Assembly (NCBI RefSeq): GCF_963677155.1
Contig: NZ_OY781884.1
Location: 682,001-746,000, forward strand
DNA length: 64,000 nt
DNA from: an uncultured Draconibacterium sp.
GTDB taxonomy: Bacteria; Bacteroidota; Bacteroidia; Bacteroidales; Prolixibacteraceae
Direction: 5' to 3'
A program made the position numbers and the translations under genes. Below the pieces are notes generated by a model, which saw only the letters and a program-made list of their open reading frames with translations, was not told the origin of the DNA and did not search any database. Of the stretch, positions 1 to 64,000 are shown piece by piece. The stretch's first letter is position 1. Each line of letters starts with the position of its first letter.

Positions 1-77
1 GATTGAGTTAGATTGAAATATAGATTGAACTTTCATCTGAATTTTGGTTTTGATACTTTCAATTACTTGGTACCTAT

Positions 78-103
78 AACTTGAAGCTTGCAACTTGAAG
101 CTT
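78..103. repeat. Two direct copies of AACTTGAAGCTT, 14 bp apart
   Basis: The 12-mer AACTTGAAGCTT occurs at 78-89 and again at 92-103, just beyond the stop of the recQ-type gene. It contains the palindrome AAGCTT, a motif that also recurs in the 21-bp array near 47 kb. Nothing else is visible in bases 1-106. It may be the edge of a degenerate repeat array lying outside the window. Confidence 0.4.
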
Positions 104-106
104 CTA

Positions 107-2005
107 CTACTTCCATTCCAGCAGTCCATCAACGCGGTAAATAATCTTTTTGTTATCGAGCAGCCACTTAACTATTTCGCGCATTTTTTGTTGGTCGCCT
201 TTTAGTTTGAACAAGAGATTTTCGTAGGTGCAGGGGGCTTCAAGTAACTTTTGTACGCGTTTGCTAACGGTTTCAAATTCGTAATCGCTGAGTGCCAGTG
301 CCTGTTTGGCTTTACAAATATCGCAGGTACCACAAGGTGCTGCATCGCTTTCGCCAAAGTAGTTTAACAGAATTTGGCTTCTACATGTAGCCGAATCGGT
401 AGCATAATGAATTACCGACTCAATTTTTTCGGTGTAGTCTTTTTTACGCAGATCATAGTTTTCTTTCGAGATTTTCAGCCGGTCGATATGCACCCGCTCT
501 TTGGAGAAGAAGATAAACGGCGTTTGACTTTTTGGCACATAATCAATCACTTTCGATTGGCGCAGGTGTTTTAGGTAGTTGTACACCTGATCGCGATCAA
601 GCCCCGAACGTTTCGACAACAACTCTTCATCAACCGACACATAACCTGTAAACAAACCGGTGTACGAGCGTAAAAGCAGCTTTATAAAATCGTCGAGCTT
701 AGCATTTGCCACTTGAAATTTGTACAATTCATCGCGCGAAATGGTAAAATAGATTCGCGACGGACTATCAACCTGTTCGGTAAATTCCAAATACTCCTGG
801 CGTTGCAGAATTTTTAGACTGTTATAAACCATCGCCTGCTGAAATTTATAGGCCTGCGCAAATCCCTGTAAACTAAACTCGCGCACCTGCCCTTTTCCGT
901 GCCCTACAGCAATCTGGAAATAGTTACACAAGGAATCGTAAATACGTTTAATATTATCGGTTTCGGGAAACGAAGTTGAAATATGCTTTTTTAGCTTGGT
1001 GGTATCAGCATTATTATATAATAGTACTGCTGCCGATTTTTTCCCGTCGCGGCCTGCCCTACCCGCCTCCTGGTAATAAGCTTCCAGCGAATCGGGCGCA
1101 TCAATATGAATCACAAATCGAACGTTAGCTTTGTCGATTCCCATTCCAAAAGCATTAGTGGCCACAATCACACGTGTTCTTCCGGTCAGCCAGTCGTCTT
1201 GCCGCGCACTACGCACAAAATTTCCCAATCCGGCATGGTAATAATCGGCCGAAATTCTGTTTTGCCGTAGTTCCTCTGCAATTTCGCGGGTGGCTTTGCG
1301 GCTTCGCACATACACCACTCCCGAGCCTTTACTTTTCTTCAGCGTATCCAGCAGGTAACCCGTTTTATTCTCGACATGACGCACCAGGTAACTCAGGTTT
1401 TCGCGGTGAAAAGACATCTTTAACAAATTCTTCTCCTTGAAGCCCAGTCTGTCCTGAATATCATCGGCTACTTTAGGCGTTGCAGTTGCTGTTAACGCCA
1501 GTATTTTTACTTTAGGCAGCAGCTCGCGCACCTTAATAATGCTTAAGTAGCTTGGGCGAAAATCGTACCCCCATTGCGAAATACAGTGCGCCTCGTCAAC
1601 CGTTAACAGGTTTACTTTCATTTGTTTCAGGCGTTCCACGAAACGCTCTGAATTCAGGCGCTCGGGCGATACATACAAAAACTTGTAATTGCCCCACACA
1701 GCATTATCGAGCGTAAGTTTTATTTCGCGTGCCGACATACCACTGTGTACCGCCAGTGCCTTTATCCCTTTTCGGTTCAGGTTTGCCACCTGATCTTTCA
1801 TCAAAGCAATTAGCGGAGTTACCACCACACAAATACCTTCGTGTGCCAGCGAATACACCTGGAAAGTAATGGATTTTCCGCCGCCGGTTGGCATTAAACC
1901 AAGCGTATCTTTCCCTGCTGCAACAGCCTCTATTATTTCGAGCTGCAACGGCCGGAAATCGGGGTAGCCCCAATAGCGGGTAAGTATCTGCCTGAAGTCT
2001 TCCAT
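107..2005 (-). CDS. recQ: RecQ-family ATP-dependent DNA helicase
   Basis: A 3'-5' superfamily 2 helicase acting in the cytoplasm in recombination and fork repair. The Walker A motif GGGKS lies near residues 41-45 and the DEAH box near 137-140, followed by the RecQ signature CISQWGYDFRPSY. Motif VI (GRAGRDG) and a C-terminal zinc-binding cluster with spaced cysteines (PCGTCDIC) are present. At about 632 residues it has the RecQ-C region but little room for an HRDC domain, so it may be the short paralogue common in Bacteroidota. The frame opens with TTG at 2008, but the ATG one codon later (2005) is the likelier start. It is divergent from guaB. Confidence 0.93.
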   Translation of the reverse strand: MEDFRQILTRYWGYPDFRPLQLEIIEAVAAGKDTLGLMPTGGGKSITFQVYSLAHEGICVVVTPLIALMKDQVANLNRKGIKALAVHSGMSAREIKLTLDNAVWGNYKFLYVSPERLNSERFVERLKQMKVNLLTVDEAHCISQWGYDFRPSYLSIIKVRELLPKVKILALTATATPKVADDIQDRLGFKEKNLLKMSFHRENLSYLVRHVENKTGYLLDTLKKSKGSGVVYVRSRKATREIAEELRQNRISADYYHAGLGNFVRSARQDDWLTGRTRVIVATNAFGMGIDKANVRFVIHIDAPDSLEAYYQEAGRAGRDGKKSAAVLLYNNADTTKLKKHISTSFPETDNIKRIYDSLCNYFQIAVGHGKGQVREFSLQGFAQAYKFQQAMVYNSLKILQRQEYLEFTEQVDSPSRIYFTISRDELYKFQVANAKLDDFIKLLLRSYTGLFTGYVSVDEELLSKRSGLDRDQVYNYLKHLRQSKVIDYVPKSQTPFIFFSKERVHIDRLKISKENYDLRKKDYTEKIESVIHYATDSATCRSQILLNYFGESDAAPCGTCDICKAKQALALSDYEFETVSKRVQKLLEAPCTYENLLFKLKGDQQKMREIVKWLLDNKKIIYRVDGLLEWK

Positions 2006-2284
2006 CAATACAAATTAACCGAATTAATTCATAAAAATGAACAAATTATTTACACGGCTAACCAAATTATTGAAATCCAATTATTTGCCAGATTTATCCC
2101 TTGCAGCAAAATCTGAAAACAGACTGAACAAGGCACGTATCGCATATATTTTCAATCGTCAATACTTCCGGTTAAGAATTTTATCAATTTTACGCATTAA
2201 GAAATCATTTCAATCTTTAACAATTTTTATTCTTCATAAGCGGCTACAGCCGAAATAAATCAATTCTGGTCCACTATTTTTTTG

Positions 2285-3816
<1,532 letters not shown>

Positions 3817-3883
3817 CAAAAAGGTTTAAAACTATCGAAATTTGCTCACACAAAGTTGTTCAAATATAAACCGTTGGTGTAAA

Positions 3884-5782
3884 ATGAACAGAATCATCTT
3901 TTCGTTAATGTTTTTTATTGCCATTACGTTACAGGCTGTGGCACAACCTGCCGAGCCCTTACTAACGATCGATGAGCATAAAATCAGCAAAGATGAATTC
4001 GAATACATATACAACAAAAACAACAGCAACCTGTATGCTGATGCCGATAGAAAAACACCTAAAGAATACCTGGAACTGTTCATTAATTTTAAATTAAAAG
4101 TTGTTGAAGCTGAAAACTTAAAAATGGACACCAGCCAGGCCTTTATAAATGAACTGGCTGGCTACCGTGTAGAAATTGCAGCGCCATATCTTACCGATAT
4201 TGAATTTAACGAACAGCAAATTGAAGAGCTCTACCGCCGTATGAAACTGGAAGTAGATGCCAGCCATATTTTGTTGGGAGTAAACAAAGATGCTTCGCCA
4301 GAAGAAGAACAAGAGGTGCTTGATAAAATTAAGAACATTCGTAAGCAAATTATAGCCGGGAAACCTTTTGAGGATGCTGCTGTGGAATACTCAGAAGATC
4401 CTTCTGCACAAACAAATAAAGGTCACCTGAATTATTTTTCGGCTTTTACAATGGTTGCACCATTTGAAGACGCTGCGTTTAACACTCCTGTTGGAGAGAT
4501 TTCCGAGCCGGTGCGCACCGATTTTGGGTACCACCTGATTAAGGTACACTATACACGCCCCAACAAAGGCGAATTGCAGGTTGCCCACATAATGAAAAAT
4601 GTGGGAAGAAATGCCACTCCCGAAGAAAAGGCAAAAGCCAAAACAGCCATAGATTCCATTTACCAGTTACTGCTTAATGGAGCAGATTTTGCTGAATTGG
4701 CTAAAAAAGAATCGCAGGATCGACGCTCAGCCGTTCGCGGAGGAGAAATGCCATGGTTTTCGGCTGGCAGCATTGTAAAAGAATTTTCAGCCCCGGCATT
4801 TGCGCTAAAAAACGATGGAGATATTTCAGAACCTGTGAAAACAGCTTATGGTTACCACATCATAAAACGATTAAAGGCGCGTCCTGTTCCACCTTTTGAA
4901 GAAGCCCGCGCATTAATTGAAAGCCAGATAAGAAAAGATGCCACACGCCAGGCATCGGGGAAAAAAGTTTTTATTGAGAAGCTGAAAAAGGAATACAATT
5001 TTTCGGAAAACGAAGCTACCAAAGCAGAATTGGCGAAACTGAATATTGGAGACAATGCAGTTTTACCTGAAGAGACATTCTTTACTATCAACAATAAAAA
5101 CTTTGGAGCAAAAGAACTAACTGCTTTTATTACACAGAAAAACATAAAAACGGGATCATTCCTCTCGGTTTACGACAATTGGGTAACCGATGAAATTACC
5201 AATATAGAAGACGCCAAACTGGAAGAGAAATACCCCGAGTTCCGCTACCTGATGAATGAATACCACGACGGCATTTTGCTGTTTAATATTTCGCAGGAAA
5301 AAATATGGAACTACGCCGCACAGGATACAGCGGGGTTGGAAGCCTTCTACCAAAAAAACAAGAAGAAGCACCTATGGAACGACCGCTTCAAAGGTCATAT
5401 TATTACCTGCAAAAATGTATCGGTTCGCGAAGAAGCGGAAAACCTCTTTGGTGCCGGGCTGAATGCTGACGAGGTGCTGGCACACATAAATACCAATGGC
5501 GAAGAACTAATTACCATTGAAACCGGAGCCTGGGAAGAAGCCCAAAATCCGGTAGTGGATTATTACGTTTGGAATGGTAAAGAGCCCGAAAATTTTGACA
5601 GTGCTACCACTTTTATTCGTGGCGACAAAATTAAACCAGAGCCTAAAACGCTGGATGAAGCACGTGGGCTGTTTATATCAGATTACCAGGACTACCTGGA
5701 AGAACAATGGATTAAAGAACTGCGCCGCAAATACAAAGTTAAAGTGAATAAAAAACTGCTAAAATCTATCGAAGGTGTTTAA
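3884..5782 (+). CDS. Periplasmic PpiC-type peptidylprolyl isomerase, two rotamase domains
   Basis: A SurA/PrsA-like chaperone predicted to catalyse prolyl cis-trans isomerisation and help fold outer-membrane proteins in the periplasm. The frame opens at 3842, but the ATG at 3884 begins a good signal peptide (MNRIIFSLMFFIAITLQAV, cleaved near AQ), so that start is preferred and gives 632 residues. Two parvulin domains follow: one around SHILLGVNKDASPEEEQ ending at GYHLIKV, and one from VAHIMKNVG ending at GYHIIKR. The C-terminal third has no recognised domain. It overlaps the next gene by 8 nt, indicating translational coupling in a chaperone operon. Confidence 0.9.
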   Translation: MNRIIFSLMFFIAITLQAVAQPAEPLLTIDEHKISKDEFEYIYNKNNSNLYADADRKTPKEYLELFINFKLKVVEAENLKMDTSQAFINELAGYRVEIAAPYLTDIEFNEQQIEELYRRMKLEVDASHILLGVNKDASPEEEQEVLDKIKNIRKQIIAGKPFEDAAVEYSEDPSAQTNKGHLNYFSAFTMVAPFEDAAFNTPVGEISEPVRTDFGYHLIKVHYTRPNKGELQVAHIMKNVGRNATPEEKAKAKTAIDSIYQLLLNGADFAELAKKESQDRRSAVRGGEMPWFSAGSIVKEFSAPAFALKNDGDISEPVKTAYGYHIIKRLKARPVPPFEEARALIESQIRKDATRQASGKKVFIEKLKKEYNFSENEATKAELAKLNIGDNAVLPEETFFTINNKNFGAKELTAFITQKNIKTGSFLSVYDNWVTDEITNIEDAKLEEKYPEFRYLMNEYHDGILLFNISQEKIWNYAAQDTAGLEAFYQKNKKKHLWNDRFKGHIITCKNVSVREEAENLFGAGLNADEVLAHINTNGEELITIETGAWEEAQNPVVDYYVWNGKEPENFDSATTFIRGDKIKPEPKTLDEARGLFISDYQDYLEEQWIKELRRKYKVKVNKKLLKSIEGV

Positions 5783-6638
5783 ATGGCAAATCACATATGG
5801 CTTTATCGTAGCATTGGCAGTTTCCCTTGCCGGATGCACGTCGGATATAAGTGATGAACCACTTGCCAGCGTTGGCGAGAAAGTGCTTTACCGCTCAAAA
5901 GTGGAAGAGATTCTGCCCAAAGGAATTAGTCGGGAAGACAGTGTTTCGATGAGCCAAAATTACATCGACAAGTGGATAAAACAGGAATTGCTAATTCAAA
6001 AAGCCGATGAAAACCTAAGTGACGAGCAAAAAAACCTTCGGAACGAATTGGAAGAGTACCGTAATTCGCTGATTATCTATAAATATAAAAACGAGTTGAT
6101 TCGGCAACGTATGGATACCGTTGTAACCAACCAGCAGATTGAAGAATTTTACAACAATAATCCGGCAAATTTCAACCTGAATAACAGCATTATAAAAGCA
6201 ACGTTTGTAATGATACCTGTTGATTTGGCTGATCCGAACCTTATAAAATCCTTAATTGCCGACACTTCGGCTGAAGGCATCGACGAACTTCGTGACTATT
6301 GCAGTCAGTACGCAAAAAAAGCGAATATATCGACCGACGAATGGATCGCCTTCCAAATGCTGGAAAAAAACTTTCCGCAAAAGGTGGAAGATCCCGAGAC
6401 CTTTCTGAAGCGAAACCAACTGTATGAAATGAATGATTCAAATTATTACTATATTGCCAGCATTCATGATTACAAGCTAAGTAACGACCTGGCCCCGATT
6501 GAATTTGTTCGGGACAACATAAGGAATCTAATCCTGAATCAGCGAAAAATCAGGTTCTTAAAAGAAATTGAAGAAAATATTTACACTGAAGGTGTAAGAA
6601 AAAAGAAATTCAGAATATATGACACGAAAACAAATTAA
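5775..6638 (+). CDS. SurA N-terminal-like lipoprotein, chaperone operon member
   Basis: A 287-residue predicted lipoprotein with a type II signal and lipobox (VSLAGC, Cys at about residue 21). The helical body resembles the SurA-N chaperone segment (VGEKVLYRSKVEEILPKG, then ELLIQKA), but no parvulin domain is apparent. It probably binds unfolded outer-membrane clients without isomerase activity (inference). The start is GTG at 5775, overlapping the upstream stop; no better start precedes the signal peptide. It lies between two clear PPIase genes. Confidence 0.75.
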   Translation: MFKWQITYGFIVALAVSLAGCTSDISDEPLASVGEKVLYRSKVEEILPKGISREDSVSMSQNYIDKWIKQELLIQKADENLSDEQKNLRNELEEYRNSLIIYKYKNELIRQRMDTVVTNQQIEEFYNNNPANFNLNNSIIKATFVMIPVDLADPNLIKSLIADTSAEGIDELRDYCSQYAKKANISTDEWIAFQMLEKNFPQKVEDPETFLKRNQLYEMNDSNYYYIASIHDYKLSNDLAPIEFVRDNIRNLILNQRKIRFLKEIEENIYTEGVRKKKFRIYDTKTN

Positions 6639-6648
6639 TGAAAATAAG

Positions 6649-7992
6649 ATGACTAGAATTTTTGTAACAATAACGCTAATGCTTGCCGTACTTACCGGAG
6701 TTAATGCTCAGGATAAAGTTATCGACCAGATTGTTGCCGTGGTTGGTGGTAACATTATTTTGAAATCGGACATCGAAAACATGAACATTAACCAGCAGGC
6801 ACAGGGTATTACCTCCGATGGAGATATGAAGTGCGAGATACTGGAAGATTTTCTTATTAACAAACTGTTGGTTGCCGAAGCCGAACTGGACACCCTAATT
6901 ACAGTTACGCCCAGCCAGGTAAACCAGCAAATGGATGGACAATTACAAATGTACATGCAACACTTTGGTACCGAAAGTGCCGTTGAGAAGTACTTTGGTA
7001 AACCAATTGCAAGTATTAAAGCCGATATGCAAGAAGCCATTCGCGAACAGTTGTTAAGTCAGCAAATGCGCTCAAAGATTGTGGAAAACGTAACCGTAAC
7101 ACCATCGGAGGTGCGTTACAACTATCGCAATCTAAGCAAAGAGGAAATTCCAACCATACCAACGCAATACGAGTATGCACAAATCACCGTGCAACCCAAA
7201 ATAGAATTGGAAGAAGAAAACCGGGTAAAAGCTAAACTACGCGAGATTAAAAAACGTATTGAAAACGGTTCGAGCTTCGCCGCAATGGCTGTAATTTACT
7301 CCGAAGGCCCTTCAGCAAAAGATGGTGGTGTTATTGGTTATTCAGGCCGCGCACAGCTTGATCCGGCTTATGCAAGCGTAGCTTTTAACTTAAAAGACGA
7401 CAAGGTATCGAACGTTGTAAAAAGTGCGTTTGGCTACCACATTATTCAGTTAGTAGATAAACAAGGTGGAAAAGTAAACACCCGTCATATTTTGATGAAA
7501 CCAAAAGTTTCGGTTGAAGCAAAAGAAGAAGCTTACGAACGCCTCGACAGCCTGGCCAACCTCATTCGCAAAGATGAAATTGCATTTGATCAGGCAGCAC
7601 AAATGTTCTCGTACGATAAAAATACACGTAACAATGGAGGTATTGCAATTAACGCCAACACCATGTCCTCGAAGTTTTCAGTTGAAGAGCTTGATCCCGA
7701 TGTGAGTAAGATCGTTACCAAAATGAACATCAACGAGATTTCAGAACCATTTGAAACCATTGATACTAAAAACCAGCAACAAGTTTATAAAATAATCAAG
7801 CTGGTAAGAAAAATCGATTCGCACAAGGCCGACCTGCAAAACGATTACCAAACACTTGCCGAGTTGTATCTGGCAAAAAAGAAAGAACAGGTTTTGGAAG
7901 AATGGATTTCTGAGCGCCAATCGCAAACCTACATCCGTATCGACAGAACCTACGCCAACTGTAACTTCAATTTCGACAATTGGATTAAATAA
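6649..7992 (+). CDS. SurA-like periplasmic peptidylprolyl isomerase
   Basis: About 447 residues. The frame is open from 6619, but the ATG at 6649 starts a clear signal peptide (MTRIFVTITLMLAVLTGVNA before QDK). The SurA N-terminal domain (DQIVAVVGGNIILKSDIE) is followed by two parvulin domains: around YAQITVQPK to GYHIIQLVD, and from NTRHILMKPK onward. SurA escorts beta-barrel proteins to the BAM complex. Third gene of the chaperone run, 17 bp before the MoxR gene, so probably co-transcribed with it. Confidence 0.92.
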   Translation: MTRIFVTITLMLAVLTGVNAQDKVIDQIVAVVGGNIILKSDIENMNINQQAQGITSDGDMKCEILEDFLINKLLVAEAELDTLITVTPSQVNQQMDGQLQMYMQHFGTESAVEKYFGKPIASIKADMQEAIREQLLSQQMRSKIVENVTVTPSEVRYNYRNLSKEEIPTIPTQYEYAQITVQPKIELEEENRVKAKLREIKKRIENGSSFAAMAVIYSEGPSAKDGGVIGYSGRAQLDPAYASVAFNLKDDKVSNVVKSAFGYHIIQLVDKQGGKVNTRHILMKPKVSVEAKEEAYERLDSLANLIRKDEIAFDQAAQMFSYDKNTRNNGGIAINANTMSSKFSVEELDPDVSKIVTKMNINEISEPFETIDTKNQQQVYKIIKLVRKIDSHKADLQNDYQTLAELYLAKKKEQVLEEWISERQSQTYIRIDRTYANCNFNFDNWIK

Positions 7993-8009
7993 CCCACGAA
8001 TTTTAGTTT

Positions 8010-8972
8010 ATGAATTTTAAAAACGACGTTGAAGCCTTAGATGCACTTCAGGGAAAATTTAAAGATCTGAAGAAGGAAATTACAACCGTAATCTATGGCC
8101 AGGATGAAATTATCGATCAGGTATTGATCTCGCTGTTTAGCCGCGGCCATGTTTTGCTTATCGGTGTTCCCGGGCTGGCAAAAACACTGCTCGTAACTAC
8201 CATTGCAAAAATCCTGGGGCTAAACTACAACCGAATACAGTTTACGCCCGATTTGATGCCATCGGATATTATCGGTACTGAAATTCTCGACAACGAACGT
8301 AACTTTAAATTCATTCGCGGCCCATTGTTTGCCAATATTATTCTGGCCGACGAGATTAACCGAACACCACCAAAAACACAATCGGCACTATTGGAGGCTA
8401 TGCAGGAACAATCGGTTACTGCTGCCGGGCAACACTTTGAGCTCGACAAACCGTTTTTTGTACTGGCAACACAAAACCCAATCGAGCAGGAAGGAACATA
8501 TCCCCTGCCCGAGGCACAGCTCGACCGTTTTATGTTTTCGGTGTGGCTCGATTACCCAAAACTGGAAGACGAAATTACCATCGTAAAAAACACAACTACC
8601 ATACAAAACACAGAGTTAAAGCCGGTTATTTCAGGGAAAGAAATTCTTTACTATCAGGATTTAATTCGCAAAATCCCGGTAAACGACAACGTGTTACGTT
8701 ATGCAGTTACCCTGGCGGCAAAAACCCGTCCGGCAAACGAAAATGCGGCTGAGATTAGTAATCAGTACCTGAAATGGGGTGCGGGGCCACGTGCATCGCA
8801 ATACCTGGTCTTAGGAGCAAAAACACATGCTGCTTTGCGAGGAAAATATTCGCCCGATATTGAGGATGTAAAAGCCGTAGCTCCATCCATTCTAAGGCAC
8901 CGGATTATTAAAAACTACAAAGCCGAAGCTGAAAATATTTCAATCGACGAAATCATTGACAAATTGCTTTAA
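8010..8972 (+). CDS. MoxR-family AAA+ ATPase
   Basis: A 320-residue cytoplasmic AAA+ ATPase. Walker A is GVPGLAKT, Walker B is ILADEINR, and sensor 1 is LATQNPIEQEGTYPLPEAQLD, a MoxR hallmark. MoxR proteins act as chaperones, usually with VWA-domain partners. Here the usual DUF58/VWA genes are absent: it is sandwiched between SurA-like genes and an OstA-like gene, suggesting a role in envelope assembly (inference). The stop TAA shares its final A with the ATG of the next gene. Confidence 0.93.
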   Translation: MNFKNDVEALDALQGKFKDLKKEITTVIYGQDEIIDQVLISLFSRGHVLLIGVPGLAKTLLVTTIAKILGLNYNRIQFTPDLMPSDIIGTEILDNERNFKFIRGPLFANIILADEINRTPPKTQSALLEAMQEQSVTAAGQHFELDKPFFVLATQNPIEQEGTYPLPEAQLDRFMFSVWLDYPKLEDEITIVKNTTTIQNTELKPVISGKEILYYQDLIRKIPVNDNVLRYAVTLAAKTRPANENAAEISNQYLKWGAGPRASQYLVLGAKTHAALRGKYSPDIEDVKAVAPSILRHRIIKNYKAEAENISIDEIIDKLL

Positions 8973-10552
8973 TGTCTTTTTACCGTATTAATACCAGCGC
9001 TACTTTGCGCAGATTAACTCCTGCAATTTTTCTGTTAGTTCTTTTGCTTGTTACAACAAAAGGATTTTCGCAGGAAAAAAAACGTGTGGAAATTATACAG
9101 GCCAAAACTCTGGAACAAGGAAAAAATATTGCCAATGCCCAGCGCCTGATTGACGACGTAATCATCCGTCACGAAGATATTCTAATGTACTGTGACAGCG
9201 CTTATACCTATGAAGGAACAAATCGGGTAGATGCTTTTGGCAATGTACACATTAACAAGGGCGATACGCTGCACCTTTATGCACGAAAAGTTTATTACGA
9301 TGGCGACCGCAGTTTTGCACAGGCCATAAACAACGTAAAGCTGGTGAATAAGGAGGTAACGCTTTACACCGACACGTTGGATTACGACATGAACCTAAAT
9401 GTTGGCTACTACGATTGTTTCGGAAAGATTGTTGACAGCACCAACACGCTTACCAGCAATGTGGGGAAATATTACCTCGACAATAGCGAAGCACATTTTA
9501 CCGACAGTGTTGTTGGCTACTCTGATAAATACACGATCAATAGTGAAGACCTCCGCTACAATACGCAAACTGAGGTTATCTATTTCAAAGGGCCAACTAC
9601 CATTCGCGATTCGGGAAATACACTTTATGCCGAAGATGGTTGGTACAATACCCAAACCGGAGAGGCCGACCTGAAAAAAATGCCAAGCGTGTATAACGAA
9701 ACACAACTTTTAACAGCCAAGCAAATAAGCTATAACAAAGAGAATGGCGATGGTTATGCCGAAGGAAACGTACACATCGAAGACTTTGAGAACCAAACCA
9801 TTATTCAGGGAAACAAGGTAACTTACAACAAAACAAAGGAAACAGCCACTGCCACCGATTCGGCAGTTTTTATTTCCTACAACGAAGCCGACAGCCTGTT
9901 CCTTCATGCCGACACATTAAAAAGTATCCCTGACACCATTGATGGCGAAAATATTGTAATGGCCTATTATGGCGTACGCTTTTTCAGAACTGACCTACAG
10001 GGGCTTTGCGATTCGCTGATGTATTTCACGAAAGACTCGTTGATTCAAATGCACAGCAACCCGGTTATCTGGAGCGAACAACACCAGCTTAGTGCCGATT
10101 ATATTGAAATGATTCAGCACACTACTGCCCCCAACGAAATGCATATGATGAAAAATAGTTTTATCATTTCAAAGCAAGATTCGGGGCGCTACGACCAGAT
10201 TAAAGGCAAAGACATGACCGGTTACATCGTTAACAACAAACTACGGAATATAGATGTGGACGGTAACGGGCAAACCCTGTATTATGCCCGCGATAAAGAA
10301 GCCATTATTGGTCTGAACAGAGCAGAAAGCAGCAACATTAATATCCGGTTTAAAGAAGGAAAAATTGATGCTATTGCATTCCAAAAACAACCCGAAGGAC
10401 AGTTAAAACCAATTTTAGAACTTACTGAAGGCGAAAAAACATTGCCCGGGTTCGACTGGAAAATAAAACTACGTCCGCTTTCGAAGAAAGACATCTTCTG
10501 GCGACCGGAAAACAAAGAGGTGATTGAAGAAGAAGAAGTAACAGGTCGATAG
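8972..10552 (+). CDS. OstA/LptA-like periplasmic protein
   Basis: A 526-residue exported protein with an N-terminal signal (hydrophobic stretch LTPAIFLLVLLLVTT, cleaved after GFSQ). The body has repeated short beta motifs typical of the OstA/LptA fold (AFGNVHINKGDTLHLYARKV, then AEGNVHIEDFENQTIIQGN), which in LptA form a groove that carries lipopolysaccharide across the periplasm. It is much longer than E. coli LptA, as usual for Bacteroidota OstA-like proteins. It overlaps the MoxR gene by 1 nt, completing the envelope operon. Confidence 0.88.
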   Translation: MSFYRINTSATLRRLTPAIFLLVLLLVTTKGFSQEKKRVEIIQAKTLEQGKNIANAQRLIDDVIIRHEDILMYCDSAYTYEGTNRVDAFGNVHINKGDTLHLYARKVYYDGDRSFAQAINNVKLVNKEVTLYTDTLDYDMNLNVGYYDCFGKIVDSTNTLTSNVGKYYLDNSEAHFTDSVVGYSDKYTINSEDLRYNTQTEVIYFKGPTTIRDSGNTLYAEDGWYNTQTGEADLKKMPSVYNETQLLTAKQISYNKENGDGYAEGNVHIEDFENQTIIQGNKVTYNKTKETATATDSAVFISYNEADSLFLHADTLKSIPDTIDGENIVMAYYGVRFFRTDLQGLCDSLMYFTKDSLIQMHSNPVIWSEQHQLSADYIEMIQHTTAPNEMHMMKNSFIISKQDSGRYDQIKGKDMTGYIVNNKLRNIDVDGNGQTLYYARDKEAIIGLNRAESSNINIRFKEGKIDAIAFQKQPEGQLKPILELTEGEKTLPGFDWKIKLRPLSKKDIFWRPENKEVIEEEEVTGR

Positions 10553-10598
10553 TCATTGGTCGCTGAATATTGGATGCTCAATGCTGTGACAGTTTGCT

Positions 10599-10630
10599 GT
10601 CATTCTGAGCGCAGCGAAGAATCTGTTACA
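10599..10630. repeat. Dispersed palindrome-type repeat (GTCATTCTGAGC half)
   Basis: A stretch reading GTCATTCTGAGCGCAGCG and then AAGAATCTG lies about 45 bp past the OstA-like stop. This motif is familiar from intergenic repeats in many Bacteroidota genomes (from memory). Only a half element is visible. Confidence 0.5.
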
Positions 10631-10680
10631 CCAGAACATCACTTCCCACAAAATTGCGTAGATCATTATTCGAACTAAAG

Positions 10681-10920
10681 TTGCCGGATGCAGTTTTGCA
10701 CAGGCCTGCCCGACTCAAAAAGTTGCCAGTCGCAGAATTGCAAGAGCCAATCTTTTGTAAAAGTTTCCCTCTCGCTGAGCTGCAGGAGCATTTCTTACGG
10801 AAAAAGTAAGCTCTCGCTGATTTGCAGGAGCAAAACCTACGCGTCGGGTTGGCTCTCGCAGAATTGCGGCTGGCAATCCGACGGAAAAAGTTGTTAGCTA
10901 CAAATTTGCGAGAGCCTATA
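10681..10920. repeat. Degenerate tandem array, 42-bp period, about 6 units
   Basis: The core GC(A/T)GA(A/G)(T/C)TGC and close variants recurs at 10690, 10732, 10774, 10816, 10858 and 10900, exactly 42 bp apart. Flanks such as CTCTCG upstream and AGGAGC downstream are partly conserved. A 69-codon Cys/Ser-rich open frame (10688-10897) crosses it, but it looks like a by-product of the period being divisible by 3. The function is unknown. Confidence 0.8.
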
Positions 10921-10963
10921 TTTCAGGGCCTTACGTGTTTTTGACATTTTTCTAACGCTAAAC

Positions 10964-11002
10964 AAAAGATTCCATCTTTTTTACAGAGATGGAATCTTTT
11001 TT
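10964..11002 (+). terminator. Strong intrinsic terminator downstream of the 42-bp array
   Basis: AAAAGATTCCATCT (10964-10977) pairs with AGATGGAATCTTTT (10987-11000), with a short T-rich loop and further Ts. The A-rich 5' flank makes it potentially bidirectional. No gene ends nearby: the last CDS stops 410 bp upstream, so the 42-bp array would sit in the 3' UTR or in a separate transcript. Confidence 0.75.
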
Positions 11003-11243
11003 CTACAGAAGACTGAGACTGCCCGCTGAGCTCTAAACTTATGCTCCCGACGTAGCGGTCAGGATTTGGACCAGCATAGCTTATCTCAACTTTTTACTTT
11101 CAACTTTTACCTTGATTCAAAAGTTACTTCAATGTTAACGCAAAACAGACATTTCGGTATTATTCTTCTTTTTTCAATAAAAAACAAGCATTTCATTTTC
11201 ATTTTAAAATAATATTTTCATATTTGCAGGAAATCATAAGCAA

Positions 11244-11315
11244 ATGACAAAAAATATCAACATTTCTATTCTTAACCTACTAATTGGTATTCTTCTTCTA
11301 ACAAGAAAGAAATGA
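11244..11315 (+). CDS. leuL: leu operon attenuator leader peptide
   Basis: A 23-codon open frame, ATG at 11244 and TGA at 11313-11315. It encodes six Leu and five Ile residues, concentrated in two blocks (SILNLLIGILLL), then ends TRKK. The Leu codons are CTT and CTA. AGGAAA lies about 12 bp upstream, and a -7-like CATATTTG is at 11219-11226. Hydrophobic charge-poor leaders rich in the end-product amino acid are the hallmark of ribosome-mediated attenuation: with scarce Leu-tRNA the ribosome stalls in the Leu block. Placed directly upstream of a leader terminator and leuA. Confidence 0.85.
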   Translation: MTKNINISILNLLIGILLLTRKK

Positions 11316-11381
11316 GAATGGTGTGTTGATTAACGATATTGGAATAATGAAGCCATTCTCACATTGAGGATGGCTTTTTTC
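11313..11381 (+). promoter_or_regulatory. Attenuator with competing antiterminator and terminator hairpins
   Basis: Terminator: 11351-11361 (AGCCATTCTCA) pairs with 11365-11375 (TGAGGATGGCT), one G-U, followed by a run of Ts. Antiterminator: 11313-11321 (TGAGAATGG) pairs perfectly with 11353-11361 (CCATTCTCA), which is the terminator's 5' arm, so the two are mutually exclusive. The antiterminator's first arm begins at the leader stop codon. A ribosome finishing the leader would cover it and allow termination, while one stalled at Leu codons would leave it free. This fits leucine-responsive control of leuACD-leuA2-leuB. Confidence 0.85.
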
Positions 11382-11435
11382 ATAATAGACAGGCACTTAG
11401 CTTAAAAGAAAAATAACATAAATAGACAACAAATC

Positions 11436-12941
11436 ATGAGCGACAGACTTTACATTTTCGACACAACTTTAAGGGACGGTGAACAGGTTCCGGGTTGTCA
11501 GTTGAACACGGTAGAAAAGATTGAAGTTGCCAAAGCATTGCAAGAATTGGGAGTTGATGTAATTGAAGCAGGATTCCCAATTTCAAGCCCCGGCGATTTT
11601 GAATCGGTAGTAGAGATTTCGAAAGCGGTTACATGGCCAACAATTACAGCCTTAACCCGCGCAGTACAAAAAGATATTGATGTTGCAGCCGAATCACTCA
11701 AGTACGCCAAAAAAGGTCGTATTCACACCGGAATAGGAACATCTGACTTTCATATTTACCAGAAACTCAACTCAAATCCCGATGCGATTATTGAGCGCGG
11801 TGTTGAGGCAGTGAAATACGCAAAAAAATATGTTGAAGATGTAGAGTTTTATGCCGAAGATGCTGGCCGTACCGAAAATGAGTACCTGGCTCGCGTTGTA
11901 GAGGCCGTAATTAAAGCCGGCGCAACGGTTGTAAACATTCCCGATACTACCGGTTACACCTTGCCACACGAATTTGGTGCAAAAATTAAATACCTGATGG
12001 ACAATGTGCCAAATATTCATAAAGCGATTATTTCCACCCATTGTCATAACGATTTGGGAATGGCAACCGCCAACACTGTTTCAGGAATCCTGAATGGTGC
12101 CCGTCAGGCTGAGGTTACCATAAACGGTATTGGCGAACGCGCTGGTAATACTTCTTTAGAGGAAGTAGTAATGACATTGAAAACGCATTACAAAGCACTG
12201 GGAATTGAAACTGGTGTAAATACCAAGAAAATCTATGGAACCAGCCGTTTGGTTTCAACATTAATGAACATGCCTGTTCAACCAAACAAAGCAGTTGTTG
12301 GACGTAATGCTTTTGCACACTCGTCGGGTATTCACCAGGATGGCGTATTGAAAAACCGCGAGAACTATGAAATTATGGATCCGGTTGAAGTTGGAATCAA
12401 CGAATCGGCCATATTACTGACTGCCCGCAGTGGTCGCGCCGCATTGAAACACCGATTGGAGTTGTTAGGCTTCGAGTTGGATAAAGAAAAGCTTGACGAG
12501 GTTTACGAAGAATTTCTGAAACTGGCCGATAAGAAAAAAGACATCCGCGACGACGATATCGCATTGTTGGTTGGCGATGCAACTCGTAAAGAGCACCGCA
12601 TTAAACTGGAGTACCTGCAAGTGGTTACCGGTAAAAGCTTAAAACCAATGGCTACTGTTATTTTGAATATATCGGGCGAGAAATTCGATGCCACTTCGGA
12701 AGGAAACGGTCCGGTTGATGCAGCTATTAAAGCAGTTAAAAAGATTATTCATCGTCAGGTAGTTATCGAAGAGTTCCTGGTACAAGCTATTACCCGCGGA
12801 AGCGACGATATTGGTAAAGTACACATGCAGGTGGAGTACCAGGATTCAATCTATCACGGATTTGGTGCACACACCGATATTATTACTGCTTCGGTAGAGG
12901 CCTTTTTGGATGCCATAAATAAATTGCCGGCGGCATTGTAA
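11436..12941 (+). CDS. leuA: 2-isopropylmalate synthase
   Basis: Condenses acetyl-CoA with 2-oxoisovalerate, the first committed step of leucine synthesis. The 501-residue protein begins with the DRE-TIM barrel signature [12 protein letters not shown]. It has the metal-binding [12 protein letters not shown] and NGIGERAGN motifs and a C-terminal LeuA regulatory domain (from about residue 390, [13 protein letters not shown]), through which leucine usually inhibits. First structural gene after the attenuator. Confidence 0.96.
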
Positions 12942-12959
12942 TTTATAGAGTATAACGCT

Positions 12960-13037
12960 GTCATTTCGACGATGCAGGAAGAGAAATCGGGTTCCTTTTA
13001 GTAACAGATTTTTCAGTCTTTCATCCTTCGAAATGAC
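12960..13037. repeat. Dispersed inverted repeat, GTCATTTCGA...TCGAAATGAC (78 bp)
   Basis: The termini GTCATTTCGA (12960-12969) and TCGAAATGAC (13028-13037) are perfect inverted repeats. The interior carries AGAAATC and AACAGATTTTTC arms. Related copies lie at 15185-15262 and 31194-31277. Located between leuA and leuC. Confidence 0.8.
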
Positions 13038-13051
13038 ATCAAAATAAAATC

Positions 13052-14452
13052 ATGACAGCAAAAACATTATTTGATAAGATTTGGGATGCACACGTGGTGA
13101 AACAGGTCGAAGGTGGCCCAAATGTATTGTATATCGACCGTCACTTTATTCACGAAGTAACGAGTCCGGTTGCCTTTTTAGGATTAAAAAACCGCGGATT
13201 GAAAGTTTATCGTCCGGATCAGACCACAGCTACTCCCGACCATAACGTTCCAACGATCAACCAACACCTATCGATTAAAGACGAGCTTTCGCGTAATCAG
13301 GTTGAGATGTTGAAAAAGAATTGTGAGGAGAACGGAATCACTCACCACGGTTTGGGAACCGAAGGACACGGGGTGGTTCATATCATCGGGCCGGAAATGG
13401 GATTAACCCAGCCAGGAATGACTATCGTTTGTGGCGACAGCCATACTTCTACTCACGGAGCTTTTGGAGCCATTGCTTTTGGTATTGGTACCAGCGAGGT
13501 AGAAATGGTTTTGGCCAGCCAGTGTATTATGCAGCCTAAGCCAAAGAAAATGCGCATCACTGTTAACGGAACTTTAGATAAAGGTGTAACTGCAAAAGAT
13601 ATAGCGCTTTACATCATCTCTAAAATTTCAACCAGTGGAGGAACAGGTCACTTTATCGAGTATGCAGGTTCGGCAATTACCAGCCTGTCGATGGAAGGCC
13701 GAATGACACTTTGTAACCTCAGTATTGAGAGCGGTGCCCGTGGTGGAATGATCGCTCCGGATGAAACTACTTTCAATTACGTAAAAGGCCGTCAGTTTGC
13801 GCCAAAAGGCAAAGACTGGGATAAAGCCATGGAAAAATGGGCTGAATTAAAATCAGATGAAGGTGCCGTTTTCGATACCGATTACACGTTCGATGCTGCC
13901 GATATTGAGCCGATGATCACTTACGGAACAAATCCGGGAATGGGAATTGGAGTTTCGCAAACTATTCCAACATCAGAAGGAATGACAGGAACGGATAAAA
14001 CGACTTATCAAAAATCGTTGCAATACATGGGATACAACGAAGGCGATGCCATGAAAGGCAAACCGGTTGATTTTGTATTTCTGGGAAGTTGTACCAACGG
14101 CCGTATTGAAGATTTTCGCGAATTTGCCGCTTTTGTAAAAGGAAAGAAAAAAGCCGACAACGTTACGGCATGGTTAGTACCCGGATCAAAACAGGTGCAA
14201 AACCAAATCGAAGCAGAAGGACTTGTTCCGATTTTAGAAGAAGCAGGTTTTGAATTGCGTCAACCTGGATGTTCTGCATGTTTGGCAATGAACGACGATA
14301 AAATACCGATGGGTAAATATTCTGTATCAACATCAAACAGAAACTTCGAAGGTCGCCAGGGACCGGGTGCACGCACATTGTTGGCCAGCCCGCTTACTGC
14401 GGCAGCTGCAGCTGTTTCAGGAGTTATTGCTGACCCAAGAGAAATGATGTAG
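13052..14452 (+). CDS. leuC: 3-isopropylmalate dehydratase large subunit
   Basis: The aconitase-family [4Fe-4S] subunit that, with LeuD, isomerises 2- to 3-isopropylmalate. The 466-residue length is standard. The cluster cysteines sit in [13 protein letters not shown] and in the CSACLAMN segment near the C-terminus. The active-site region [15 protein letters not shown] is intact. It follows leuA across a dispersed palindrome, in the same orientation. Confidence 0.97.
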
Positions 14453-14462
14453 ATATATTTTA

Positions 14463-14567
14463 CCACCTCCCTCCCGATTTATCGGGAGTACTCCTCCTGT
14501 AAGGGGGAGAAATTTCCCCTCCTTGTAGGAGGGGTGACAACCTATAAGATTGGCGGGGTGGTTCAAT
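14463..14567. repeat. C/G-rich dispersed intergenic repeat with hairpins
   Basis: Between leuC and leuD lie the hairpin CCCGATTTATCGGG and the paired blocks TCCCCTCCTTGTAGGAGGGG, ending in GGCGGGGTGGTT. The C-tract and G-tract style recurs near 42.5 and 43.3 kb and resembles intergenic repeats known in Bacteroidota (recalled, not searched). Being inside the operon, it would fold in the mRNA. Confidence 0.55.
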
Positions 14568-14591
14568 CAATAATAAGTAAAGAATAAAAAA

Positions 14592-15179
14592 ATGGCATAC
14601 GATAAATTTTCAGTAATAAATACTTCGGCAGTACCTCTGCCATTCGAAAATGTAGATACCGACCAGATTATTCCTGCCCGCTTTTTGAAAGCAGTAGAAC
14701 GTAAAGGATTTGGCGATAACCTTTTCCGCGACTGGCGGTACGAAAACGATGGAAGTCCAAAAGCTGACTTCCCGTTAAACAATAAAAAATACTCAGGAAA
14801 AATACTGGTAGGCGGCAAAAACTTTGGTAGCGGATCGAGTAGAGAGCACGCCGCATGGGCCATCTACGATTATGGTTTCCGTGTAGTAGTTTCAAGCTTT
14901 TTCGCCGACATCTTTAAAGGAAATGCGTTGAACAACGGACTGTTACCAGTTGTTGTTTCTCCAGAGTTCCTTGAGAAAATCTTTGCTCAGATAGAAAATG
15001 ATGCAGATTCAACTTTCGAAGTCGATCTTCCAAATCAAAAATTCACCATAACAGCTAGTGGTGAGTCAACTGATTTCGAGATCAATCCGTACAAAAAGCA
15101 TTGTTTGCAAAATGGATTGGATGATATCGACTACCTCGTTGATATGAAAGAGCAAATAGCAGAATTTGAGGCTAATTAG
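14592..15179 (+). CDS. leuD: 3-isopropylmalate dehydratase small subunit
   Basis: The swivelling subunit that completes isopropylmalate isomerase with LeuC. The 195 residues contain the family motifs [26 protein letters not shown] and [13 protein letters not shown]. Third structural gene of the leu operon. The start ATG follows an A-rich leader after the C/G-rich repeat. Confidence 0.96.
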
Positions 15180-15184
15180 TTGCT

Positions 15185-15262
15185 GTCATTTCGAACCGTA
15201 AGAATGAAGGTGAGAAATCTGTTAATTGAAACAGATTTCTCGTCGTTCCTCCTCGAAATGAC
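15185..15262. repeat. Dispersed inverted repeat, GTCATTTCGA family (78 bp)
   Basis: Outer arms GTCATTTCGA (15185-15194) and TCGAAATGAC (15253-15262), with a nested palindrome GAGAAATCTGTT/AACAGATTTCTC. The length and ends are identical to the copy at 12960-13037. It sits between leuD and the second synthase gene. Confidence 0.85.
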
Positions 15263-15289
15263 ATGATAATTTGAAACAGACAGATAAAA

Positions 15290-16870
15290 ATGACAGGCAA
15301 AGCAGTAGAAATTTCAGGCAAACGCCTTACCATAATGGATACTACCCTTCGCGATGGCGAACAAACTTCCGGAGTTTCGTTTAGCGAAGGGGAAAAACTC
15401 AGTGTGGCAAAAGTGTTGCTCGAAGATGTAAAAGTAGACCGCATTGAAATTGCCTCAGCACGGGTGTCGGAAGGAGAATTCAAAGGCACGCAAAAGGTAA
15501 TGCAATGGGCCGCACAAAAAGGTCATCTCGAAAAAATTGAGGTACTTGGATTTGTTGATGGGAAAATTTCGCTGGAATGGATTGCCAAAGCCGGGGGAAA
15601 AGTGATCAACCTGCTGTGCAAGGGATCGTATAAACACGTTACCGAGCAACTACGCAAGACACCAGAACAGCATGTGGCCGACATCAAACAAGTGCTTAAC
15701 TATGCCAACGAAATGGGAATCAAAGTAAACATTTACCTTGAAGACTGGTCGAACGGTATGCGCAGCTCGAAAGACTACGTTCACTTTATGATATCGAGCC
15801 TAAAAGTCGAAAAGGTGGAGCGTTTTATGCTTCCCGATACGCTTGGTATTCTCGATCCGGACGAGACCTACGATTTCTGCCACGAAATGATTGAAAGCTT
15901 TCCTGATGTAGATTTCGATTTTCATGCACACAACGATTACGACCTGGCTATTGCTAACGTTTTCCATGCATTGAAAGCCGGAATTCGCTGCGTGCACACT
16001 ACGGTAAACGGTCTGGGTGAACGTGCCGGAAACGCTCCCCTATCGAGTGTTATCGCCACTATAAAAGATCACCTCAAAATGAGAACAGGGGTGAACGAAG
16101 CGCAGTTAAATAAGGTGTCTAAATTGGTAGAATCCTTTTCAGGAATACGTATTCCAACGAATAAGCCACTAATTGGTGAATTTGTGTTTACGCAATGTAG
16201 CGGAATTCATGCCGATGGTGATAGCAAAAACAACCTCTATTTTAACGACTTGTTACCGGAACGTTTTGGCCGTACACGCCAATATGCCCTGGGAAAGACT
16301 TCGGGAAAAGCCAATATCAAAAAGAATCTGAAGGATCTTGGCATTGAGCTGGATAAAGAATCGCTAAAAAAAGTTACCGATAAGGTTATTGAACTGGCCG
16401 ACCAAAAAGAAACCATCACCAGCGACGAGCTGCCTTATATTGTTGCCGATGTTCTGGAGAATGACCTTTTTGAACAGCGCGTAAAAGTGGTTAATTACTC
16501 GATAAGTTACACCATGGGATTGCGACCAATGGCGAATGTTTCCCTTGAAATTGATGGAAAGATTTACGAAGAATACAGCGATGGCGACGGACAGTACGAT
16601 GCTTTTGTAAAAGCGTTGCGCAAGATCTACAAACGCCTCGATAAGATATTCCCGATTCTGGTTGATTATGTGGTAACCATTCCTCCGGGCGGTAACACCA
16701 ATGCCCTGGTTGAAACGGTTATTACCTGGCGCAACGATCACGAATTTAAAACAAAAGGGCTGCATCCCGATCAGAATGCCGCTGCAATTCTGGCAACAAC
16801 CCGAATGTTAAACGTAATTGAAAACGAGTTTAACTCCACAAAACTGGAAGAAATAAAAAACGAAAAATAA
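15290..16870 (+). CDS. Second LeuA/CimA-type synthase (isopropylmalate or citramalate synthase)
   Basis: A 526-residue DRE-TIM enzyme with [16 protein letters not shown] at about 18-33, the metal site DFHAHNDYDLA, NGLGERAGN and a C-terminal regulatory domain (MANVSLEIDGKIYEEYSDGDG). It is clearly different from the leuA product and closer in style to the citramalate/alpha-isopropylmalate group. It may make citramalate from pyruvate for a threonine-independent isoleucine route, or be a second isopropylmalate synthase; the sequence alone does not decide. The Ile codons in the leader and leuB directly downstream fit a joint Leu/Ile operon. Confidence 0.85.
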   Translation: MTGKAVEISGKRLTIMDTTLRDGEQTSGVSFSEGEKLSVAKVLLEDVKVDRIEIASARVSEGEFKGTQKVMQWAAQKGHLEKIEVLGFVDGKISLEWIAKAGGKVINLLCKGSYKHVTEQLRKTPEQHVADIKQVLNYANEMGIKVNIYLEDWSNGMRSSKDYVHFMISSLKVEKVERFMLPDTLGILDPDETYDFCHEMIESFPDVDFDFHAHNDYDLAIANVFHALKAGIRCVHTTVNGLGERAGNAPLSSVIATIKDHLKMRTGVNEAQLNKVSKLVESFSGIRIPTNKPLIGEFVFTQCSGIHADGDSKNNLYFNDLLPERFGRTRQYALGKTSGKANIKKNLKDLGIELDKESLKKVTDKVIELADQKETITSDELPYIVADVLENDLFEQRVKVVNYSISYTMGLRPMANVSLEIDGKIYEEYSDGDGQYDAFVKALRKIYKRLDKIFPILVDYVVTIPPGGNTNALVETVITWRNDHEFKTKGLHPDQNAAAILATTRMLNVIENEFNSTKLEEIKNEK

Positions 16871-16917
16871 AACGACCACAGGCATACCCTTTTGTGTGTC
16901 TGTAAATTTCTAAAAAA

Positions 16918-17982
16918 ATGAAACTTAACATTGCATTATTGCCCGGCGACGGGATCGGTCCTGAGATTGTTGATCAGGCTATGAAAGCAGTGAAAGCTGT
17001 TGCAAAAAAATTTAATCACGAATTAGAATACAAGCAGGCATTAACAGGTGCTGCTGCCATCGACGCAGTTGGCGATCCGTATCCCGAAGAAACTCACGAA
17101 TTGTGCATGAAATCGGATGCTGTACTCTTTGGCGCTATTGGCGACCCAAAATTCGACAATAATCCCAAAGCGCCGGTTCGTCCTGAACAGGGATTACTGG
17201 CCATGCGTAAAAAACTAGGATTGTATGCCAACATTCGTCCGGTAGAAACTTTCGAATCGTTGTTGCACAAATCGCCACTTCGCCGCGAATTGGTTGAAGG
17301 AGCTGATTTTGTTTGTATCCGCGAATTAACCGGTGGAATGTATTTCGGAGAAAAAGGTAGAAAAGACGATGGAAATACCGCATACGACACCTGTATTTAC
17401 ACCCGCGAAGAAGTAGAACGCATTTTGAAACTGGGTTATGAATTTGCTGCAAAACGCAACAAAAAACTTACGGTGGTTGACAAAGCCAACGTATTGGAAA
17501 GCTCGCGTTTGTGGCGCGAAGTGGCACAAGAAATGGCACCGAATTATCCTGAAATTCAAACAGAATATATGTTTGTGGATAATGCTGCAATGCAAATTAT
17601 TCAATGGCCAAAGAATTTTGATGTAATGGTTACTGAGAATATGTTTGGCGATATACTTACCGACGAAGCCAGTGTAATCACCGGATCGCTTGGATTGTTG
17701 CCTTCTGCATCAGTTGGTATCCACACTTCGGTTTTTGAGCCAATTCACGGATCGTATCCACAGGCAGCTGGTAAAAACATTGCCAACCCGATTGCTACCA
17801 TCCTTTCGGCAGCCATGATGTTCGAATATGCTTTCGACCTGAAAGAAGAAGGTAAATTGATTCGCGAGGCTGTTGCGGCTTCAATGACTGAAGGTTTTGT
17901 TACTGAAGACATTGCTGAAGGACCAGCGCAAAGCACATCGGCAGTTGGCGATTGGATCGCTCACTGGATTGAAAAGAACTAA
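16918..17982 (+). CDS. leuB: 3-isopropylmalate dehydrogenase
   Basis: Oxidatively decarboxylates 3-isopropylmalate to 2-oxoisocaproate with NAD+. The 354 residues show the N-terminal [12 protein letters not shown], the substrate-binding [10 protein letters not shown], the catalytic [10 protein letters not shown] region and the metal-binding site [14 protein letters not shown]. In relatives LeuB can also process the citramalate-derived intermediate (family knowledge), fitting its position behind the CimA-like gene. Last gene of the leu operon, closed by a strong terminator. Confidence 0.97.
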
Positions 17983-18002
17983 AAAGATACATTACGTTAT
18001 AA

Positions 18003-18035
18003 AAAAACCTTCAGGAGTTTCCTGAAGGTTTTTCT
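18003..18035. terminator. Bidirectional intrinsic terminator between leuB and the CPBP gene
   Basis: AAAAACCTTCAGGA and TCCTGAAGGTTTTT form a perfect stem with a 3-nt loop (GTT), with A-run and T-run flanks. It serves both the leu operon on the plus strand and the convergent CPBP gene ending at 18042. Confidence 0.9.
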
Positions 18036-18041
18036 ATTTTA

Positions 18042-18986
18042 TTATGCCTCATCAGCGATTCTTGGTGGTTCTATCCTCTTCCAAAGAACGGAAAAATCCC
18101 ATCGCAAAATCTGTTTTAAAATTACCAGCAAAACTACAGAAGAAAGCACTAAAGCCAGCGATTCATTTACAGGATCTGTTTCTTGCTGAAAAAACAATGA
18201 AGGAACCTGAAGAGCTGATTCTTTACTGGTTACCAATAGTGCGCCCAACGTATTATTTACTGCATGTATTCCAATAGCCAGTTCAATTCCGTCATCAAGA
18301 ATTGCTGTAATTGCAAATGCCACACCAAAAACAAAATACGATGGCATCATCATCCAAAATCCGTGTTCTTTCACCTCTGGATTCATTCCATGCAATAAAG
18401 CAAACAGTACCGAAGGTATTAGAATAACCGCCCATCTGTTTTTTGTCCATACGGCGACTCCTTGTGCCAGGTAACCACGGAATATAAATTCTTCGGTGCC
18501 CGACTGAATGGGGATAAGAAGAACAGCAACAAAAACCAAAGGAATAAAAGCAGCCGGGTCAAAACGAAACTCCAATTCCTCAGGACTTATAAGTAGCTGC
18601 GCGAAAAATAATACCAGCATCATTGCCCCCCAAACACTAACACCGAGCCAAAACCGGTTCCACCTAAAACGTCTACCACCATTTACAACATCTTTTGACG
18701 TTCGTTGATGAAAAGCTTTAATGAGCACAATGGCTAAAACAAGCGTTACGATAAATGGAATAACCATTAATGCTAATCCAAGGCTTGGATTGATTCCATA
18801 GGCCGATAAATCCATCGGATTCTCCGGTGTTGCTACCTGTCCCCCATTCATCGCAATGGATATTCCCAGAACAACTATTAGCGGAATAGCACCAACTGTT
18901 TGCCCGACTCCGAAAGCCACTAGAATTACTACTAAATATTTCCACCATTGATTTTGACCGTCGAAAGCACGTAATAAATGTTTCAT
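18042..18986 (-). CDS. CPBP-family intramembrane metalloprotease
   Basis: A 314-residue polytopic membrane protein of the CAAX-prenyl-protease/bacteriocin-processing (Abi) superfamily. The glutamate motif EEFIFRG, the first histidine site LLHGMN and the second histidine site IGIHAVNN are all present, so it is probably active. Substrates are unknown; related proteins process signalling peptides or confer bacteriocin self-immunity. Convergent with leuB and sharing its terminator. Confidence 0.88.
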   Translation of the reverse strand: MKHLLRAFDGQNQWWKYLVVILVAFGVGQTVGAIPLIVVLGISIAMNGGQVATPENPMDLSAYGINPSLGLALMVIPFIVTLVLAIVLIKAFHQRTSKDVVNGGRRFRWNRFWLGVSVWGAMMLVLFFAQLLISPEELEFRFDPAAFIPLVFVAVLLIPIQSGTEEFIFRGYLAQGVAVWTKNRWAVILIPSVLFALLHGMNPEVKEHGFWMMMPSYFVFGVAFAITAILDDGIELAIGIHAVNNTLGALLVTSKESALQVPSLFFQQETDPVNESLALVLSSVVLLVILKQILRWDFSVLWKRIEPPRIADEA

Positions 18987-19165
18987 TTCTTTCTAAATTT
19001 TCCTGAAGGTTTTAAGTATAAGCGAAGTTAAAACATTTTGTTAAACGGCCAAGTATAAGATTTCTGTGAATAATTGGCATTCCCTATCAACTATTATTCC
19101 GCTGCAGAGAATCAAAAAAAAGCTAAAAAATATCCCTCCCCTTTTTTTTCTAATAAATATTCACT

Positions 19166-19184
19166 TACTTTGCAATTCAAAGTA
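19166..19184. promoter_or_regulatory. Palindromic operator TACTTTG-N5-CAAAGTA
   Basis: A perfect 7-bp inverted repeat with a 5-nt spacer (CAATT), 8 bp before the ATG at 19193. An identical operator with the same spacing lies before creD (20143-20161). The likely ligand is the winged-helix protein encoded at 19816. Confidence 0.75.
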
Positions 19185-19192
19185 CTTTCAAA

Positions 19193-19819
19193 ATGAATGA
19201 ATCAGAAAAGCTGTTAAACGAATTAAAAGACATCCGCAACATTATGGAGCGTTCAAGCCGTTTCCTGTCACTCAGCGGACTATCAGGAATAATGGTGGGT
19301 ATCTATGCGCTAATTGGTGCATTTTTTGCCTACCGCATCGTTTATATTCAATTTCCATCCGCTGTCAGACAGGAATATATAAACGACACGCTCACAGCTG
19401 TTTTTATCATTGGAATTACAGTACTCGTACTGTCGCTATTCACCATTTACGTTTTAACGGTAAAACAGGCTAAAAAGGAACAAAAACCCATTTGGGGACC
19501 GGGCTCAAAACTGTTACTGATCAATCTGCTCATTCCGCTCGCAACAGGGGGAATTCTAACCACGATACTTGCATTTCGCGGATACTACGGCGTTGTAAGT
19601 CCGTGTTTCCTCATTTTTTATGGATTAGCGTTGGTAAATGCTGCAAAATATACACGCCCCGAAATTTTAAGCCTTGGACTAGTTGAAATCGTTTTAGGAT
19701 TACTGGCAGCTATATTTCCAGGTTACGGCCTTTATTTCTGGGCCATTGGTTTTGGTATCCTTCATATTATCTACGGATTTATGTTTTTAAATCGTGAAAA
19801 TAAAAATTCAGAGGCGTGA
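19193..19819 (+). CDS. Polytopic membrane protein, partner of the downstream regulator
   Basis: A 208-residue protein of unknown function. A short cytoplasmic helix (MNESEKLLNELKDIRNIMERSSRFLSL, given as a region) precedes about six predicted membrane segments. Its last codons overlap the GTG of the next gene in a GTGA junction, a sign of translational coupling. The pairing of a small membrane protein with a winged-helix regulator resembles one-component sensing units, but the signal is unknown. The TACTTTG operator lies immediately upstream. Confidence 0.75.
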   Translation: MNESEKLLNELKDIRNIMERSSRFLSLSGLSGIMVGIYALIGAFFAYRIVYIQFPSAVRQEYINDTLTAVFIIGITVLVLSLFTIYVLTVKQAKKEQKPIWGPGSKLLLINLLIPLATGGILTTILAFRGYYGVVSPCFLIFYGLALVNAAKYTRPEILSLGLVEIVLGLLAAIFPGYGLYFWAIGFGILHIIYGFMFLNRENKNSEA

Positions 19820-20127
19820 AGAATCCAATTCAAAATCTGAATAAGGCCTTTGAGAACAAAGTGAGGTTAGGCGTAATGGCTGCCTTAATGGTAAATTCGC
19901 GCCTGAGTTTTAACGAACTGAAAGACTTACTTGAATTAACCGATGGCAACCTGGCAAGCCACATTAAAGCATTGGAAAAGGCAAAATTCATTTCGGTAAA
20001 TAAAACCTTTGTGGGCAAAAAACCCAACACTACTTACGCCGTTACATCAAGCGGGAGCAAAGCTTTTGAGCTGCATTTAAAAGCATTGGAAGATTTAATA
20101 AACAATCAAAATATTACAAACAAATAA
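19816..20127 (+). CDS. Winged helix-turn-helix transcriptional regulator
   Basis: A 103-residue DNA-binding protein, nearly all winged helix: VRLGVMAALMVNSRLSF, the recognition helix region DLLELTDGNLASHIKALEKA, and the wing FVGKKPNTTYAVTSSG. It is most like the MarR/ArsR-related single-domain regulators often found beside membrane proteins in Bacteroidota. It starts with GTG overlapping the upstream TGA. It most likely binds the two TACTTTG-N5-CAAAGTA sites, giving autoregulation and control of creD (inference). Confidence 0.88.
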   Translation: MKNPIQNLNKAFENKVRLGVMAALMVNSRLSFNELKDLLELTDGNLASHIKALEKAKFISVNKTFVGKKPNTTYAVTSSGSKAFELHLKALEDLINNQNITNK

Positions 20128-20142
20128 TTTTTTTTATCCACC

Positions 20143-20161
20143 TACTTTGTATTTCAAAGTA
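20143..20161. promoter_or_regulatory. Palindromic operator TACTTTG-N5-CAAAGTA before creD
   Basis: The same half-sites and 5-nt spacing as at 19166-19184 (spacer TATTT here), 19 bp before the creD-like ATG. The downstream context ACTTTNAAAA is also shared, so both sites are probably bound by the same regulator. Confidence 0.75.
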
Positions 20162-20180
20162 CTTTTAAAACAATTAAATC

Positions 20181-21521
20181 ATGGAAAAACAAGAAACCAT
20201 TTTAGACCGCCTGGGAATCAGCTTTCACCGGACTTTATCGTTTAAACTTTTTGTGATCGGGATGCTTATTCTTATTTTGCTGATCCCCAAAGCAATGATA
20301 ATGGACTTGATTGGTGAGCGCCAGAGCAATTCCTTTCAGGTTGTTGACGAGGTGATGAGCAAATGGTCGAACAAGCAGCTAATTAGTGGTCCCGTACTAT
20401 TTATTCCGTTCAAAAAGAAAATTTACAACGAAAAGGAAGACACGTACAACGAAGTAACGCGCTACGCCACTTTCCTCCCCAAAGAACTATCGGTTAATGG
20501 AACACTACTACCCAAAAAGTTGCAACGTAGCATTTACAATGTTGATGTATACGAAGCAGAACTTGCTATTAAGGGTAAGTTTAAGAACATCGACCTTGCG
20601 AAACTAAACATCGCCCCTTCGGATATAATGTGGGACGATGCGCAATTGCAATTATCTATTAGCGATCTGAGAGGCATAAACAAAGGGCTGGAATTGAAAT
20701 GGAACGACAAACCCTATACTTTTTCGCCCGGAAAAACCTCATCGCCAATCGGCCACAGCGGTGTTTCTATTCCGCTAAAGGAACTTTCGGCCAACAACCT
20801 GAACGGAATATTTTCGATCAAACTACAGTTAAAAGGTAGTCAAAGTCTGATGTTCACTCCACTTGGCGAACAAACTTCGGTTCATCTGGAGTCGACATGG
20901 AACGATCCGGGTTTTACTGGCAATTACCTGCCCGCCGACCGCCATGTTGACGACAACGGTTTTCAGGCCGACTGGAGTGTATTGCATTTTAACCGAAACT
21001 ATCCACAACAATGGGTAAGCACTAACCAATCCTTAAATCAAAACGATATTGAAAATTCGAAGTTTGGTGTTGAAATGGTAAGCCTTGCCGACCATTACCA
21101 AAAAAACATACGAAGCGCTAAATACGCTATTCTTATCATTATCATCACTTTTGTCGTTTTCTTTATGTTCGAAGTACTATCAAAAGAGCACATTCACCCG
21201 TTTCAGTACATTCTGGTGGGTTCGGCAATCAGCATTTTCTATCTACTGCTGTTGTCTATTTCCGAGCACTTAGGTTTTAACCTCGCATACCTGATTGCTG
21301 CGTTGGCAGTAATTTTACTGGTGTTCCTTTACACGCGCAGTTTTATGCCAAAACTCAAAACTCAGCTGGGAACAAGTTTAGGTTTGGCAGGTTGTTACAG
21401 TTTCATTTTTATTCTGCTACAACTCGAATCGTTTGCATTACTAACCGGCAGTATTGGCTTATTTGTGCTACTAGCTGCATTAATGTATTCAACCCGAAAA
21501 GTAAACTGGTATAAAGAATAA
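20181..21521 (+). CDS. creD: CreD-family inner membrane protein
   Basis: A 446-residue membrane protein of the CreD family (envelope integrity; in enterobacteria part of the CreBC regulon). An N-terminal membrane helix (LFVIGMLILILLIPKAM) is followed by a large periplasmic domain of about 290 residues and several C-terminal membrane segments. Bacteroidota commonly pair creD with a small winged-helix regulator, as here, instead of CreBC. The biochemical function is unknown. It has its own operator-promoter region. Confidence 0.88.
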   Translation: MEKQETILDRLGISFHRTLSFKLFVIGMLILILLIPKAMIMDLIGERQSNSFQVVDEVMSKWSNKQLISGPVLFIPFKKKIYNEKEDTYNEVTRYATFLPKELSVNGTLLPKKLQRSIYNVDVYEAELAIKGKFKNIDLAKLNIAPSDIMWDDAQLQLSISDLRGINKGLELKWNDKPYTFSPGKTSSPIGHSGVSIPLKELSANNLNGIFSIKLQLKGSQSLMFTPLGEQTSVHLESTWNDPGFTGNYLPADRHVDDNGFQADWSVLHFNRNYPQQWVSTNQSLNQNDIENSKFGVEMVSLADHYQKNIRSAKYAILIIIITFVVFFMFEVLSKEHIHPFQYILVGSAISIFYLLLLSISEHLGFNLAYLIAALAVILLVFLYTRSFMPKLKTQLGTSLGLAGCYSFIFILLQLESFALLTGSIGLFVLLAALMYSTRKVNWYKE

Positions 21522-21528
21522 AAATAAC

Positions 21529-21562
21529 ACATTTCCTCCCGACATATTCCGGGAGGAAATGT
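21529..21562. terminator. Strong hairpin after creD
   Basis: ACATTTCCTCCC (21529-21540) pairs perfectly with GGGAGGAAATGT (21551-21562). On the plus strand it is followed by As rather than Ts, and on the minus strand by a T-rich tract. It may be a weak or rho-assisted terminator, an mRNA-stabilising hairpin or a repeat remnant. Confidence 0.55.
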
Positions 21563-21577
21563 AAAAAACTACTAGTC

Positions 21578-21928
21578 ATGAAAAACGTCTTTATAGCAAA
21601 AAGGCTACACAGCTTTAAATATGCACTTAACGGATTATGGCACCTGTGGAAAACGGAAATCAACTTTAGGATTCACATTTTAGCAAGTATTACTGTAACT
21701 GCTTTGGGTTGGCTCGTCGAAATTACCCGAACCAAATGGTTAATTATTATTATTTGTGTTGGAATTGTACTGGGGGCCGAGGCATTCAATTCAGCTATTG
21801 AGCGCATTTGTGATCTTGTTTCTCCAGAGAAAAATATACAGATCAAAATCATAAAAGATATTTCTGCAGCTGCAGTTTTAATCGTTTCTGTTATGGCTGC
21901 AATCATTGGACTATTTATCTTCTGTTAA
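21578..21928 (+). CDS. dgkA: Diacylglycerol/undecaprenol kinase family protein
   Basis: A 116-residue inner-membrane kinase of the DgkA family with three predicted membrane helices. The conserved signature reads LGAEAFNSAIERICD, with Glu and Asn positions matching the active site. Gram-positive-like members phosphorylate undecaprenol and enterobacterial ones diacylglycerol; the Bacteroidota substrate is not settled by sequence. The ilvA promoter begins just after its stop codon. Confidence 0.9.
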   Translation: MKNVFIAKRLHSFKYALNGLWHLWKTEINFRIHILASITVTALGWLVEITRTKWLIIIICVGIVLGAEAFNSAIERICDLVSPEKNIQIKIIKDISAAAVLIVSVMAAIIGLFIFC

Positions 21929-21953
21929 AAGTCATAAAATCTATCCGGCGAGC

Positions 21954-21983
21954 TTGCTTTTAGCGGTGTCCCATATATCTTTG
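21954..21983 (+). promoter_or_regulatory. ilvA promoter: TTG, 19 bp, TATCTTTG
   Basis: TTG at 21954-21956 and TATCTTTG at 21976-21983 are separated by 19 bp, an excellent match to the Bacteroidota -33/-7 architecture. It lies inside a longer upstream reading frame and so argues for the ilvA start at 21999. Confidence 0.75.
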
Positions 21984-21998
21984 CAAAAAAATTGCACG

Positions 21999-23258
21999 AT
22001 GAGCGACAAAAAATATTTTCCTCAGTTAAAAGATATAACCACCGCAAAGCACAACTTATGCGAAATAGTGCTTCACACACCACTTCAGAAAAACCTTAAT
22101 TTATCGGAAGAATACAACGCTAACGTATTTCTGAAACGTGAAGATTTACAAATCGTCCGTTCCTACAAAATTCGTGGAGCCTATAATAAAATAGCCCACC
22201 TTTCGGATGCCGAGCGCAAAAAAGGAGTGGTTTGTGCCAGCGCCGGAAATCATGCGCAGGGAGTTGCCTACTCGTGCCAACTGCTAGGAATTGATGGCAA
22301 GATTTACATGCCTACAACAACGCCTAAGCAAAAAATCAAACAAGTAAAAATGTTTGGAAAAACGCACGTTGAAGTTATTATTACCGGCGATACATACGAC
22401 GATGCGCACCGCGCCGCATTAGAAGATTGCCAGAAAACCGGCATGGCATTCATCCATCCGTTCGACGATCCGCAAATCATTGAAGGACAAGCAACTGTTG
22501 GATTGGAAATTTTGCAGGACTCTACCGAAACGATTGACTATTTGTTTATTCCAATCGGAGGTGGTGGTTTGGCCGCCGGAGTTGGAGCCTGTATAAAACA
22601 GATTAGCCCGAATACCAAAATTGTTGGAGTAGAACCTGCGGGTGCTCCATCGATGCAAAAATCGTTGGAAGCCAATACTGTTATAAAGCTGGAGAAAATA
22701 GATAAGTTTGTTGACGGCGCCGCAGTTCAACGTGTTGGCGATAAAACTTTTGAAATATGCAAAGAAGTGGTTGACGAATACCAATCGGTACCCGAAGGAA
22801 AAATTTGTACTAAAATTCTGGAGCTGTACAACCGCGATGCCATTGTTATAGAGCCGGCCGGAGCACTGTCGATTGCTGCCCTTGATTTTTACCGCGAGCA
22901 AATTAAAGGGAAGAATGTAGTTTGTATTGTTAGTGGCAGCAATAACGACATTACCCGCACCGAAGAAATAAAAGAGCGTTCGTTGCTTTACGAGGGGCTG
23001 AAACATTATTTTATTGTACGTTTTCCTCAACGCGCCGGAGCCTTGCGCATTTTCGTTGATGTGGTTCTTGGCCCCACCGATGACATTACCCACTTTGAAT
23101 ATTCGAAAAAAAACAACCGCGAAAAAGGCCCGGCTGTTATCGGCATCGAGGTGCAGAAAAAAGAAGATTGCAAAGGACTAGTTCAACGTATGGAAGAAAA
23201 TGGATTTGTTTATGAATACCTGAATGAAAAAGCTGACCTTTTCCAGTTTTTGATTTGA
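21999..23258 (+). CDS. ilvA: Threonine dehydratase (threonine ammonia-lyase)
   Basis: A PLP enzyme that deaminates threonine to 2-oxobutyrate, the usual entry to isoleucine synthesis. The PLP lysine is in RSYKIRGAYNK, the phosphate-binding loop is GGGGLAAG, and a C-terminal ACT-like domain (IVRFPQRAGALRIF) probably senses isoleucine. The open frame reaches back to 21906, but the promoter at 21954-21983 supports the ATG at 21999 (419 residues). Close to the leu operon but separately transcribed. Confidence 0.94.
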   Translation: MSDKKYFPQLKDITTAKHNLCEIVLHTPLQKNLNLSEEYNANVFLKREDLQIVRSYKIRGAYNKIAHLSDAERKKGVVCASAGNHAQGVAYSCQLLGIDGKIYMPTTTPKQKIKQVKMFGKTHVEVIITGDTYDDAHRAALEDCQKTGMAFIHPFDDPQIIEGQATVGLEILQDSTETIDYLFIPIGGGGLAAGVGACIKQISPNTKIVGVEPAGAPSMQKSLEANTVIKLEKIDKFVDGAAVQRVGDKTFEICKEVVDEYQSVPEGKICTKILELYNRDAIVIEPAGALSIAALDFYREQIKGKNVVCIVSGSNNDITRTEEIKERSLLYEGLKHYFIVRFPQRAGALRIFVDVVLGPTDDITHFEYSKKNNREKGPAVIGIEVQKKEDCKGLVQRMEENGFVYEYLNEKADLFQFLI

Positions 23259-23465
23259 TCAATTGCTACAAAACAACTTAAAACCTGGCAATTTCACATT
23301 TCAGGCGTAGCTAGTTATCATATTGACTTGCAACATCGGCGAAAAAGAATAATTTAGCGTATCCTTAATTAAACCAACATCAAAATAAAGACCATCAGGA
23401 AAAGCAAAATCGGTTCTGTGCAGAAAGATTTGTTTTTTCAAGCCAAAAAAAGTCAATAAAAGGGT

Positions 23466-24692
23466 ATGAAGATTCTGAAAATTAAATTACACTGGCAAAT
23501 TCTTATCGCACTGGTTCTGGCTGTATTGTTTGGTTATTTTGCACCAAACACAACAGATTATACCTCGTGGATGGGCGATATTTTTCTTCGCGCCTTAAAA
23601 ATGGTAATCATTCCGCTAATCCTTAGCTCAATCATCAGCGGAGTAACCAGCATGGGCGAAGGTAAGAACCTCGGAAGGCTGGGATTTAAAACATTGTTTT
23701 ATTACCTGGGAACAAGTACACTGGCCATTTTAACCGGTTTAATCATCGTTAACGTGGTAAAACCCGGTGTTGGAGTTGAGCTTGGTTTTTCCCAATCGGT
23801 AGAAGGTCTGGCCGAAAAAGCAGGATCGGTAAAAGATATTCTTTATCGCCTTGTGCCGGATAATATTGTTGATGCTATGGCACAGGGCACCATTCTATCG
23901 GTGATCTTTTTTGCTATTGTTTTTGGCTACTTCATAACAAAAGTTGACGAGCCTTATAAAAACTCCTTAAAAACATTTTTCGACGCTATTTTTGAGGTGA
24001 TGATGAAAGTAACACTGTTCATTATCAAATTCACTCCGCTCGGAATTTTTGGTATCGTAGCTGGAGAGGTAGCACGCAATTCAGAACAACTGGCCAACAT
24101 TGCCGGCAGCCTGGCCATTTACAGTTTGTGTGTAATTGTCGGTCTATTAATTCATGCGCTTATAATTCTACCATTAATTGTACGTTTTATCGGGAAAGCA
24201 AAACCATATGCACACTTAAAAAATATGGCCACTCCCCTGCTTACGGCATTTTCAACATCGTCGTCGAGTGCAACACTGCCATTAACGATGGAAGCGCTGG
24301 AACACAACAGCGGCGTATCGAATAAAATTACCAGTTTTACCTTACCGCTGGGAGCTACAATTAACATGGATGGAACCGCCCTTTACGAATGTGTGGCCGC
24401 CATGTTTATTGCTCAGGCTTACGGCATCGACTTGTCGTTTACGCAGCAGGTATTTGTGGTGGCTACCGCCCTATTAGCATCAATTGGTGCCGCCGGAATA
24501 CCAATGGCCGGACTGGTTATGATTACCGTTGTTCTGACTGCCGTTGGATTGCCACTCGAAGGAATCGGGCTTATTTTGGCTGTTGACAGACCTTTGGATA
24601 TGCTGCGTACTACAGTAAACGTGTGGAGTGACAGTTGCGGAGCTGTTACTGTTGCCCGCTCGGAAAACGAAGAAACAAGTGTAGCAATTTAA
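23466..24692 (+). CDS. Dicarboxylate/amino acid:cation symporter (DAACS, GltP-like)
   Basis: A 408-residue inner-membrane sodium- or proton-coupled carrier for glutamate, aspartate or C4-dicarboxylates. The hairpin-loop motif TSSSSATLP and the substrate/sodium motif GATINMDGTA are intact, as is the C-terminal VDRPLDMLRTTVNVWSD. The start follows AAAAGGGT. The gap 23259-23465 before it and 24693-24970 after it show no genes or clear signals. Confidence 0.94.
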   Translation: MKILKIKLHWQILIALVLAVLFGYFAPNTTDYTSWMGDIFLRALKMVIIPLILSSIISGVTSMGEGKNLGRLGFKTLFYYLGTSTLAILTGLIIVNVVKPGVGVELGFSQSVEGLAEKAGSVKDILYRLVPDNIVDAMAQGTILSVIFFAIVFGYFITKVDEPYKNSLKTFFDAIFEVMMKVTLFIIKFTPLGIFGIVAGEVARNSEQLANIAGSLAIYSLCVIVGLLIHALIILPLIVRFIGKAKPYAHLKNMATPLLTAFSTSSSSATLPLTMEALEHNSGVSNKITSFTLPLGATINMDGTALYECVAAMFIAQAYGIDLSFTQQVFVVATALLASIGAAGIPMAGLVMITVVLTAVGLPLEGIGLILAVDRPLDMLRTTVNVWSDSCGAVTVARSENEETSVAI

Positions 24693-24970
24693 AGGTGCCA
24701 AGCCAAAGAGTAGATTCCGCCTGAAAAGGCAAAAAGTCCGTTTCTTCTGTCAGGTTAGTATACTCCTGCATAATTTTCACAAGAGATTCATATTTTGAAT
24801 AGATCTATGAACGACACAAATTCATCGGCAAAAAGCACTTTTTGATCTACATAAATAAATTTCTTATAAAGTAGTGAAGCTAGGCGAATTTATTAGCTTA
24901 TTGGCAGAATATCAATGGATTATTAAAATAAATCACTTATCATTGTTTTGTAAATGCATTTAGTTTTACA

Positions 24971-25987
24971 ATGAAGATCTTTAAGTACCGGGTTCTTAAC
25001 CACATACTATTTTGGATATTTATATTCACTTTTTACACGGTTCCATATCTTTTGTCGATTGGATTTGCGTTTGAAGCATTTATAAATATCATCTACATCC
25101 CCATCGACATTATTGGCGTTTACATTGTTATCGAATACCTCATTCCGCGTTTTGTATTTAAAAAACGGCGTTTTGAAATCTTTATATTAGGCACAGCAGT
25201 AATCATTGCACTTAACATTGCCATATCACTATATATAAAGGTAAACATCCAACCTTTGCTGGGTTTTTGGGTAGCACGCCGGCCGCTTAGTACCGAGATC
25301 TTTTCCGCACTGCTTAATAACTTCATGATTATTGGTACAGCCACAGCCTTCAAACTCTTCCGGCATTCATACAATATTCAGTTAACACAATCCGAGTTAG
25401 AACGCAAAACGATTCAATCGGAACTTGGAATTTTACGATCGCAGGTAAATCCACATTTCCTTTTTAACGTACTGAATAATATTGATGCCCTTATTTATGA
25501 AGACAAAGAAAAGGCATCAAATGCCATTGTGTTGTTATCGAAGATTATGCGTTACATGCTACAAGAATCAACACACGAAATGGTTAAGTTAGATAAAGAA
25601 CTTAGTTATATTCAAGACTATCTGGAATTAGCAAAACTAAGTTTTTCCGATCCCAATTTTTTAGAATTTGAACAAAAAGGAGCTCTAAATTCGCAACTTG
25701 TACCGCCACTTTTATTTATTCCAATCATTGAAAATGCGGTAAAACACTGCAATAAACAATCGGAATCGCCCGGCGTAAAAATAAACTTCTCCGTTTATAC
25801 CGATTGTATTGAACTATACACATCGAACTTTGTAAAACGCAATAACTTTAAATTACCTGATAGTGGCACCGGAACAGGATTAAGAAATGTTGAAAAACGC
25901 CTGAAACTCCTTTATGGCAACAATTTTACTTTTGATATTAGAAAGGATATGGATAAATTTGAAGTGCACATAAAAGTGCCGGTATAA
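24971..25987 (+). CDS. LytS-type sensor histidine kinase
   Basis: A 338-residue membrane kinase of the His_kinase family. About four N-terminal membrane helices are followed by the phosphoacceptor motif SQVNPHFLFNVLNNI. The ATP-binding part has the N box PIIENAVKHC and the G box GTGTGLRNVEKRLKLLYG. There is no extracellular ligand domain, so the signal is probably membrane-derived. It is 17 bp upstream of its cognate regulator gene. Confidence 0.93.
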   Translation: MKIFKYRVLNHILFWIFIFTFYTVPYLLSIGFAFEAFINIIYIPIDIIGVYIVIEYLIPRFVFKKRRFEIFILGTAVIIALNIAISLYIKVNIQPLLGFWVARRPLSTEIFSALLNNFMIIGTATAFKLFRHSYNIQLTQSELERKTIQSELGILRSQVNPHFLFNVLNNIDALIYEDKEKASNAIVLLSKIMRYMLQESTHEMVKLDKELSYIQDYLELAKLSFSDPNFLEFEQKGALNSQLVPPLLFIPIIENAVKHCNKQSESPGVKINFSVYTDCIELYTSNFVKRNNFKLPDSGTGTGLRNVEKRLKLLYGNNFTFDIRKDMDKFEVHIKVPV

Positions 25988-26004
25988 AAGAAAAACATGT
26001 TTTT

Positions 26005-26742
26005 ATGAAAATGAATTGCATAGCTGTTGACGACGAACTTCTGGCCTTAAAAAAGATAGAACGTTTTGCCGAAAAAATTGATTATCTCAATCTTTTAGGT
26101 ACGTTCGATAATGCTTTGTCAACCTTTTCATTCTTGCGAGAAAACAAAGTCGACCTTATTTTCCTCGATATCCAGATGGATGAATTTACCGGCATCCAGT
26201 TACTCGAAACCTTAAAAGATCCGCCATACGTTATTTTAACCACTGCTTTTGATGAATATGCGCTGAAAGCCTACGAATTGGATGTAGTAGATTACCTTTT
26301 AAAGCCCATACCTTTCGAGCGTTTTGTAAAAGCCACCGAAAAGGTTTATGCCCGCTTTTTAAAAGACCACAACAACCATACTCCGGCACCAACGCATCAA
26401 CCGGTAGAAAATAACGACAACGCAGAATATACCTTTATAAAATCAGGAAACAAAACCGTAAAAGTTTATTTCGATAAGATTTTATACATTGAAGGGCAAC
26501 GCGATTACCTGCAAATTCATACCGAAGACAACCGGATTATGACCCTTCTCAATTTCAAGAAAATGCAGGAATTGCTCGACGATCAGAAATTTATTCGTGT
26601 TCATAAATCATACATCATTTCAATCGATAAGATTGACTATATTGAGAACAATACGGTTAAAATAAAAGACAAACTTATTCCGGTTAGCAGCACCTATAAA
26701 ATTGCTTTCCAAAATCTGCTTCAGAAAAAGAATTTCCTATAG
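26005..26742 (+). CDS. LytTR-family response regulator
   Basis: A 245-residue partner of the LytS-type kinase. The receiver domain has acidic residues (AVDDE), the phospho-acceptor Asp in LIFLDIQMDEF, the Thr of LTTAFDEYALKAY and the Lys of LLKPI. The C-terminal LytTR DNA-binding domain runs from about residue 140 (FIKSGNKTVKVYFDKILYIE). Such regulators bind paired direct repeats; none is obvious in nearby gaps, so its targets are unknown. Confidence 0.94.
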   Translation: MKMNCIAVDDELLALKKIERFAEKIDYLNLLGTFDNALSTFSFLRENKVDLIFLDIQMDEFTGIQLLETLKDPPYVILTTAFDEYALKAYELDVVDYLLKPIPFERFVKATEKVYARFLKDHNNHTPAPTHQPVENNDNAEYTFIKSGNKTVKVYFDKILYIEGQRDYLQIHTEDNRIMTLLNFKKMQELLDDQKFIRVHKSYIISIDKIDYIENNTVKIKDKLIPVSSTYKIAFQNLLQKKNFL

Positions 26743-26806
26743 CTAACACCTCCAATCCACTGACAGTTTTTAACAGGATTTCATGCATACACTTTCTCAA
26801 TTTTTA

Positions 26807-26814
26807 TAATTTTG
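26807..26814 (+). promoter_or_regulatory. Putative promoter -7 element TAATTTTG
   Basis: TAATTTTG matches TAnnTTTG and lies 44 bp before the ATG of the serine-hydrolase-like gene at 26859. No -33 element was assigned. Confidence 0.5.
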
Positions 26815-26858
26815 CAGCTGTTTTTCAGAGTTTAAACCAAGTTGAAAGCCCAGTAAAA

Positions 26859-27980
26859 ATGAAGCAAGTAGTCCAATTTTTTATTTTGTTTTTTGTTGTG
26901 GTAACGCTTACAAACTGCAAAAAAGCAAACAACGACATTCTGTACGATAAAAAGTACATCGACGAGATTAAACAAGTTAGAAAAGACTTCGCATTGTACA
27001 TGAGAACAAATTTTATTCCGGGGGGCCAAATAGCTATTGCCAAAAACGGAAAACTCATTTATTCAGAAGGAATTGGCCTTGCCTCTACCGACCTCGATGT
27101 GAAAGTTACCCGTGATACCAAATTCCGGGTCGGAGACTTATCTGAAATTTACACCACACTTATGTATTTAAAAATGGTAGAAGACGGCACACTTATTCCC
27201 GATTCAACCATACAGCATTACCTCCCCGATTTTCCTAGAAAAAGATTTCCGGTTACCATCAAGAATCTAAAAAATCACACCTCCGGAATAAGGGAAATGA
27301 ACTCCCGCGAGACCAACTGGCAGGCGACAAATATTTCGCTGCAAAAAGGTTTGGAAACTTTTCAGGATGATGAATTGATGGCTCCTCCTGGAGAATTCCA
27401 CCGGGAAAGCCGCTTAAATTTCAACCTGCTTGGGGCCGTCATGGAAAAAGCATCAGGGAAACGATTCAATAAGCTGCTGCAGAAATATGTAACCGACACA
27501 CTACAATTCGAAAATACCTGCCCCGATAATCCGTTTGCAACAATAAAAGGGCGCTCTAATTTTCACGATCACAATATTATTTCGCAAGTGGTAAACGCCA
27601 TGTCTATCGATTTACGCTGGCGGGCTCCATCCGAAGGGCTTTTATCAAGTGCCGAAGATTTGGTAAAACTTACCGATATTTACCTTAATTCCGATTATCT
27701 GAACGATAGCACCCGTGCTCACCTTTTTGATCCTGTTGATCTGAACAACAATCATAAAGCACAATTCGCCAATGGGTGGATAATTTTACACGACCGCGAG
27801 GGAAATGTAATTTATGGTCGCGAAGGTTCTGTACACGGAGGTAGCTCTTCTGTTCTAATTTACCCAAAAGAAGAGTTGGTAATAGCAATAACAACCAACC
27901 TTACCCAGGAACGAAGCAACAATACAATATTTAAACTGGCCAACATCTTTCTGCCAAAACCGAAGGAAAGCGAGGAATAG
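26859..27980 (+). CDS. Class C beta-lactamase-fold lipoprotein, apparently catalytically dead
   Basis: A 373-residue predicted lipoprotein (signal ending LTNC, lipobox Cys near 20) with the fold of class C beta-lactamases and DD-peptidases. Where active members have F-R-x-G-S-x-S-K, this one reads FRVGDLSEIY, so the nucleophilic Ser is Asp and the general-base Lys is Glu. The second motif Y-x-N also looks replaced (FHRESRLNFNLLG), while the third (VHGGSSS) survives. It probably binds peptidoglycan or a peptide without hydrolysis (inference). The frame is full length and intact, so this is a pseudoenzyme rather than a pseudogene. Confidence 0.8.
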   Translation: MKQVVQFFILFFVVVTLTNCKKANNDILYDKKYIDEIKQVRKDFALYMRTNFIPGGQIAIAKNGKLIYSEGIGLASTDLDVKVTRDTKFRVGDLSEIYTTLMYLKMVEDGTLIPDSTIQHYLPDFPRKRFPVTIKNLKNHTSGIREMNSRETNWQATNISLQKGLETFQDDELMAPPGEFHRESRLNFNLLGAVMEKASGKRFNKLLQKYVTDTLQFENTCPDNPFATIKGRSNFHDHNIISQVVNAMSIDLRWRAPSEGLLSSAEDLVKLTDIYLNSDYLNDSTRAHLFDPVDLNNNHKAQFANGWIILHDREGNVIYGREGSVHGGSSSVLIYPKEELVIAITTNLTQERSNNTIFKLANIFLPKPKESEE

Positions 27981-28055
27981 AATTTTCTTTTCGGAAAGAG
28001 AATACTCGGTTTTTCATAAAAAGTTTTATTTTAGATACTTAAAACAAGATTTTTT

Positions 28056-28676
28056 ATGGAAACCCTAATTTTTTTGGGAATACTAATTGGACTGGCTGCC
28101 GGAATTTTCGGAACAATTTATTATTACAAGAACCGGAACGAGAAACAATTGCACGACCAGTCAGTTATTCTACTTGATAAAATAAAACAGGTTTGCAAAT
28201 TAATTACGGTTGAAGGAGAATTCTCGGAACTTTACACCCACCGCGACGAAAAACAGTTGTTTTTCAAACTTTTCCAAACCGAAAAACGTGCTTTACTAAT
28301 TGTTAAAGCCAAAGTGATGATCGGTTTCGACCTCACCAAAATAAACATCGATATAAATCCGCATAAAAAACTGGTTGAGCTATCACGCTTTCCTGAGCCC
28401 GAAATTCTTAGCATCGACAGCGATCTGGAATATTACGACATACAAAAGGGAATCATTAACAAAATAAATGAAGCGGATTTAACCAATATGAATAAACGCT
28501 CGAAAGAATTTATTCGTGAAAAAGTGGAGCAAAGCCATCTGGTACAAATTGCAAAAGACCAGGCCAACGACACGATCTCGCTTGTACAGCAATTGATTGA
28601 ATCGGTAGGCTGGCAATTTGAAGCTGAACACCGTAAATTAAGCGCTACCAAAGTGAAGGAAATTCTGAAAAACTAA
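28056..28676 (+). CDS. DUF4230 domain protein
   Basis: A 206-residue protein with one N-terminal membrane helix (LIFLGILIGLAAGIFGTIYY) and an extracytoplasmic DUF4230 domain, recognisable by VEGEFSELYTHRDE, KAKVMIGFDLTKINI and the FPEPEILSID segment. Its function is unknown; the family is widespread in Bacteroidota and Firmicutes. Its TAA overlaps the convergent stop of the next gene by 4 bp. Confidence 0.85.
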   Translation: METLIFLGILIGLAAGIFGTIYYYKNRNEKQLHDQSVILLDKIKQVCKLITVEGEFSELYTHRDEKQLFFKLFQTEKRALLIVKAKVMIGFDLTKINIDINPHKKLVELSRFPEPEILSIDSDLEYYDIQKGIINKINEADLTNMNKRSKEFIREKVEQSHLVQIAKDQANDTISLVQQLIESVGWQFEAEHRKLSATKVKEILKN

Positions 28677-29539
28677 TTGAAATAACGCGCAAAATTTTCC
28701 GGCATTTCGTCCAGTTCTCTAATCTCAATTTCTTTATAAAACACTTCAGCCGCCTCGCTTTGTATTTGTATTTTCCCCTTATCCAGGGGCAAGGTTTCAC
28801 CACCTTTAATGTAACGCGAGTTACGTAAAACCATTACCACCTCGCCGTTTACCATATGAATGCTGTTTCCATCATAACAAATCAGTTCCAGTAAATTCCA
28901 TTCTCCCGGCGCTTTTTCATAATTACCGCTACGCAGGCAAAATCCCTGAATTTTTTCATCCTGCCCCATTGGCAAAAAAGGCTGACTGGCATCGGCAACC
29001 GGATTCATAATATATTCAGGAAGATAAGCGCGTATGTCGATGGCTGAAGTCATTTGGCTCCAGTAATCGCCCAAATGCCCTTCCATTACCTGAAACTCCT
29101 GCGAAAGCATCCAGGTACGCCAATACTCGACTCCCAAAGGCCCGATGGAATGATACAGAATACCCGAGTCTTTTAACAGGTTTTTACGCGGATCAAACTT
29201 TTTATCGCCCCATTTCATTTTCAATCGTAAGTGATAATTGTTGTATTCCTTCTTGCTTACCAGGCAGCCATAAATCTCGCCACTTATTTTTAAAACATTT
29301 TCACCATCTTCTTCGGTTACCGTAAAAACATCATAACCGTCCTTGTTTAATCCAATTGGCGAAATCAGTTTACCATCGGCGTCTTTGGGCTGCTCTCCAT
29401 TGTACCCCAACTGGTGTTTATAACTTAAATACCGGTCCCATTTCGAGAGATCGTTATCCATTAACGATTCCCACTCGTTGGTTGTATTGCAAGCCGAAAA
29501 AATAACAGTAACAAAAAGCAACATAAAAAAATATTTCAT
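28673..29539 (-). CDS. DUF1080 (3-keto-disaccharide hydrolase-like) lipoprotein
   Basis: A 288-residue lipoprotein (lipobox FSAC at about 16) with a concanavalin-like DUF1080 fold. Family features include the opening segment WESLMDNDLSKWDRYL, the buried strand YHLRLKMKWGDKKF and the late segment GEWNLLELICYDGNSIHMVNGE. Some family members hydrolyse 3-keto-glycosides in the periplasm, so a carbohydrate role is plausible. It is monocistronic and converges on the DUF4230 gene. Confidence 0.82.
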   Translation of the reverse strand: MKYFFMLLFVTVIFSACNTTNEWESLMDNDLSKWDRYLSYKHQLGYNGEQPKDADGKLISPIGLNKDGYDVFTVTEEDGENVLKISGEIYGCLVSKKEYNNYHLRLKMKWGDKKFDPRKNLLKDSGILYHSIGPLGVEYWRTWMLSQEFQVMEGHLGDYWSQMTSAIDIRAYLPEYIMNPVADASQPFLPMGQDEKIQGFCLRSGNYEKAPGEWNLLELICYDGNSIHMVNGEVVMVLRNSRYIKGGETLPLDKGKIQIQSEAAEVFYKEIEIRELDEMPENFARYFN

Positions 29540-29716
29540 GATCGTTGTTTGTATTTATTTCAAAGCTAATTAAAAGTAAACATTAATCACTGCTAAAAGT
29601 ATGATTCCATTTATTCACAACCTCACCAACACCGCTTTTACAACTATGAATTACAACCTTTTAATGCCGTTTTTTAACCCTGACTTAACAAGAATCAACT
29701 TATAACTAAAAAGATG

Positions 29717-29746
29717 TTGCAGAACATAAAAAAGGCTGTACTTTTG
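29717..29746 (+). promoter_or_regulatory. Hydrogenase promoter: TTG, 19 bp, TACTTTTG
   Basis: TTG at 29717-29719 and TACTTTTG at 29739-29746, with 19 bp between them and 23 bp before the ATG at 29770. A textbook Bacteroidota promoter. Confidence 0.75.
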
Positions 29747-29769
29747 CGGCGTCAAAAAATAAAGGGAAC

Positions 29770-31191
29770 ATGGGGTATACAAGTAACACGCTGATTATTA
29801 GAAGAGATTTACTAAAACAAATCGTCAGGCTTTTTGCCGATGGTAAGCTGGTTGAGGAAATCGACCGAATTCCCATCCAAATGACACCAAAACGACGCGA
29901 AGCACAACACCGTTGTTGTATTCATAAAGAGCGGGCGGTAATAAAATACAAGTTATTTCCTTTGCTGGGCTACACTGTTGACGATGAAAAAGATGAATTA
30001 ACTCCCCTTAGTTCCTATGCCGAAAAAGCCCAAAACCGTACGCAGGTAAAAAAAGAAATAATGACCGTGGTTGACGAAGCCTGTACAAGTTGTGTAAAAG
30101 CACAGTACGTGGTGAGTAACCTTTGCCGGGGTTGTGTGGCTCGTCCGTGTATGATGAACTGCCCGAAAGATGCCGTTAGCATGGTAAATGGGCAGGCACA
30201 AATTAACACCGCCAAATGTATTAACTGCGGTATTTGCCAAAAGCAGTGCCAGTACCACGCCATTATTCATGTGCCTATTCCGTGCGAGGCAGCTTGCCCC
30301 GTTGGAGCCATTTCGAAAGACGAATACGGTGTTGAACATATTGACGACGATAAATGTATCTACTGCGGAAAATGTATGGTTGCTTGTCCGTTTGGAAGTA
30401 TTTTCGAAGTGAGTCAGCTTATTGATATTCTGATGTGTATCCGAAAAGAGGAGCATACCACCGCTATTTTTGCACCGGCAATTCACGGTCAGTTTAACCT
30501 GTCGACCGGGCAAATTGAAAACCTGTTGAAAGAAATTGGTTTTAACGAAGTAATAGAAGTTGCCGACGGAGCACGTAAAACAGTAGAACACGAATCGGCA
30601 GAGTTTCTTGAACGCCTTGATGAAGGTGCACCGTTTATGACCACCAGCTGTTGCCCAAGTTATGTAGAAACCGTTGAAAAGCATGTAAAAGGATTAAAAC
30701 CTTTTGTGTCGGATACGCCATCGCCAATGATGTATGCGGCCGATATGGCACGTGAGAAAAATCCGGGTACAAAAGTGGTTTTTATCGGGCCATGTATCGG
30801 GAAACGAAAAGAAGCCCGACGCAACGAAAAAGTTGATCATGTAATGTCGTTTGAAGAGCTGAATGCACTGATTGTTGGCCTGGATATCGATTTAGGCAGT
30901 ATCCCCGACAACGAAACCCGCCACAATAAAAAGACTTTTGACCGTGGTTTTGCACTTTCAGGAGGTGTAGCCGCCGCTGTTAAAGCAGAGCGCCCCGAGG
31001 CGAACATTAAAGAACTGGTGATTAATGGTGTTGACAAAAAAGCTGTTGGCATGATGAAGGCTTACGCCCGTGGAAAAGCGCCGGCAAACTTTATCGAGTT
31101 CATGGTTTGCGAAGGTGGTTGTATTAATGGCCCGGCATCGCTGGGTGAAATGGCAGGTAACCGAAAACTGTTCAATAGTAACCTAAAATAG
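29770..31191 (+). CDS. Monomeric [FeFe] hydrogenase with ferredoxin domains
   Basis: A 473-residue cytoplasmic iron hydrogenase that oxidises H2 or evolves it with ferredoxin. Cys-rich segments at about 105-131, 150-176 and 196-206 (CINCGICQKQC, CIYCGKCMVACP) suggest several [4Fe-4S] clusters. The H-cluster motifs are TTSCCPSY near 291-298, GPCIGKRKEA near 340-349 and MVCEGGCING near 445-454. P1 lacks the usual Trp (TSCCPxW) and P3 ends GP, features that point away from classical group A and towards the group B type (inference). HydE, HydF and HydG maturases are not in the window. Confidence 0.88.
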   Translation: MGYTSNTLIIRRDLLKQIVRLFADGKLVEEIDRIPIQMTPKRREAQHRCCIHKERAVIKYKLFPLLGYTVDDEKDELTPLSSYAEKAQNRTQVKKEIMTVVDEACTSCVKAQYVVSNLCRGCVARPCMMNCPKDAVSMVNGQAQINTAKCINCGICQKQCQYHAIIHVPIPCEAACPVGAISKDEYGVEHIDDDKCIYCGKCMVACPFGSIFEVSQLIDILMCIRKEEHTTAIFAPAIHGQFNLSTGQIENLLKEIGFNEVIEVADGARKTVEHESAEFLERLDEGAPFMTTSCCPSYVETVEKHVKGLKPFVSDTPSPMMYAADMAREKNPGTKVVFIGPCIGKRKEARRNEKVDHVMSFEELNALIVGLDIDLGSIPDNETRHNKKTFDRGFALSGGVAAAVKAERPEANIKELVINGVDKKAVGMMKAYARGKAPANFIEFMVCEGGCINGPASLGEMAGNRKLFNSNLK

Positions 31192-31193
31192 CT

Positions 31194-31277
31194 GTCATTT
31201 CGAATCGCGAAGAATGAGGGTGAGAAATCTGCTGTCAATCGAAACAGATTTCTCAGTCGTTCCTCCTTCGAAATGAC
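31194..31277. repeat. Dispersed inverted repeat, GTCATTTCGA family (84 bp)
   Basis: Outer arms GTCATTTCGA (31194-31203) and TCGAAATGAC (31268-31277) enclose GAGAAATCTG and a matching CAGATTTCTC. It starts 3 bp past the hydrogenase stop and ends 15 bp before the next ATG. The same family as the copies at 12960 and 15185. Confidence 0.85.
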
Positions 31278-31291
31278 AAGGAAAGGAAAAC

Positions 31292-32272
31292 ATGGATCAA
31301 CATTTTCAAAATACAATTCTGGAATCAACCGGAGCTGCAAGCCTCTACAAAATTGAAGTTATTCAAAGTTTATGGAGCGGTTACGGCGAAATCGTACGTT
31401 TTGGGCTGAATGGCTGCGAGCTTGAAAGTGTTGTAGTAAAACATGTAAACCTGCCCGAAGAAGGATCGCATCCGCGGGGTTGGAACACCGACCTTTCGCA
31501 TCAGCGGAAGCTAAAATCATACAAGGTGGAAACCGAGTGGTACAAATCGTTTAACGCAAAATGCGACGATGGCTGCAAAACGCCACAATGTTATGCGCTG
31601 GAAACAAAAGGCAGCGAAGTTTTAATGGTTTTTGAAGACCTCGATAGCACTGGGTTTGCCCAACGTTTAAGTGCTTCGGTTAACTGGGATAATATAAATG
31701 CCTGTTTACATTGGCTGGCCAATTTTCATGCAACTTTTATGGGAAACCAACCGGAAAGCTTATGGGAAACCGGCACCTACTGGCACCTTGAAACCCGTCC
31801 GGAAGAGCTGCAAGCAATGGACGACCTGCCCTTAAAAAATGCCGCAGAAATTATTGATAAAAAACTGAGCGCAAGTCCTTTTCAAACACTGGTGCACGGC
31901 GATGCCAAACTGGCCAACTTCTGTTTTTCAAACGATGGAAAAAATGTGGCAGCTGTCGATTTTCAATATGTTGGCGGTGGATGCGGCATGAAAGACCTGG
32001 CTTATTTTATTGGCAGCTGCATGAGCGAAAACGACTGCGAAAAATACGAAGACAAATTGCTCGACATGTATTTTTCTCATTTGCGTGAAGCCCTTCAAAA
32101 GAAAAATACCACTATTGATGCCGATTCACTTGAAAACGACTGGCGTAATTTATACCATGTTGCCTGGGCCGATTTTCATCGCTTTTTAAAGGGCTGGCAC
32201 CCGAGCCACTGGAAAATCAATTCCTACAGCGAACGCATTTCGCGCGAAGTGATTGAAAGACTAGCGGTGTAA
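31292..32272 (+). CDS. Phosphotransferase (choline/ecdysteroid kinase-like fold)
   Basis: A 326-residue protein-kinase-like small-molecule kinase. The catalytic loop is [13 protein letters not shown] (Brenner-type HGDxxxxN) and the metal-binding motif is [10 protein letters not shown], followed by [11 protein letters not shown]. These features match the aminoglycoside/choline/ecdysteroid kinase clan. The substrate cannot be told from the sequence. It probably runs with the inositol-phosphatase gene 57 bp downstream. Confidence 0.82.
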
Positions 32273-32329
32273 ACACAAGTTTGTGTAACTTTAGCACATC
32301 ATTTTTTTATTTACCGATCAATCCTGCAT

Positions 32330-33217
32330 ATGCTTTTAACAACTAACGACTTGCTTACCCTTTCTCAACTGGCTATTGACGCGGCTCAAAAAGCAGGCGC
32401 TTTAATTCGCGAATATTCCACAAAAGAAGTGGCCGTAAACAATAAGGAAGCCGCCGACAGTCTGGCCTCGCAAGTGGTTACCGAGGTGGATGTAAAAGCA
32501 CAAAATACAATACTCGAAGTGCTTTCTCCGTCAATTTCGAAATACGACCTGGCATTGCTTACAGAAGAAAGTGTTGATGATAAAAGCCGTTTCGAAAAAG
32601 ACTATTTCTGGTGTATCGACCCCATGGACGGAACGCTGGCATTTACCGAAAAAACTCCCGGTTATGCCGTTTCCATTGCGTTAGTTTCAAAATTGGGAGA
32701 GCCGGTAATTGGCGTTGTTTTCGATCCGCTAACAAACAACTTGTATTATGCAGTAAAAGATCAGGGAGCTTTTAAAAACCACAAAAGCTGGCAACCCGAT
32801 CTGAAGCTGAAAGGCAAAAAAACTTTTACTCTGCACATGGATCGCACTTTTCTAAAATACGAGCATTTTGATGAATTTATACTCAGTCTGGAGGATAAGT
32901 TGCAGGAATTAAAGATCAACGAATTGCAGCTACAAAAACAGGCCGGTGCGGTTTTAAACACCATCTGGACACTCGAACAGGCTCCGGGATGTTATTTTAA
33001 ATTGCCGAAACCAACACCCGGAGGAGGAAGCCTTTGGGATTTTGCCGCAACAGCGTGTATTTTTAACGAGCTTGGCGCTCCGGCAACTAGTTTCGATGGA
33101 ACTGTCCTCGACCTAAACAGAAGCGATTCTTCCTTTATGAACCACAGAGGAGTTTTGTATGCGGGTAACAAGGCAATTTCAGATACGATTCGGTCTTTGC
33201 TGAGAACCAAGTTGTAG
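32330..33217 (+). CDS. Inositol monophosphatase / 3'(2'),5'-bisphosphate nucleotidase family
   Basis: A 295-residue Mg-dependent, lithium-sensitive-type phosphatase. The metal-site motifs are LLTEES, DPMDGTLAF and the late GGGSLWDFAATACI. CysQ-like members hydrolyse PAP, others inositol phosphates; the sequence does not discriminate. A small-molecule kinase next to a phosphatase suggests a shared substrate pathway (inference). Confidence 0.85.
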   Translation: MLLTTNDLLTLSQLAIDAAQKAGALIREYSTKEVAVNNKEAADSLASQVVTEVDVKAQNTILEVLSPSISKYDLALLTEESVDDKSRFEKDYFWCIDPMDGTLAFTEKTPGYAVSIALVSKLGEPVIGVVFDPLTNNLYYAVKDQGAFKNHKSWQPDLKLKGKKTFTLHMDRTFLKYEHFDEFILSLEDKLQELKINELQLQKQAGAVLNTIWTLEQAPGCYFKLPKPTPGGGSLWDFAATACIFNELGAPATSFDGTVLDLNRSDSSFMNHRGVLYAGNKAISDTIRSLLRTKL

Positions 33218-33522
33218 TAGTCTCCTATTTCTGACCTCAGTTTTTGGTTAACACTAAATCTTTTACGACAAGAACGTTTTATTTATTTACACCAAAGGCG
33301 CTGTTTCAATAACACAACACCTTTCAACGGGGCTTTAGCCCCTATGCCTTGCTGCTGGCGATTTTCCGAATGATCGACATTTCTCCACGCCCTTGTAACT
33401 CACTGATTAGAGGCTTCCTGCAGCCGTGTAATTGTCCAGCAAACTTGTTGACTGGCTTGTTGCAGCGCTGCGGCAAGCAAAAAAACGAGAGTGTTCAATA
33501 AAAGGGTTGAGTTTTATACCAA
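33218..33522. other. Gene-free gap with small hairpins
   Basis: No coding signal. GGGGCTTTAGCCCC (33339-33352) is a compact hairpin and TTGCAGCGCTGCGGCAA (about 33459-33475) another imperfect one. The text looks like decayed intergenic repeat. One of them may terminate the SLC13 gene arriving on the minus strand. Confidence 0.4.
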
Positions 33523-35067
33523 CTATCCAGTTACTGTTGCCGCCACCGCCCAATCGGGAAATACGGGAACATCGATATCAAACACTAAAACGCCCCAGAA
33601 ATACATTACCAGTGTGGCAACAATAATTCCGGCCAGGTTGAGCAATATCCCGGTTTTTACCATGTCTTTCACCCGGATGCGGTTGGTGCCAAAAATTATA
33701 GCGTTGGGAGGTGTGGCAACCGGTAACATAAAAGCCAGCGATGCCGCCAGGGTGGCTGGTATCATTAACAACAGCGGATTAACTTCGATGGTGGTGGAAA
33801 GTCCCGAAAGAATAGGCAGAATCATTTCGGTAGTTGCTGTATTTGATGTTAGTTCTGTTAAGAATGACATCATGGAAACATTAGCAAAGGTTAGTACAAT
33901 TGGCTCCACATTGGCAAGTCCGGCCATTTGCTCACCAAACCAAACCGAAAGACCGGATTCTACAAATCCTTGTGCCAGTGCAAATCCACCACCAAATAAA
34001 AGCACAATATTCCAGGGTATTTTTCGCGCCGTTTCCCAGTTCATTATCCGCTCCCCTTTTTCTGATTTCGAAGGAAGGATAAAAAGTAACAACGCAATAA
34101 ATATTGCCACTGTACCATCGTTGATGTACGACGGATTTTTAAACAACCGAGACCAGCCGGGAACCTCAAACGACTGAATGGTAAAACCCGACCGGAATAT
34201 CCATAAAAAGGCCAGAATCACAAATAGAATCAATACGATCTTCTCTTCCGGTTTTGCTTTTCCGAGCGCATTGTATTCTTCGCGAAACTGGTTGATGTGA
34301 ATTTTTTTCCAACTCTTTTGGGGCTTATACATGATATACAATAACAGCCATGCCATAATAAACAACAGCACCGTAACCGGAAGGGCAAAAATAAACCAGT
34401 CGGCAAACGAGATTTCGGGCATCTGCGGGAAAATAATACTTACAATTCGGGCAAACGACAAATTAGGTGGCGTACCTACCAGGGTTGCAACACCGCCAAT
34501 CGATGCTGAATAGGCAATTCCCAGAAGTAATCCGATCGCATACTTCCCCATTTTCTTTTCGCCCAAACTTTCTTCCAGTTTCATAATTATTGAAAGAGCA
34601 ATGGGAACCATCATCATAGCCGTAGCCGTGTTCGACATCCACATCGACAAGAAGGAGGTAGCCAGCATAAATCCCAGTAAAATTCGCCCCGGACTTATCC
34701 CAACAACGAGCAAAATTCGCAAGGCTATTCTTCGGTGCAAATTCCAACGTTCCATGGCAAAGGCCATTAAAAACCCGCCAATAAAAAGAAAAATCAGGTG
34801 GTTAAAATACATGGCCGAAATCGTCTTTCCATCAACCACGCCAAACAAGGGGAACAATGCCACCGGAAGCAAAGCCGTTACGGCCAGCGGAATGGCTTCC
34901 GTTATCCACCAAATCGCCATCAATAAAGCTATGGCAAAACAGTAGGTTACATTCCGGTTCTGCGGATCGAGATCGGCAAAAAGAATAACCAACAAACTAA
35001 TAAGCGGAGCAAGGATTAAAGCCCACTGCCGCACTCCCGACGGTTTCGATCGTATTAATTCAGGCAT
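33523..35067 (-). CDS. SLC13/DASS-family sodium-coupled anion permease
   Basis: A 514-residue inner-membrane carrier, probably for di- or tricarboxylates or sulfate. Both DASS signature loops are present: MWMSNTATAMMM near 140 and SNTATTEMILPI near 400, each forming a sodium/substrate hairpin. A central charged loop (QKSWKKIHINQFREEY) is typical. Monocistronic on the minus strand, with the ATG at 35067. Confidence 0.92.
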   Translation of the reverse strand: MPELIRSKPSGVRQWALILAPLISLLVILFADLDPQNRNVTYCFAIALLMAIWWITEAIPLAVTALLPVALFPLFGVVDGKTISAMYFNHLIFLFIGGFLMAFAMERWNLHRRIALRILLVVGISPGRILLGFMLATSFLSMWMSNTATAMMMVPIALSIIMKLEESLGEKKMGKYAIGLLLGIAYSASIGGVATLVGTPPNLSFARIVSIIFPQMPEISFADWFIFALPVTVLLFIMAWLLLYIMYKPQKSWKKIHINQFREEYNALGKAKPEEKIVLILFVILAFLWIFRSGFTIQSFEVPGWSRLFKNPSYINDGTVAIFIALLLFILPSKSEKGERIMNWETARKIPWNIVLLFGGGFALAQGFVESGLSVWFGEQMAGLANVEPIVLTFANVSMMSFLTELTSNTATTEMILPILSGLSTTIEVNPLLLMIPATLAASLAFMLPVATPPNAIIFGTNRIRVKDMVKTGILLNLAGIIVATLVMYFWGVLVFDIDVPVFPDWAVAATVTG

Positions 35068-35185
35068 TTTAGTTTTATTCGTTTTCCGAATTTAGTACAA
35101 CCTATTGACTTTTCTAAAAAACTATTGAAGAAATTACTTTAATAAGTTCCAAATTCGTATCTTGAAGGGAACAAAATTAATTCGC

Positions 35186-35523
35186 ATGTACACTTACAAA
35201 GCAACAGTTAACCGCGTAGTTGATGGCAACACCATCGACCTACAATTTAAAATCACCACTTTTCAGCGTATTCGTCTTCGTGACATAAACACCCCGAAAC
35301 TTATAATGTAAAAAGAGATTCGGAAGAATATAAAAATGGGATGAAAGCAAAAGCATTTGTTATTGAACGGATATCGAACAATGATAACGAAGTGATTGTT
35401 GAAACGGACAAGGAGATAGGTAGATTTGGCCGCTATATTGGTATTATTCGCCTTGCCGACAACAAGCAAACCCATAACGACGAACTGGTAGAGAAAGGTT
35501 TTGCAAAACATGTAGAATATTGA
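35186..35523 (+). pseudogene. Decayed staphylococcal-nuclease-like gene (frameshifted)
   Basis: The frame starting at 35186 encodes MYTYKATVNRVVDGNTIDLQ and stops at 35309-35311. The second half continues in another frame (DSEEYKNGMKAKAF at about 35317, then GRFGRYIGIIRLADNK, ending FAKHVEY at 35523). Adding one base after ACCCCG restores a TPETYNVKRDSEEYK junction, so a single-base deletion is the simplest explanation. Independently, the calcium-ligand Asp of VDGDT is Asn, and the later active-site Asp is Asn (INTP). Both mutations argue for genuine decay rather than a sequencing error. Confidence 0.8.
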
Positions 35524-35588
35524 TTTTTGGTTTGTTTGATTAACAAAAAACATTCTATCTTTTGAACGCAGATTTGTAAAAAACATTT

Positions 35589-37805
35589 ATGACTACACAA
35601 AGCAACAAGTTTGGAACAGCCCCGGTATTTCTTACCGCTATTTCAACAATTTTAGGTGCAATTTTATTTCTTCGTTTTGGTTATGCAGTAGGCACACTGG
35701 GTTTTTGGGGTGTTATGCTGATTGTTTTTCTGGGGCATCTGGTAACCATTCCTACGGCGCTTGCCATTTCCGAAATTGCCACCAACAAACGTGTTGAAGG
35801 GGGCGGCGAATATTTTATCATCTCGCGCTCGTTTGGGTTAAATATTGGTGCCACAATTGGTATTGCACTGTTCTTTTCGCAGGCCATTAGTGTTGCGTTT
35901 TATGTTATTGCTTTTACCGAGGCATTTGAATTCTTTTTTAACCTGTTGGCCGATAAATACGATTTTCTTCTGCCCCGGCAGGCAATTAGTTTACCCGTTA
36001 TGGCTGGTCTGGCTTTTCTGATCATAAAAAAAGGGGCTAATCTGGGCGTTAAAGCGCTTTATTTTGTGGTGGCCATTCTGTTTATATCCATCATTATGTT
36101 CTTTCTCGGATCTACCGAGTTCTCGCAAACAGCGCATCTGCCTTTTTCAAAAGATCAGTTTCGGAATTTCGAGAATTTCTTTGTAGTATTTGCCATTATA
36201 TTCCCCGCATTTACAGGAATGACGGCCGGCGTTGGTTTGTCGGGCGATTTAAAAAATCCATCGAAATCCATTCCACTCGGAACAGTGCTGGCAACGGTTT
36301 CCGGCATGATACTTTACGTTTTTATCGTTTATAAACTCACCATGTCGGCCTCCATAGAAGATTTAACGGAGCACCAGTTAATAATGGGTAAAATTGCCAT
36401 TGCCGGCTCGGTAATCGTACCGCTTGGCCTGGCAGCGTCAACCATTTCGTCTGCACTCGGTTCGGTTATGGTAGCTCCGCGTACTTTGCAGGCGCTGGCG
36501 CTTGACCATGCCTTTCCATCGAAACGAATCAACCGCTGGTTATCGAAAGTAAATGCAGCCGATAACGAGCCACAAAATGCATCGATAGTTACTGTGGCCA
36601 TTGCCTTTGTGTTTGTAGCATTGGGCGATGTAGATGCCGTTGCCTCCATTATCTCTATGTTTTTTATGGTTACTTACGGCTCGCTCTGTCTGATCTCATT
36701 TCTGAATCATTTTGGTGCTTCGCCATCGTACCGCCCTACTTTCCGCTCGCGCTGGTACTTGTCGCTGGTTGGTTTTCTGGTTTCTATTTGGGTGATGTTT
36801 AAAATCAGTACCCCGTACGCCTTGATGTCAGCCGGTGCCATGACATTGATTTATCTGTACATTAATCACTACCATAAACACCGCAAAGATTTTGCATCGC
36901 TTTTCGCCAATTCGCTTTTTCAGCTGAACCGGAAGTTGCAGGTGCACCTACAGAAACGTAAAAAGATGGTAAAACAGAACGAGTGGCGCCCCAGTGCCAT
37001 TTGTATTTCTGACAAAACCACTCACAATAACCGCGCTTTTCAGTTATTGAGCTGGATTTCGTATAAATATGGGTTTGGAACTTTCCTGCACCTTATAGAA
37101 GGCTATTATTCGTCAAAAACGGTGGAAAAAGCCGACGATATGTTAAACCTGATGCTGGAAGAAGCTGATGAAGAAAACTATGTCTACATCGATACGATTA
37201 TTTCGCCATCGTACACTTCGGCCATTGCGCAGGCCATACAAATTCCTGGTGTTGCGGGTATGGAGAATAATATGGTTATTTTTGAATACAACAAAGAAAA
37301 GCCTGACAACCTGGGAAGAATAGTCGAGAATTTCTCGCTGGTAGATAGTGGTGATTTTGATATTTGTGTACTGGCATCGTCACCTAAAAAAATGAAAATT
37401 CAGAATGGTATTCATGTTTGGATCAATTCGTTCGATACAGAGAATGCCAACCTAATGATTTTGCTTAGTTTTATTATTCTGGGACACCCGGATTTGAAAA
37501 AGGCGAGTATCGAAATATTTGTGGTTTGTCACGAAAACGAAGTACAACAGTCAAAACAGGAAATGAAAAAGCTCGTACTATCTGGCAGAATGCCGATTAC
37601 CGAAAAAAATATCAAAATCATTCAACGCACCGATGAAATTTCCACAAAAACAATCATTAACAAAACATCGAAAGATGCCGGTTTAATTTTGGTTGGGCTA
37701 AGGGAAGAAATAGTGAAACACGAAAAAGAGAACACTTTCGCAGGTTACGATGATTTGGGTACAATTTTATTTGTTCACTCGAAAGAGCAGAAAGCAATTG
37801 AGTAG
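35589..37805 (+). CDS. SLC12-like cation-chloride / amino acid permease with long cytosolic tail
   Basis: A 738-residue APC-superfamily carrier. The N-terminal half has about 12 membrane segments beginning GTAPVFLTAISTILGAILFLRFG, the hallmark of bacterial homologues of eukaryotic Na-K-Cl cotransporters. The region VGLSGDLKNPSKSIPLGT and the late SALGSVMVAPRTLQALA also match. From about residue 440 a soluble C-terminal domain follows. It may import K+ or amino acids with Cl-; the ion is not predictable. The next gene encodes a mechanosensitive channel, suggesting osmotic adaptation (inference). Confidence 0.87.
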   Translation: MTTQSNKFGTAPVFLTAISTILGAILFLRFGYAVGTLGFWGVMLIVFLGHLVTIPTALAISEIATNKRVEGGGEYFIISRSFGLNIGATIGIALFFSQAISVAFYVIAFTEAFEFFFNLLADKYDFLLPRQAISLPVMAGLAFLIIKKGANLGVKALYFVVAILFISIIMFFLGSTEFSQTAHLPFSKDQFRNFENFFVVFAIIFPAFTGMTAGVGLSGDLKNPSKSIPLGTVLATVSGMILYVFIVYKLTMSASIEDLTEHQLIMGKIAIAGSVIVPLGLAASTISSALGSVMVAPRTLQALALDHAFPSKRINRWLSKVNAADNEPQNASIVTVAIAFVFVALGDVDAVASIISMFFMVTYGSLCLISFLNHFGASPSYRPTFRSRWYLSLVGFLVSIWVMFKISTPYALMSAGAMTLIYLYINHYHKHRKDFASLFANSLFQLNRKLQVHLQKRKKMVKQNEWRPSAICISDKTTHNNRAFQLLSWISYKYGFGTFLHLIEGYYSSKTVEKADDMLNLMLEEADEENYVYIDTIISPSYTSAIAQAIQIPGVAGMENNMVIFEYNKEKPDNLGRIVENFSLVDSGDFDICVLASSPKKMKIQNGIHVWINSFDTENANLMILLSFIILGHPDLKKASIEIFVVCHENEVQQSKQEMKKLVLSGRMPITEKNIKIIQRTDEISTKTIINKTSKDAGLILVGLREEIVKHEKENTFAGYDDLGTILFVHSKEQKAIE

Positions 37806-37877
37806 CGCAAATTAGTTAGTGCTGCTGAACAAAACAAAATATTTCGTAACTTCCGCTAAACGCTAATCCATATCTTA

Positions 37878-38795
37878 ATGAGGGAGATAAACGAATTTAT
37901 TACCAACCAAACGGGATTGAGTGTTGCCACTCAACACAAAATAATTATCTCGATCATCATCCTGATCTTGCTTTCAATTACCCGCCTGCTGATACTGCGT
38001 ATTGTTTGGCGGCAAACACAAAACGTAAAAATCCGCTATTCATGGAAACGCACCCTTTCGTTTATTATTCCTTTTACGGGAATAATACTAATCAGTACGG
38101 TTTGGATTCATGCTTTTGAAGAGTTCGGAACTTTTCTCGGTTTATTTACCGCCGGTATTGCCATCGCTTTAAAAGATCCACTCACGAACCTGGCAGGGTG
38201 GCTTTTTATTTTGGTGCGAAAACCATTTCATGTTGGCGACCGCGTTCAGGTTGGTCCTCACACCGGCGACGTAATTGATATCCGGTCATTTCAGTTTACC
38301 ATTCTCGAAATCGGGAACTGGGTTGACGCCGACCAAAGTACAGGGCGCATTATTCACCTGCCTAACGGCAAGGTTTTTCTCGAACCTCAGGCCAATTTCA
38401 GCACCGGTTTCGAGTACATCTGGAACGAAATAAAAGTGAACGTTACGTTTGAAAGCAACTGGCAAAAAGCCAAAGATATTCTGGATCACATCATTCACGA
38501 TTATTCAAAAGACATCCACATTAAAGCACAAAAAGAGATTCAGGAGGCCAGCAAGAATTATATGATCTATTACAAACACCTAACGCCAATTGTGTATACC
38601 AAAGTAATCGATTTCGGCGTTTGTTTAACTATTCGCTACCTGTGCAATCCCCGGCAACGACGCGGATCGGAGAATATAATCTGGCAAGATATACTTACTA
38701 CCTTTAATAAAGAAGCTGATATTCGATTTGCCTACCCTACAACACGTTTTTACACAGCCGGTGAAGCAACAGAAGCACAACCACGCAACCGTTAA
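37878..38795 (+). CDS. MscS-family mechanosensitive ion channel
   Basis: A 305-residue channel that releases osmolytes under hypo-osmotic shock. Two or three N-terminal membrane segments lead to the pore helix LGLFTAGIAIALKDPLTNLAGW and then the beta domain (FHVGDRVQVGPHTGDVIDI, IIHLPNGKVF). The glycine pattern in the pore helix is sparser than in E. coli MscS. It follows the SLC12-like gene by 72 bp. Confidence 0.92.
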   Translation: MREINEFITNQTGLSVATQHKIIISIIILILLSITRLLILRIVWRQTQNVKIRYSWKRTLSFIIPFTGIILISTVWIHAFEEFGTFLGLFTAGIAIALKDPLTNLAGWLFILVRKPFHVGDRVQVGPHTGDVIDIRSFQFTILEIGNWVDADQSTGRIIHLPNGKVFLEPQANFSTGFEYIWNEIKVNVTFESNWQKAKDILDHIIHDYSKDIHIKAQKEIQEASKNYMIYYKHLTPIVYTKVIDFGVCLTIRYLCNPRQRRGSENIIWQDILTTFNKEADIRFAYPTTRFYTAGEATEAQPRNR

Positions 38796-38828
38796 GCCAA
38801 CAGAATCAACTTATACGAAACTGCTGTT

Positions 38829-39103
38829 ATGAGGCGTACTATCTTTATTCTCTCGCTACTTCTGTTTATTATTGCGGCCTGCGACGATAAAAAAGGAATA
38901 ACAATGGATATTGTTGAAACGGGGTGCGCAAATGGTTGAAACCACTTTTACGAAGGCACCGGCGATTACAAACATGCAGTAAGCGCCTATCCCGAAAAAA
39001 AAAATTGCAGTATACTCCATTAGCAATGGTTACCTACTCCTACGGTTCGTTTTGCATGGCATATTCTTGTTCAACCGGTAATTTATATTGTAATACGAAT
39101 TAA
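38829..39103 (+). pseudogene. Decayed small lipoprotein gene
   Basis: ATG at 38829 begins a good lipoprotein signal (MRRTIFILSLLLFIIAAC), but the frame meets TGA at 38937-38939 after CANG, where TGG would continue it as WNHFYEGTGDYKHAVSAYPE. After an A9 run (38996-39004) the coding sense moves to another frame (YGSFCMAYSCSTGN) and ends at 39101-39103. The Cys-x-x-x-Cys-x-T-G pattern recalls small Bacteroidota lipoproteins with a C-x-A-C-x-C-P-T-G ending (from memory). One stop plus one frameshift indicate a pseudogene. Confidence 0.6.
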
Positions 39104-39212
39104 CCAAAGAGATGTTAACAAAGCAGAGAAATCAGGCTTTCAACACTCTGTAAACAAACAAAATAACATTCCACAAGAGGGCTAAAATCATATCAATTGC
39201 ACATCGTAAGGC

Positions 39213-39279
39213 CGTCATGCTGACTTCATTTCAGCATCTCTATTTATGAAAAAGATTCTGAGATAAATTCGGAATGACG
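39213..39279. repeat. Dispersed palindromic repeat (CGTCATGCTGA type)
   Basis: CGTCATGCTGACTTCATTTC is followed by CAGCATCTC and answered by AGATTCTGAG and ATTCGGAATGACG, an imperfect inverted repeat of about 67 bp. It belongs to the same style of element as the GTCATTTCGA copies but with different arms. The rest of 39104-39420 shows only A/T-rich sequence and a weak -7-like ACAATTTG. Confidence 0.6.
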
Positions 39280-39420
39280 AGGCAATATTTTAAAATTATA
39301 CCACCAACCTTTTTATTTAAATTCTGTTAAACTTACAATATCGAAAAACAATTTGCACGCTATTAAGTTATACATATCGAAAAATCCATATGATTCGATA
39401 ATCTTTAACAAAATAAAACA

Positions 39421-39879
39421 ATGAGCAAAAAAAACGTTTTTAGAGGTGCCTCATTGACTTTTCTTCTTACCCTTATTTTTTCGGGTATCTCGTTTGGTCA
39501 AAACTGGCAAACCGATTTTCAGCAATCATTACAAACTGCAAAAGCAGAAAACAAACCTGTTATCCTGGTATTTTCGGGATCGGATTGGTGTGCCCCTTGT
39601 ATGAAGCTGGAGAACGAAATCTGGAGTTCGGATGAATTCAAAAATTATTCGGCAGAACACTTCGTGCTTTACAATGCCGATTTTCCGCGTAAGAAAAAGA
39701 ACCAGCCCGACAGTGAGCAGGTGAAAGCCAACAAAGAACTGGCCGAAAAATACAACCACAAAGGTTTCTTTCCGCTGGTGGTAGTTTTGGACGGAACCGG
39801 TAAAGTGTTGGGAGAAACGGGCTACAAAAAACTCTCGCCCAGCGAATACATTAAACATCTTGAAACCTTTGTGAACTAA
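39421..39879 (+). CDS. Exported thioredoxin-fold protein
   Basis: A 152-residue protein with a signal peptide (LTFLLTLIFSGISFGQ) and a thioredoxin-like domain. The active site is SDWCAPCMKLENEIW with CAPC near 57-60, in the DUF255/thioredoxin_7 style, plus the cis-Pro region GFFPLVVVLD. It probably works as a periplasmic disulfide reductase. It is the first of four tightly packed genes (TAATG overlap with apbE), suggesting that it keeps a Cys-containing partner reduced, perhaps the Cys tail of the DUF4266 protein. Confidence 0.88.
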   Translation: MSKKNVFRGASLTFLLTLIFSGISFGQNWQTDFQQSLQTAKAENKPVILVFSGSDWCAPCMKLENEIWSSDEFKNYSAEHFVLYNADFPRKKKNQPDSEQVKANKELAEKYNHKGFFPLVVVLDGTGKVLGETGYKKLSPSEYIKHLETFVN

Positions 39880-40865
39880 TGGTTCGCCAAATATCAATAC
39901 TATTTGTTTTAGTAACATTGGGGCTGTCGGTTTATGGCCAGCAACCTTACAAACGAACGCTAAAACTTATGGGAAGCCGCTTCGACATTACCGTTGTTGC
40001 CAACAACGAGCTGGAAGGAAACGGCTATATCGATATGGCGGTTGCAGAAATTCAACGCATCGAAAAGCTGATCTCATCATGGGATGCGAATTCAGAAACT
40101 TCGGCGATAAATAAAAATGCAGGCATACAAGCTGTAAAAATATCGCCCGAACTTTTTGCACTGATCGAACGTGCTATTCGTATCTCGGAATTAACCGATG
40201 GTGCTTTCGATATCAGTTATGCTTCGATGGACCGAATCTGGCATTTCGATGGGAGTATGACCAAAATGCCTTCGGAAGAAACCATTGCAGCGTCGGTGGC
40301 AAAGGTCGGTTATAAGAACATTGTGTTGGATAAAGCGGCTTCAACCGTATTCCTGAAAAAAGAAGGAATGAAGATTGGTTTTGGTGCCATTGGTAAAGGT
40401 TATGCTGCCGACAAAGCCAAAGCATTACTTATGAGTAAAGGCGTAAGTGCAGGAATCATTAACGCTTCGGGCGATATGAATACCTGGGGCAAACAACCCG
40501 ATGGCTCGTACTGGAAAGTGGCCATTACCAACCCGATGAACAAAAACAAGGCATTTGCACTTCTACCTATTAAAAATGGTGCAGTGGTAACATCGGGCGA
40601 TTACGAAAAATATGTAAAGTTTAACGGAATACGCTACACACACATTATCGATCCGCGAACCGGTTATCCGGCACACGGGATTATCAGTGCTACCGTATTT
40701 GCACCTAAGGCCGAACTGGCCGACGCACTGGCAACATCAGTTTTTGTAATGGGTATTAATGTCGGTCTCGACCGCATTAACCAGTTGCCTCAAATAGAAT
40801 GTATAATTGTTGACGATAAAGGAAATATCCATCAATCGGAAAATATTAAAATCGAAACAGAATGA
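39879..40865 (+). CDS. apbE: FAD:protein FMN transferase (ApbE family)
   Basis: A 328-residue exported flavin transferase (signal ISILFVLVTLGLSVYGQ). ApbE attaches FMN from FAD to a Thr or Ser of target proteins in a Mg-dependent reaction. Motifs: FGAIGKGYAADKAKALL, INASGDMNTWG, the metal/flavin site HIIDPRTGYP, and ADALATSVFVMG. It overlaps both neighbours (1 bp upstream, 4 bp downstream). No RnfG, NqrC or FMN-binding-domain gene is nearby, so its natural substrate is probably encoded in this operon. Confidence 0.93.
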   Translation: MVRQISILFVLVTLGLSVYGQQPYKRTLKLMGSRFDITVVANNELEGNGYIDMAVAEIQRIEKLISSWDANSETSAINKNAGIQAVKISPELFALIERAIRISELTDGAFDISYASMDRIWHFDGSMTKMPSEETIAASVAKVGYKNIVLDKAASTVFLKKEGMKIGFGAIGKGYAADKAKALLMSKGVSAGIINASGDMNTWGKQPDGSYWKVAITNPMNKNKAFALLPIKNGAVVTSGDYEKYVKFNGIRYTHIIDPRTGYPAHGIISATVFAPKAELADALATSVFVMGINVGLDRINQLPQIECIIVDDKGNIHQSENIKIETE

Positions 40866-41083
40866 GGATGAAGAAAAAAATTATTCTACTGGCCGGACTA
40901 GGCATGATGCTTTTCAGTTCGTGTACGGTGCTTAAAGAGTACGAAAAGGTTAATATAAACGATCCAGATATGGCACTGGCCGACCGCAAGATCGACAAAT
41001 TCCAAACTACTTTTCAATCGTACAGAGAGGCTGCTTCGGGAGCAAATGGAGGTAAAACAGGTGGCGGCTGTGGCTGCAATTAA
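40862..41083 (+). CDS. DUF4266 lipoprotein with a Gly/Cys-rich C-terminus
   Basis: A 73-residue predicted lipoprotein (signal IILLAGLGMMLFSSC). The DUF4266 body reads VNINDPDMALADRKIDKFQ and ends REAASGANGGKTGGGCGCN. The tail includes an SGA tripeptide reminiscent of ApbE flavinylation sites ((S/T)GA(T/S)), though the acceptor Thr/Ser position is Asn, and a terminal Cys-Gly-Cys. Together with ApbE and a thioredoxin it looks like a small redox-active surface or periplasmic peptide that is modified after secretion (inference). ATGA overlap with apbE. Confidence 0.85.
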   Translation: MRMKKKIILLAGLGMMLFSSCTVLKEYEKVNINDPDMALADRKIDKFQTTFQSYREAASGANGGKTGGGCGCN

Positions 41084-41097
41084 ATCAAATTAGAAAC

Positions 41098-42396
41098 ATG
41101 AAATATTTATTGAGTTTATTATTGATTGGTTCAGTGCTTGCTGTTAGCGCCCAGGACGACAATGCTTCGGGCGAATACAAAAAACGCGTACTGGAGCATA
41201 CCGAGATAGATTTTCTGCTAAACTATTACGAGCAGGATGGTGAAAATGCTGCTGTTACCGGTGGGCACGGAACCGAGGAGCTTACCGATGTATCGCCAAC
41301 TATTGTTGTAGCCGTTCCGCTGAACGACGATGACGTACTGACTATTAACGCGAATATTTCGGCCTACACTTCAGCTTCGTCGAGTAACATTAATCCTTTT
41401 GATGGCAGTCAGCCGGCCGATCCTTTTGTGGCCAGCAGTGGTGCATCAGAATCGGATGTGTGGGCGAACGTGGTTGGTAGCTACAGCCACAGCTCCGACG
41501 ATAGAAACCGATTGTGGAATGCCAACTTATCGGTTTCGGCCGAGTTCGATTACACCTCGTTTGGGTTTGGCGCAGGCCGCACCTGGCTTTTCAACGAAAA
41601 AAACACCGAGTTATCGTTGAATGGTAACGTTTATCTCGATACCTGGAAACTGCTCTATCCTATTGAGCTTAGGCCCCAGGGAGGCGAAGGTAATTCAGGG
41701 AGTTCGTTTCAACAGCTGGTACCCGGTTACGATCCATCTTCGTTTACCGAACATCCGAGCAAAGGAAGAAACTCCTACTCGGGCAGTATAGGTCTTTCGC
41801 AAATCCTTTCAAGCAGATTGACTGGTTATGTTTCAGCCGATTTTATTCTGCAAAAAGGTTTGTTATCGACACCGTTTCACCGCATTTATTTTGCCGATAA
41901 AGATGATTACTTTTACGAGAACTTCCAGCTGGCCGATGATATTGAGCACCTGCCCGACTCGCGTTTTAAAATTGCGCTGGGTGCCCGCCTCAACTATTTT
42001 GTAAACCACCGGGTAACACTGCGTACCTTTTACCGCTATTACACCGACGACTGGGGAATTACTTCGCATACAGCAAAAATTGAAGTACCGATAAAAATTA
42101 CTGATAAGTTTACAGTGTACCCGTCGTACCGGTTTTACAACCAAACGGCAGCAGACTACTTTGCGCCGTACAACGAGCATTTGTCGACCGAAGAGTTTTA
42201 CACCTCGGACTACGACCTGTCGAAATTTACGGCCAATAACTACGGCTTCGGCATTAGCTACACCGATGTGTTTACGAAAGGCCACATCTGGAAACTGGGT
42301 TTAAAAAGTATCGACTTGAAATACCACAAATACGACCGCGATTCAGCTTTCTCTGCATCGATGTTCTCGTTTGGGGTGAAGTTTATTGTTGATTAG
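41098..42396 (+). CDS. DUF3570 predicted outer-membrane beta-barrel
   Basis: A 432-residue exported protein (signal LLSLLLIGSVLAVSAQ) dominated by alternating amphipathic strands, with turns such as YSHSSDDRNRLW and RVTLRTFYRYYTDD, and ending in aromatic strands (FSFGVKFIVD) as barrel proteins do. It starts 14 bp after the DUF4266 gene, so the four genes form one unit. A barrel could display or export the DUF4266 lipoprotein. A good terminator follows. Confidence 0.85.
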   Translation: MKYLLSLLLIGSVLAVSAQDDNASGEYKKRVLEHTEIDFLLNYYEQDGENAAVTGGHGTEELTDVSPTIVVAVPLNDDDVLTINANISAYTSASSSNINPFDGSQPADPFVASSGASESDVWANVVGSYSHSSDDRNRLWNANLSVSAEFDYTSFGFGAGRTWLFNEKNTELSLNGNVYLDTWKLLYPIELRPQGGEGNSGSSFQQLVPGYDPSSFTEHPSKGRNSYSGSIGLSQILSSRLTGYVSADFILQKGLLSTPFHRIYFADKDDYFYENFQLADDIEHLPDSRFKIALGARLNYFVNHRVTLRTFYRYYTDDWGITSHTAKIEVPIKITDKFTVYPSYRFYNQTAADYFAPYNEHLSTEEFYTSDYDLSKFTANNYGFGISYTDVFTKGHIWKLGLKSIDLKYHKYDRDSAFSASMFSFGVKFIVD

Positions 42397-42416
42397 CAAA
42401 TATCTTCTTAAAATAA

Positions 42417-42465
42417 AAAAGCCCGGAGCTGTAAGGTTTAAATCTATACAACTCCGGGCTTTTTG
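42417..42465 (+). terminator. Intrinsic terminator after the ApbE/DUF3570 unit
   Basis: GCCCGGAG (42421-42428) pairs with CTCCGGGC (42452-42459), extended by TGTA/TACA, with flanking A and T runs. Strong and well placed 20 bp past the stop. Confidence 0.9.
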
Positions 42466-42769
42466 CGTTGAAAACCGGATGGCTGTTCAATTCTATACCC
42501 CTCACCCTTTCGGGAACTCCCCTCTTGAGAGGAACCGCTCTTTAACGCATTGCTGCGGCATAATCAAAACTCTTACCAGCTCATCTAAAAACCATTTTCT
42601 CTTCTTACAGGAAAATGTCGACAGACAAAAGGGTAACGTTTTGGGTTAAAATATCTTTTCCGTAAAAAGGAAAACCATTAACAGCAGCAAAAGTATTTTT
42701 AAGTCATCCACAATTATTTTTAAAACCCTACGAAAGAAACTACTTTTACGCAAAAACAAATCATAAAGT
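42466..42769. other. Intergenic gap with C/G-rich repeat remnant
   Basis: CCCCTCACCCTTTCGGGAACTCCCCTCTTGAGAGG lies near 42500-42534 (given as a region), related in style to the repeats at 14463-14567 and 43286-43370. Further on, TACTTTTA (about 42739) is a weak -7-like element before the adenosyltransferase. No genes seen. Confidence 0.45.
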
Positions 42770-43285
42770 ATGAAAGGCTACGTACAGATATACACCGGAA
42801 ACGGCAAAGGAAAAACAACAGCTGCATTTGGATTGGCTTTGCGAGCATGCGGAGCAGATAAAAAAGTGTTTATCGCACAATTTGTAAAAGGAAAAACTTA
42901 CTCCGAAATAAAGGCGGTACAAAACTACCTGCCTCAAGCTGAAATCAAACAATACGGCAATGGATATTTCATTGTAAAAAAGCCCACCGATACCGATATT
43001 GAGTCGGCACAACAAGGACTAAATGAAATTAAAGAACTTATACAATCGGAACGTTACGATTTAGTAATTCTGGATGAAATTTTTATTGCACTTCATTATA
43101 AACTCATTTCTGTTGAAGCGGTAACAGAGCTAATTACAAACAAACCTGCCAACCTGGAACTGGTACTTACCGGCCGTTATGCCCCTGACGAAATAATTGA
43201 ACTGGCCGACCTGGTTACCGAAATGAAAGAAGTAAAACATTACTACAAAAAAGGTGTACCGGCTCGTAAAGGAATTGAGTTTTAA
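42770..43285 (+). CDS. cobO: Corrinoid adenosyltransferase (CobO/BtuR type)
   Basis: A 171-residue ATP:cob(I)alamin adenosyltransferase that makes adenosylcobalamin during synthesis or salvage. The P-loop GNGKGKTTAAFG is near 10-21, followed by LVILDEIFIAL (Walker B-like) and LTGRYAP. The protein is shorter than E. coli BtuR at the N-terminus but complete in motifs. No cobalamin riboswitch was recognised upstream and no other cobalamin genes are adjacent. Confidence 0.92.
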   Translation: MKGYVQIYTGNGKGKTTAAFGLALRACGADKKVFIAQFVKGKTYSEIKAVQNYLPQAEIKQYGNGYFIVKKPTDTDIESAQQGLNEIKELIQSERYDLVILDEIFIALHYKLISVEAVTELITNKPANLELVLTGRYAPDEIIELADLVTEMKEVKHYYKKGVPARKGIEF

Positions 43286-43652
43286 AATTCACCCCTCTGC
43301 CAGCCATAAAGGCTGACATCTCCCCTCAACGGGGAGAAAAGAGGAATCCCTTGGCAAAGCCAAGGGGAATTATTAGATTAAAAACGCTGTTAACCGTTTG
43401 CCCCTGCACTGCTAAAAAATCGGAGTACCTTCTCTCTGTTCATTTCTTCAGCGTTATGTTCTTGCCCGACACTGATGCTCTTAGAAATCCGCAACAATAA
43501 GCTGGAAGTAACCTTTGTGCTTATCACGGTAAACTAATGTTCAATCCTGGATTAACATAAGATAACAATAATTACAACTTTTCAACACCTTTAAACTCTA
43601 TATTTGACAGTAAATCAACATTATTCGGAATCATCAACAAACAAACAAAAAA
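43286..43652. repeat. Intergenic hairpins CCCCTCAACGGGG and CCCTTGGC...GCCAAGGG
   Basis: Just past the adenosyltransferase stop lie two compact hairpins: TCCCCTCAACGGGGA (near 43322) and CCCTTGGCAAAGCCAAGGGG (near 43348). The second could terminate transcription, and both resemble the C/G-rich intergenic repeat family. The remaining 270 bases show no gene. Confidence 0.5.
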
Positions 43653-44774
43653 ATGATCAGAAAACTAATTATTCTCCAAATCATCGCCATCCTATTATTG
43701 GCCTTCAAAACCGCAACGAGTCGCAATGATGAACAACAGATTATTATTTCGGGGCAAGTATTGGATTTTAATCCCCAAAAAGACAAGATTGAATTACACA
43801 TTTACAGGGTGTTCAATGACAAAGAAATAGTAGATGCCCATTTGGATTCTGCAGGTAATTTCAGGTTTAAGTTTGAAAGCCCAATTCCTCTTGAAACAGA
43901 ACTGTTTTACGAAAGTAGTTTAACTGTTTTAACCCATCCCGGAGACAGCATCTTTGTAAGATTTAATGGCCACCAAAAAGTTCCGGACTTATTGAATACG
44001 GTTTCGTTTAGTGGCCATTCGGCAAAGTTAAATAACGACATTGTTGCATTTAAGAAGATGCTTTATAGCAATTACGTTCCTTTAAACAAGATCAGCCAAT
44101 CACAAGCCATTATGCAATTTGATGTTCCAAACTATGAGTTATACATAGACACATTGCAACTAGGATTTGATAACTTTTTGAATGCATTTACCAAACAGGT
44201 AACTCCCTGTACAGAAGCGTTAAATTGGGGAGAATTTTATCTCAATCAAATAACTTCTGATGCTCTCGTTAGCTATTATTCCGGTCATCAGTTTCCTGAT
44301 GCGTCCCAACCTGTCCATTCCTCTATTCCGGTAAGCTTTTATGACCGTTTATCGGATTCTACCCCTATTGATTTTTCAACCTTTTTAAATAGTAAAAGCC
44401 TCCCCCGATACATTGACAAGTACTGGCATTTCTATACAATTTATAATGCTTTAGCCGATGAATCTTATAAGCAAAACAACACGCAACCAGGTTATATCTC
44501 GCAAACAGTTATGTTTAGCGATTCACTTGTAAATGCAGGAATTATAAAGTATACTCCAGACAAATTGCTGCTACAATTAATTCTAATAGAAAAGGAATTG
44601 CGAAATTTTGAGAGATTGCATATTGAATCTTATGAGAAGAATAAAGAAATGATTAACCAACAAATTGTAGAACCTTTTTTAAAAGACATATTAAAAAACA
44701 ACTATACCCAAACGCTTAAAAAATTGAATAATCCCCAAATAGCATCAAATGCCATTCTAAAAAAAAGTAAATAA
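43653..44774 (+). CDS. N-terminal part of a frameshifted TlpA-like lipid-exported thiol protein
   Basis: 373 codons with a signal sequence (IILQIIAILLLAFKTA) and a DUF4369-like N-terminal domain (ISGQVLDFNPQKDKIELHI, HPGDSIFVRFNG), then a helical linker. It is homologous along its length to the N-terminal 340 residues of the intact gene at 45311, but it stops just before the thioredoxin domain. The break lies in an A8 run (44759-44766): with seven As the frame runs on as AILKKVNNSPVKALMDSIL into the thioredoxin ORF. It is either a split pseudogene, a slippage-dependent gene or an assembly error. Confidence 0.7.
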   Translation: MIRKLIILQIIAILLLAFKTATSRNDEQQIIISGQVLDFNPQKDKIELHIYRVFNDKEIVDAHLDSAGNFRFKFESPIPLETELFYESSLTVLTHPGDSIFVRFNGHQKVPDLLNTVSFSGHSAKLNNDIVAFKKMLYSNYVPLNKISQSQAIMQFDVPNYELYIDTLQLGFDNFLNAFTKQVTPCTEALNWGEFYLNQITSDALVSYYSGHQFPDASQPVHSSIPVSFYDRLSDSTPIDFSTFLNSKSLPRYIDKYWHFYTIYNALADESYKQNNTQPGYISQTVMFSDSLVNAGIIKYTPDKLLLQLILIEKELRNFERLHIESYEKNKEMINQQIVEPFLKDILKNNYTQTLKKLNNPQIASNAILKKSK

Positions 44775-44793
44775 CTCCCCGGTTAAGGCTTTA

Positions 44794-45171
44794 ATGGATA
44801 GCATTTTAATAAAAAACAAAGGAAAGGTTACTTACATTGATTGCTGGGCAGATTATTGTGGCCCTTGTTTGGCAGAATTGCCTAATTCGAAAATATTAGA
44901 GGAAGAGTTGAAAGATGAAGATATAGAATTCGTATACCTTTGTTTAAATTCAAACGAAGATGTTTGGAGAGCCTTGTTAGCAAAACATCAGCTAAAAAGC
45001 CAGCATTACTTTCTTACAAAAAACCAGAGTAAAGAATTTATAAAGGTATTTGGGATTACAGGAGTGCCCTATTATTTCTTAATCGACAAAAATAAAACGA
45101 TTGTTGAGAACGGTTCATATTTGACACCCAAGGTAGCAAAAGAGAAAATTAAAAAATTACTGAAAGATTAA
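44794..45171 (+). CDS. Thioredoxin domain cut off by the A8 frameshift
   Basis: 125 codons encoding the TlpA/ResA-like C-terminal domain belonging to the frame at 43653. The active site CWADYCGPCLAELPNS has CGPC and the cis-Pro region reads FGITGVPYYFLIDK. The internal ATG at 44794 might be used, but the product would lack a signal peptide, so a free-standing function is doubtful. Parallel to the C-terminal domain of the gene at 45311. Confidence 0.7.
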   Translation: MDSILIKNKGKVTYIDCWADYCGPCLAELPNSKILEEELKDEDIEFVYLCLNSNEDVWRALLAKHQLKSQHYFLTKNQSKEFIKVFGITGVPYYFLIDKNKTIVENGSYLTPKVAKEKIKKLLKD

Positions 45172-45310
45172 AATCGAGCTTTAAAACAGTGCCCTGTTGT
45201 ACAGTCGTCTCAAATGTTGTACAGGCTGCAACTATCGCATAACAGTTAAACTTAATTTTCATAAAATACTCATCAATAAGCATTTTGAATAAAATTAAAA
45301 CCGCAAAAAT

Positions 45311-46771
45311 ATGATCAAAGTAAAAAAATTTATCCCGGTTCTTCTTTCAGCAATTATTTTAGGAAGCTGCGCTGAAAAACAGCACGATAAACAAAACGCA
45401 ACACTAACCGTAATCACCGGAAATGTAAAAAACCTAAACGTTTATCCCAATACAAAAGAGTTCACGCTAAACATTGTCGATTTCAGAGGCAAAAAAACTA
45501 CTTTTTCCGATTCAATAAAAAGCGATGGTACTTTCAGGTTTGTATTTGATTTATACAAACCACAAGATATAACCATCGATCCAATAGTTGGACAAATTAT
45601 TGCACACCCCGGCGATTCAATTCATATTGGAATTGACTTTGCAGATATTGGCAATATTCAATTCTCAGGAGATCGTCAGAAATCCAATACCGGTTTAAAC
45701 AAGTTCTTAAACAGCAAATATTATGTACTTGGTTTTAATAATAGGGAAACAAACAGAATGGAGCTAAGCGAATTCCGGCTTTTCTGCGACAGTGTAAAGT
45801 TACTTACAGATAACAAACAACGTGAATTTGTAAAAAAATTCAAACCTACTCACGAAGTGATTGCATGGACAAAAGATTACGTAACTATAGCTTACCAAAA
45901 AGCACTGCTCCATTTCCCATTTCATTACGGGAATATAAGAAATCTAAAAAGTTTTAAAGAATTAGATGTCCCGGATGATTATTATAGCTTTTTAGAGAAT
46001 ATAAGCACTGATTTTTCTGATTCGATTGTGAATACCGCAATCTACCAGTTGTTGGGAAGTTATTCGAGTAATTACGCTTTAAGAACAATACAGGATACCA
46101 CCCTTTCGGTGCAAGAATATTACCAGAAATTAGCAAAAAATTTGATCAATGAACACAGTGATGGATTTTTTAGACAAATGCTTATTGGAAACCTGTTTTA
46201 CCAGAGATTGAATCAAAATGATCTGGATTTCTTCACCAACAACAAAAAACTGCTGGATGATAACGTACACGAATCGTCTCTGAAAATCCCGTTAACCAAT
46301 TACTACAGCAACTTAGAAAAACAAATAAACAATCCTGAAATAAATTCGAATGCAACTTTATCGAAATTGACTGAAACGGCAGGCGAATCGCTAATCGATT
46401 CAATTTTTGCAAAGAATGAGGGAAAAGTTATTTACATCGATTTTTGGGCAACCTCGTGTGGACCGTGTAAGGCAGAAATGCCAAATTCAAAAAAACTAAA
46501 AGAAAAGTTAGCTGGTGAGGATATTGAGTTTGTGTATATCTGCATCGATTCGGATGAAAAACAATGGAAGTTGGCTTTATCCCAAATGCAACTCGATGGA
46601 CAACATTATTATTGCAATAAGGAGCAAAGTAGAAATATTCGGAAAGCATTTGAAATAAATGGAATCCCGCATTATATGTTGATAAATAAAAAAGGTCACA
46701 TTATTGAAGCTGGGAGCTACTTAAGACCAATGAATCCTCAGACGATTTCGAAAATAAAAACATTGTTATAG
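45311..46771 (+). CDS. TlpA-family disulfide reductase lipoprotein with DUF4369-like domain
   Basis: A 486-residue lipoprotein (lipobox LGSC, Cys near 20). The DUF4369-like N-terminal domain contains HPGDSIHIGIDF, followed by a helical middle and a C-terminal thioredoxin domain with FWATSCGPCKAEMPNSKKL (CGPC) and INGIPHYMLINKKG. Such Bacteroidota proteins reduce periplasmic disulfides; specific substrates are unknown. It looks like a tandem paralogue of the frameshifted gene upstream. Confidence 0.9.
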   Translation: MIKVKKFIPVLLSAIILGSCAEKQHDKQNATLTVITGNVKNLNVYPNTKEFTLNIVDFRGKKTTFSDSIKSDGTFRFVFDLYKPQDITIDPIVGQIIAHPGDSIHIGIDFADIGNIQFSGDRQKSNTGLNKFLNSKYYVLGFNNRETNRMELSEFRLFCDSVKLLTDNKQREFVKKFKPTHEVIAWTKDYVTIAYQKALLHFPFHYGNIRNLKSFKELDVPDDYYSFLENISTDFSDSIVNTAIYQLLGSYSSNYALRTIQDTTLSVQEYYQKLAKNLINEHSDGFFRQMLIGNLFYQRLNQNDLDFFTNNKKLLDDNVHESSLKIPLTNYYSNLEKQINNPEINSNATLSKLTETAGESLIDSIFAKNEGKVIYIDFWATSCGPCKAEMPNSKKLKEKLAGEDIEFVYICIDSDEKQWKLALSQMQLDGQHYYCNKEQSRNIRKAFEINGIPHYMLINKKGHIIEAGSYLRPMNPQTISKIKTLL

Positions 46772-46935
46772 CAATAATAGGTACAGTATTGAACATGATA
46801 ATAGGGGCCCTGGTGGCCCCATTTCACTAATCCCCTCGCGTGGTTAATATACCAGGGTATTACAACCTGGCAAATCCCGGAAACAGATGAATCGCGTCGG
46901 GGTTTATTCTACAATTCCCCGATCTTTTTCTCATC

Positions 46936-47271
46936 GTTTACCTCAGAAGTTAAGAAATGGAGCTCTGAGCTACAAACAGACTATTCTAAGCTTCAAACAG
47001 GTACCTCATAACTTCAAATAAGTAGCTATGAGCTTCCCATAAGTAGCTTTTAGCTTCAAATGAGTAGCCCGAAGCTACTTAAAGGCACCTCTGAGCTTCA
47101 AATAAGTACTTCATAGCTCCAACTGTTGAGCTCTAAGCTTAATAATTGTAGTTCTGAGCTTGCTAGATGTGGTTCTGAGCTTCGTGGATATAGTTCAGAG
47201 GTGAATAGGGGTACTTATGAGGTACAGGGGGGTACCTCGGAGGTGGGTAGAGGTACCTTCGAGGTGGGGGT
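46936..47271. repeat. Degenerate tandem array of 16 units, 21-bp period
   Basis: From 46936 the sequence can be cut every 21 bp into 16 units. Middle units share a core near T(C/A)TGAGCTTC, preceded by (A/G)AGTAG; the last four change to GGTACCT(C/T)(G/C)GAGGT. Drift is directional: neighbours resemble each other more than distant units. A 60-codon frame (47126-47308) reads heptapeptides ending SE(L/V), but upstream units contain stops, so it is unlikely to be a protein. The rest of the 46772-47449 gap is featureless. Confidence 0.85.
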
Positions 47272-47449
47272 AAGCAGCTGTTTTGTCTCCCTGACAAAGA
47301 GCGATTGATTTTGTAATGAATTAAAAACCGAAACATTAACCTGCATGTTATCTCTGGTTTAACTTATTAAAGATCACCACTACACAATTTTAATTCGCTA
47401 ATGATTTATATAGTTTCGCGGGCCAAACAGAAATTAAAATTTGCGAAGT

Positions 47450-48553
47450 ATGATTTGCGAACTGGCAAAAAAAGATATCGAAGAACTACAAACCACAAAC
47501 GTATTACCGCAAACCACTTTTTGGGGTCGTATAAAACGCAACCAGGGTTTTATTCCAAAAGGTTTTGAGCTTACCATTTCGCGCGATTTATTGGTTACAA
47601 ATGCCAATTCTCTCGCGAAAAAAGGGGAAGATTTGCTGGTACTGATAAAGTATGTAAACCCTAACGCTTGTTTTGCCTATGTTCCGTATGGTCCAAAAAT
47701 GGAGCCCACTTTCGAAAACCAGGGGCTGCTTTTAGAGCAGTTATCCGAATCGATACGACCGCACCTGCCTGCTAGCTGCATTTTTATTCGTTACGACCTA
47801 ACCTGGGAAAACCAGTGGGCCGCCGAGGATGATTATTTCGATGAGCAGGGAAACTGGATTGGTCCACCACCCGCCCAAACGCAGGAATACCGTTTAAACT
47901 TTAACACCGCTACCGGAAATGTAAAAAAGAGTATAGAGGACAACCTGCCTAAAAATACTTTCTTTCTCGACCTTACTTTAAACGAGGAGGAATTGATGTA
48001 CAACATGCGCTACAATACACGTTACAACGTACGCAAGGCCAATAAAAAAGGAATACGGGTGCGCGAATACGGGTTGGAGCAAATTGGCGACTGGTATAAA
48101 TTATACTACGATACGGCAATGCGTCATAATATGGCAATGCAAAGTCAGGAGTACTTTTCGTCTATCCTGAAAAACCAGGACAACAGCAAAAACGGGGTAA
48201 CGGTAAAAATGTTAATGGCCGATATTGACGGACGTTTTCTGTCGTCGATGTTCTTGGTTTTATCGCGAAAACGCGGAACCTATTTATATGGTGCTTCCAC
48301 CTCGTGTAAAGACAATTTAATGGCCAGTTATGCGCTGCAATGGGAGTCAATACGAATCTCGAAAGAATGGGGTTGCACCGAGTACGATATGTTTGGCTCG
48401 GCCCCTAACTTAGATAGCAGTCACCCGTTACACGGCGTACATATCTACAAAAAAGGGTTTGGTGGCGACCTCTACCACCGAATGGGATGCTGGGATTATC
48501 CTTACGATCAGAAACAATATGATATTTTTCGTTTGCAGGAAGCTCAGAAATAG
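47450..48553 (+). CDS. FemAB-like aminoacyltransferase / GNAT-fold protein
   Basis: About 367 residues with the two GNAT-like domains of the FemAB family, whose members attach amino acids from tRNA to peptidoglycan precursors, although Bacteroidota members often have uncertain substrates. Typical segments are YVPYGPKMEP, MRYNTRYNVRKANKKGI, LYGASTSCKDNLMASYALQWESI and the C-terminal YDMFGSAPN...HPLHGVHIYKKGFGG. The frame opens at TTG 47441; ATG 47450 (MICELAKKDIEEL) is preferred. Confidence 0.85.
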   Translation: MICELAKKDIEELQTTNVLPQTTFWGRIKRNQGFIPKGFELTISRDLLVTNANSLAKKGEDLLVLIKYVNPNACFAYVPYGPKMEPTFENQGLLLEQLSESIRPHLPASCIFIRYDLTWENQWAAEDDYFDEQGNWIGPPPAQTQEYRLNFNTATGNVKKSIEDNLPKNTFFLDLTLNEEELMYNMRYNTRYNVRKANKKGIRVREYGLEQIGDWYKLYYDTAMRHNMAMQSQEYFSSILKNQDNSKNGVTVKMLMADIDGRFLSSMFLVLSRKRGTYLYGASTSCKDNLMASYALQWESIRISKEWGCTEYDMFGSAPNLDSSHPLHGVHIYKKGFGGDLYHRMGCWDYPYDQKQYDIFRLQEAQK

Positions 48554-48556
48554 TTT

Positions 48557-48619
48557 CTCGTAAATTTCGCTGAAAATCGCTGATTTATTGCATGGGTGTA
48601 ATTCTGCGAAATTAGCGAG
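48557..48619. repeat. Inverted repeat between convergent genes
   Basis: CTCGTAAATTTCGC (48557-48570) is answered by GCGAAATTAGCGAG (48606-48619), with one 2-bp mismatch. A direct repeat TCGCTGA also occurs within. It probably acts as a transcription barrier between the FemAB-like gene and fabF, or is another dispersed palindrome. Confidence 0.5.
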
Positions 48620-48623
48620 CCAT

Positions 48624-49874
48624 CTACTCCACCCACTTTTTAAACACCAAAGTAGCATTGTGTCCACCAAAACCAAAGCTGTTGGTAATGGCCACATCAA
48701 CCTTGGCATGTACACTTTTTTCGGTAATTATATTGATCGTTTTCGGGATTACCGGATCAATCTCAGTGGTGTTGATGGTAGGTGTTATTATTCCTTTTTC
48801 GATAGCTTTAATACAAAGAATCGATTCCACAGCTCCGGCGGCTCCCAGCAAGTGGCCGGTCATCGATTTTGAAGAACTGATTTTTAAATTTTGTGGATTT
48901 TCGCCAAACAAGCGGCGTATGGCATTAATTTCGCTGATATCGCCAATGGGTGTTGAAGTAGCGTGGGCATTCAGGTAATCCACCTCATCGGGCTTTACTC
49001 CGGCTTCATTTAATGCAAATTCCATGGCTTTTGATGCACCTTCGCCATCGGGGTGCGATGCTGCTACATGATAAGCATCGGAAGTCATAGCAGCGCCCAC
49101 AATTTCGGCATATATTTTTGCGCCACGTTGTTTGGCATGTTCGTAGTCTTCCAAAATCAGTGTTCCGGCTCCCTCTCCCATCACAAACCCATCGCGGTTT
49201 ACATCAAATGGCCGCGATGCCTTTTCGGGGTGCTCGTTATTTACCGACAAAGCACGCATGGAATTAAAACCACCTATTCCCATTTCAATAATTCCGGCTT
49301 CCGACCCACCGGTTACAAAAACCTTGGCCTTACCGAGTTTTATATAGTTGTAGGCATCCATAATGGCCGTATTCGAGGTGGCACAAGCCGACGATGTAGT
49401 GTAGCTCATTCCTTTCAAACCATATTTTAATGAGATCATTCCCGCTCCCATATTAATGAGCATTTTCGGCCCTAACATCGGACTAAAACGCGGCATACCG
49501 GTTTTGGCATATACTTTTACTTCCTTTTCGTAATGATCCATTCCGCCCTGACCTGATCCCCAAATCACACCAATATCGTAAGGATCGATGTTGCCCAAAT
49601 CCAAACCACTATCCAACAAAGCTTCTCCGGTAGTAATCAATGCATATTGCGCAAACAGGTCGGTACATTTAATATCCGACCGGTCGAGGTGCTCTTTCAC
49701 ATTAAAGCCTTTAATCTCGCAGGCAAATTTTGTTTTAAAGTTGGATGTATCGAATTTGGTAATGGGCACTGCACCGCTGGTTCCGCTCACAGCATTTTCC
49801 CAAAATTCGTTTATATTATTCCCGATAGGCGTAAGTGCTCCAAGCCCGGTTATTACAACTCGTCGTTTTTCCAT
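48624..49874 (-). CDS. fabF: Beta-ketoacyl-ACP synthase II
   Basis: A 416-residue elongating condensing enzyme of type II fatty acid synthesis. The Cys nucleophile is in TTSSACATSNTA, and the catalytic histidines are in NAHATSTPIGD and SMTGHLLGAAG. Unlike the usual acpP-fabF pair, no acyl carrier protein gene is adjacent, so this is probably an additional KAS II copy. It has its own promoter at 49974-49981 and a 100-nt leader. Confidence 0.94.
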   Translation of the reverse strand: MEKRRVVITGLGALTPIGNNINEFWENAVSGTSGAVPITKFDTSNFKTKFACEIKGFNVKEHLDRSDIKCTDLFAQYALITTGEALLDSGLDLGNIDPYDIGVIWGSGQGGMDHYEKEVKVYAKTGMPRFSPMLGPKMLINMGAGMISLKYGLKGMSYTTSSACATSNTAIMDAYNYIKLGKAKVFVTGGSEAGIIEMGIGGFNSMRALSVNNEHPEKASRPFDVNRDGFVMGEGAGTLILEDYEHAKQRGAKIYAEIVGAAMTSDAYHVAASHPDGEGASKAMEFALNEAGVKPDEVDYLNAHATSTPIGDISEINAIRRLFGENPQNLKISSSKSMTGHLLGAAGAVESILCIKAIEKGIITPTINTTEIDPVIPKTINIITEKSVHAKVDVAITNSFGFGGHNATLVFKKWVE

Positions 49875-49973
49875 AATAAAACGGCACTCCCCTATTCCAG
49901 GTTATGCCTGATAAGTTATGATTTAGTTTCCGATTTATTCACCACAGCAATTCCTGCTGCAATGATTTTCAGG

Positions 49974-49981
49974 CAAATATA
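49974..49981 (-). promoter_or_regulatory. fabF promoter -7 element TATATTTG (minus strand)
   Basis: TATATTTG on the minus strand matches TAnnTTTG perfectly, 100 bp upstream of the fabF ATG. No -33 TTG at proper spacing was found. Confidence 0.55.
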
Positions 49982-50027
49982 AGCACTTATTTAAAAGATG
50001 GAATTTATACCTCCACCAATTTCAGTT

Positions 50028-50858
50028 TTAATCCAGTTTAATCCGGTTCAGATGCAGTCCTTCGCTTTGAACAGAGCGGGCATATTTCACTGCCGGCTTT
50101 CCAAAAAGTAATACACCTGCTATTACATGATCTTCGGGAAGGCCAATTTTAACTCCTAATTCAGGAACGATATCGCGAATTATCCATTTTACAAAACCAT
50201 TCCATAACGTTCCAATGCCGTTACTATTGGCCAGCAGTTCGAAATAGCTTAAGGCGATAGTGCCGTCGGTTTCGGGTGTGGCAACTGTTTTAGGTGCCGA
50301 GGCAATCAATAAATGCGGAGCATTACGGAAAATAACATCGATTTGTTTGCTGAACCACAAACGCTGAAAGTCGTTCATAAATGCCATTCGTTCAGGAAGT
50401 CTTCCTTCATCGAAAGCTTTTTTAATCCCTGCATAAGCCTGCTCTCTTAACTTTGCCAGATCATCCTTATTATCGACTACCGAAAGCAGCACCGCATTTT
50501 TGTTGTGCCCTGTTGGAGCGTAAGCTGCCGTTGCCAGCAATTCATGTATCAGTTCCGGCGCCAACTCATCTGCTTTGAATTTACGGATAGAACGACGCGT
50601 TTTCACTAACTGAGCCAGTTTATCCGGTTCTACAATATTCTTTTTAACCGGAATACTGTCTTCCGGATTCTTCCCGAGGATTGACAGTGCAGCCGTAGGA
50701 CAAATTGCCAAACAATGCTGACATTTTATACACTGCGCTTCTTTACCTTCTTTTATCTCCGGATATTCACTTTTTGGATTGATTACCAATGTTGGGCAAT
50801 CGGCGGCACACAAACCACATTGGGTACATTTCTGCTTATCTATTTTAAAATCGATCAT
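50028..50858 (-). CDS. Ferredoxin-nitroreductase fusion protein
   Basis: About 276 residues. Two [4Fe-4S] motifs lie at the N-terminus (CTQCGLCAADCP and CIKCQHCLAICP), then an FMN nitroreductase domain from TRRSIRKFKADEL to GVLLFGKP. Such fusions pass electrons from reduced ferredoxin to flavin; the substrate is unknown (nitroaromatics or other electron acceptors). The frame extends to 50906, but a promoter -7 box at 50880-50887 falls inside that extension, so the ATG at 50858 (MIDFKIDKQKC) is chosen. Confidence 0.88.
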   Translation of the reverse strand: MIDFKIDKQKCTQCGLCAADCPTLVINPKSEYPEIKEGKEAQCIKCQHCLAICPTAALSILGKNPEDSIPVKKNIVEPDKLAQLVKTRRSIRKFKADELAPELIHELLATAAYAPTGHNKNAVLLSVVDNKDDLAKLREQAYAGIKKAFDEGRLPERMAFMNDFQRLWFSKQIDVIFRNAPHLLIASAPKTVATPETDGTIALSYFELLANSNGIGTLWNGFVKWIIRDIVPELGVKIGLPEDHVIAGVLLFGKPAVKYARSVQSEGLHLNRIKLD

Positions 50859-50879
50859 TTTGGTTTCGTTTTGGTAATG

Positions 50880-50887
50880 CAAATATA
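50880..50887 (-). promoter_or_regulatory. Promoter -7 element TATATTTG of the nitroreductase gene
   Basis: TATATTTG on the minus strand, about 22 bp upstream of the ATG at 50858. It decides the start codon because the longer frame would begin upstream of transcription. Confidence 0.6.
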
Positions 50888-51091
50888 GCAGTTGCGTCGA
50901 AAACACACTTTTTACATTTTCGCGAAAGACCTAAAACAAAAAACAGGTAACATTTAGCGGTAAATTGTATGAATTGTGGCAGATTTCATGGTTGTTTCCT
51001 ATCAAACCGCTACGCAGTTTGAGCGGGTTACAAACCTTGATTTTACTACATTACCTACCATTACTTATACAAAATATTGGCGGTAGTATTT

Positions 51092-51865
51092 TTAATTTAT
51101 CCCCATGTTTTTGGGGTTGCCATAACCATATCCTATATTTGGATTCCAGTATCCATAAGTCCAAATTCCAGCTGATGGTGTTGTATAAGTTGAGTTTTGC
51201 TGCCAATGATAAAACTCATCATTACTACTTTCATCACTTCGATAAAACCTAATTTCTAAATGCAAATGTGGCCCACCAACAGTTCCGGAGTATAGATTTT
51301 CAGATACGATATCTCCTTTATTTACTTGTGTTCCATCCATAAACAAGTTATTACTTTCATCTTCATCTAGGTCAATATGAGCATAAATACTTACTAGTTT
51401 CCCGAGTAAATTATTTTCATCATCATAAATATCTTTTGTAATTGTCAGATGATGTCTGTATTTAGGATTGTCTCTATAAGTGTGAACGATTCCATCGTGT
51501 GCAGCATATAATGTAACATCAGTTGAATTATTTGGGTGTATGTCTAAAGCTGGATGATATTGAACACCGTTTGTTACAAATCCAAAATATTTACCTATAG
51601 TGTAAGCTGTTTTTAGTTGTCCTTCAGGGTTTTGAAAAGGATGGTTGTAATCAATACGTCTTGCAAAATGTACGTATTTATTTATTTCATTTCTAAGACT
51701 TTCGTTGTCAGTATTGTAATAATTGGGCGTTAATAAATCCTGGAATTCCCCATTTTCATTTGACTCATACCAAGTATCGTCAATACTATTGGTAGTGTCA
51801 TCGTTTTTACTACAACTGGTTAGAATTATTAAAAATACAATAAAGTGAATAATATGTAGTTTCAT
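51092..51865 (-). CDS. M23-family peptidase lipoprotein
   Basis: A 257-residue lipoprotein (lipobox LTSC near 18) with a C-terminal LytM/peptidase M23 domain. The zinc ligands are visible as the HxxxD motif in VQYHPALDIHP and HxH in GGPHLHLEIRF; the third His is probably in SIYAHIDLDE. Members cut peptidoglycan cross-bridges or serve as scaffolds; here the metal site seems complete. The base composition is noticeably more AT-rich than its neighbours, so recent acquisition is possible. Monocistronic. Confidence 0.85.
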   Translation of the reverse strand: MKLHIIHFIVFLIILTSCSKNDDTTNSIDDTWYESNENGEFQDLLTPNYYNTDNESLRNEINKYVHFARRIDYNHPFQNPEGQLKTAYTIGKYFGFVTNGVQYHPALDIHPNNSTDVTLYAAHDGIVHTYRDNPKYRHHLTITKDIYDDENNLLGKLVSIYAHIDLDEDESNNLFMDGTQVNKGDIVSENLYSGTVGGPHLHLEIRFYRSDESSNDEFYHWQQNSTYTTPSAGIWTYGYWNPNIGYGYGNPKNMGIN

Positions 51866-51967
51866 AATTGATTATGACTTACAAAAAATGCAATGGTTTA
51901 ATTGATATTACCGCCAACTTCCCGCTAATCGCTACCAGTTGAGCTTGTTAACTCATTTTAAATCCGG

Positions 51968-52999
51968 TTAATACTTCCACTTATTAGCTAACCTCACCAG
52001 CGAGAGCATTACCGGCACTTCAACCAAAACACCAACTACCGTTACCATTGCAGCCGGAGATTGCAGGCCGAACAAAGCAATTGCTACGGCCACTGCCAAC
52101 TCGAAAAAATTACTGGCACCGATCATTGCAGCCGGAGAGCAAATGGCGTGTGGTAATTTCAATTTTCTTCCGCCAAACCAGGCAATAAAAAAGATAAAAT
52201 AAGTTTGAATAACCAGCGGAATGGCAACCAAAACAATAATAAGCGGATTTTTAACGATAATATTTCCCTGGAAAGCAAACAACAATACCAATGTAAGCAA
52301 CAGGGCTATTATTGAAACCGGTTTAAACTTCGGCAAAAAGTTGTGCGTAAACCATTCTTCACCCTTTTGTTTAACAAGCATTTTGTGAGTAATATAACCG
52401 GCCAGAAGCGGCACTACCACAAATACAACAATACTGGAAACCAGCGTGTCGTACGGAATGATTATATTTGTAATTCCCAGCAACAATCCTACAATCGGGA
52501 TAAAAGCAACCAAAATAATCAGGTCGTTAACCGAAACCTGCACCAGCGTGTAGTTCGGATCTCCGTTGGTTAAATAACTCCACACAAACACCATTGCTGT
52601 ACACGGTGCTGCCCCCAACAGAATTGCTCCGGCAATGTATTCGCCAGCCTGCTCGGGCGAAATAAAAGCCGAATATATTTTTGAGAAAAAGATCCAGGCA
52701 AAAAATGCCATGGTAAATGGTTTTATCAGCCAGTTTACAACTAACGTAAGGATTAAACCTTTTGGGCGTTTGCCCACATTCCTGATACTTGAGAAATCAA
52801 CCTGAAGCATCATGGGATAAATCATCATCCAGATTAAAATAGCAACCGGAATGTTTACTTTGTAAATTTCCATGTTGCTCAATACCTCTATGCTATCTCC
52901 GGCAAAATGTCCAATGCCAATTCCCACAGCAATACAAATTGCCACCCACAAACTCAGGTATTTCTCAAAAAAACCGATTTGCTTTTTGTTGTTGCCCAT
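51968..52999 (-). CDS. arsB: ACR3-family arsenite efflux permease
   Basis: About 343 residues and ten membrane segments. It carries the ACR3 signature [15 protein letters not shown], with the conserved Cys of the fourth helix, and the late [18 protein letters not shown]. It exports arsenite (and sometimes antimonite) with proton coupling. The frame opens with TTG at 53011, but ATG at 52999 (MGNNKKQ) is likelier. Third gene of the operon arsR-arsC-acr3; product often named ArsB or Acr3. Confidence 0.93.
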
Positions 53000-53033
53000 T
53001 TTTTGTTTCAATAGCCGTTATACAAAAGTCAAC

Positions 53034-53459
53034 CTATAGTTGTGGTTTAATCTCTTCCTCGTATAATTTGTAAAAACGTTCTTTAATTTCGTCGCGTACC
53101 CGGATAAACTCACTCCAGATAAACTCATCGGTACCGGTAGCATGCGACGGATCGTCGAACCCGATATGCAGGCGGTGTTTTACTTCTCCGAAAAAAGCAG
53201 GGCAGTTTTCGTTTGCACCACCACAAACAGTAATTACATAATCCCATTTATCGTTCAAAAATTTCTGAACTGAATCGGAAGTATGCCCGCTGATATCGAT
53301 ACTAATTTCGGCCATTGCTTTAACAGCTTTACGGTTGAGTTTTCCGGAAGCTTCGGTACCTCCTGATTCAACCTGAATACGCTCATCGAACGATTTTAAA
53401 AAGCCGTGTGCCATCTGGCTGCGACAACTATTTCCTGTACAAAGAATTAATACTTTCAT
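53034..53459 (-). CDS. arsC: Thioredoxin-coupled arsenate reductase
   Basis: A 141-residue low-molecular-weight-phosphatase-type ArsC that reduces arsenate to arsenite. The P-loop is CTGNSCRS at 8-15 and the resolving cysteine pair is in VCGGANENCP. The DDPSHATGTDE segment completes the fold. Arsenite is then exported by the next gene's product. The gap of 34 bp to acr3 suggests one transcript. Confidence 0.94.
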   Translation of the reverse strand: MKVLILCTGNSCRSQMAHGFLKSFDERIQVESGGTEASGKLNRKAVKAMAEISIDISGHTSDSVQKFLNDKWDYVITVCGGANENCPAFFGEVKHRLHIGFDDPSHATGTDEFIWSEFIRVRDEIKERFYKLYEEEIKPQL

Positions 53460-53484
53460 TTTCTATTCTAACTAAATATTACTG

Positions 53485-53817
53485 TTATTTACATTCAAAA
53501 TCTCCCGCGTTCAGACCATTTAAGAACTGTTCGATTACCGCTTTTACCTCGGTAATTTTCTCCGGATTCAAACAATATTTTGTTCTTACTCCTTCAATGT
53601 GCCCCTGGATCAAGCCGGCTGCTTTTAACTCTTTAATGTGCTGATTTACGGTGGTTCTGCCCAATGGCAATTCTTCCGAAAGATCGCCGGTTATGCAACT
53701 GTTTGCTTCCGACAAGTACTGCAAAATTTTTAAACGTGCCGGGTGTGCCAACACCTTAAACCAGAAGGCCTGCGTTTTCAGTTCCTCATCGAATAAATCT
53801 GTTTTTGATTGTACCAT
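53485..53817 (-). CDS. arsR: ArsR-family metalloregulator (first arsenic operon)
   Basis: A 110-residue winged-helix repressor with FKVLAHPARLKILQYL, the Cys-bearing helix SEANSCITGDLSEELPLG, the recognition helix RTTVNQHIKELKAAG and the wing IEGVRTKYCLNPE. The scattered cysteines are candidate arsenite ligands, but the classical ELCVCDL motif is replaced. It heads arsR-arsC-acr3, and its promoter lies inside palindrome 53828-53849, so autorepression is expected. Confidence 0.92.
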   Translation of the reverse strand: MVQSKTDLFDEELKTQAFWFKVLAHPARLKILQYLSEANSCITGDLSEELPLGRTTVNQHIKELKAAGLIQGHIEGVRTKYCLNPEKITEVKAVIEQFLNGLNAGDFECK

Positions 53818-53827
53818 TACTGTTTCT

Positions 53828-53878
53828 TTTGACGCAAATATACGTCAAAATAAATTTAGACGTATATATACATCTAAA
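53828..53878. promoter_or_regulatory. arsR operator-promoter: two palindromes, -7 box as spacer
   Basis: Palindrome 1 is TTTGACG-N8-CGTCAAA (53828-53849); its 8-nt spacer (53835-53842) is TATATTTG on the minus strand, a perfect -7 element. Palindrome 2 is TTTAGA-N12-TCTAAA (53855-53878), almost fully self-complementary, and overlaps the expected -33 zone. A bound repressor would cover the entire promoter. Confidence 0.8.
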
Positions 53879-53927
53879 CAAATCATTAAATAATGGTAAA
53901 CTGATTATCAGCTTGAAAAAATGGGAT

Positions 53928-54860
53928 TTAGAACCACTCGCGTTTTCGGAAAATAAGAATACCGATAAGTGCCAGAACTACTGAAATTCCGAGGATGAGA
54001 AAAAATGCCCAACGATGCGTTTCCAGATTGTTTGGCACGTTCATACCGTAAAAACTGGCCACAAGTGTCGGGATCATTAAAATTATGGAAATAGACGCCA
54101 ACTGTTTCATTACCACATTCAGGTTGTTTGAAATAACCGAAGCAAAAGCATCCATCATTCCACTCTGAATGTCGGAGTAGATTTGTGCCATATCAAGCGC
54201 CTGTTTGTTTTCAATAATGGCATCTTCCAGCAAATCTTCGTTGATCTCGCTAATCGAGCGCCGGTTACCATTTTTCAACTTGGCTAAAACCAGCTCGTTG
54301 GCTTTTATCGAAGTGATAAAAAACACCAGGCACTTTTCCATTTTCAGCAAACGGTTCAGCTCTTTGTTTCGGATCGATTTTTCCAGATCCTGCTCAATAA
54401 TGGCTGTTTGCTGGTTAATATATTTTAAGTAACGCAAATAAGTATTGGCAGTGCGCAGGAAGAGTTTTAGCGCAAAATTCAGCACGTCTTTCACCGGGCG
54501 GATATTATCGCGGTACAGCGACGGACTATCGTAAGGCAACACCTCGTTTTCAACCTGGCAGATGGTAATGGTAAAACTATCAGTCATAAAAATACCGAGC
54601 GGCACCGTAAAATACGGAACTCCGTTATCTTTATCGGGTACCGGAATACGAATAATGATCAGCGACCAATCATCGTCGTGCTCAATCCTCGAACGCTCAT
54701 CGGCATCAAGAATATCGCGCACAACATCCTGCGGTACATTAAAATCTTTAGTAAGTAGTTCTATTTCGTTGGCGTTGGGTTGCGTAACGTTAATCCAGCA
54801 ACCGCTTTCCGGCTTTTCAATTTCGTTGTATCCACCAAAGGTTTTGAAAATTTTCAACAT
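53928..54860 (-). CDS. corA: CorA-family magnesium/cobalt transporter
   Basis: A 310-residue pentameric divalent-cation channel. A large N-terminal cytosolic domain and long stalk helix precede two C-terminal membrane helices, with the GMN selectivity motif in SFYGMNVPNNLE near 275-285. It is preceded by an unusually strong Shine-Dalgarno (AGAGGAGG, 7 nt spacing) inside a structured 120-nt leader, suggesting cation-dependent translation control. Confidence 0.93.
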   Translation of the reverse strand: MLKIFKTFGGYNEIEKPESGCWINVTQPNANEIELLTKDFNVPQDVVRDILDADERSRIEHDDDWSLIIIRIPVPDKDNGVPYFTVPLGIFMTDSFTITICQVENEVLPYDSPSLYRDNIRPVKDVLNFALKLFLRTANTYLRYLKYINQQTAIIEQDLEKSIRNKELNRLLKMEKCLVFFITSIKANELVLAKLKNGNRRSISEINEDLLEDAIIENKQALDMAQIYSDIQSGMMDAFASVISNNLNVVMKQLASISIILMIPTLVASFYGMNVPNNLETHRWAFFLILGISVVLALIGILIFRKREWF

Positions 54861-54996
54861 GGTATTACCTCCTCTGTTTTTTACCGGCAGGGAGGCAATG
54901 TGGCTCCTAGCGGTAAGAGTTATTTTTTAATTCTCGATGATACGGGCCTTCGTCCATATTAATTTTCGTTGTTTTTTTAATTCGCTTGCAAAGGTA
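54861..54996 (-). promoter_or_regulatory. corA promoter and structured leader with competing SD pairing
   Basis: The minus-strand -7 box TACCTTTG lies at 54989-54996, giving a leader of about 120 nt. Stem 1: TTACCG and CGGTAA (54911-54916 with 54881-54886) enclose an inner stem in which GGAG (54907-54904) pairs with CTCC (54894-54891). That same CCTCC (54895-54891) can instead pair with the Shine-Dalgarno GGAGG (54872-54868). The two folds exclude each other, so it is a candidate translational riboswitch or thermosensor. It does not match the M-box from memory. Confidence 0.6.
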
Positions 54997-55173
54997 GTTT
55001 TAAACGGCCAAACCCCGACCTTTGTTTTAAAAAATATGTTAATGAACTCTTAATACCTCACCAAACCAGGGTCATTAACAACTCGATAAGAAATGTTAAC
55101 TCTAATTAACTTTAATTCTGTTCAACAATATATTTAATGCACTACCTTTAAACCCGGAAACAAAAGAAACCGT

Positions 55174-55497
55174 ATGAGATGGATTTTTTACATAGTATGT
55201 TTTTTGCTTCTCGGAATCAATTCCGCAGGCAAAGATGTACTTCCGTCTCTGCCAACTTCGCGCGAAACATCTTGCGCTAAACAGATCAATCAGACGATCA
55301 TAATCTCTCCCGATCAATTTATTTCGGAAGATTTGGATACCGAATATTTTGCTCCGGGTTCGGGAATAATAGTTTCGAACGAGCTACCTTCTTATTTCTC
55401 CGAGAAGGGAAAAGCTGTTGATGCTTGTCCGCCGGATGAGTACTCCTTTCTTTTATCGGCCTGGTTGATTGACCTTCCACCACCCTCTTTAGTGTGA
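55174..55497 (+). CDS. Small secreted protein of unknown function
   Basis: 107 residues starting with a clear signal peptide (WIFYIVCFLLLGINSAG). The mature part has no recognised domain; it includes TIIISPDQFISEDLD and ends proline-rich (IDLPPPSLV), with two Cys. TACCTTTA at 55143-55150 is a near-consensus -7 element. Coding seems likely because of the signal sequence, the promoter and a continuous frame, but no homologue is recalled. Confidence 0.55.
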   Translation: MRWIFYIVCFLLLGINSAGKDVLPSLPTSRETSCAKQINQTIIISPDQFISEDLDTEYFAPGSGIIVSNELPSYFSEKGKAVDACPPDEYSFLLSAWLIDLPPPSLV

Positions 55498-55597
55498 TCT
55501 AAAAGCGAGTATCTCTGTGTCATTACAAAATAATTTGGCAGGCTTATACTCATCTTTCATTCAGAGAAAAACAATTATTCACACTAAAAAAATAATC

Positions 55598-55990
55598 ATG
55601 AGAACAATCGTAGATACTAATGAATACGCACAAAATCAAGCAATCCACCTTGAAAAAGTTAATGATAGTTCAAACCAGGTAGAAATAACAGAGGTAAACT
55701 ATAATTCAGATAGCAACCTGGAACTTTTGCTTCAGTCGCCTTTGTTTATTCGTACGCCACGAAACATAAAAATTACGGAAGACCGGCTGACATTAACACT
55801 GGAAGAATTTGTTCGGGCCGATTACCCCGATCGTGCGCCGGAGTTTGCCTGGGCCAGCGTTTTTTACCACAGCTATGTACGCTTTCATCACATCTCGTTT
55901 TTGCTACCGGGCGATGATTTTTACATGATAAAATCGGCCGTACTTCCTGAAGCCCTTTACCTGAAAATTGTTTTAGGAATGGCGGATTAA
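55598..55990 (+). CDS. Small cytoplasmic protein of unknown function
   Basis: The frame opens at 55517, but the ATG at 55598 (MRTIVDTNEYAQNQ) follows AAAAAAATAATC and fits Bacteroidota starts, giving about 130 residues. No signal or membrane segments. The second half is aromatic-rich (EFAWASVFYHSYVRFHHISFLLPGDDFYMIK, given as a region). No function can be assigned. The strong hairpin at 56098-56131 probably ends its transcript. Confidence 0.6.
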   Translation: MRTIVDTNEYAQNQAIHLEKVNDSSNQVEITEVNYNSDSNLELLLQSPLFIRTPRNIKITEDRLTLTLEEFVRADYPDRAPEFAWASVFYHSYVRFHHISFLLPGDDFYMIKSAVLPEALYLKIVLGMAD

Positions 55991-56021
55991 CACAATATTT
56001 TTGTTTTTTTATAACCATATA

Positions 56022-56088
56022 AACCTGAGTTTTACTTTAGAATACTTTCCCTTTTGGGCTTTGCTATTTTAAAGTAAAAACTCAGGTT
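56022..56088. repeat. Long inverted repeat with nested hairpin
   Basis: AACCTGAGTTTTACTTTAG (from 56022) is mirrored by TTTAAAGTAAAAACTCAGGTT (ending at 56088), with one bulge and one mismatch, giving arms of about 23 bp. The loop itself contains CCCTTTTGGG. It may be a MITE-like element or a terminator component between convergent genes. Confidence 0.6.
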
Positions 56089-56097
56089 AAGTTCATC

Positions 56098-56131
56098 GAA
56101 AGGGGGTAAGTCGCAACGACTACCCTCTTTC
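56098..56131. terminator. Strong hairpin between convergent genes
   Basis: GAAAGGGGGTAAGTCG pairs with CGACTACCCTCTTTC across a CAA loop, with one bulged A. It lies 107 bp past the plus-strand gene and 25 bp past the minus-strand ProC-like gene, so it may serve both. Confidence 0.65.
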
Positions 56132-56155
56132 ATTTTGTATCAATATAGTTACTTT

Positions 56156-56929
56156 TTAAGCCTTGATTTTTTCGTATAAGCCCAACAGTTTTGTTTGGTA
56201 AATTTCTTTAATCTGCTCTTCGGCTTCTCCAATAGGTTTTACCGGAATCAAATCTTTCACCTCATCAGCCAACATTCCTGATTTAAAGAAAATAGAAAGC
56301 GATTTTTTCAATGTCGCTTCCACTGCTTTTTTTGCTTCTTCTTCATCCAATCCGGTGGCTTCTGCAACTTTTAGCATTTCTTCCCACTGGAACCAGAAAT
56401 AAGTAGGTAACATTGCTGAAACGATGGCGTACCCTTCCAGTTTGTTTTCTGTCACTTCGAAGTTTTTACCTAAAACTTTCACCAGTTTCAGAAAACTCTT
56501 CTTGGCTTTTTTATTGGTTTCAGGATGAAAAGACACAGGATTGTATCCCTTGTTAATAAAGGAAGTAGCATTAGGAATCATCCGAACAACTTTTGAAGTT
56601 CCCAAAGCACCGGTAATCTTTTCGATTGTTACTTTTGGAGCCAGTGAAAGTACCTGCGTATCTTCTGTAACAACATCTTTAATCGCCGCTAACGTTTCTG
56701 CCATTACCGACGGATGAACAGCTAAAACTACCAATTGCTGTTTTGCGGCATCTTGTGCCGACTTTGCAATTTCAATCGCCGGAAATAATTCTTTAAGCGC
56801 ACTCAGCGTTTCGATGTTTGGTTCGAATACTTTTACATTCTCAAAAGCAACTTTTTTGTTTTGAAACGCCTGTAAAAAAATCTTTGTGATCCGTCCGCCA
56901 CCAATAAATCCAATGGTTTTTGTTTTCAC
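56156..56929 (-). CDS. ProC-like NAD(P)-binding protein in a metalloid operon
   Basis: 257 residues with an N-terminal Rossmann motif (TIGFIGGGRI) and the two-domain layout of pyrroline-5-carboxylate reductase (VVRMIPNATSFINKGYNPV). The C-terminal P5CR signature (around G-x-T-x-x-G) is not recognisable; the segment reads DLIPVKPIGEAEEQIKEIY. It is probably a divergent oxidoreductase rather than the proline biosynthetic enzyme. It is the last gene of the second arsenic island. Start GTG at 56929. Confidence 0.7.
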   Translation of the reverse strand: MKTKTIGFIGGGRITKIFLQAFQNKKVAFENVKVFEPNIETLSALKELFPAIEIAKSAQDAAKQQLVVLAVHPSVMAETLAAIKDVVTEDTQVLSLAPKVTIEKITGALGTSKVVRMIPNATSFINKGYNPVSFHPETNKKAKKSFLKLVKVLGKNFEVTENKLEGYAIVSAMLPTYFWFQWEEMLKVAEATGLDEEEAKKAVEATLKKSLSIFFKSGMLADEVKDLIPVKPIGEAEEQIKEIYQTKLLGLYEKIKA

Positions 56930-56959
56930 TTTTTTGAGTTTTATTGTTAGTTGAAATAG

Positions 56960-58003
56960 TTACATCACATAGTTAAAAATGAAGCCCACAATTACAATTC
57001 CGGTAGCAACAATGCCCACAAATGCAGCTATTAATTGCCACTTTAGAACCTTTTTCAGGATGATAATTTCGGGGAGCGACAGGGCAATTACCGACATCAT
57101 AAATGCCAGTGCAGTTCCCAGCGACACTCCCTTCTCGATGAGTACACTAACAATTGGGATAATTCCGGCCGCGTTGGAATACATGGGAACACCCATTAAA
57201 ATGGCCAACGGAACACCGTACCAGTTTTCTTTACCGAGCAGCGAACTTAGAAAATCTTCGGGAACATAACCATGTGCTCCTGCCCCAACAGCAATACCGA
57301 TTATAATGTAAATCCAGATTTTGCCTACAATTTCGCGAACCGAATCAAATCCTTTCTGAATACGGTCACTAAAAGAAAGCTTTTCTTCTTCGATGCCCTC
57401 TGCATTTGCTTTTACACTATACACCCAATCGGCTACATATTTTTCCATTTTCAGTATACCGATCAGCCACCCTGAGAAAATGGCAATCGTTAAACCGGTT
57501 ACCACATAAATAATTGCCACCTTCCAGCCAAACAGGCCAACCAGCAAAACTAGTGCGACCTCGTTTACCATAGGCGCTGCAATTAGAAACGAAAAAGTAA
57601 CGCCGATGGGAATTCCTGCCTCAACAAAACCTAAAAACAAAGGAATTGCCGAGCACGAGCAAAAAGGAGTTACGATACCCAACAAAGCAGCCATTATATT
57701 TCCGGTAAACAGCGATTTTCCCTGCAACATTTTCCGGGTCTTCTCGGTAGAAAAATAGCTTCGAATAACGCCCACTCCAAAAATTATCAGTACCAACAGT
57801 AGCATTACTTTGGGCACTTCGAAAATAAAAAAGCGCAGTGTTTCGGTTAAATGTTTTCCGGCTGTCATTCCTGCCACATCATCGATAATTAAATCGGCAA
57901 TATTTTGCAGGTTCATATACAACAATAGCCATACAGGCATCATAAAAAGCGGTAGTAACCAACCGTTTGTTTTTCTGTTAAAAAAAATCACTTTCTCTAT
58001 CAT
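56960..58003 (-). CDS. UPF0718/ArsP-type permease
   Basis: About 347 residues, polytopic. The signature TPFCSCSAIPLFLGFVEAG, with a CSCS pair, matches the permease family that includes ArsP, which exports methylated or aromatic trivalent arsenicals. A second half with GVPMYSNAAGIIPIV mirrors the first. The frame opens with GTG 58006; ATG 58003 (MIEKV) is preferred. In the operon with ArsF/ArsG-like genes, a role in organoarsenical efflux is likely (inference). Confidence 0.88.
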   Translation of the reverse strand: MIEKVIFFNRKTNGWLLPLFMMPVWLLLYMNLQNIADLIIDDVAGMTAGKHLTETLRFFIFEVPKVMLLLVLIIFGVGVIRSYFSTEKTRKMLQGKSLFTGNIMAALLGIVTPFCSCSAIPLFLGFVEAGIPIGVTFSFLIAAPMVNEVALVLLVGLFGWKVAIIYVVTGLTIAIFSGWLIGILKMEKYVADWVYSVKANAEGIEEEKLSFSDRIQKGFDSVREIVGKIWIYIIIGIAVGAGAHGYVPEDFLSSLLGKENWYGVPLAILMGVPMYSNAAGIIPIVSVLIEKGVSLGTALAFMMSVIALSLPEIIILKKVLKWQLIAAFVGIVATGIVIVGFIFNYVM

Positions 58004-58061
58004 CACTTTCCTATTCGTGTTTTTACGAACTAATTCTTTAAATTTTTTTTACGATCGATTC

Positions 58062-58775
58062 TTACTGTAACCATGGCAGAATAAACATAATGAGCATATA
58101 ATAAATCCCCACACCAATAAACACCACAGCAATTATACGGCGAAACCAAATCTCAAAGGTTTTCATTTTGTTGTAAAGGTTACCGATTGAGCCTACGCTA
58201 AAAGCTATTAACCAGGCAAAGATGATAACCGGAATACCGGTTGCCACGGCAAAAACTATTGGTAGATACAAGCCACCGGCACTGCTAATGGTCATCGGAA
58301 TCAGTATACCAAAATAAAGAACGCCGCTATACGGGCAAAAAGCCAGTGCAAATACAATCCCCAGCAACAACACACCCCAAAATCCGCTATTCGACCTATT
58401 TTGCATCTTCTCAGTAAGCGAGCCAACTCCCGGGATAGTTAACTTCAAAACACCTAACATAAAAAGGCCAATTATAATAAGTAACGGACCTAAAATTTTT
58501 TCGCCCCAGGTTTGAAAAAAAGAAGAGAACTCGAATTGACTGGCACCAAAAAAGAACAGCAAACCGATAGCGGTATACGAAAAGGCACGTCCTAAAGTAT
58601 AAACCAAGCCGTTAAAAAATACTTTTTTCTGGCTGGTAATATCTTTACTAATGTAGCCAATTGCCGTTATGTTGGTTGCCAGCGGGCAAGGGCTTATGGC
58701 GGTCATAAGCCCAAGCATAAGTGCCGACAATATCGGAATTTCTGAATTCTCAAAAATTGTTTGTAATACCTCCAT
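58062..58775 (-). CDS. ArsG-like aromatic arsenical efflux permease (DsbD/CcdA-like)
   Basis: A 237-residue membrane protein with six or seven helices and a CcdA/DsbD-like core: ISPCPLATNITAIGY near 28-42 and the second Cys in LAFCPYSGVLYFG, spaced as a redox pair. Homologues lie next to ArsE/ArsF-type genes and have been linked to export of aromatic aminoarsenicals. It starts 6 bp after the ArsF-like gene, so coupling is tight. Confidence 0.82.
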   Translation of the reverse strand: MEVLQTIFENSEIPILSALMLGLMTAISPCPLATNITAIGYISKDITSQKKVFFNGLVYTLGRAFSYTAIGLLFFFGASQFEFSSFFQTWGEKILGPLLIIIGLFMLGVLKLTIPGVGSLTEKMQNRSNSGFWGVLLLGIVFALAFCPYSGVLYFGILIPMTISSAGGLYLPIVFAVATGIPVIIFAWLIAFSVGSIGNLYNKMKTFEIWFRRIIAVVFIGVGIYYMLIMFILPWLQ

Positions 58776-58781
58776 AATGAA

Positions 58782-59219
58782 TTAGAGCATCGCGTCGATT
58801 TCAGACTTTAACCGCTTTTCAAATTTTTCGGGTTTGGTGCGCGCATTCATAAATCCGGCACTGGTAAGGTCAACCATTTTGTCGCCTTTTACCAACAGCA
58901 GGGTTTGTCCACTAATTTTGTACTTTTTCACCAAAGGATTATCTTTTTCTTTTTCACGATTAATCGACTCGAAAGTTACTTTCCCTTTGTAGTTTTCTTC
59001 AATCGTTTCTCTGGCTACTTTTTCCACTGCCTGGCAAGTAACACAACGTTTTGTTGCATGAAAATAGTAGGCTTTTACTTCACTTGATTGCGGAGCTACA
59101 GCACATCCGTCGCACGATGCATTCGGACCACTTTTAGTTGCACCCGCACAACATTGAGCATTTGCTGAGATTGCTCCAACGAAAAGCAGAATACTTAAAA
59201 CACTAATTAATTTCTTCAT
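58782..59219 (-). CDS. ArsF-like exported thioredoxin-fold protein
   Basis: 145 residues. A signal peptide (LISVLSILLFVGAISANA) is followed by a Cys-rich stretch (QCCAGATKSG, CDGCA) and a thioredoxin-like domain whose redox site is KRCVTCQAVEKVA. The family is described as the nitroreductase subunit ArsF, acting with ArsE and ArsG on aromatic nitro-arsenicals. The periplasmic location and Cys-rich N-terminus suggest binding of trivalent arsenicals. Confidence 0.82.
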   Translation of the reverse strand: MKKLISVLSILLFVGAISANAQCCAGATKSGPNASCDGCAVAPQSSEVKAYYFHATKRCVTCQAVEKVARETIEENYKGKVTFESINREKEKDNPLVKKYKISGQTLLLVKGDKMVDLTSAGFMNARTKPEKFEKRLKSEIDAML

Positions 59220-59278
59220 AATAGTACGGTTAAAGGTTGATGATATTTCTTATTCAAAATCGGTTTCGTCGCTAATTA

Positions 59279-59509
59279 CTACGACAATAATTCTTTTAAC
59301 TCTTTATCTCCGGGAAGTCGTCCACTCAGAATTACTTTCCCGTCGACTACCAGTGCCGGTGTATTCATAACACCAAACTGCATGATCTTATAAATGTCTT
59401 CTACTTTTTCGATCGATGCCTCAACGCCCAATTCACTTACTGCATTCCTTGTCCTTTCTTCCAGCTTTTTGCACTTTGCACAGCCGGTTCCTAAAACTTT
59501 TATATCCAT
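59279..59509 (-). CDS. Small thioredoxin (MTH895/TM0996-type)
   Basis: A 76-residue cytoplasmic glutaredoxin-like protein with active site GTGCAKCKKLEE (CAKC near 10-13), cis-Pro MNTPALVVDG and a compact alpha/beta fold. In such operons it is the candidate ArsE or the electron donor to the membrane redox partner encoded downstream. An ArsR-type palindrome lies just upstream (59535-59552). Confidence 0.88.
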   Translation of the reverse strand: MDIKVLGTGCAKCKKLEERTRNAVSELGVEASIEKVEDIYKIMQFGVMNTPALVVDGKVILSGRLPGDKELKELLS

Positions 59510-59534
59510 CTTTCTTTTGTTTTTTTAATTTATT

Positions 59535-59552
59535 GTTCGCTAAAACACGAAC
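59535..59552. promoter_or_regulatory. Internal operator GTTCG-N8-CGAAC
   Basis: Identical half-sites and 8-nt spacing to the main operator at 59886-59905, located between arsR and the thioredoxin gene. Its spacer on the minus strand (TGTTTTAG) is a poor -7 box, so it may act as a roadblock or secondary site. Confidence 0.7.
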
Positions 59553-59568
59553 GATTTGCATAAATTTT

Positions 59569-59868
59569 TTAATCTATTTTCAGAAAATCTTTGAATAACT
59601 CCTGCGCTTCTGCCCAGTTCTCTTTGTTCACACAATATTTAATTCGGGGAGCTTCAATTTCGCCCTGAATCAATCCGGCATCTTTTAACTCTTTTAAATG
59701 TTGCGACAAAGTTGACTTTGCAATTGGCAGCTCGTCACTTAAATCGCCACTGTAGCAACAACTTTGTTTGCCCAGTAACTGCAACACATACACACGCACC
59801 GGATGTCCGAGCGCTTTTGCGTAACGGGCTAATTTTTGTTGCTGATCTGTAATGATTTTTGTTTCCAT
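59569..59868 (-). CDS. arsR: ArsR-family metalloregulator (second arsenic operon)
   Basis: About 99 residues, winged helix. [17 protein letters not shown] is followed by a helix with the vicinal pair [16 protein letters not shown] (candidate As(III) ligands), the recognition helix [15 protein letters not shown] and the wing [17 protein letters not shown] opens the frame at 59871; ATG 59868 ([11 protein letters not shown]) is chosen. It heads the six-gene second arsenic island and likely binds the two GTTCG-N8-CGAAC sites. Confidence 0.92.
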
Positions 59869-59885
59869 CAATTTTCATTGTTCGT

Positions 59886-59905
59886 TGTTCGCAAAAGTAC
59901 GAACA
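59886..59905. promoter_or_regulatory. Second arsR operator: TGTTCG-N8-CGAACA with -7 box spacer
   Basis: TGTTCG (59886-59891) and CGAACA (59900-59905) flank an 8-nt spacer that on the minus strand is TACTTTTG, a perfect TAnnTTTG -7 element. The same design as the first arsR operator with different half-sites. Confidence 0.8.
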
Positions 59906-59955
59906 GTTTTTCGAAATATGAATTTATCCCTACTTTTTTTACTATTATTCTTATG

Positions 59956-60003
59956 TCGCTTGCGATATATAATTTAAATACTTACATTTGCATCGTGTAC
60001 GAT
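59956..60003 (+). promoter_or_regulatory. Glutathione peroxidase promoter flanked by palindromes
   Basis: TTG at 59960-59962 and TACATTTG at 59983-59990 are 20 bp apart, a consensus promoter. TCGCTTGCGA (59956-59965) overlaps the -33 and ATCGTGTACGAT (59992-60003) follows the -7; both are palindromes and candidate sites for the OhrR-type regulator encoded downstream. Confidence 0.65.
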
Positions 60004-60039
60004 ATTTTCACGAAAGACAAATAAGAAAACAATTAAACA

Positions 60040-60525
60040 ATGGAAAACAATTTTTATCAATTTAAAGCAACAAGCTTGCAAGGCAAAGAAGTTGCCATGG
60101 ACAACTTCAAAGGAAAAACCGTTTTAGTAGTAAACACAGCCAGCAAATGTGGATTAACACCGCAGTTTGAGGGACTGGAAAAACTGTACAAAGAGTACAA
60201 AGACAAAGGATTGGTGATTCTTGGATTTCCGTGCAACCAGTTTGCCAACCAGGAACCCGGCGACGAAAAATCAATTGCTGAAGGTTGCCTGCTAAACTAC
60301 GGAGTAACCTTCCCCATGTTTTCGAAAATAGATGTAAACGGAGAAAATGCACATCCGATTTACAAATATTTGAAAAAAGAACTGGGCGGAACTTTAGGAA
60401 GTAAAATCAAATGGAATTTTACGAAGTTTCTGATCGATGCCAACGGTAATCCGGTAAAACGATTTGCACCAACTACAAAACCGGAAAAACTGGAAGGCCA
60501 CATTTCAAAACTTTTACAGAATTAA
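60040..60525 (+). CDS. Glutathione peroxidase family (Cys-type) thiol peroxidase
   Basis: 161 residues. The catalytic Cys lies in [12 protein letters not shown] near 34-36, with the conserved [13 protein letters not shown] loop (resolving Cys candidate) and the WNFTKFLID motif supplying Trp and Asn of the active site. Bacterial members generally use thioredoxin to reduce organic hydroperoxides. A consensus promoter precedes it and a terminator plus an OhrR-type gene follow, consistent with peroxide-responsive control. Confidence 0.93.
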
Positions 60526-60556
60526 GGTTTTATAACCTGCGAAAATTAATCACAGA

Positions 60557-60605
60557 AAATGAAGCCGCTGAAGACACACTTCAGCGACTTCATTTTTTAT
60601 CTTTG
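60557..60605 (+). terminator. Terminator after the peroxidase, followed by the regulator's -7 box
   Basis: AAATGAAG and CGCTGAAG (60557-60573) pair with CTTCAGCG and CTTCATTT (60579-60595), with one mismatch, then Ts. Directly abutting it, TATCTTTG (60598-60605) is a -7 element for the OhrR-type gene at 60623, so the T-tract and the next promoter overlap. Confidence 0.85.
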
Positions 60606-60622
60606 TACAAAAAATTAATAAC

Positions 60623-61066
60623 ATGGAGTTCGAACAGTTAAAACTCAGTAATCAGCTTTGTTTCCCCATTTATGCCGCCTCGCGTTTGATAACACGCACT
60701 TATCAGCCCATGCTTGATGAACTGGGAATTACTTACCCACAATACCTGGTTTTAATGGTTCTTTGGGAGCACGATTCCATGCCGGTAAATACAATTGCCA
60801 AAAAGTTGATACTTAATACCAACACGATCACTCCACTTTTGAAAAGAATGGAAGTGCAGGGCATTGTAAAACGTACCCGATCGAATGAAGATGAACGAAA
60901 AGTAACGGTTACCCTCACAGACAAAGGGCATCAGTTGCGTAATCAAGCAGCTGAAATACCGGAAAAGCTGGTAGCCCAACTTGATACCGACAAAATCTCG
61001 GTTGAAGAATTAATCGATCTAAGAAAAAAACTTAACCTCCTGATTAATTCGATAACAGAAAGGTAA
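60623..61066 (+). CDS. MarR-family regulator of the OhrR type
   Basis: 147 residues with a MarR winged-helix fold. The N-terminal helix contains LSNQLCFPIYAASR, placing a Cys near residue 13 as in OhrR, where oxidation by organic hydroperoxide releases DNA. The recognition helix region is ILNTNTITPLLKRMEVQG and the wing is RTRSNEDERKVTVTLT. The partner gene is a glutathione peroxidase rather than ohr itself. Confidence 0.9.
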   Translation: MEFEQLKLSNQLCFPIYAASRLITRTYQPMLDELGITYPQYLVLMVLWEHDSMPVNTIAKKLILNTNTITPLLKRMEVQGIVKRTRSNEDERKVTVTLTDKGHQLRNQAAEIPEKLVAQLDTDKISVEELIDLRKKLNLLINSITER

Positions 61067-61165
61067 TTCGACAACTCCATAAAACTTCTCTGGTATTTCC
61101 CTCCCGCAATCACAGCCCCTTGCGCATAAATTTTCTAAATTCGCAGCAAATTCAAATGCGTAAAA

Positions 61166-62161
61166 ATGAATCAGCGATTTCTTCTCCTTATAGGATTGAT
61201 CCTTATTTTTCAAGCCTGTAACACCGGCACATCAAAATACATTGCCAATAACGGAACTATTTACGGTACTTACTACAACATTAAATACGAAAGCCCAAAC
61301 GGCGAAAACCTGCAGACCGAAATTGATGAAGAACTGCAACGCCTGTCGCGCATCTTTTCGCATTACGATAAAGAGGCAACCATTACAAAAGTAAATAACA
61401 ACAAACCAGTTGATCTTGAGCCAGAATTTGTAACCTGTTTCGTACGAGCTGAAGAAATTGCGAAAATTACCAATGGTGCTTTTGATATTACTGCAGGTCC
61501 GCTGATCAACGCATGGGGATTTGGCCCTGAAGACCGACAGAAAATGACGGATGAGAAGGTTGATTCGTTAAAGCAAATTTGTGGTTATGAAAAAATTCGC
61601 CTCGAAAATGGCAAAATCATAAAAGAAAATTCGCACATGACAATAAATATGAGTGCCATTGCCAAAGGTTACACCTGCGATTTGATTGGTAAGTTTCTGC
61701 AAAAGAAAGGCTGCCTGAACTACATGGTTGATATTGGCGGCGAAGTTGTAGCAAAAGGATTAAACGATAAAAGCAAAGTGTGGACGATCGGGATTCGCGA
61801 ACCGATTGAAAATCCTTTCGAAAACGAGTTAAGTGCAGCTTTAATGCTGGAAAACCGCGCCATGGCAACATCAGGTAATTACCTGAACTTTTATGAAGAA
61901 GACGGCAAAAAATATGCGCATACCATCGACCCCATTTCAGGATATCCGGTGCAGCACAGTTTATTAAGCGCCTCGGTAGTTGCCAATGATTGTATGACTG
62001 CCGATGCTTTTGCCACCGCGTTTATGGTAATGGGTAAAAATGCAGGAATTGAAATTGCCCGTCAGGTACCGGGAATGGAAATCTATTTTATTTATGCCGA
62101 CGAAAATGGTGAGAACCAGGTTTACATGTCGGAAGGTTTTAGCAAAATGTTACGAAAATAA
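61166..62161 (+). CDS. apbE: FAD:protein FMN transferase lipoprotein (second ApbE)
   Basis: A 331-residue lipoprotein (lipobox FQAC near 18) with the ApbE motifs MSAIAKGYTCDLIGKFL, MVDIGGEVVAKG, HTIDPISGYP and ADAFATAFMVMG. Distinct from the copy at 39879, which has a plain signal peptide. In Bacteroidota this lipoprotein form usually serves NqrC/RnfG flavinylation; those genes are not in the window. The partner small membrane gene at 62729 is on the other strand. Confidence 0.92.
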   Translation: MNQRFLLLIGLILIFQACNTGTSKYIANNGTIYGTYYNIKYESPNGENLQTEIDEELQRLSRIFSHYDKEATITKVNNNKPVDLEPEFVTCFVRAEEIAKITNGAFDITAGPLINAWGFGPEDRQKMTDEKVDSLKQICGYEKIRLENGKIIKENSHMTINMSAIAKGYTCDLIGKFLQKKGCLNYMVDIGGEVVAKGLNDKSKVWTIGIREPIENPFENELSAALMLENRAMATSGNYLNFYEEDGKKYAHTIDPISGYPVQHSLLSASVVANDCMTADAFATAFMVMGKNAGIEIARQVPGMEIYFIYADENGENQVYMSEGFSKMLRK

Positions 62162-62728
62162 AAGAAAGAATATTTACCATATTTTTTGAAACTCTCAAAC
62201 AAAAATGTGAGATCGATTAAATTCGAACTTTTTCCTGCCCGAGGCTTTCATCTTTGCCTTGAAGCAAAGACGAAACAGAAAGTTCAAGGCTCCTTTTAAT
62301 CTTCACCCTCCATTTTCATAAAACTTAAGTTCGGACGGGTGATCTCCTCAATTCTTCGGAGCTTCCCGCTCTCACTAATGTTTTATTTCAATTACGGGCT
62401 TAATCAAAAGAGGCCGTTCCGCTTATGCAACTTTTGTAGTTTTTTACACATCACTTCGGAGCATTGGCCTCGGACGGTGAGCCGGAAAACAAGTGGTGAC
62501 AGCGTTAAAAAATTACTGATGTTTGAGGAGTAACGACGAGTTTCAGGAATTTTAGCAGTCATCGCGTAGTTTTTCCGTGCGAAGCGGACGTAGCCTTGAC
62601 TTTTGTGTTTACTATTTGTGTTAACACAAATAGTAAAATCCGCCCGATAGGGCACAAACCGAATAATTAATCCAGCGAATAAAATATGCTTTCTTTGAGT
62701 AGAAGTAAATAGACATAAAAAAAGCCGG
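62162..62728. repeat. Gene-free region with a dispersed-type element and 30-bp perfect palindrome
   Basis: Contains a 30-bp perfect palindrome centred on GTTAAC (62608-62637; arms TTTACTATTTGTGTT). Before it lies text resembling non-coding sequence that recurs in Bacteroidota genomes (segments such as CTTGAAGCAAAGACGAAAC and GGAGCATTGGCCTCGGACGG; recalled, not searched). A minus-strand 83-codon frame at 62404-62655 spans it but looks like a spurious product of the repeat. Confidence 0.5.
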
Positions 62729-62742
62729 TTACTTACCGGCTT
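62717..62742 (-). terminator. Terminator overlapping the stop codon of the small membrane protein gene
   Basis: On the minus strand AAGCCGGT pairs with ACCGGCTT around a 5-nt loop and is followed by a T run. The TAA (62731-62729) starts in the loop, so the 5' arm is coding sequence. Confidence 0.8.
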
Positions 62743-62977
62743 CTGTATCTGATGCTAAATTCAGCTTTTTGAATTGCAGTTCTTTTCGGGCATCTCGTTG
62801 TGCTATTTTATCCTGCGTTGTTGCACAATAAACACCGTTTTTCTTTAAATGAGCATTTCCTCCAACATGTGTATTCGGAAATTTTCCACCTTTAAGAAAA
62901 ACAATCCTCATCGCCATTCCCAACATTCCAATACCTAATAAGGCAACTGCCAATAAAACTACTTTTAAAATTTCCAT
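62729..62977 (-). CDS. Small membrane protein, NqrM-like in layout
   Basis: 82 residues: one N-terminal membrane helix (VVLLAVALLGIGMLGMAM), then a soluble tail with GGKFPNTHVGGNAHLKKNGVYC and TTQDKIAQRDA. The layout (helix plus a short Cys-bearing tail) recalls NqrM-type maturation factors of Na+-NQR, and an ApbE gene lies close by, but only one Cys is present and the homology is not certain. The frame ends in a terminator loop. Confidence 0.6.
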   Translation of the reverse strand: MEILKVVLLAVALLGIGMLGMAMRIVFLKGGKFPNTHVGGNAHLKKNGVYCATTQDKIAQRDARKELQFKKLNLASDTEAGK

Positions 62978-63138
62978 ATCCTATCCCTTTCAAACTTTAC
63001 ATTGCAAAATTAAAGTTTTCCAATTAACTAACCCTATCTAAATAACTAATTTAACGGCAAATTGTTGCTGTTTATCTAAAAGTTTCGCCGCTTTGCAAGT
63101 CAATTTTGTAAATTCATCGAAACAAAAAACAACAAATC

Positions 63139-63495
63139 ATGGAAAAACACATTAATGTAGTGGCAACACTACAAATTATCTACAGCATTTTAGGGTTAAT
63201 TTTAGCCGCCACCATTTTTATTCTGTTTCATGTAATCGGTACTATTGCTAACGAACACGAAGCAAAAATTGTACTCTCTATTATTGCCAACGTATTTATG
63301 ATTATTGCTTTTATTGTGAGTTTGCCGGGAATTTTGGCTGGAATAGGTTTATTCAAACGTAAAGAGTGGGCACGAATTCTTACCCTCATCATTTCTGTAC
63401 TGAATCTGTTTAGTTTCCCTATTGGAACAGGCATCGGTGTTTATTCAATTTGGGCACTGGTACAACCCGAAAATGTGGCAGCTTTTAAAAATTAA
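63139..63495 (+). CDS. Small four-helix membrane protein of unknown function
   Basis: 118 residues and about three or four predicted membrane helices (LQIIYSILGLILAATIFILF; IIANVFMIIAFIVSLPGILAGIGLF; ILTLIISVLNLFSFPIG, given as regions). A short KRKEWAR loop separates them. It resembles small DUF4064/DUF2127-like membrane proteins, but no family is certain. Monocistronic, followed by the coiled-coil gene after about 48 bp. Confidence 0.7.
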   Translation: MEKHINVVATLQIIYSILGLILAATIFILFHVIGTIANEHEAKIVLSIIANVFMIIAFIVSLPGILAGIGLFKRKEWARILTLIISVLNLFSFPIGTGIGVYSIWALVQPENVAAFKN

Positions 63496-63543
63496 CTCCA
63501 GGAAAAATCTTTTTCTATTTTTACAAAAAACAATATTTTCAAC

Positions 63544-64000
63544 ATGAACCTCATTCAACTGAAAGAAAGTACGGAAGAAAAAAAACGCATTGAAAAACTT
63601 TTAAATCGCACTCAAAAAGAACTTACTCAGGAACAAAACAAGTTAATTCAACTCAATAAAAAACAACAAAAGGAGTTTGAAGATGTAAAACGATTGGAAG
63701 AAGGAGGAATAGCCGGCCTTTTTCACGAAATTTTAGGAACAAACGAGAAGAAGCTTGATAAAGAACGGCAGGAATATCTGGCTGCCAAACTTAAATATGA
63801 GAATTGCCAAAAACAGATCGACAAGCTAAAGCAAGAGATTGAAAGACTAAGCCACGAGCTCGAACAATGCGGAAATCCCGAAAAAGATTACAAAGAGCTA
63901 CTATCTGCAAAAGAACAGCAATTAAAAGCCGCAAACAATGGCAAACTTCAAAAATATGAAGAACTGCTTGGCCTCTATTTTTCGCAAAAGAAAGAAGTAA
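63544..64000 (+). CDS. Coiled-coil protein, C-terminus beyond window (partial)
   Basis: ATG at 63544 opens a frame that runs uninterrupted to the window end, at least 152 codons. It is strongly charged and heptad-like: EEKKRIEKLLNRTQKELTQEQ, KLDKERQEYLAAKLKYENC and QKQIDKLKQEIERLSHELEQC (each a region). No signal or membrane helix. It is probably an extended coiled coil; the function cannot be assigned from this part. Confidence 0.7.
   Translation, partial: MNLIQLKESTEEKKRIEKLLNRTQKELTQEQNKLIQLNKKQQKEFEDVKRLEEGGIAGLFHEILGTNEKKLDKERQEYLAAKLKYENCQKQIDKLKQEIERLSHELEQCGNPEKDYKELLSAKEQQLKAANNGKLQKYEELLGLYFSQKKEV

Follow-up and report, generated by a model that had tools for sequence, protein, structure and literature searches.

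In enterobacteria, attenuation of the leu and ilv operons operates through the leader peptides leuL and ilvL, and a working attenuator requires that transcription and translation be coupled. Leader-peptide attenuation of branched-chain genes is also described for Rli60 of Listeria and for ilv-leu of Staphylococcus aureus (PMC5864092; PMC5794164). As far as the available descriptions allow them to be likened, these share with the locus reported here a leader with branched-chain codons, an antiterminator and a terminator, and the S. aureus leader is rich in Leu and contains three Ile; they differ in being Firmicutes systems, in standing 5′ of ilvD and in having additional CodY control. A 2010 report, in its available text, presents a Firmicutes case as the first such system known beyond Proteobacteria and Actinobacteria (PMC2965389). 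A different leuA element, the LEU element of Actinobacteria, is outlined as a pseudoknot with a base stem between the Leu codons and the Shine-Dalgarno box of leuA (PMC1262725).

For Bacteroidota, reports are few. One sentence in the available text on Flavobacterium psychrophilum mentions strong clues for leader-peptide attenuation (PMC9723704): these candidates have the phylum, the proposed mechanism and amino-acid operons in common with our locus, but pheA and hisG are among their conserved 5′ elements and no leuA element is named in that text. Leader-peptide-like sORFs are noted in the accessible part of a study on Bacteroides thetaiotaomicron (PMC7366714), and the Bacteroid-trp motif (RF01692) is tabulated as cis-regulatory in Bacteroidetes in the part seen of PMC2864571, where it and Termite-leu (RF01730) are, like our element, proposed structured RNAs; neither model matches the leader described below. 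No leuA attenuator in Bacteroidota was found among the literature matches listed, and Vitreschak 2004 and Lopatovskaya 2010 may cover the phylum. An initial annotation of the locus had called such control little described in the phylum; this is fair in view of these partial sources, although “undescribed” would be wrong (PMC9723704; PMC7366714; PMC2864571).

The locus lies in a stretch of 64,000 nucleotides of an uncultured Draconibacterium sp. (hereafter the window). On its forward strand, the genes leuA, leuC, leuD, a cimA-like gene and leuB follow each other from 11436 to 17982. The first, for 2-isopropylmalate synthase, covers 11436–12941 and scores 745 bits with NF002086 (cut-off 532) and 686 bits with TIGR00973 (cut-off 599); leuC (13052–14452; TIGR00170, 664 bits, cut-off 560), leuD (14592–15179; TIGR00171, 197 bits, cut-off 116) and leuB (16918–17982; TIGR00169, 456 bits, cut-off 353) are assigned likewise. 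The synthase gene at 15290–16870 is labeled cimA-like by its best match only, NF042433 (Leptospira CimA), whose 673 bits stay below the cut-off of 950. From sequence comparison, we put at roughly 90 percent the probability that a ribosome-mediated transcription attenuator in front of leuA controls leuA-leuC-leuD-cimA-leuB via charged tRNA-Leu and probably tRNA-Ile. The mechanism would be the classical one: the element is a further example of leader-peptide attenuation, in a phylum for which the sources above report it only briefly.

A short ORF rich in codons for the pathway product precedes the operon. The leader peptide MTKNINISILNLLIGILLLTRKK is encoded on the forward strand by 23 codons and a TGA (11244–11315, stop at 11313–11315), and reading of this stretch agrees with the six Leu and five Ile codons annotated before. 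The Leu codons are, in order, CTT, CTA, CTA, CTT, CTT, and CTA, and the Ile codons ATC, ATT, ATT, ATT, and ATT. The main control codons are ATT CTT CTT CTA at 11289–11300 (Ile16, Leu17, Leu18, and Leu19), a position conserved across lineages. CTA makes up 8.8 percent of the Leu codons in 35 ORFs of the window vs. three of six in this leader; it accounts for 45 of 141 Leu codons in 26 leaders of many species, the genomic baseline being taken from this window only. Upstream, CATATTTG at 11219–11226 on the same strand is a putative promoter element, which we take to be a -7-like box on the basis of the Bacteroidota promoter consensus TAnnTTTG; a similar stretch is also found 5′ of the leader in same-genus loci compared in gene orientation. 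If this box is right, the leader ATG would be preceded by only about 12 nt of transcript. Farther upstream, imperfect repeats (e.g., ctctcgctga.ttgcaggagc) occupy 10660–10930, 3′ of an ORF ending at 10552 and 5′ of the leader, and a symmetric hairpin, AGATTCCATCT...AGATGGAATCT, lies between A and T runs at 10965–11000 and may terminate transcription of the gene before it.

Between the leader and leuA lies an intrinsic terminator. Its 5′ arm (segment 3, 11349–11361) and 3′ arm (segment 4, 11365–11377), the latter backed by fold and covariation, form 13 pairs, two of them G-U, around a CAT loop; a run of six T (11375–11380) overlaps the stem in part and ends 55 nt before the leuA start. The terminator and T-run had been annotated before, but with arms at 11351–11361 and 11365–11375, which fall short of the real extent. 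Segment 2 (11313–11330) begins with the antiterminator 5′ arm, 11313–11321, which pairs with 11353–11361 of segment 3 at nine of nine positions, exactly as annotated. Antiterminator and terminator are thus mutually exclusive via their common arm, and the TGA of the leader coincides with the start of the antiterminator arm: on both points the pairing coordinates uphold the initial annotation, which overlooked a third helix. In the predicted fold, leader codons 5–10 pair with 11314–11330: segment 1 (11256–11273), which lies within the leader ORF and is defined by the fold and by partner comparison, contributes 11256–11263 and 11268–11273, and segment 2 alternatively contributes 11314–11319 and 11323–11330. 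The predicted fold energy is -40.8 kcal/mol for the complete leader (z -5.2; none of 200 shuffles equally low), while z is -4.3 for the terminator stretch (0/200) and -4.1 for the antiterminator stretch (1/200). A generic consensus terminator scan did not list the terminator at 11349–11377, which was therefore assessed by fold and comparison.

From the comparisons below, we infer a translated leader on which ribosome stalling would steer termination according to amino-acid supply, as follows. When Leu- and Ile-tRNA are plentiful, the ribosome would reach the stop at 11313 and cover segment 2, segments 3 and 4 would form the terminator, and the transcript would end near 11380. A shortage of Leu-tRNA (or Ile-tRNA) would stall the ribosome at codons 16–19 with its front edge just short of 11313, and segment 2 would be free to pair with segment 3, giving read-through. 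If the leader is not translated at all, 1:2 pairing would withhold segment 2 from segment 3 so that the terminator forms.

Homologous elements are found in front of leuA in relatives. LeuA was detected in 52 of 61 genomes, and the leuA start was obtained in 34 of 36 same-genus genomes, giving 35 loci with that of the own genome; homologous leaders pass in 33 of these. The two exceptions are a locus truncated by the contig end, which retains the antiterminator and terminator (L034), and a degenerate one (L029). Outside the genus, genomes with the element 5′ of leuA include those of Bacteroides gallinarum (L058), Phocaeicola plebeius (L062), a member of the Tannerellaceae (L051), an uncultured Prevotella (L056), and a member of the Paludibacteraceae (L071). 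Together with the stem tests below, these homologs give a positive outcome to the check set by the initial annotation, that leader codons and covarying stems be kept in relatives.

The detector used for these counts demands a terminator, a segment farther upstream that is complementary to the terminator's 5′ arm, and, close by, a short ORF that includes three or more Leu. It was applied to 114 leuA upstream regions, which consist of 48 loci plus 66 of 80 named ones (14 with names of other phyla were dropped); 54 were accepted and 60 rejected. Among dinucleotide shuffles of the 112 regions of at least 200 nt, 10 for each, 7 of 1120 passed, and none of the 114 reverse strands did; among random 500-nt windows of L049–L128, 14 of 800 were accepted, and real elements may be among them. 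When the Leu rule was replaced by an ATG leader with at least four of any one residue, this element alone was found in the 64 kb on both strands. Of the regions failing the detector, L064 was accepted by a looser scan, and L052, L069, L073, and L075 have leuA downstream of ilv genes in an ilv-leu operon. By eye, leaders with a hairpin and T-run were recognized in L074, L076, and L078, a leader without a good T-run in L055, and a Leu-rich ORF alone in L068; none was seen in L057, L059, L061, L063, L065, or L079.

For partner tests, the 54 leaders were clustered at 80 percent identity, and one representative was taken from each of the 26 clusters; duplex energies between true segment partners were then compared with those between permuted ones. 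For 1:2, the means are -17.6 vs. -13.0 kcal/mol (z -7.4), and none of 20000 permutations was as good; the same holds for 2:3 (z -7.7) and 3:4 (z -9.2). The 2:3 and 3:4 tests are partly circular because the detector demands both, while 1:2 is independent, lying outside the selection. After removal of seven near relatives of the window, the 19 representatives kept give z of -6.7 for 1:2, -7.2 for 2:3, and -7.7 for 3:4. The own 1:2 energy beats the swap mean in 23 of 26 representatives, with no advantage in L045, L060, and L082.

Column counts were made on an alignment of 27 of 30 leaders, the most divergent (L044, L060, and L082) being omitted. In the terminator columns, 94 percent of cells are paired and 7 of 13 pairs are changed on both sides (0/500 shuffles). 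The antiterminator columns are paired in 82 percent of cells vs. at most 45 when slid, and two of nine pairs have double changes, a number equalled in 130 of 500 shuffles. The 1:2 columns are paired in 67 percent of cells vs. 35–50 when slid, with a covariation score equalled by 6 of 500 shuffles, and the number of doubly changed 1:2 pairs in the 27 leaders is not above controls. RNAalifold on the same alignment gave the terminator helix alone, and 1:2 was instead tested by own-vs.-swapped duplex energies. Permutation of the leader codons put 1:2 at the 5 percent level in 13 of 26 representatives (11/200 for the window's own leader). The case for the 1:2 helix is strong when judged by duplex energy and modest in the column counts; a protector pairing that would favor termination without translation is present, more weakly so by codon permutation and column count.

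The spacing of the control codons fits a stalled ribosome. In 49 leaders, from which those seen only by eye are excluded, the distance from the first base of the last codon in the branched-chain run to the antiterminator arm has a median of 16 nt and an interquartile range of 14–16, and it falls within 12–20 nt in 44; in the window's own leader, the Leu19 codon starts 15 nt 5′ of the arm. The position of the stop codon is looser, anywhere between 8 nt upstream and 24 nt downstream of the arm start within the bounds set by the detector, and has a standard deviation of 8.8 vs. 4.0 for the codon-to-arm spacing. A ribosome reaches about 12 nt beyond its A-site codon, and therefore a stall at the last control codon would just release segment 2: the control codons are positioned for this. 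Codons, helices, and spacing together support the earlier claim that the logic of the enterobacterial leu and ilv attenuators is reproduced here. A Leu-rich leader, the 1:2, 2:3, and 3:4 pairings, CTA Leu codons, and a terminator before the first gene are common to this element and to leuL and ilvL. Unlike these, it combines Leu and Ile codons before a leu operon, its Bacteroides-type copies have a leader ORF running through segment 2, and the leader matches no Rfam leader model.

Control of the terminator by a T-box, riboswitch, or RNA-binding protein instead of a translating ribosome might be proposed wherever a terminator in a 5′ UTR competes with another hairpin, and the ilv-leu operon of Bacillus subtilis is, in the available text of PMC5794164, under a T-box. 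Here such control is highly improbable: no Rfam family reaches its gathering score in the window, only about 12 nt would precede the leader ATG if the -7-like box is right, the spacing follows the codons, and the leader residues follow the pathway. A search of 11150–11450 yielded four weak matches (E up to 5) to unrelated families, far below gathering; the Leu leader, T-box, Bacteroid-trp, and Termite-leu families are absent from these four and from gathering-score matches in the window. Bacteroid-trp and Termite-leu also gave no match at E up to 1 in L058, L062, L066, L071, L040, and L138. Elsewhere in the compared loci, Rfam matches are to 5S rRNA, to a miRNA family, and, below threshold, to a TPP riboswitch. 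Since no Rfam model matches the leader, its short RNAs may stay unlabeled in transcriptomes.

With a limit of E up to 0.001, a covariance model trained on 27 leuA leaders matched 102 of 247 Bacteroidales genomes (58 of which remain at the stricter limit of 2.8e-6) and 31 of 296 genomes in a phylum sample, three of which are of the same order. In the order, 70 loci were inspected, namely all matches at E up to 2.8e-6 but one, plus a third match in the own genome (L188), which was rejected because neither a leader nor a gene fits its hairpin. The downstream gene is leuA in 41 loci, at least six of which overlap the training set, ilvD in 25, ilvB in two, and glutamate synthase-like in one, with nothing fitting in one; the ilvB and glutamate synthase-like genes are putative identities, assigned from their protein starts.

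These loci also bear on whether the hydrophobic small peptide might itself be the product, a membrane peptide with the hairpin as its ordinary terminator. The peptide is indeed hydrophobic and conserved in the genus, but between lineages its sequence and length vary while codon type, helices, and spacing stay constant, and 68 of the 70 inspected loci sit 5′ of leuA, ilvD, or ilvB; we regard this reading as even less probable than control by a T-box, riboswitch, or protein. LeuCDB serve leucine and, together with CimA, isoleucine; thus, the products of the operon predict Leu and Ile without Val. In the leuA leaders (n = 41), mean counts are 4.68 for Leu, 4.68 for Ile, and 0.44 for Val; in the ilv leaders (n = 27, two entries being an identical sequence of one genome), they are 4.07, 3.78, and 3.85. 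At most one Val is present in 36 of 41 leuA leaders and at least two in 22 of 27 ilv leaders (Mann–Whitney p = 8e-11 for Val, kinship ignored). Seven of the peptides were entered by eye, and the choice of ORF favored L, I, and V equally.

Whether Ile is sensed together with Leu needs separate weighing. A leucine-only attenuator would sense tRNA-Leu alone, with the Ile codons serving segment 1 pairing or being mere neighbors. Codons 5, 7, and 9, all Ile, are part of segment 1 or adjoin it so that base pairing accounts for part of the Ile codons, and codons near the start of a leader tend to exert little control. Furthermore, in operons lacking CimA, L044 and L082 have leaders with Leu and no Ile, while five Ile codons are present in L045/L077 (two handles of a single locus). 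Against this, in many lineages Ile16 or its counterpart lies where the ribosome would stall, and Val, as hydrophobic, is near-absent from leuA leaders and common in ilv leaders. Prevotella and Prevotellaceae leuA leaders (L056, L064, and L078), in operons with CimA, have IIIIRL in common, which places four consecutive Ile codons at the control position. Another CimA-less operon, L060, contains ilvA and has a leader with seven Ile. A strict correspondence between CimA and Ile codons across operons is thus only suggestive. Leucine-only sensing is rather unlikely on balance, though it deserves more weight than either alternative above; the comparison supports a leuA leader that probably senses both Leu and Ile, and the dual sensing suggested in the initial annotation gains support from the Leu, Ile, and Val counts and from the cimA-like gene in the operon.

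Other leaders are found in the same genome. The ilvD gene is preceded by a leader, MKVLSININVLLVVILGKTEKVH, with antiterminator and terminator, and hisG (L136) by MTGRTLHHGHHWKNQPSGRL with four His codons and then a terminator. Upstream of trpE (L138, 3318000–3321500), tandem leaders MQKINTIWLPWWGLLT and MRTNNNIWWWRSNFLQIS have three Trp each, and each is followed by a terminator; they match no Rfam family, Bacteroid-trp included. No Thr or Phe attenuator was seen upstream of thrA and pheA of this genome.

Codon sets differ by operon: Leu and Ile before leuA, Val, Ile, and Leu before ilvD, and four Ile before the Prevotella-type leuA. Perhaps one ancestral RNA scaffold acts as a swappable branched-chain sensor across Bacteroidales, in which the helices 1:2, 2:3, and 3:4 and the spacing of about 16 nt are kept, control codons are rewritten for each operon or lineage, and copies are in tandem in some genomes; we consider the chances of this proposal even. 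If true, it would mean that ribosome and RNA polymerase are tightly coupled in Bacteroidota, which make little use of Shine-Dalgarno initiation. Because attenuation needs coupling, the leaders are natural probes of it in this phylum, and control codons rewritten on a constant scaffold would be a natural experiment on which codons count.

In the phylum sample, 17 loci were viewed: 10 have branched-chain or threonine genes or leaders, and seven have nothing fitting. The latter (L218, L219, and L221–L225), with no amino-acid leader or gene, are probably chance matches or plain terminators. Among the former, Ile-rich leaders, some in tandem, occur 5′ of an ilvE-like gene with ilvD further downstream. 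Two consecutive Ile/Val-rich leaders are present in other Bacteroidota (L213, L216, L220, L107, and L121), upstream of either ilvE-like genes or ilvD. Thr/Ile-rich leaders, e.g., MTTNNTIIITIITTGINLGGR, stand 5′ of thrA in a different family of the class (L212 and L214). Finally, the same hairpin scaffold, TGAGGATGG with CCATTCTCA, is located on the reverse strand of L180 (about 1475–1600), 3′ of a Lys/His-rich leader without Leu, MKTKHTSFANKHAYKHNKIVQ, and a putative glutamate synthase-like gene follows downstream.
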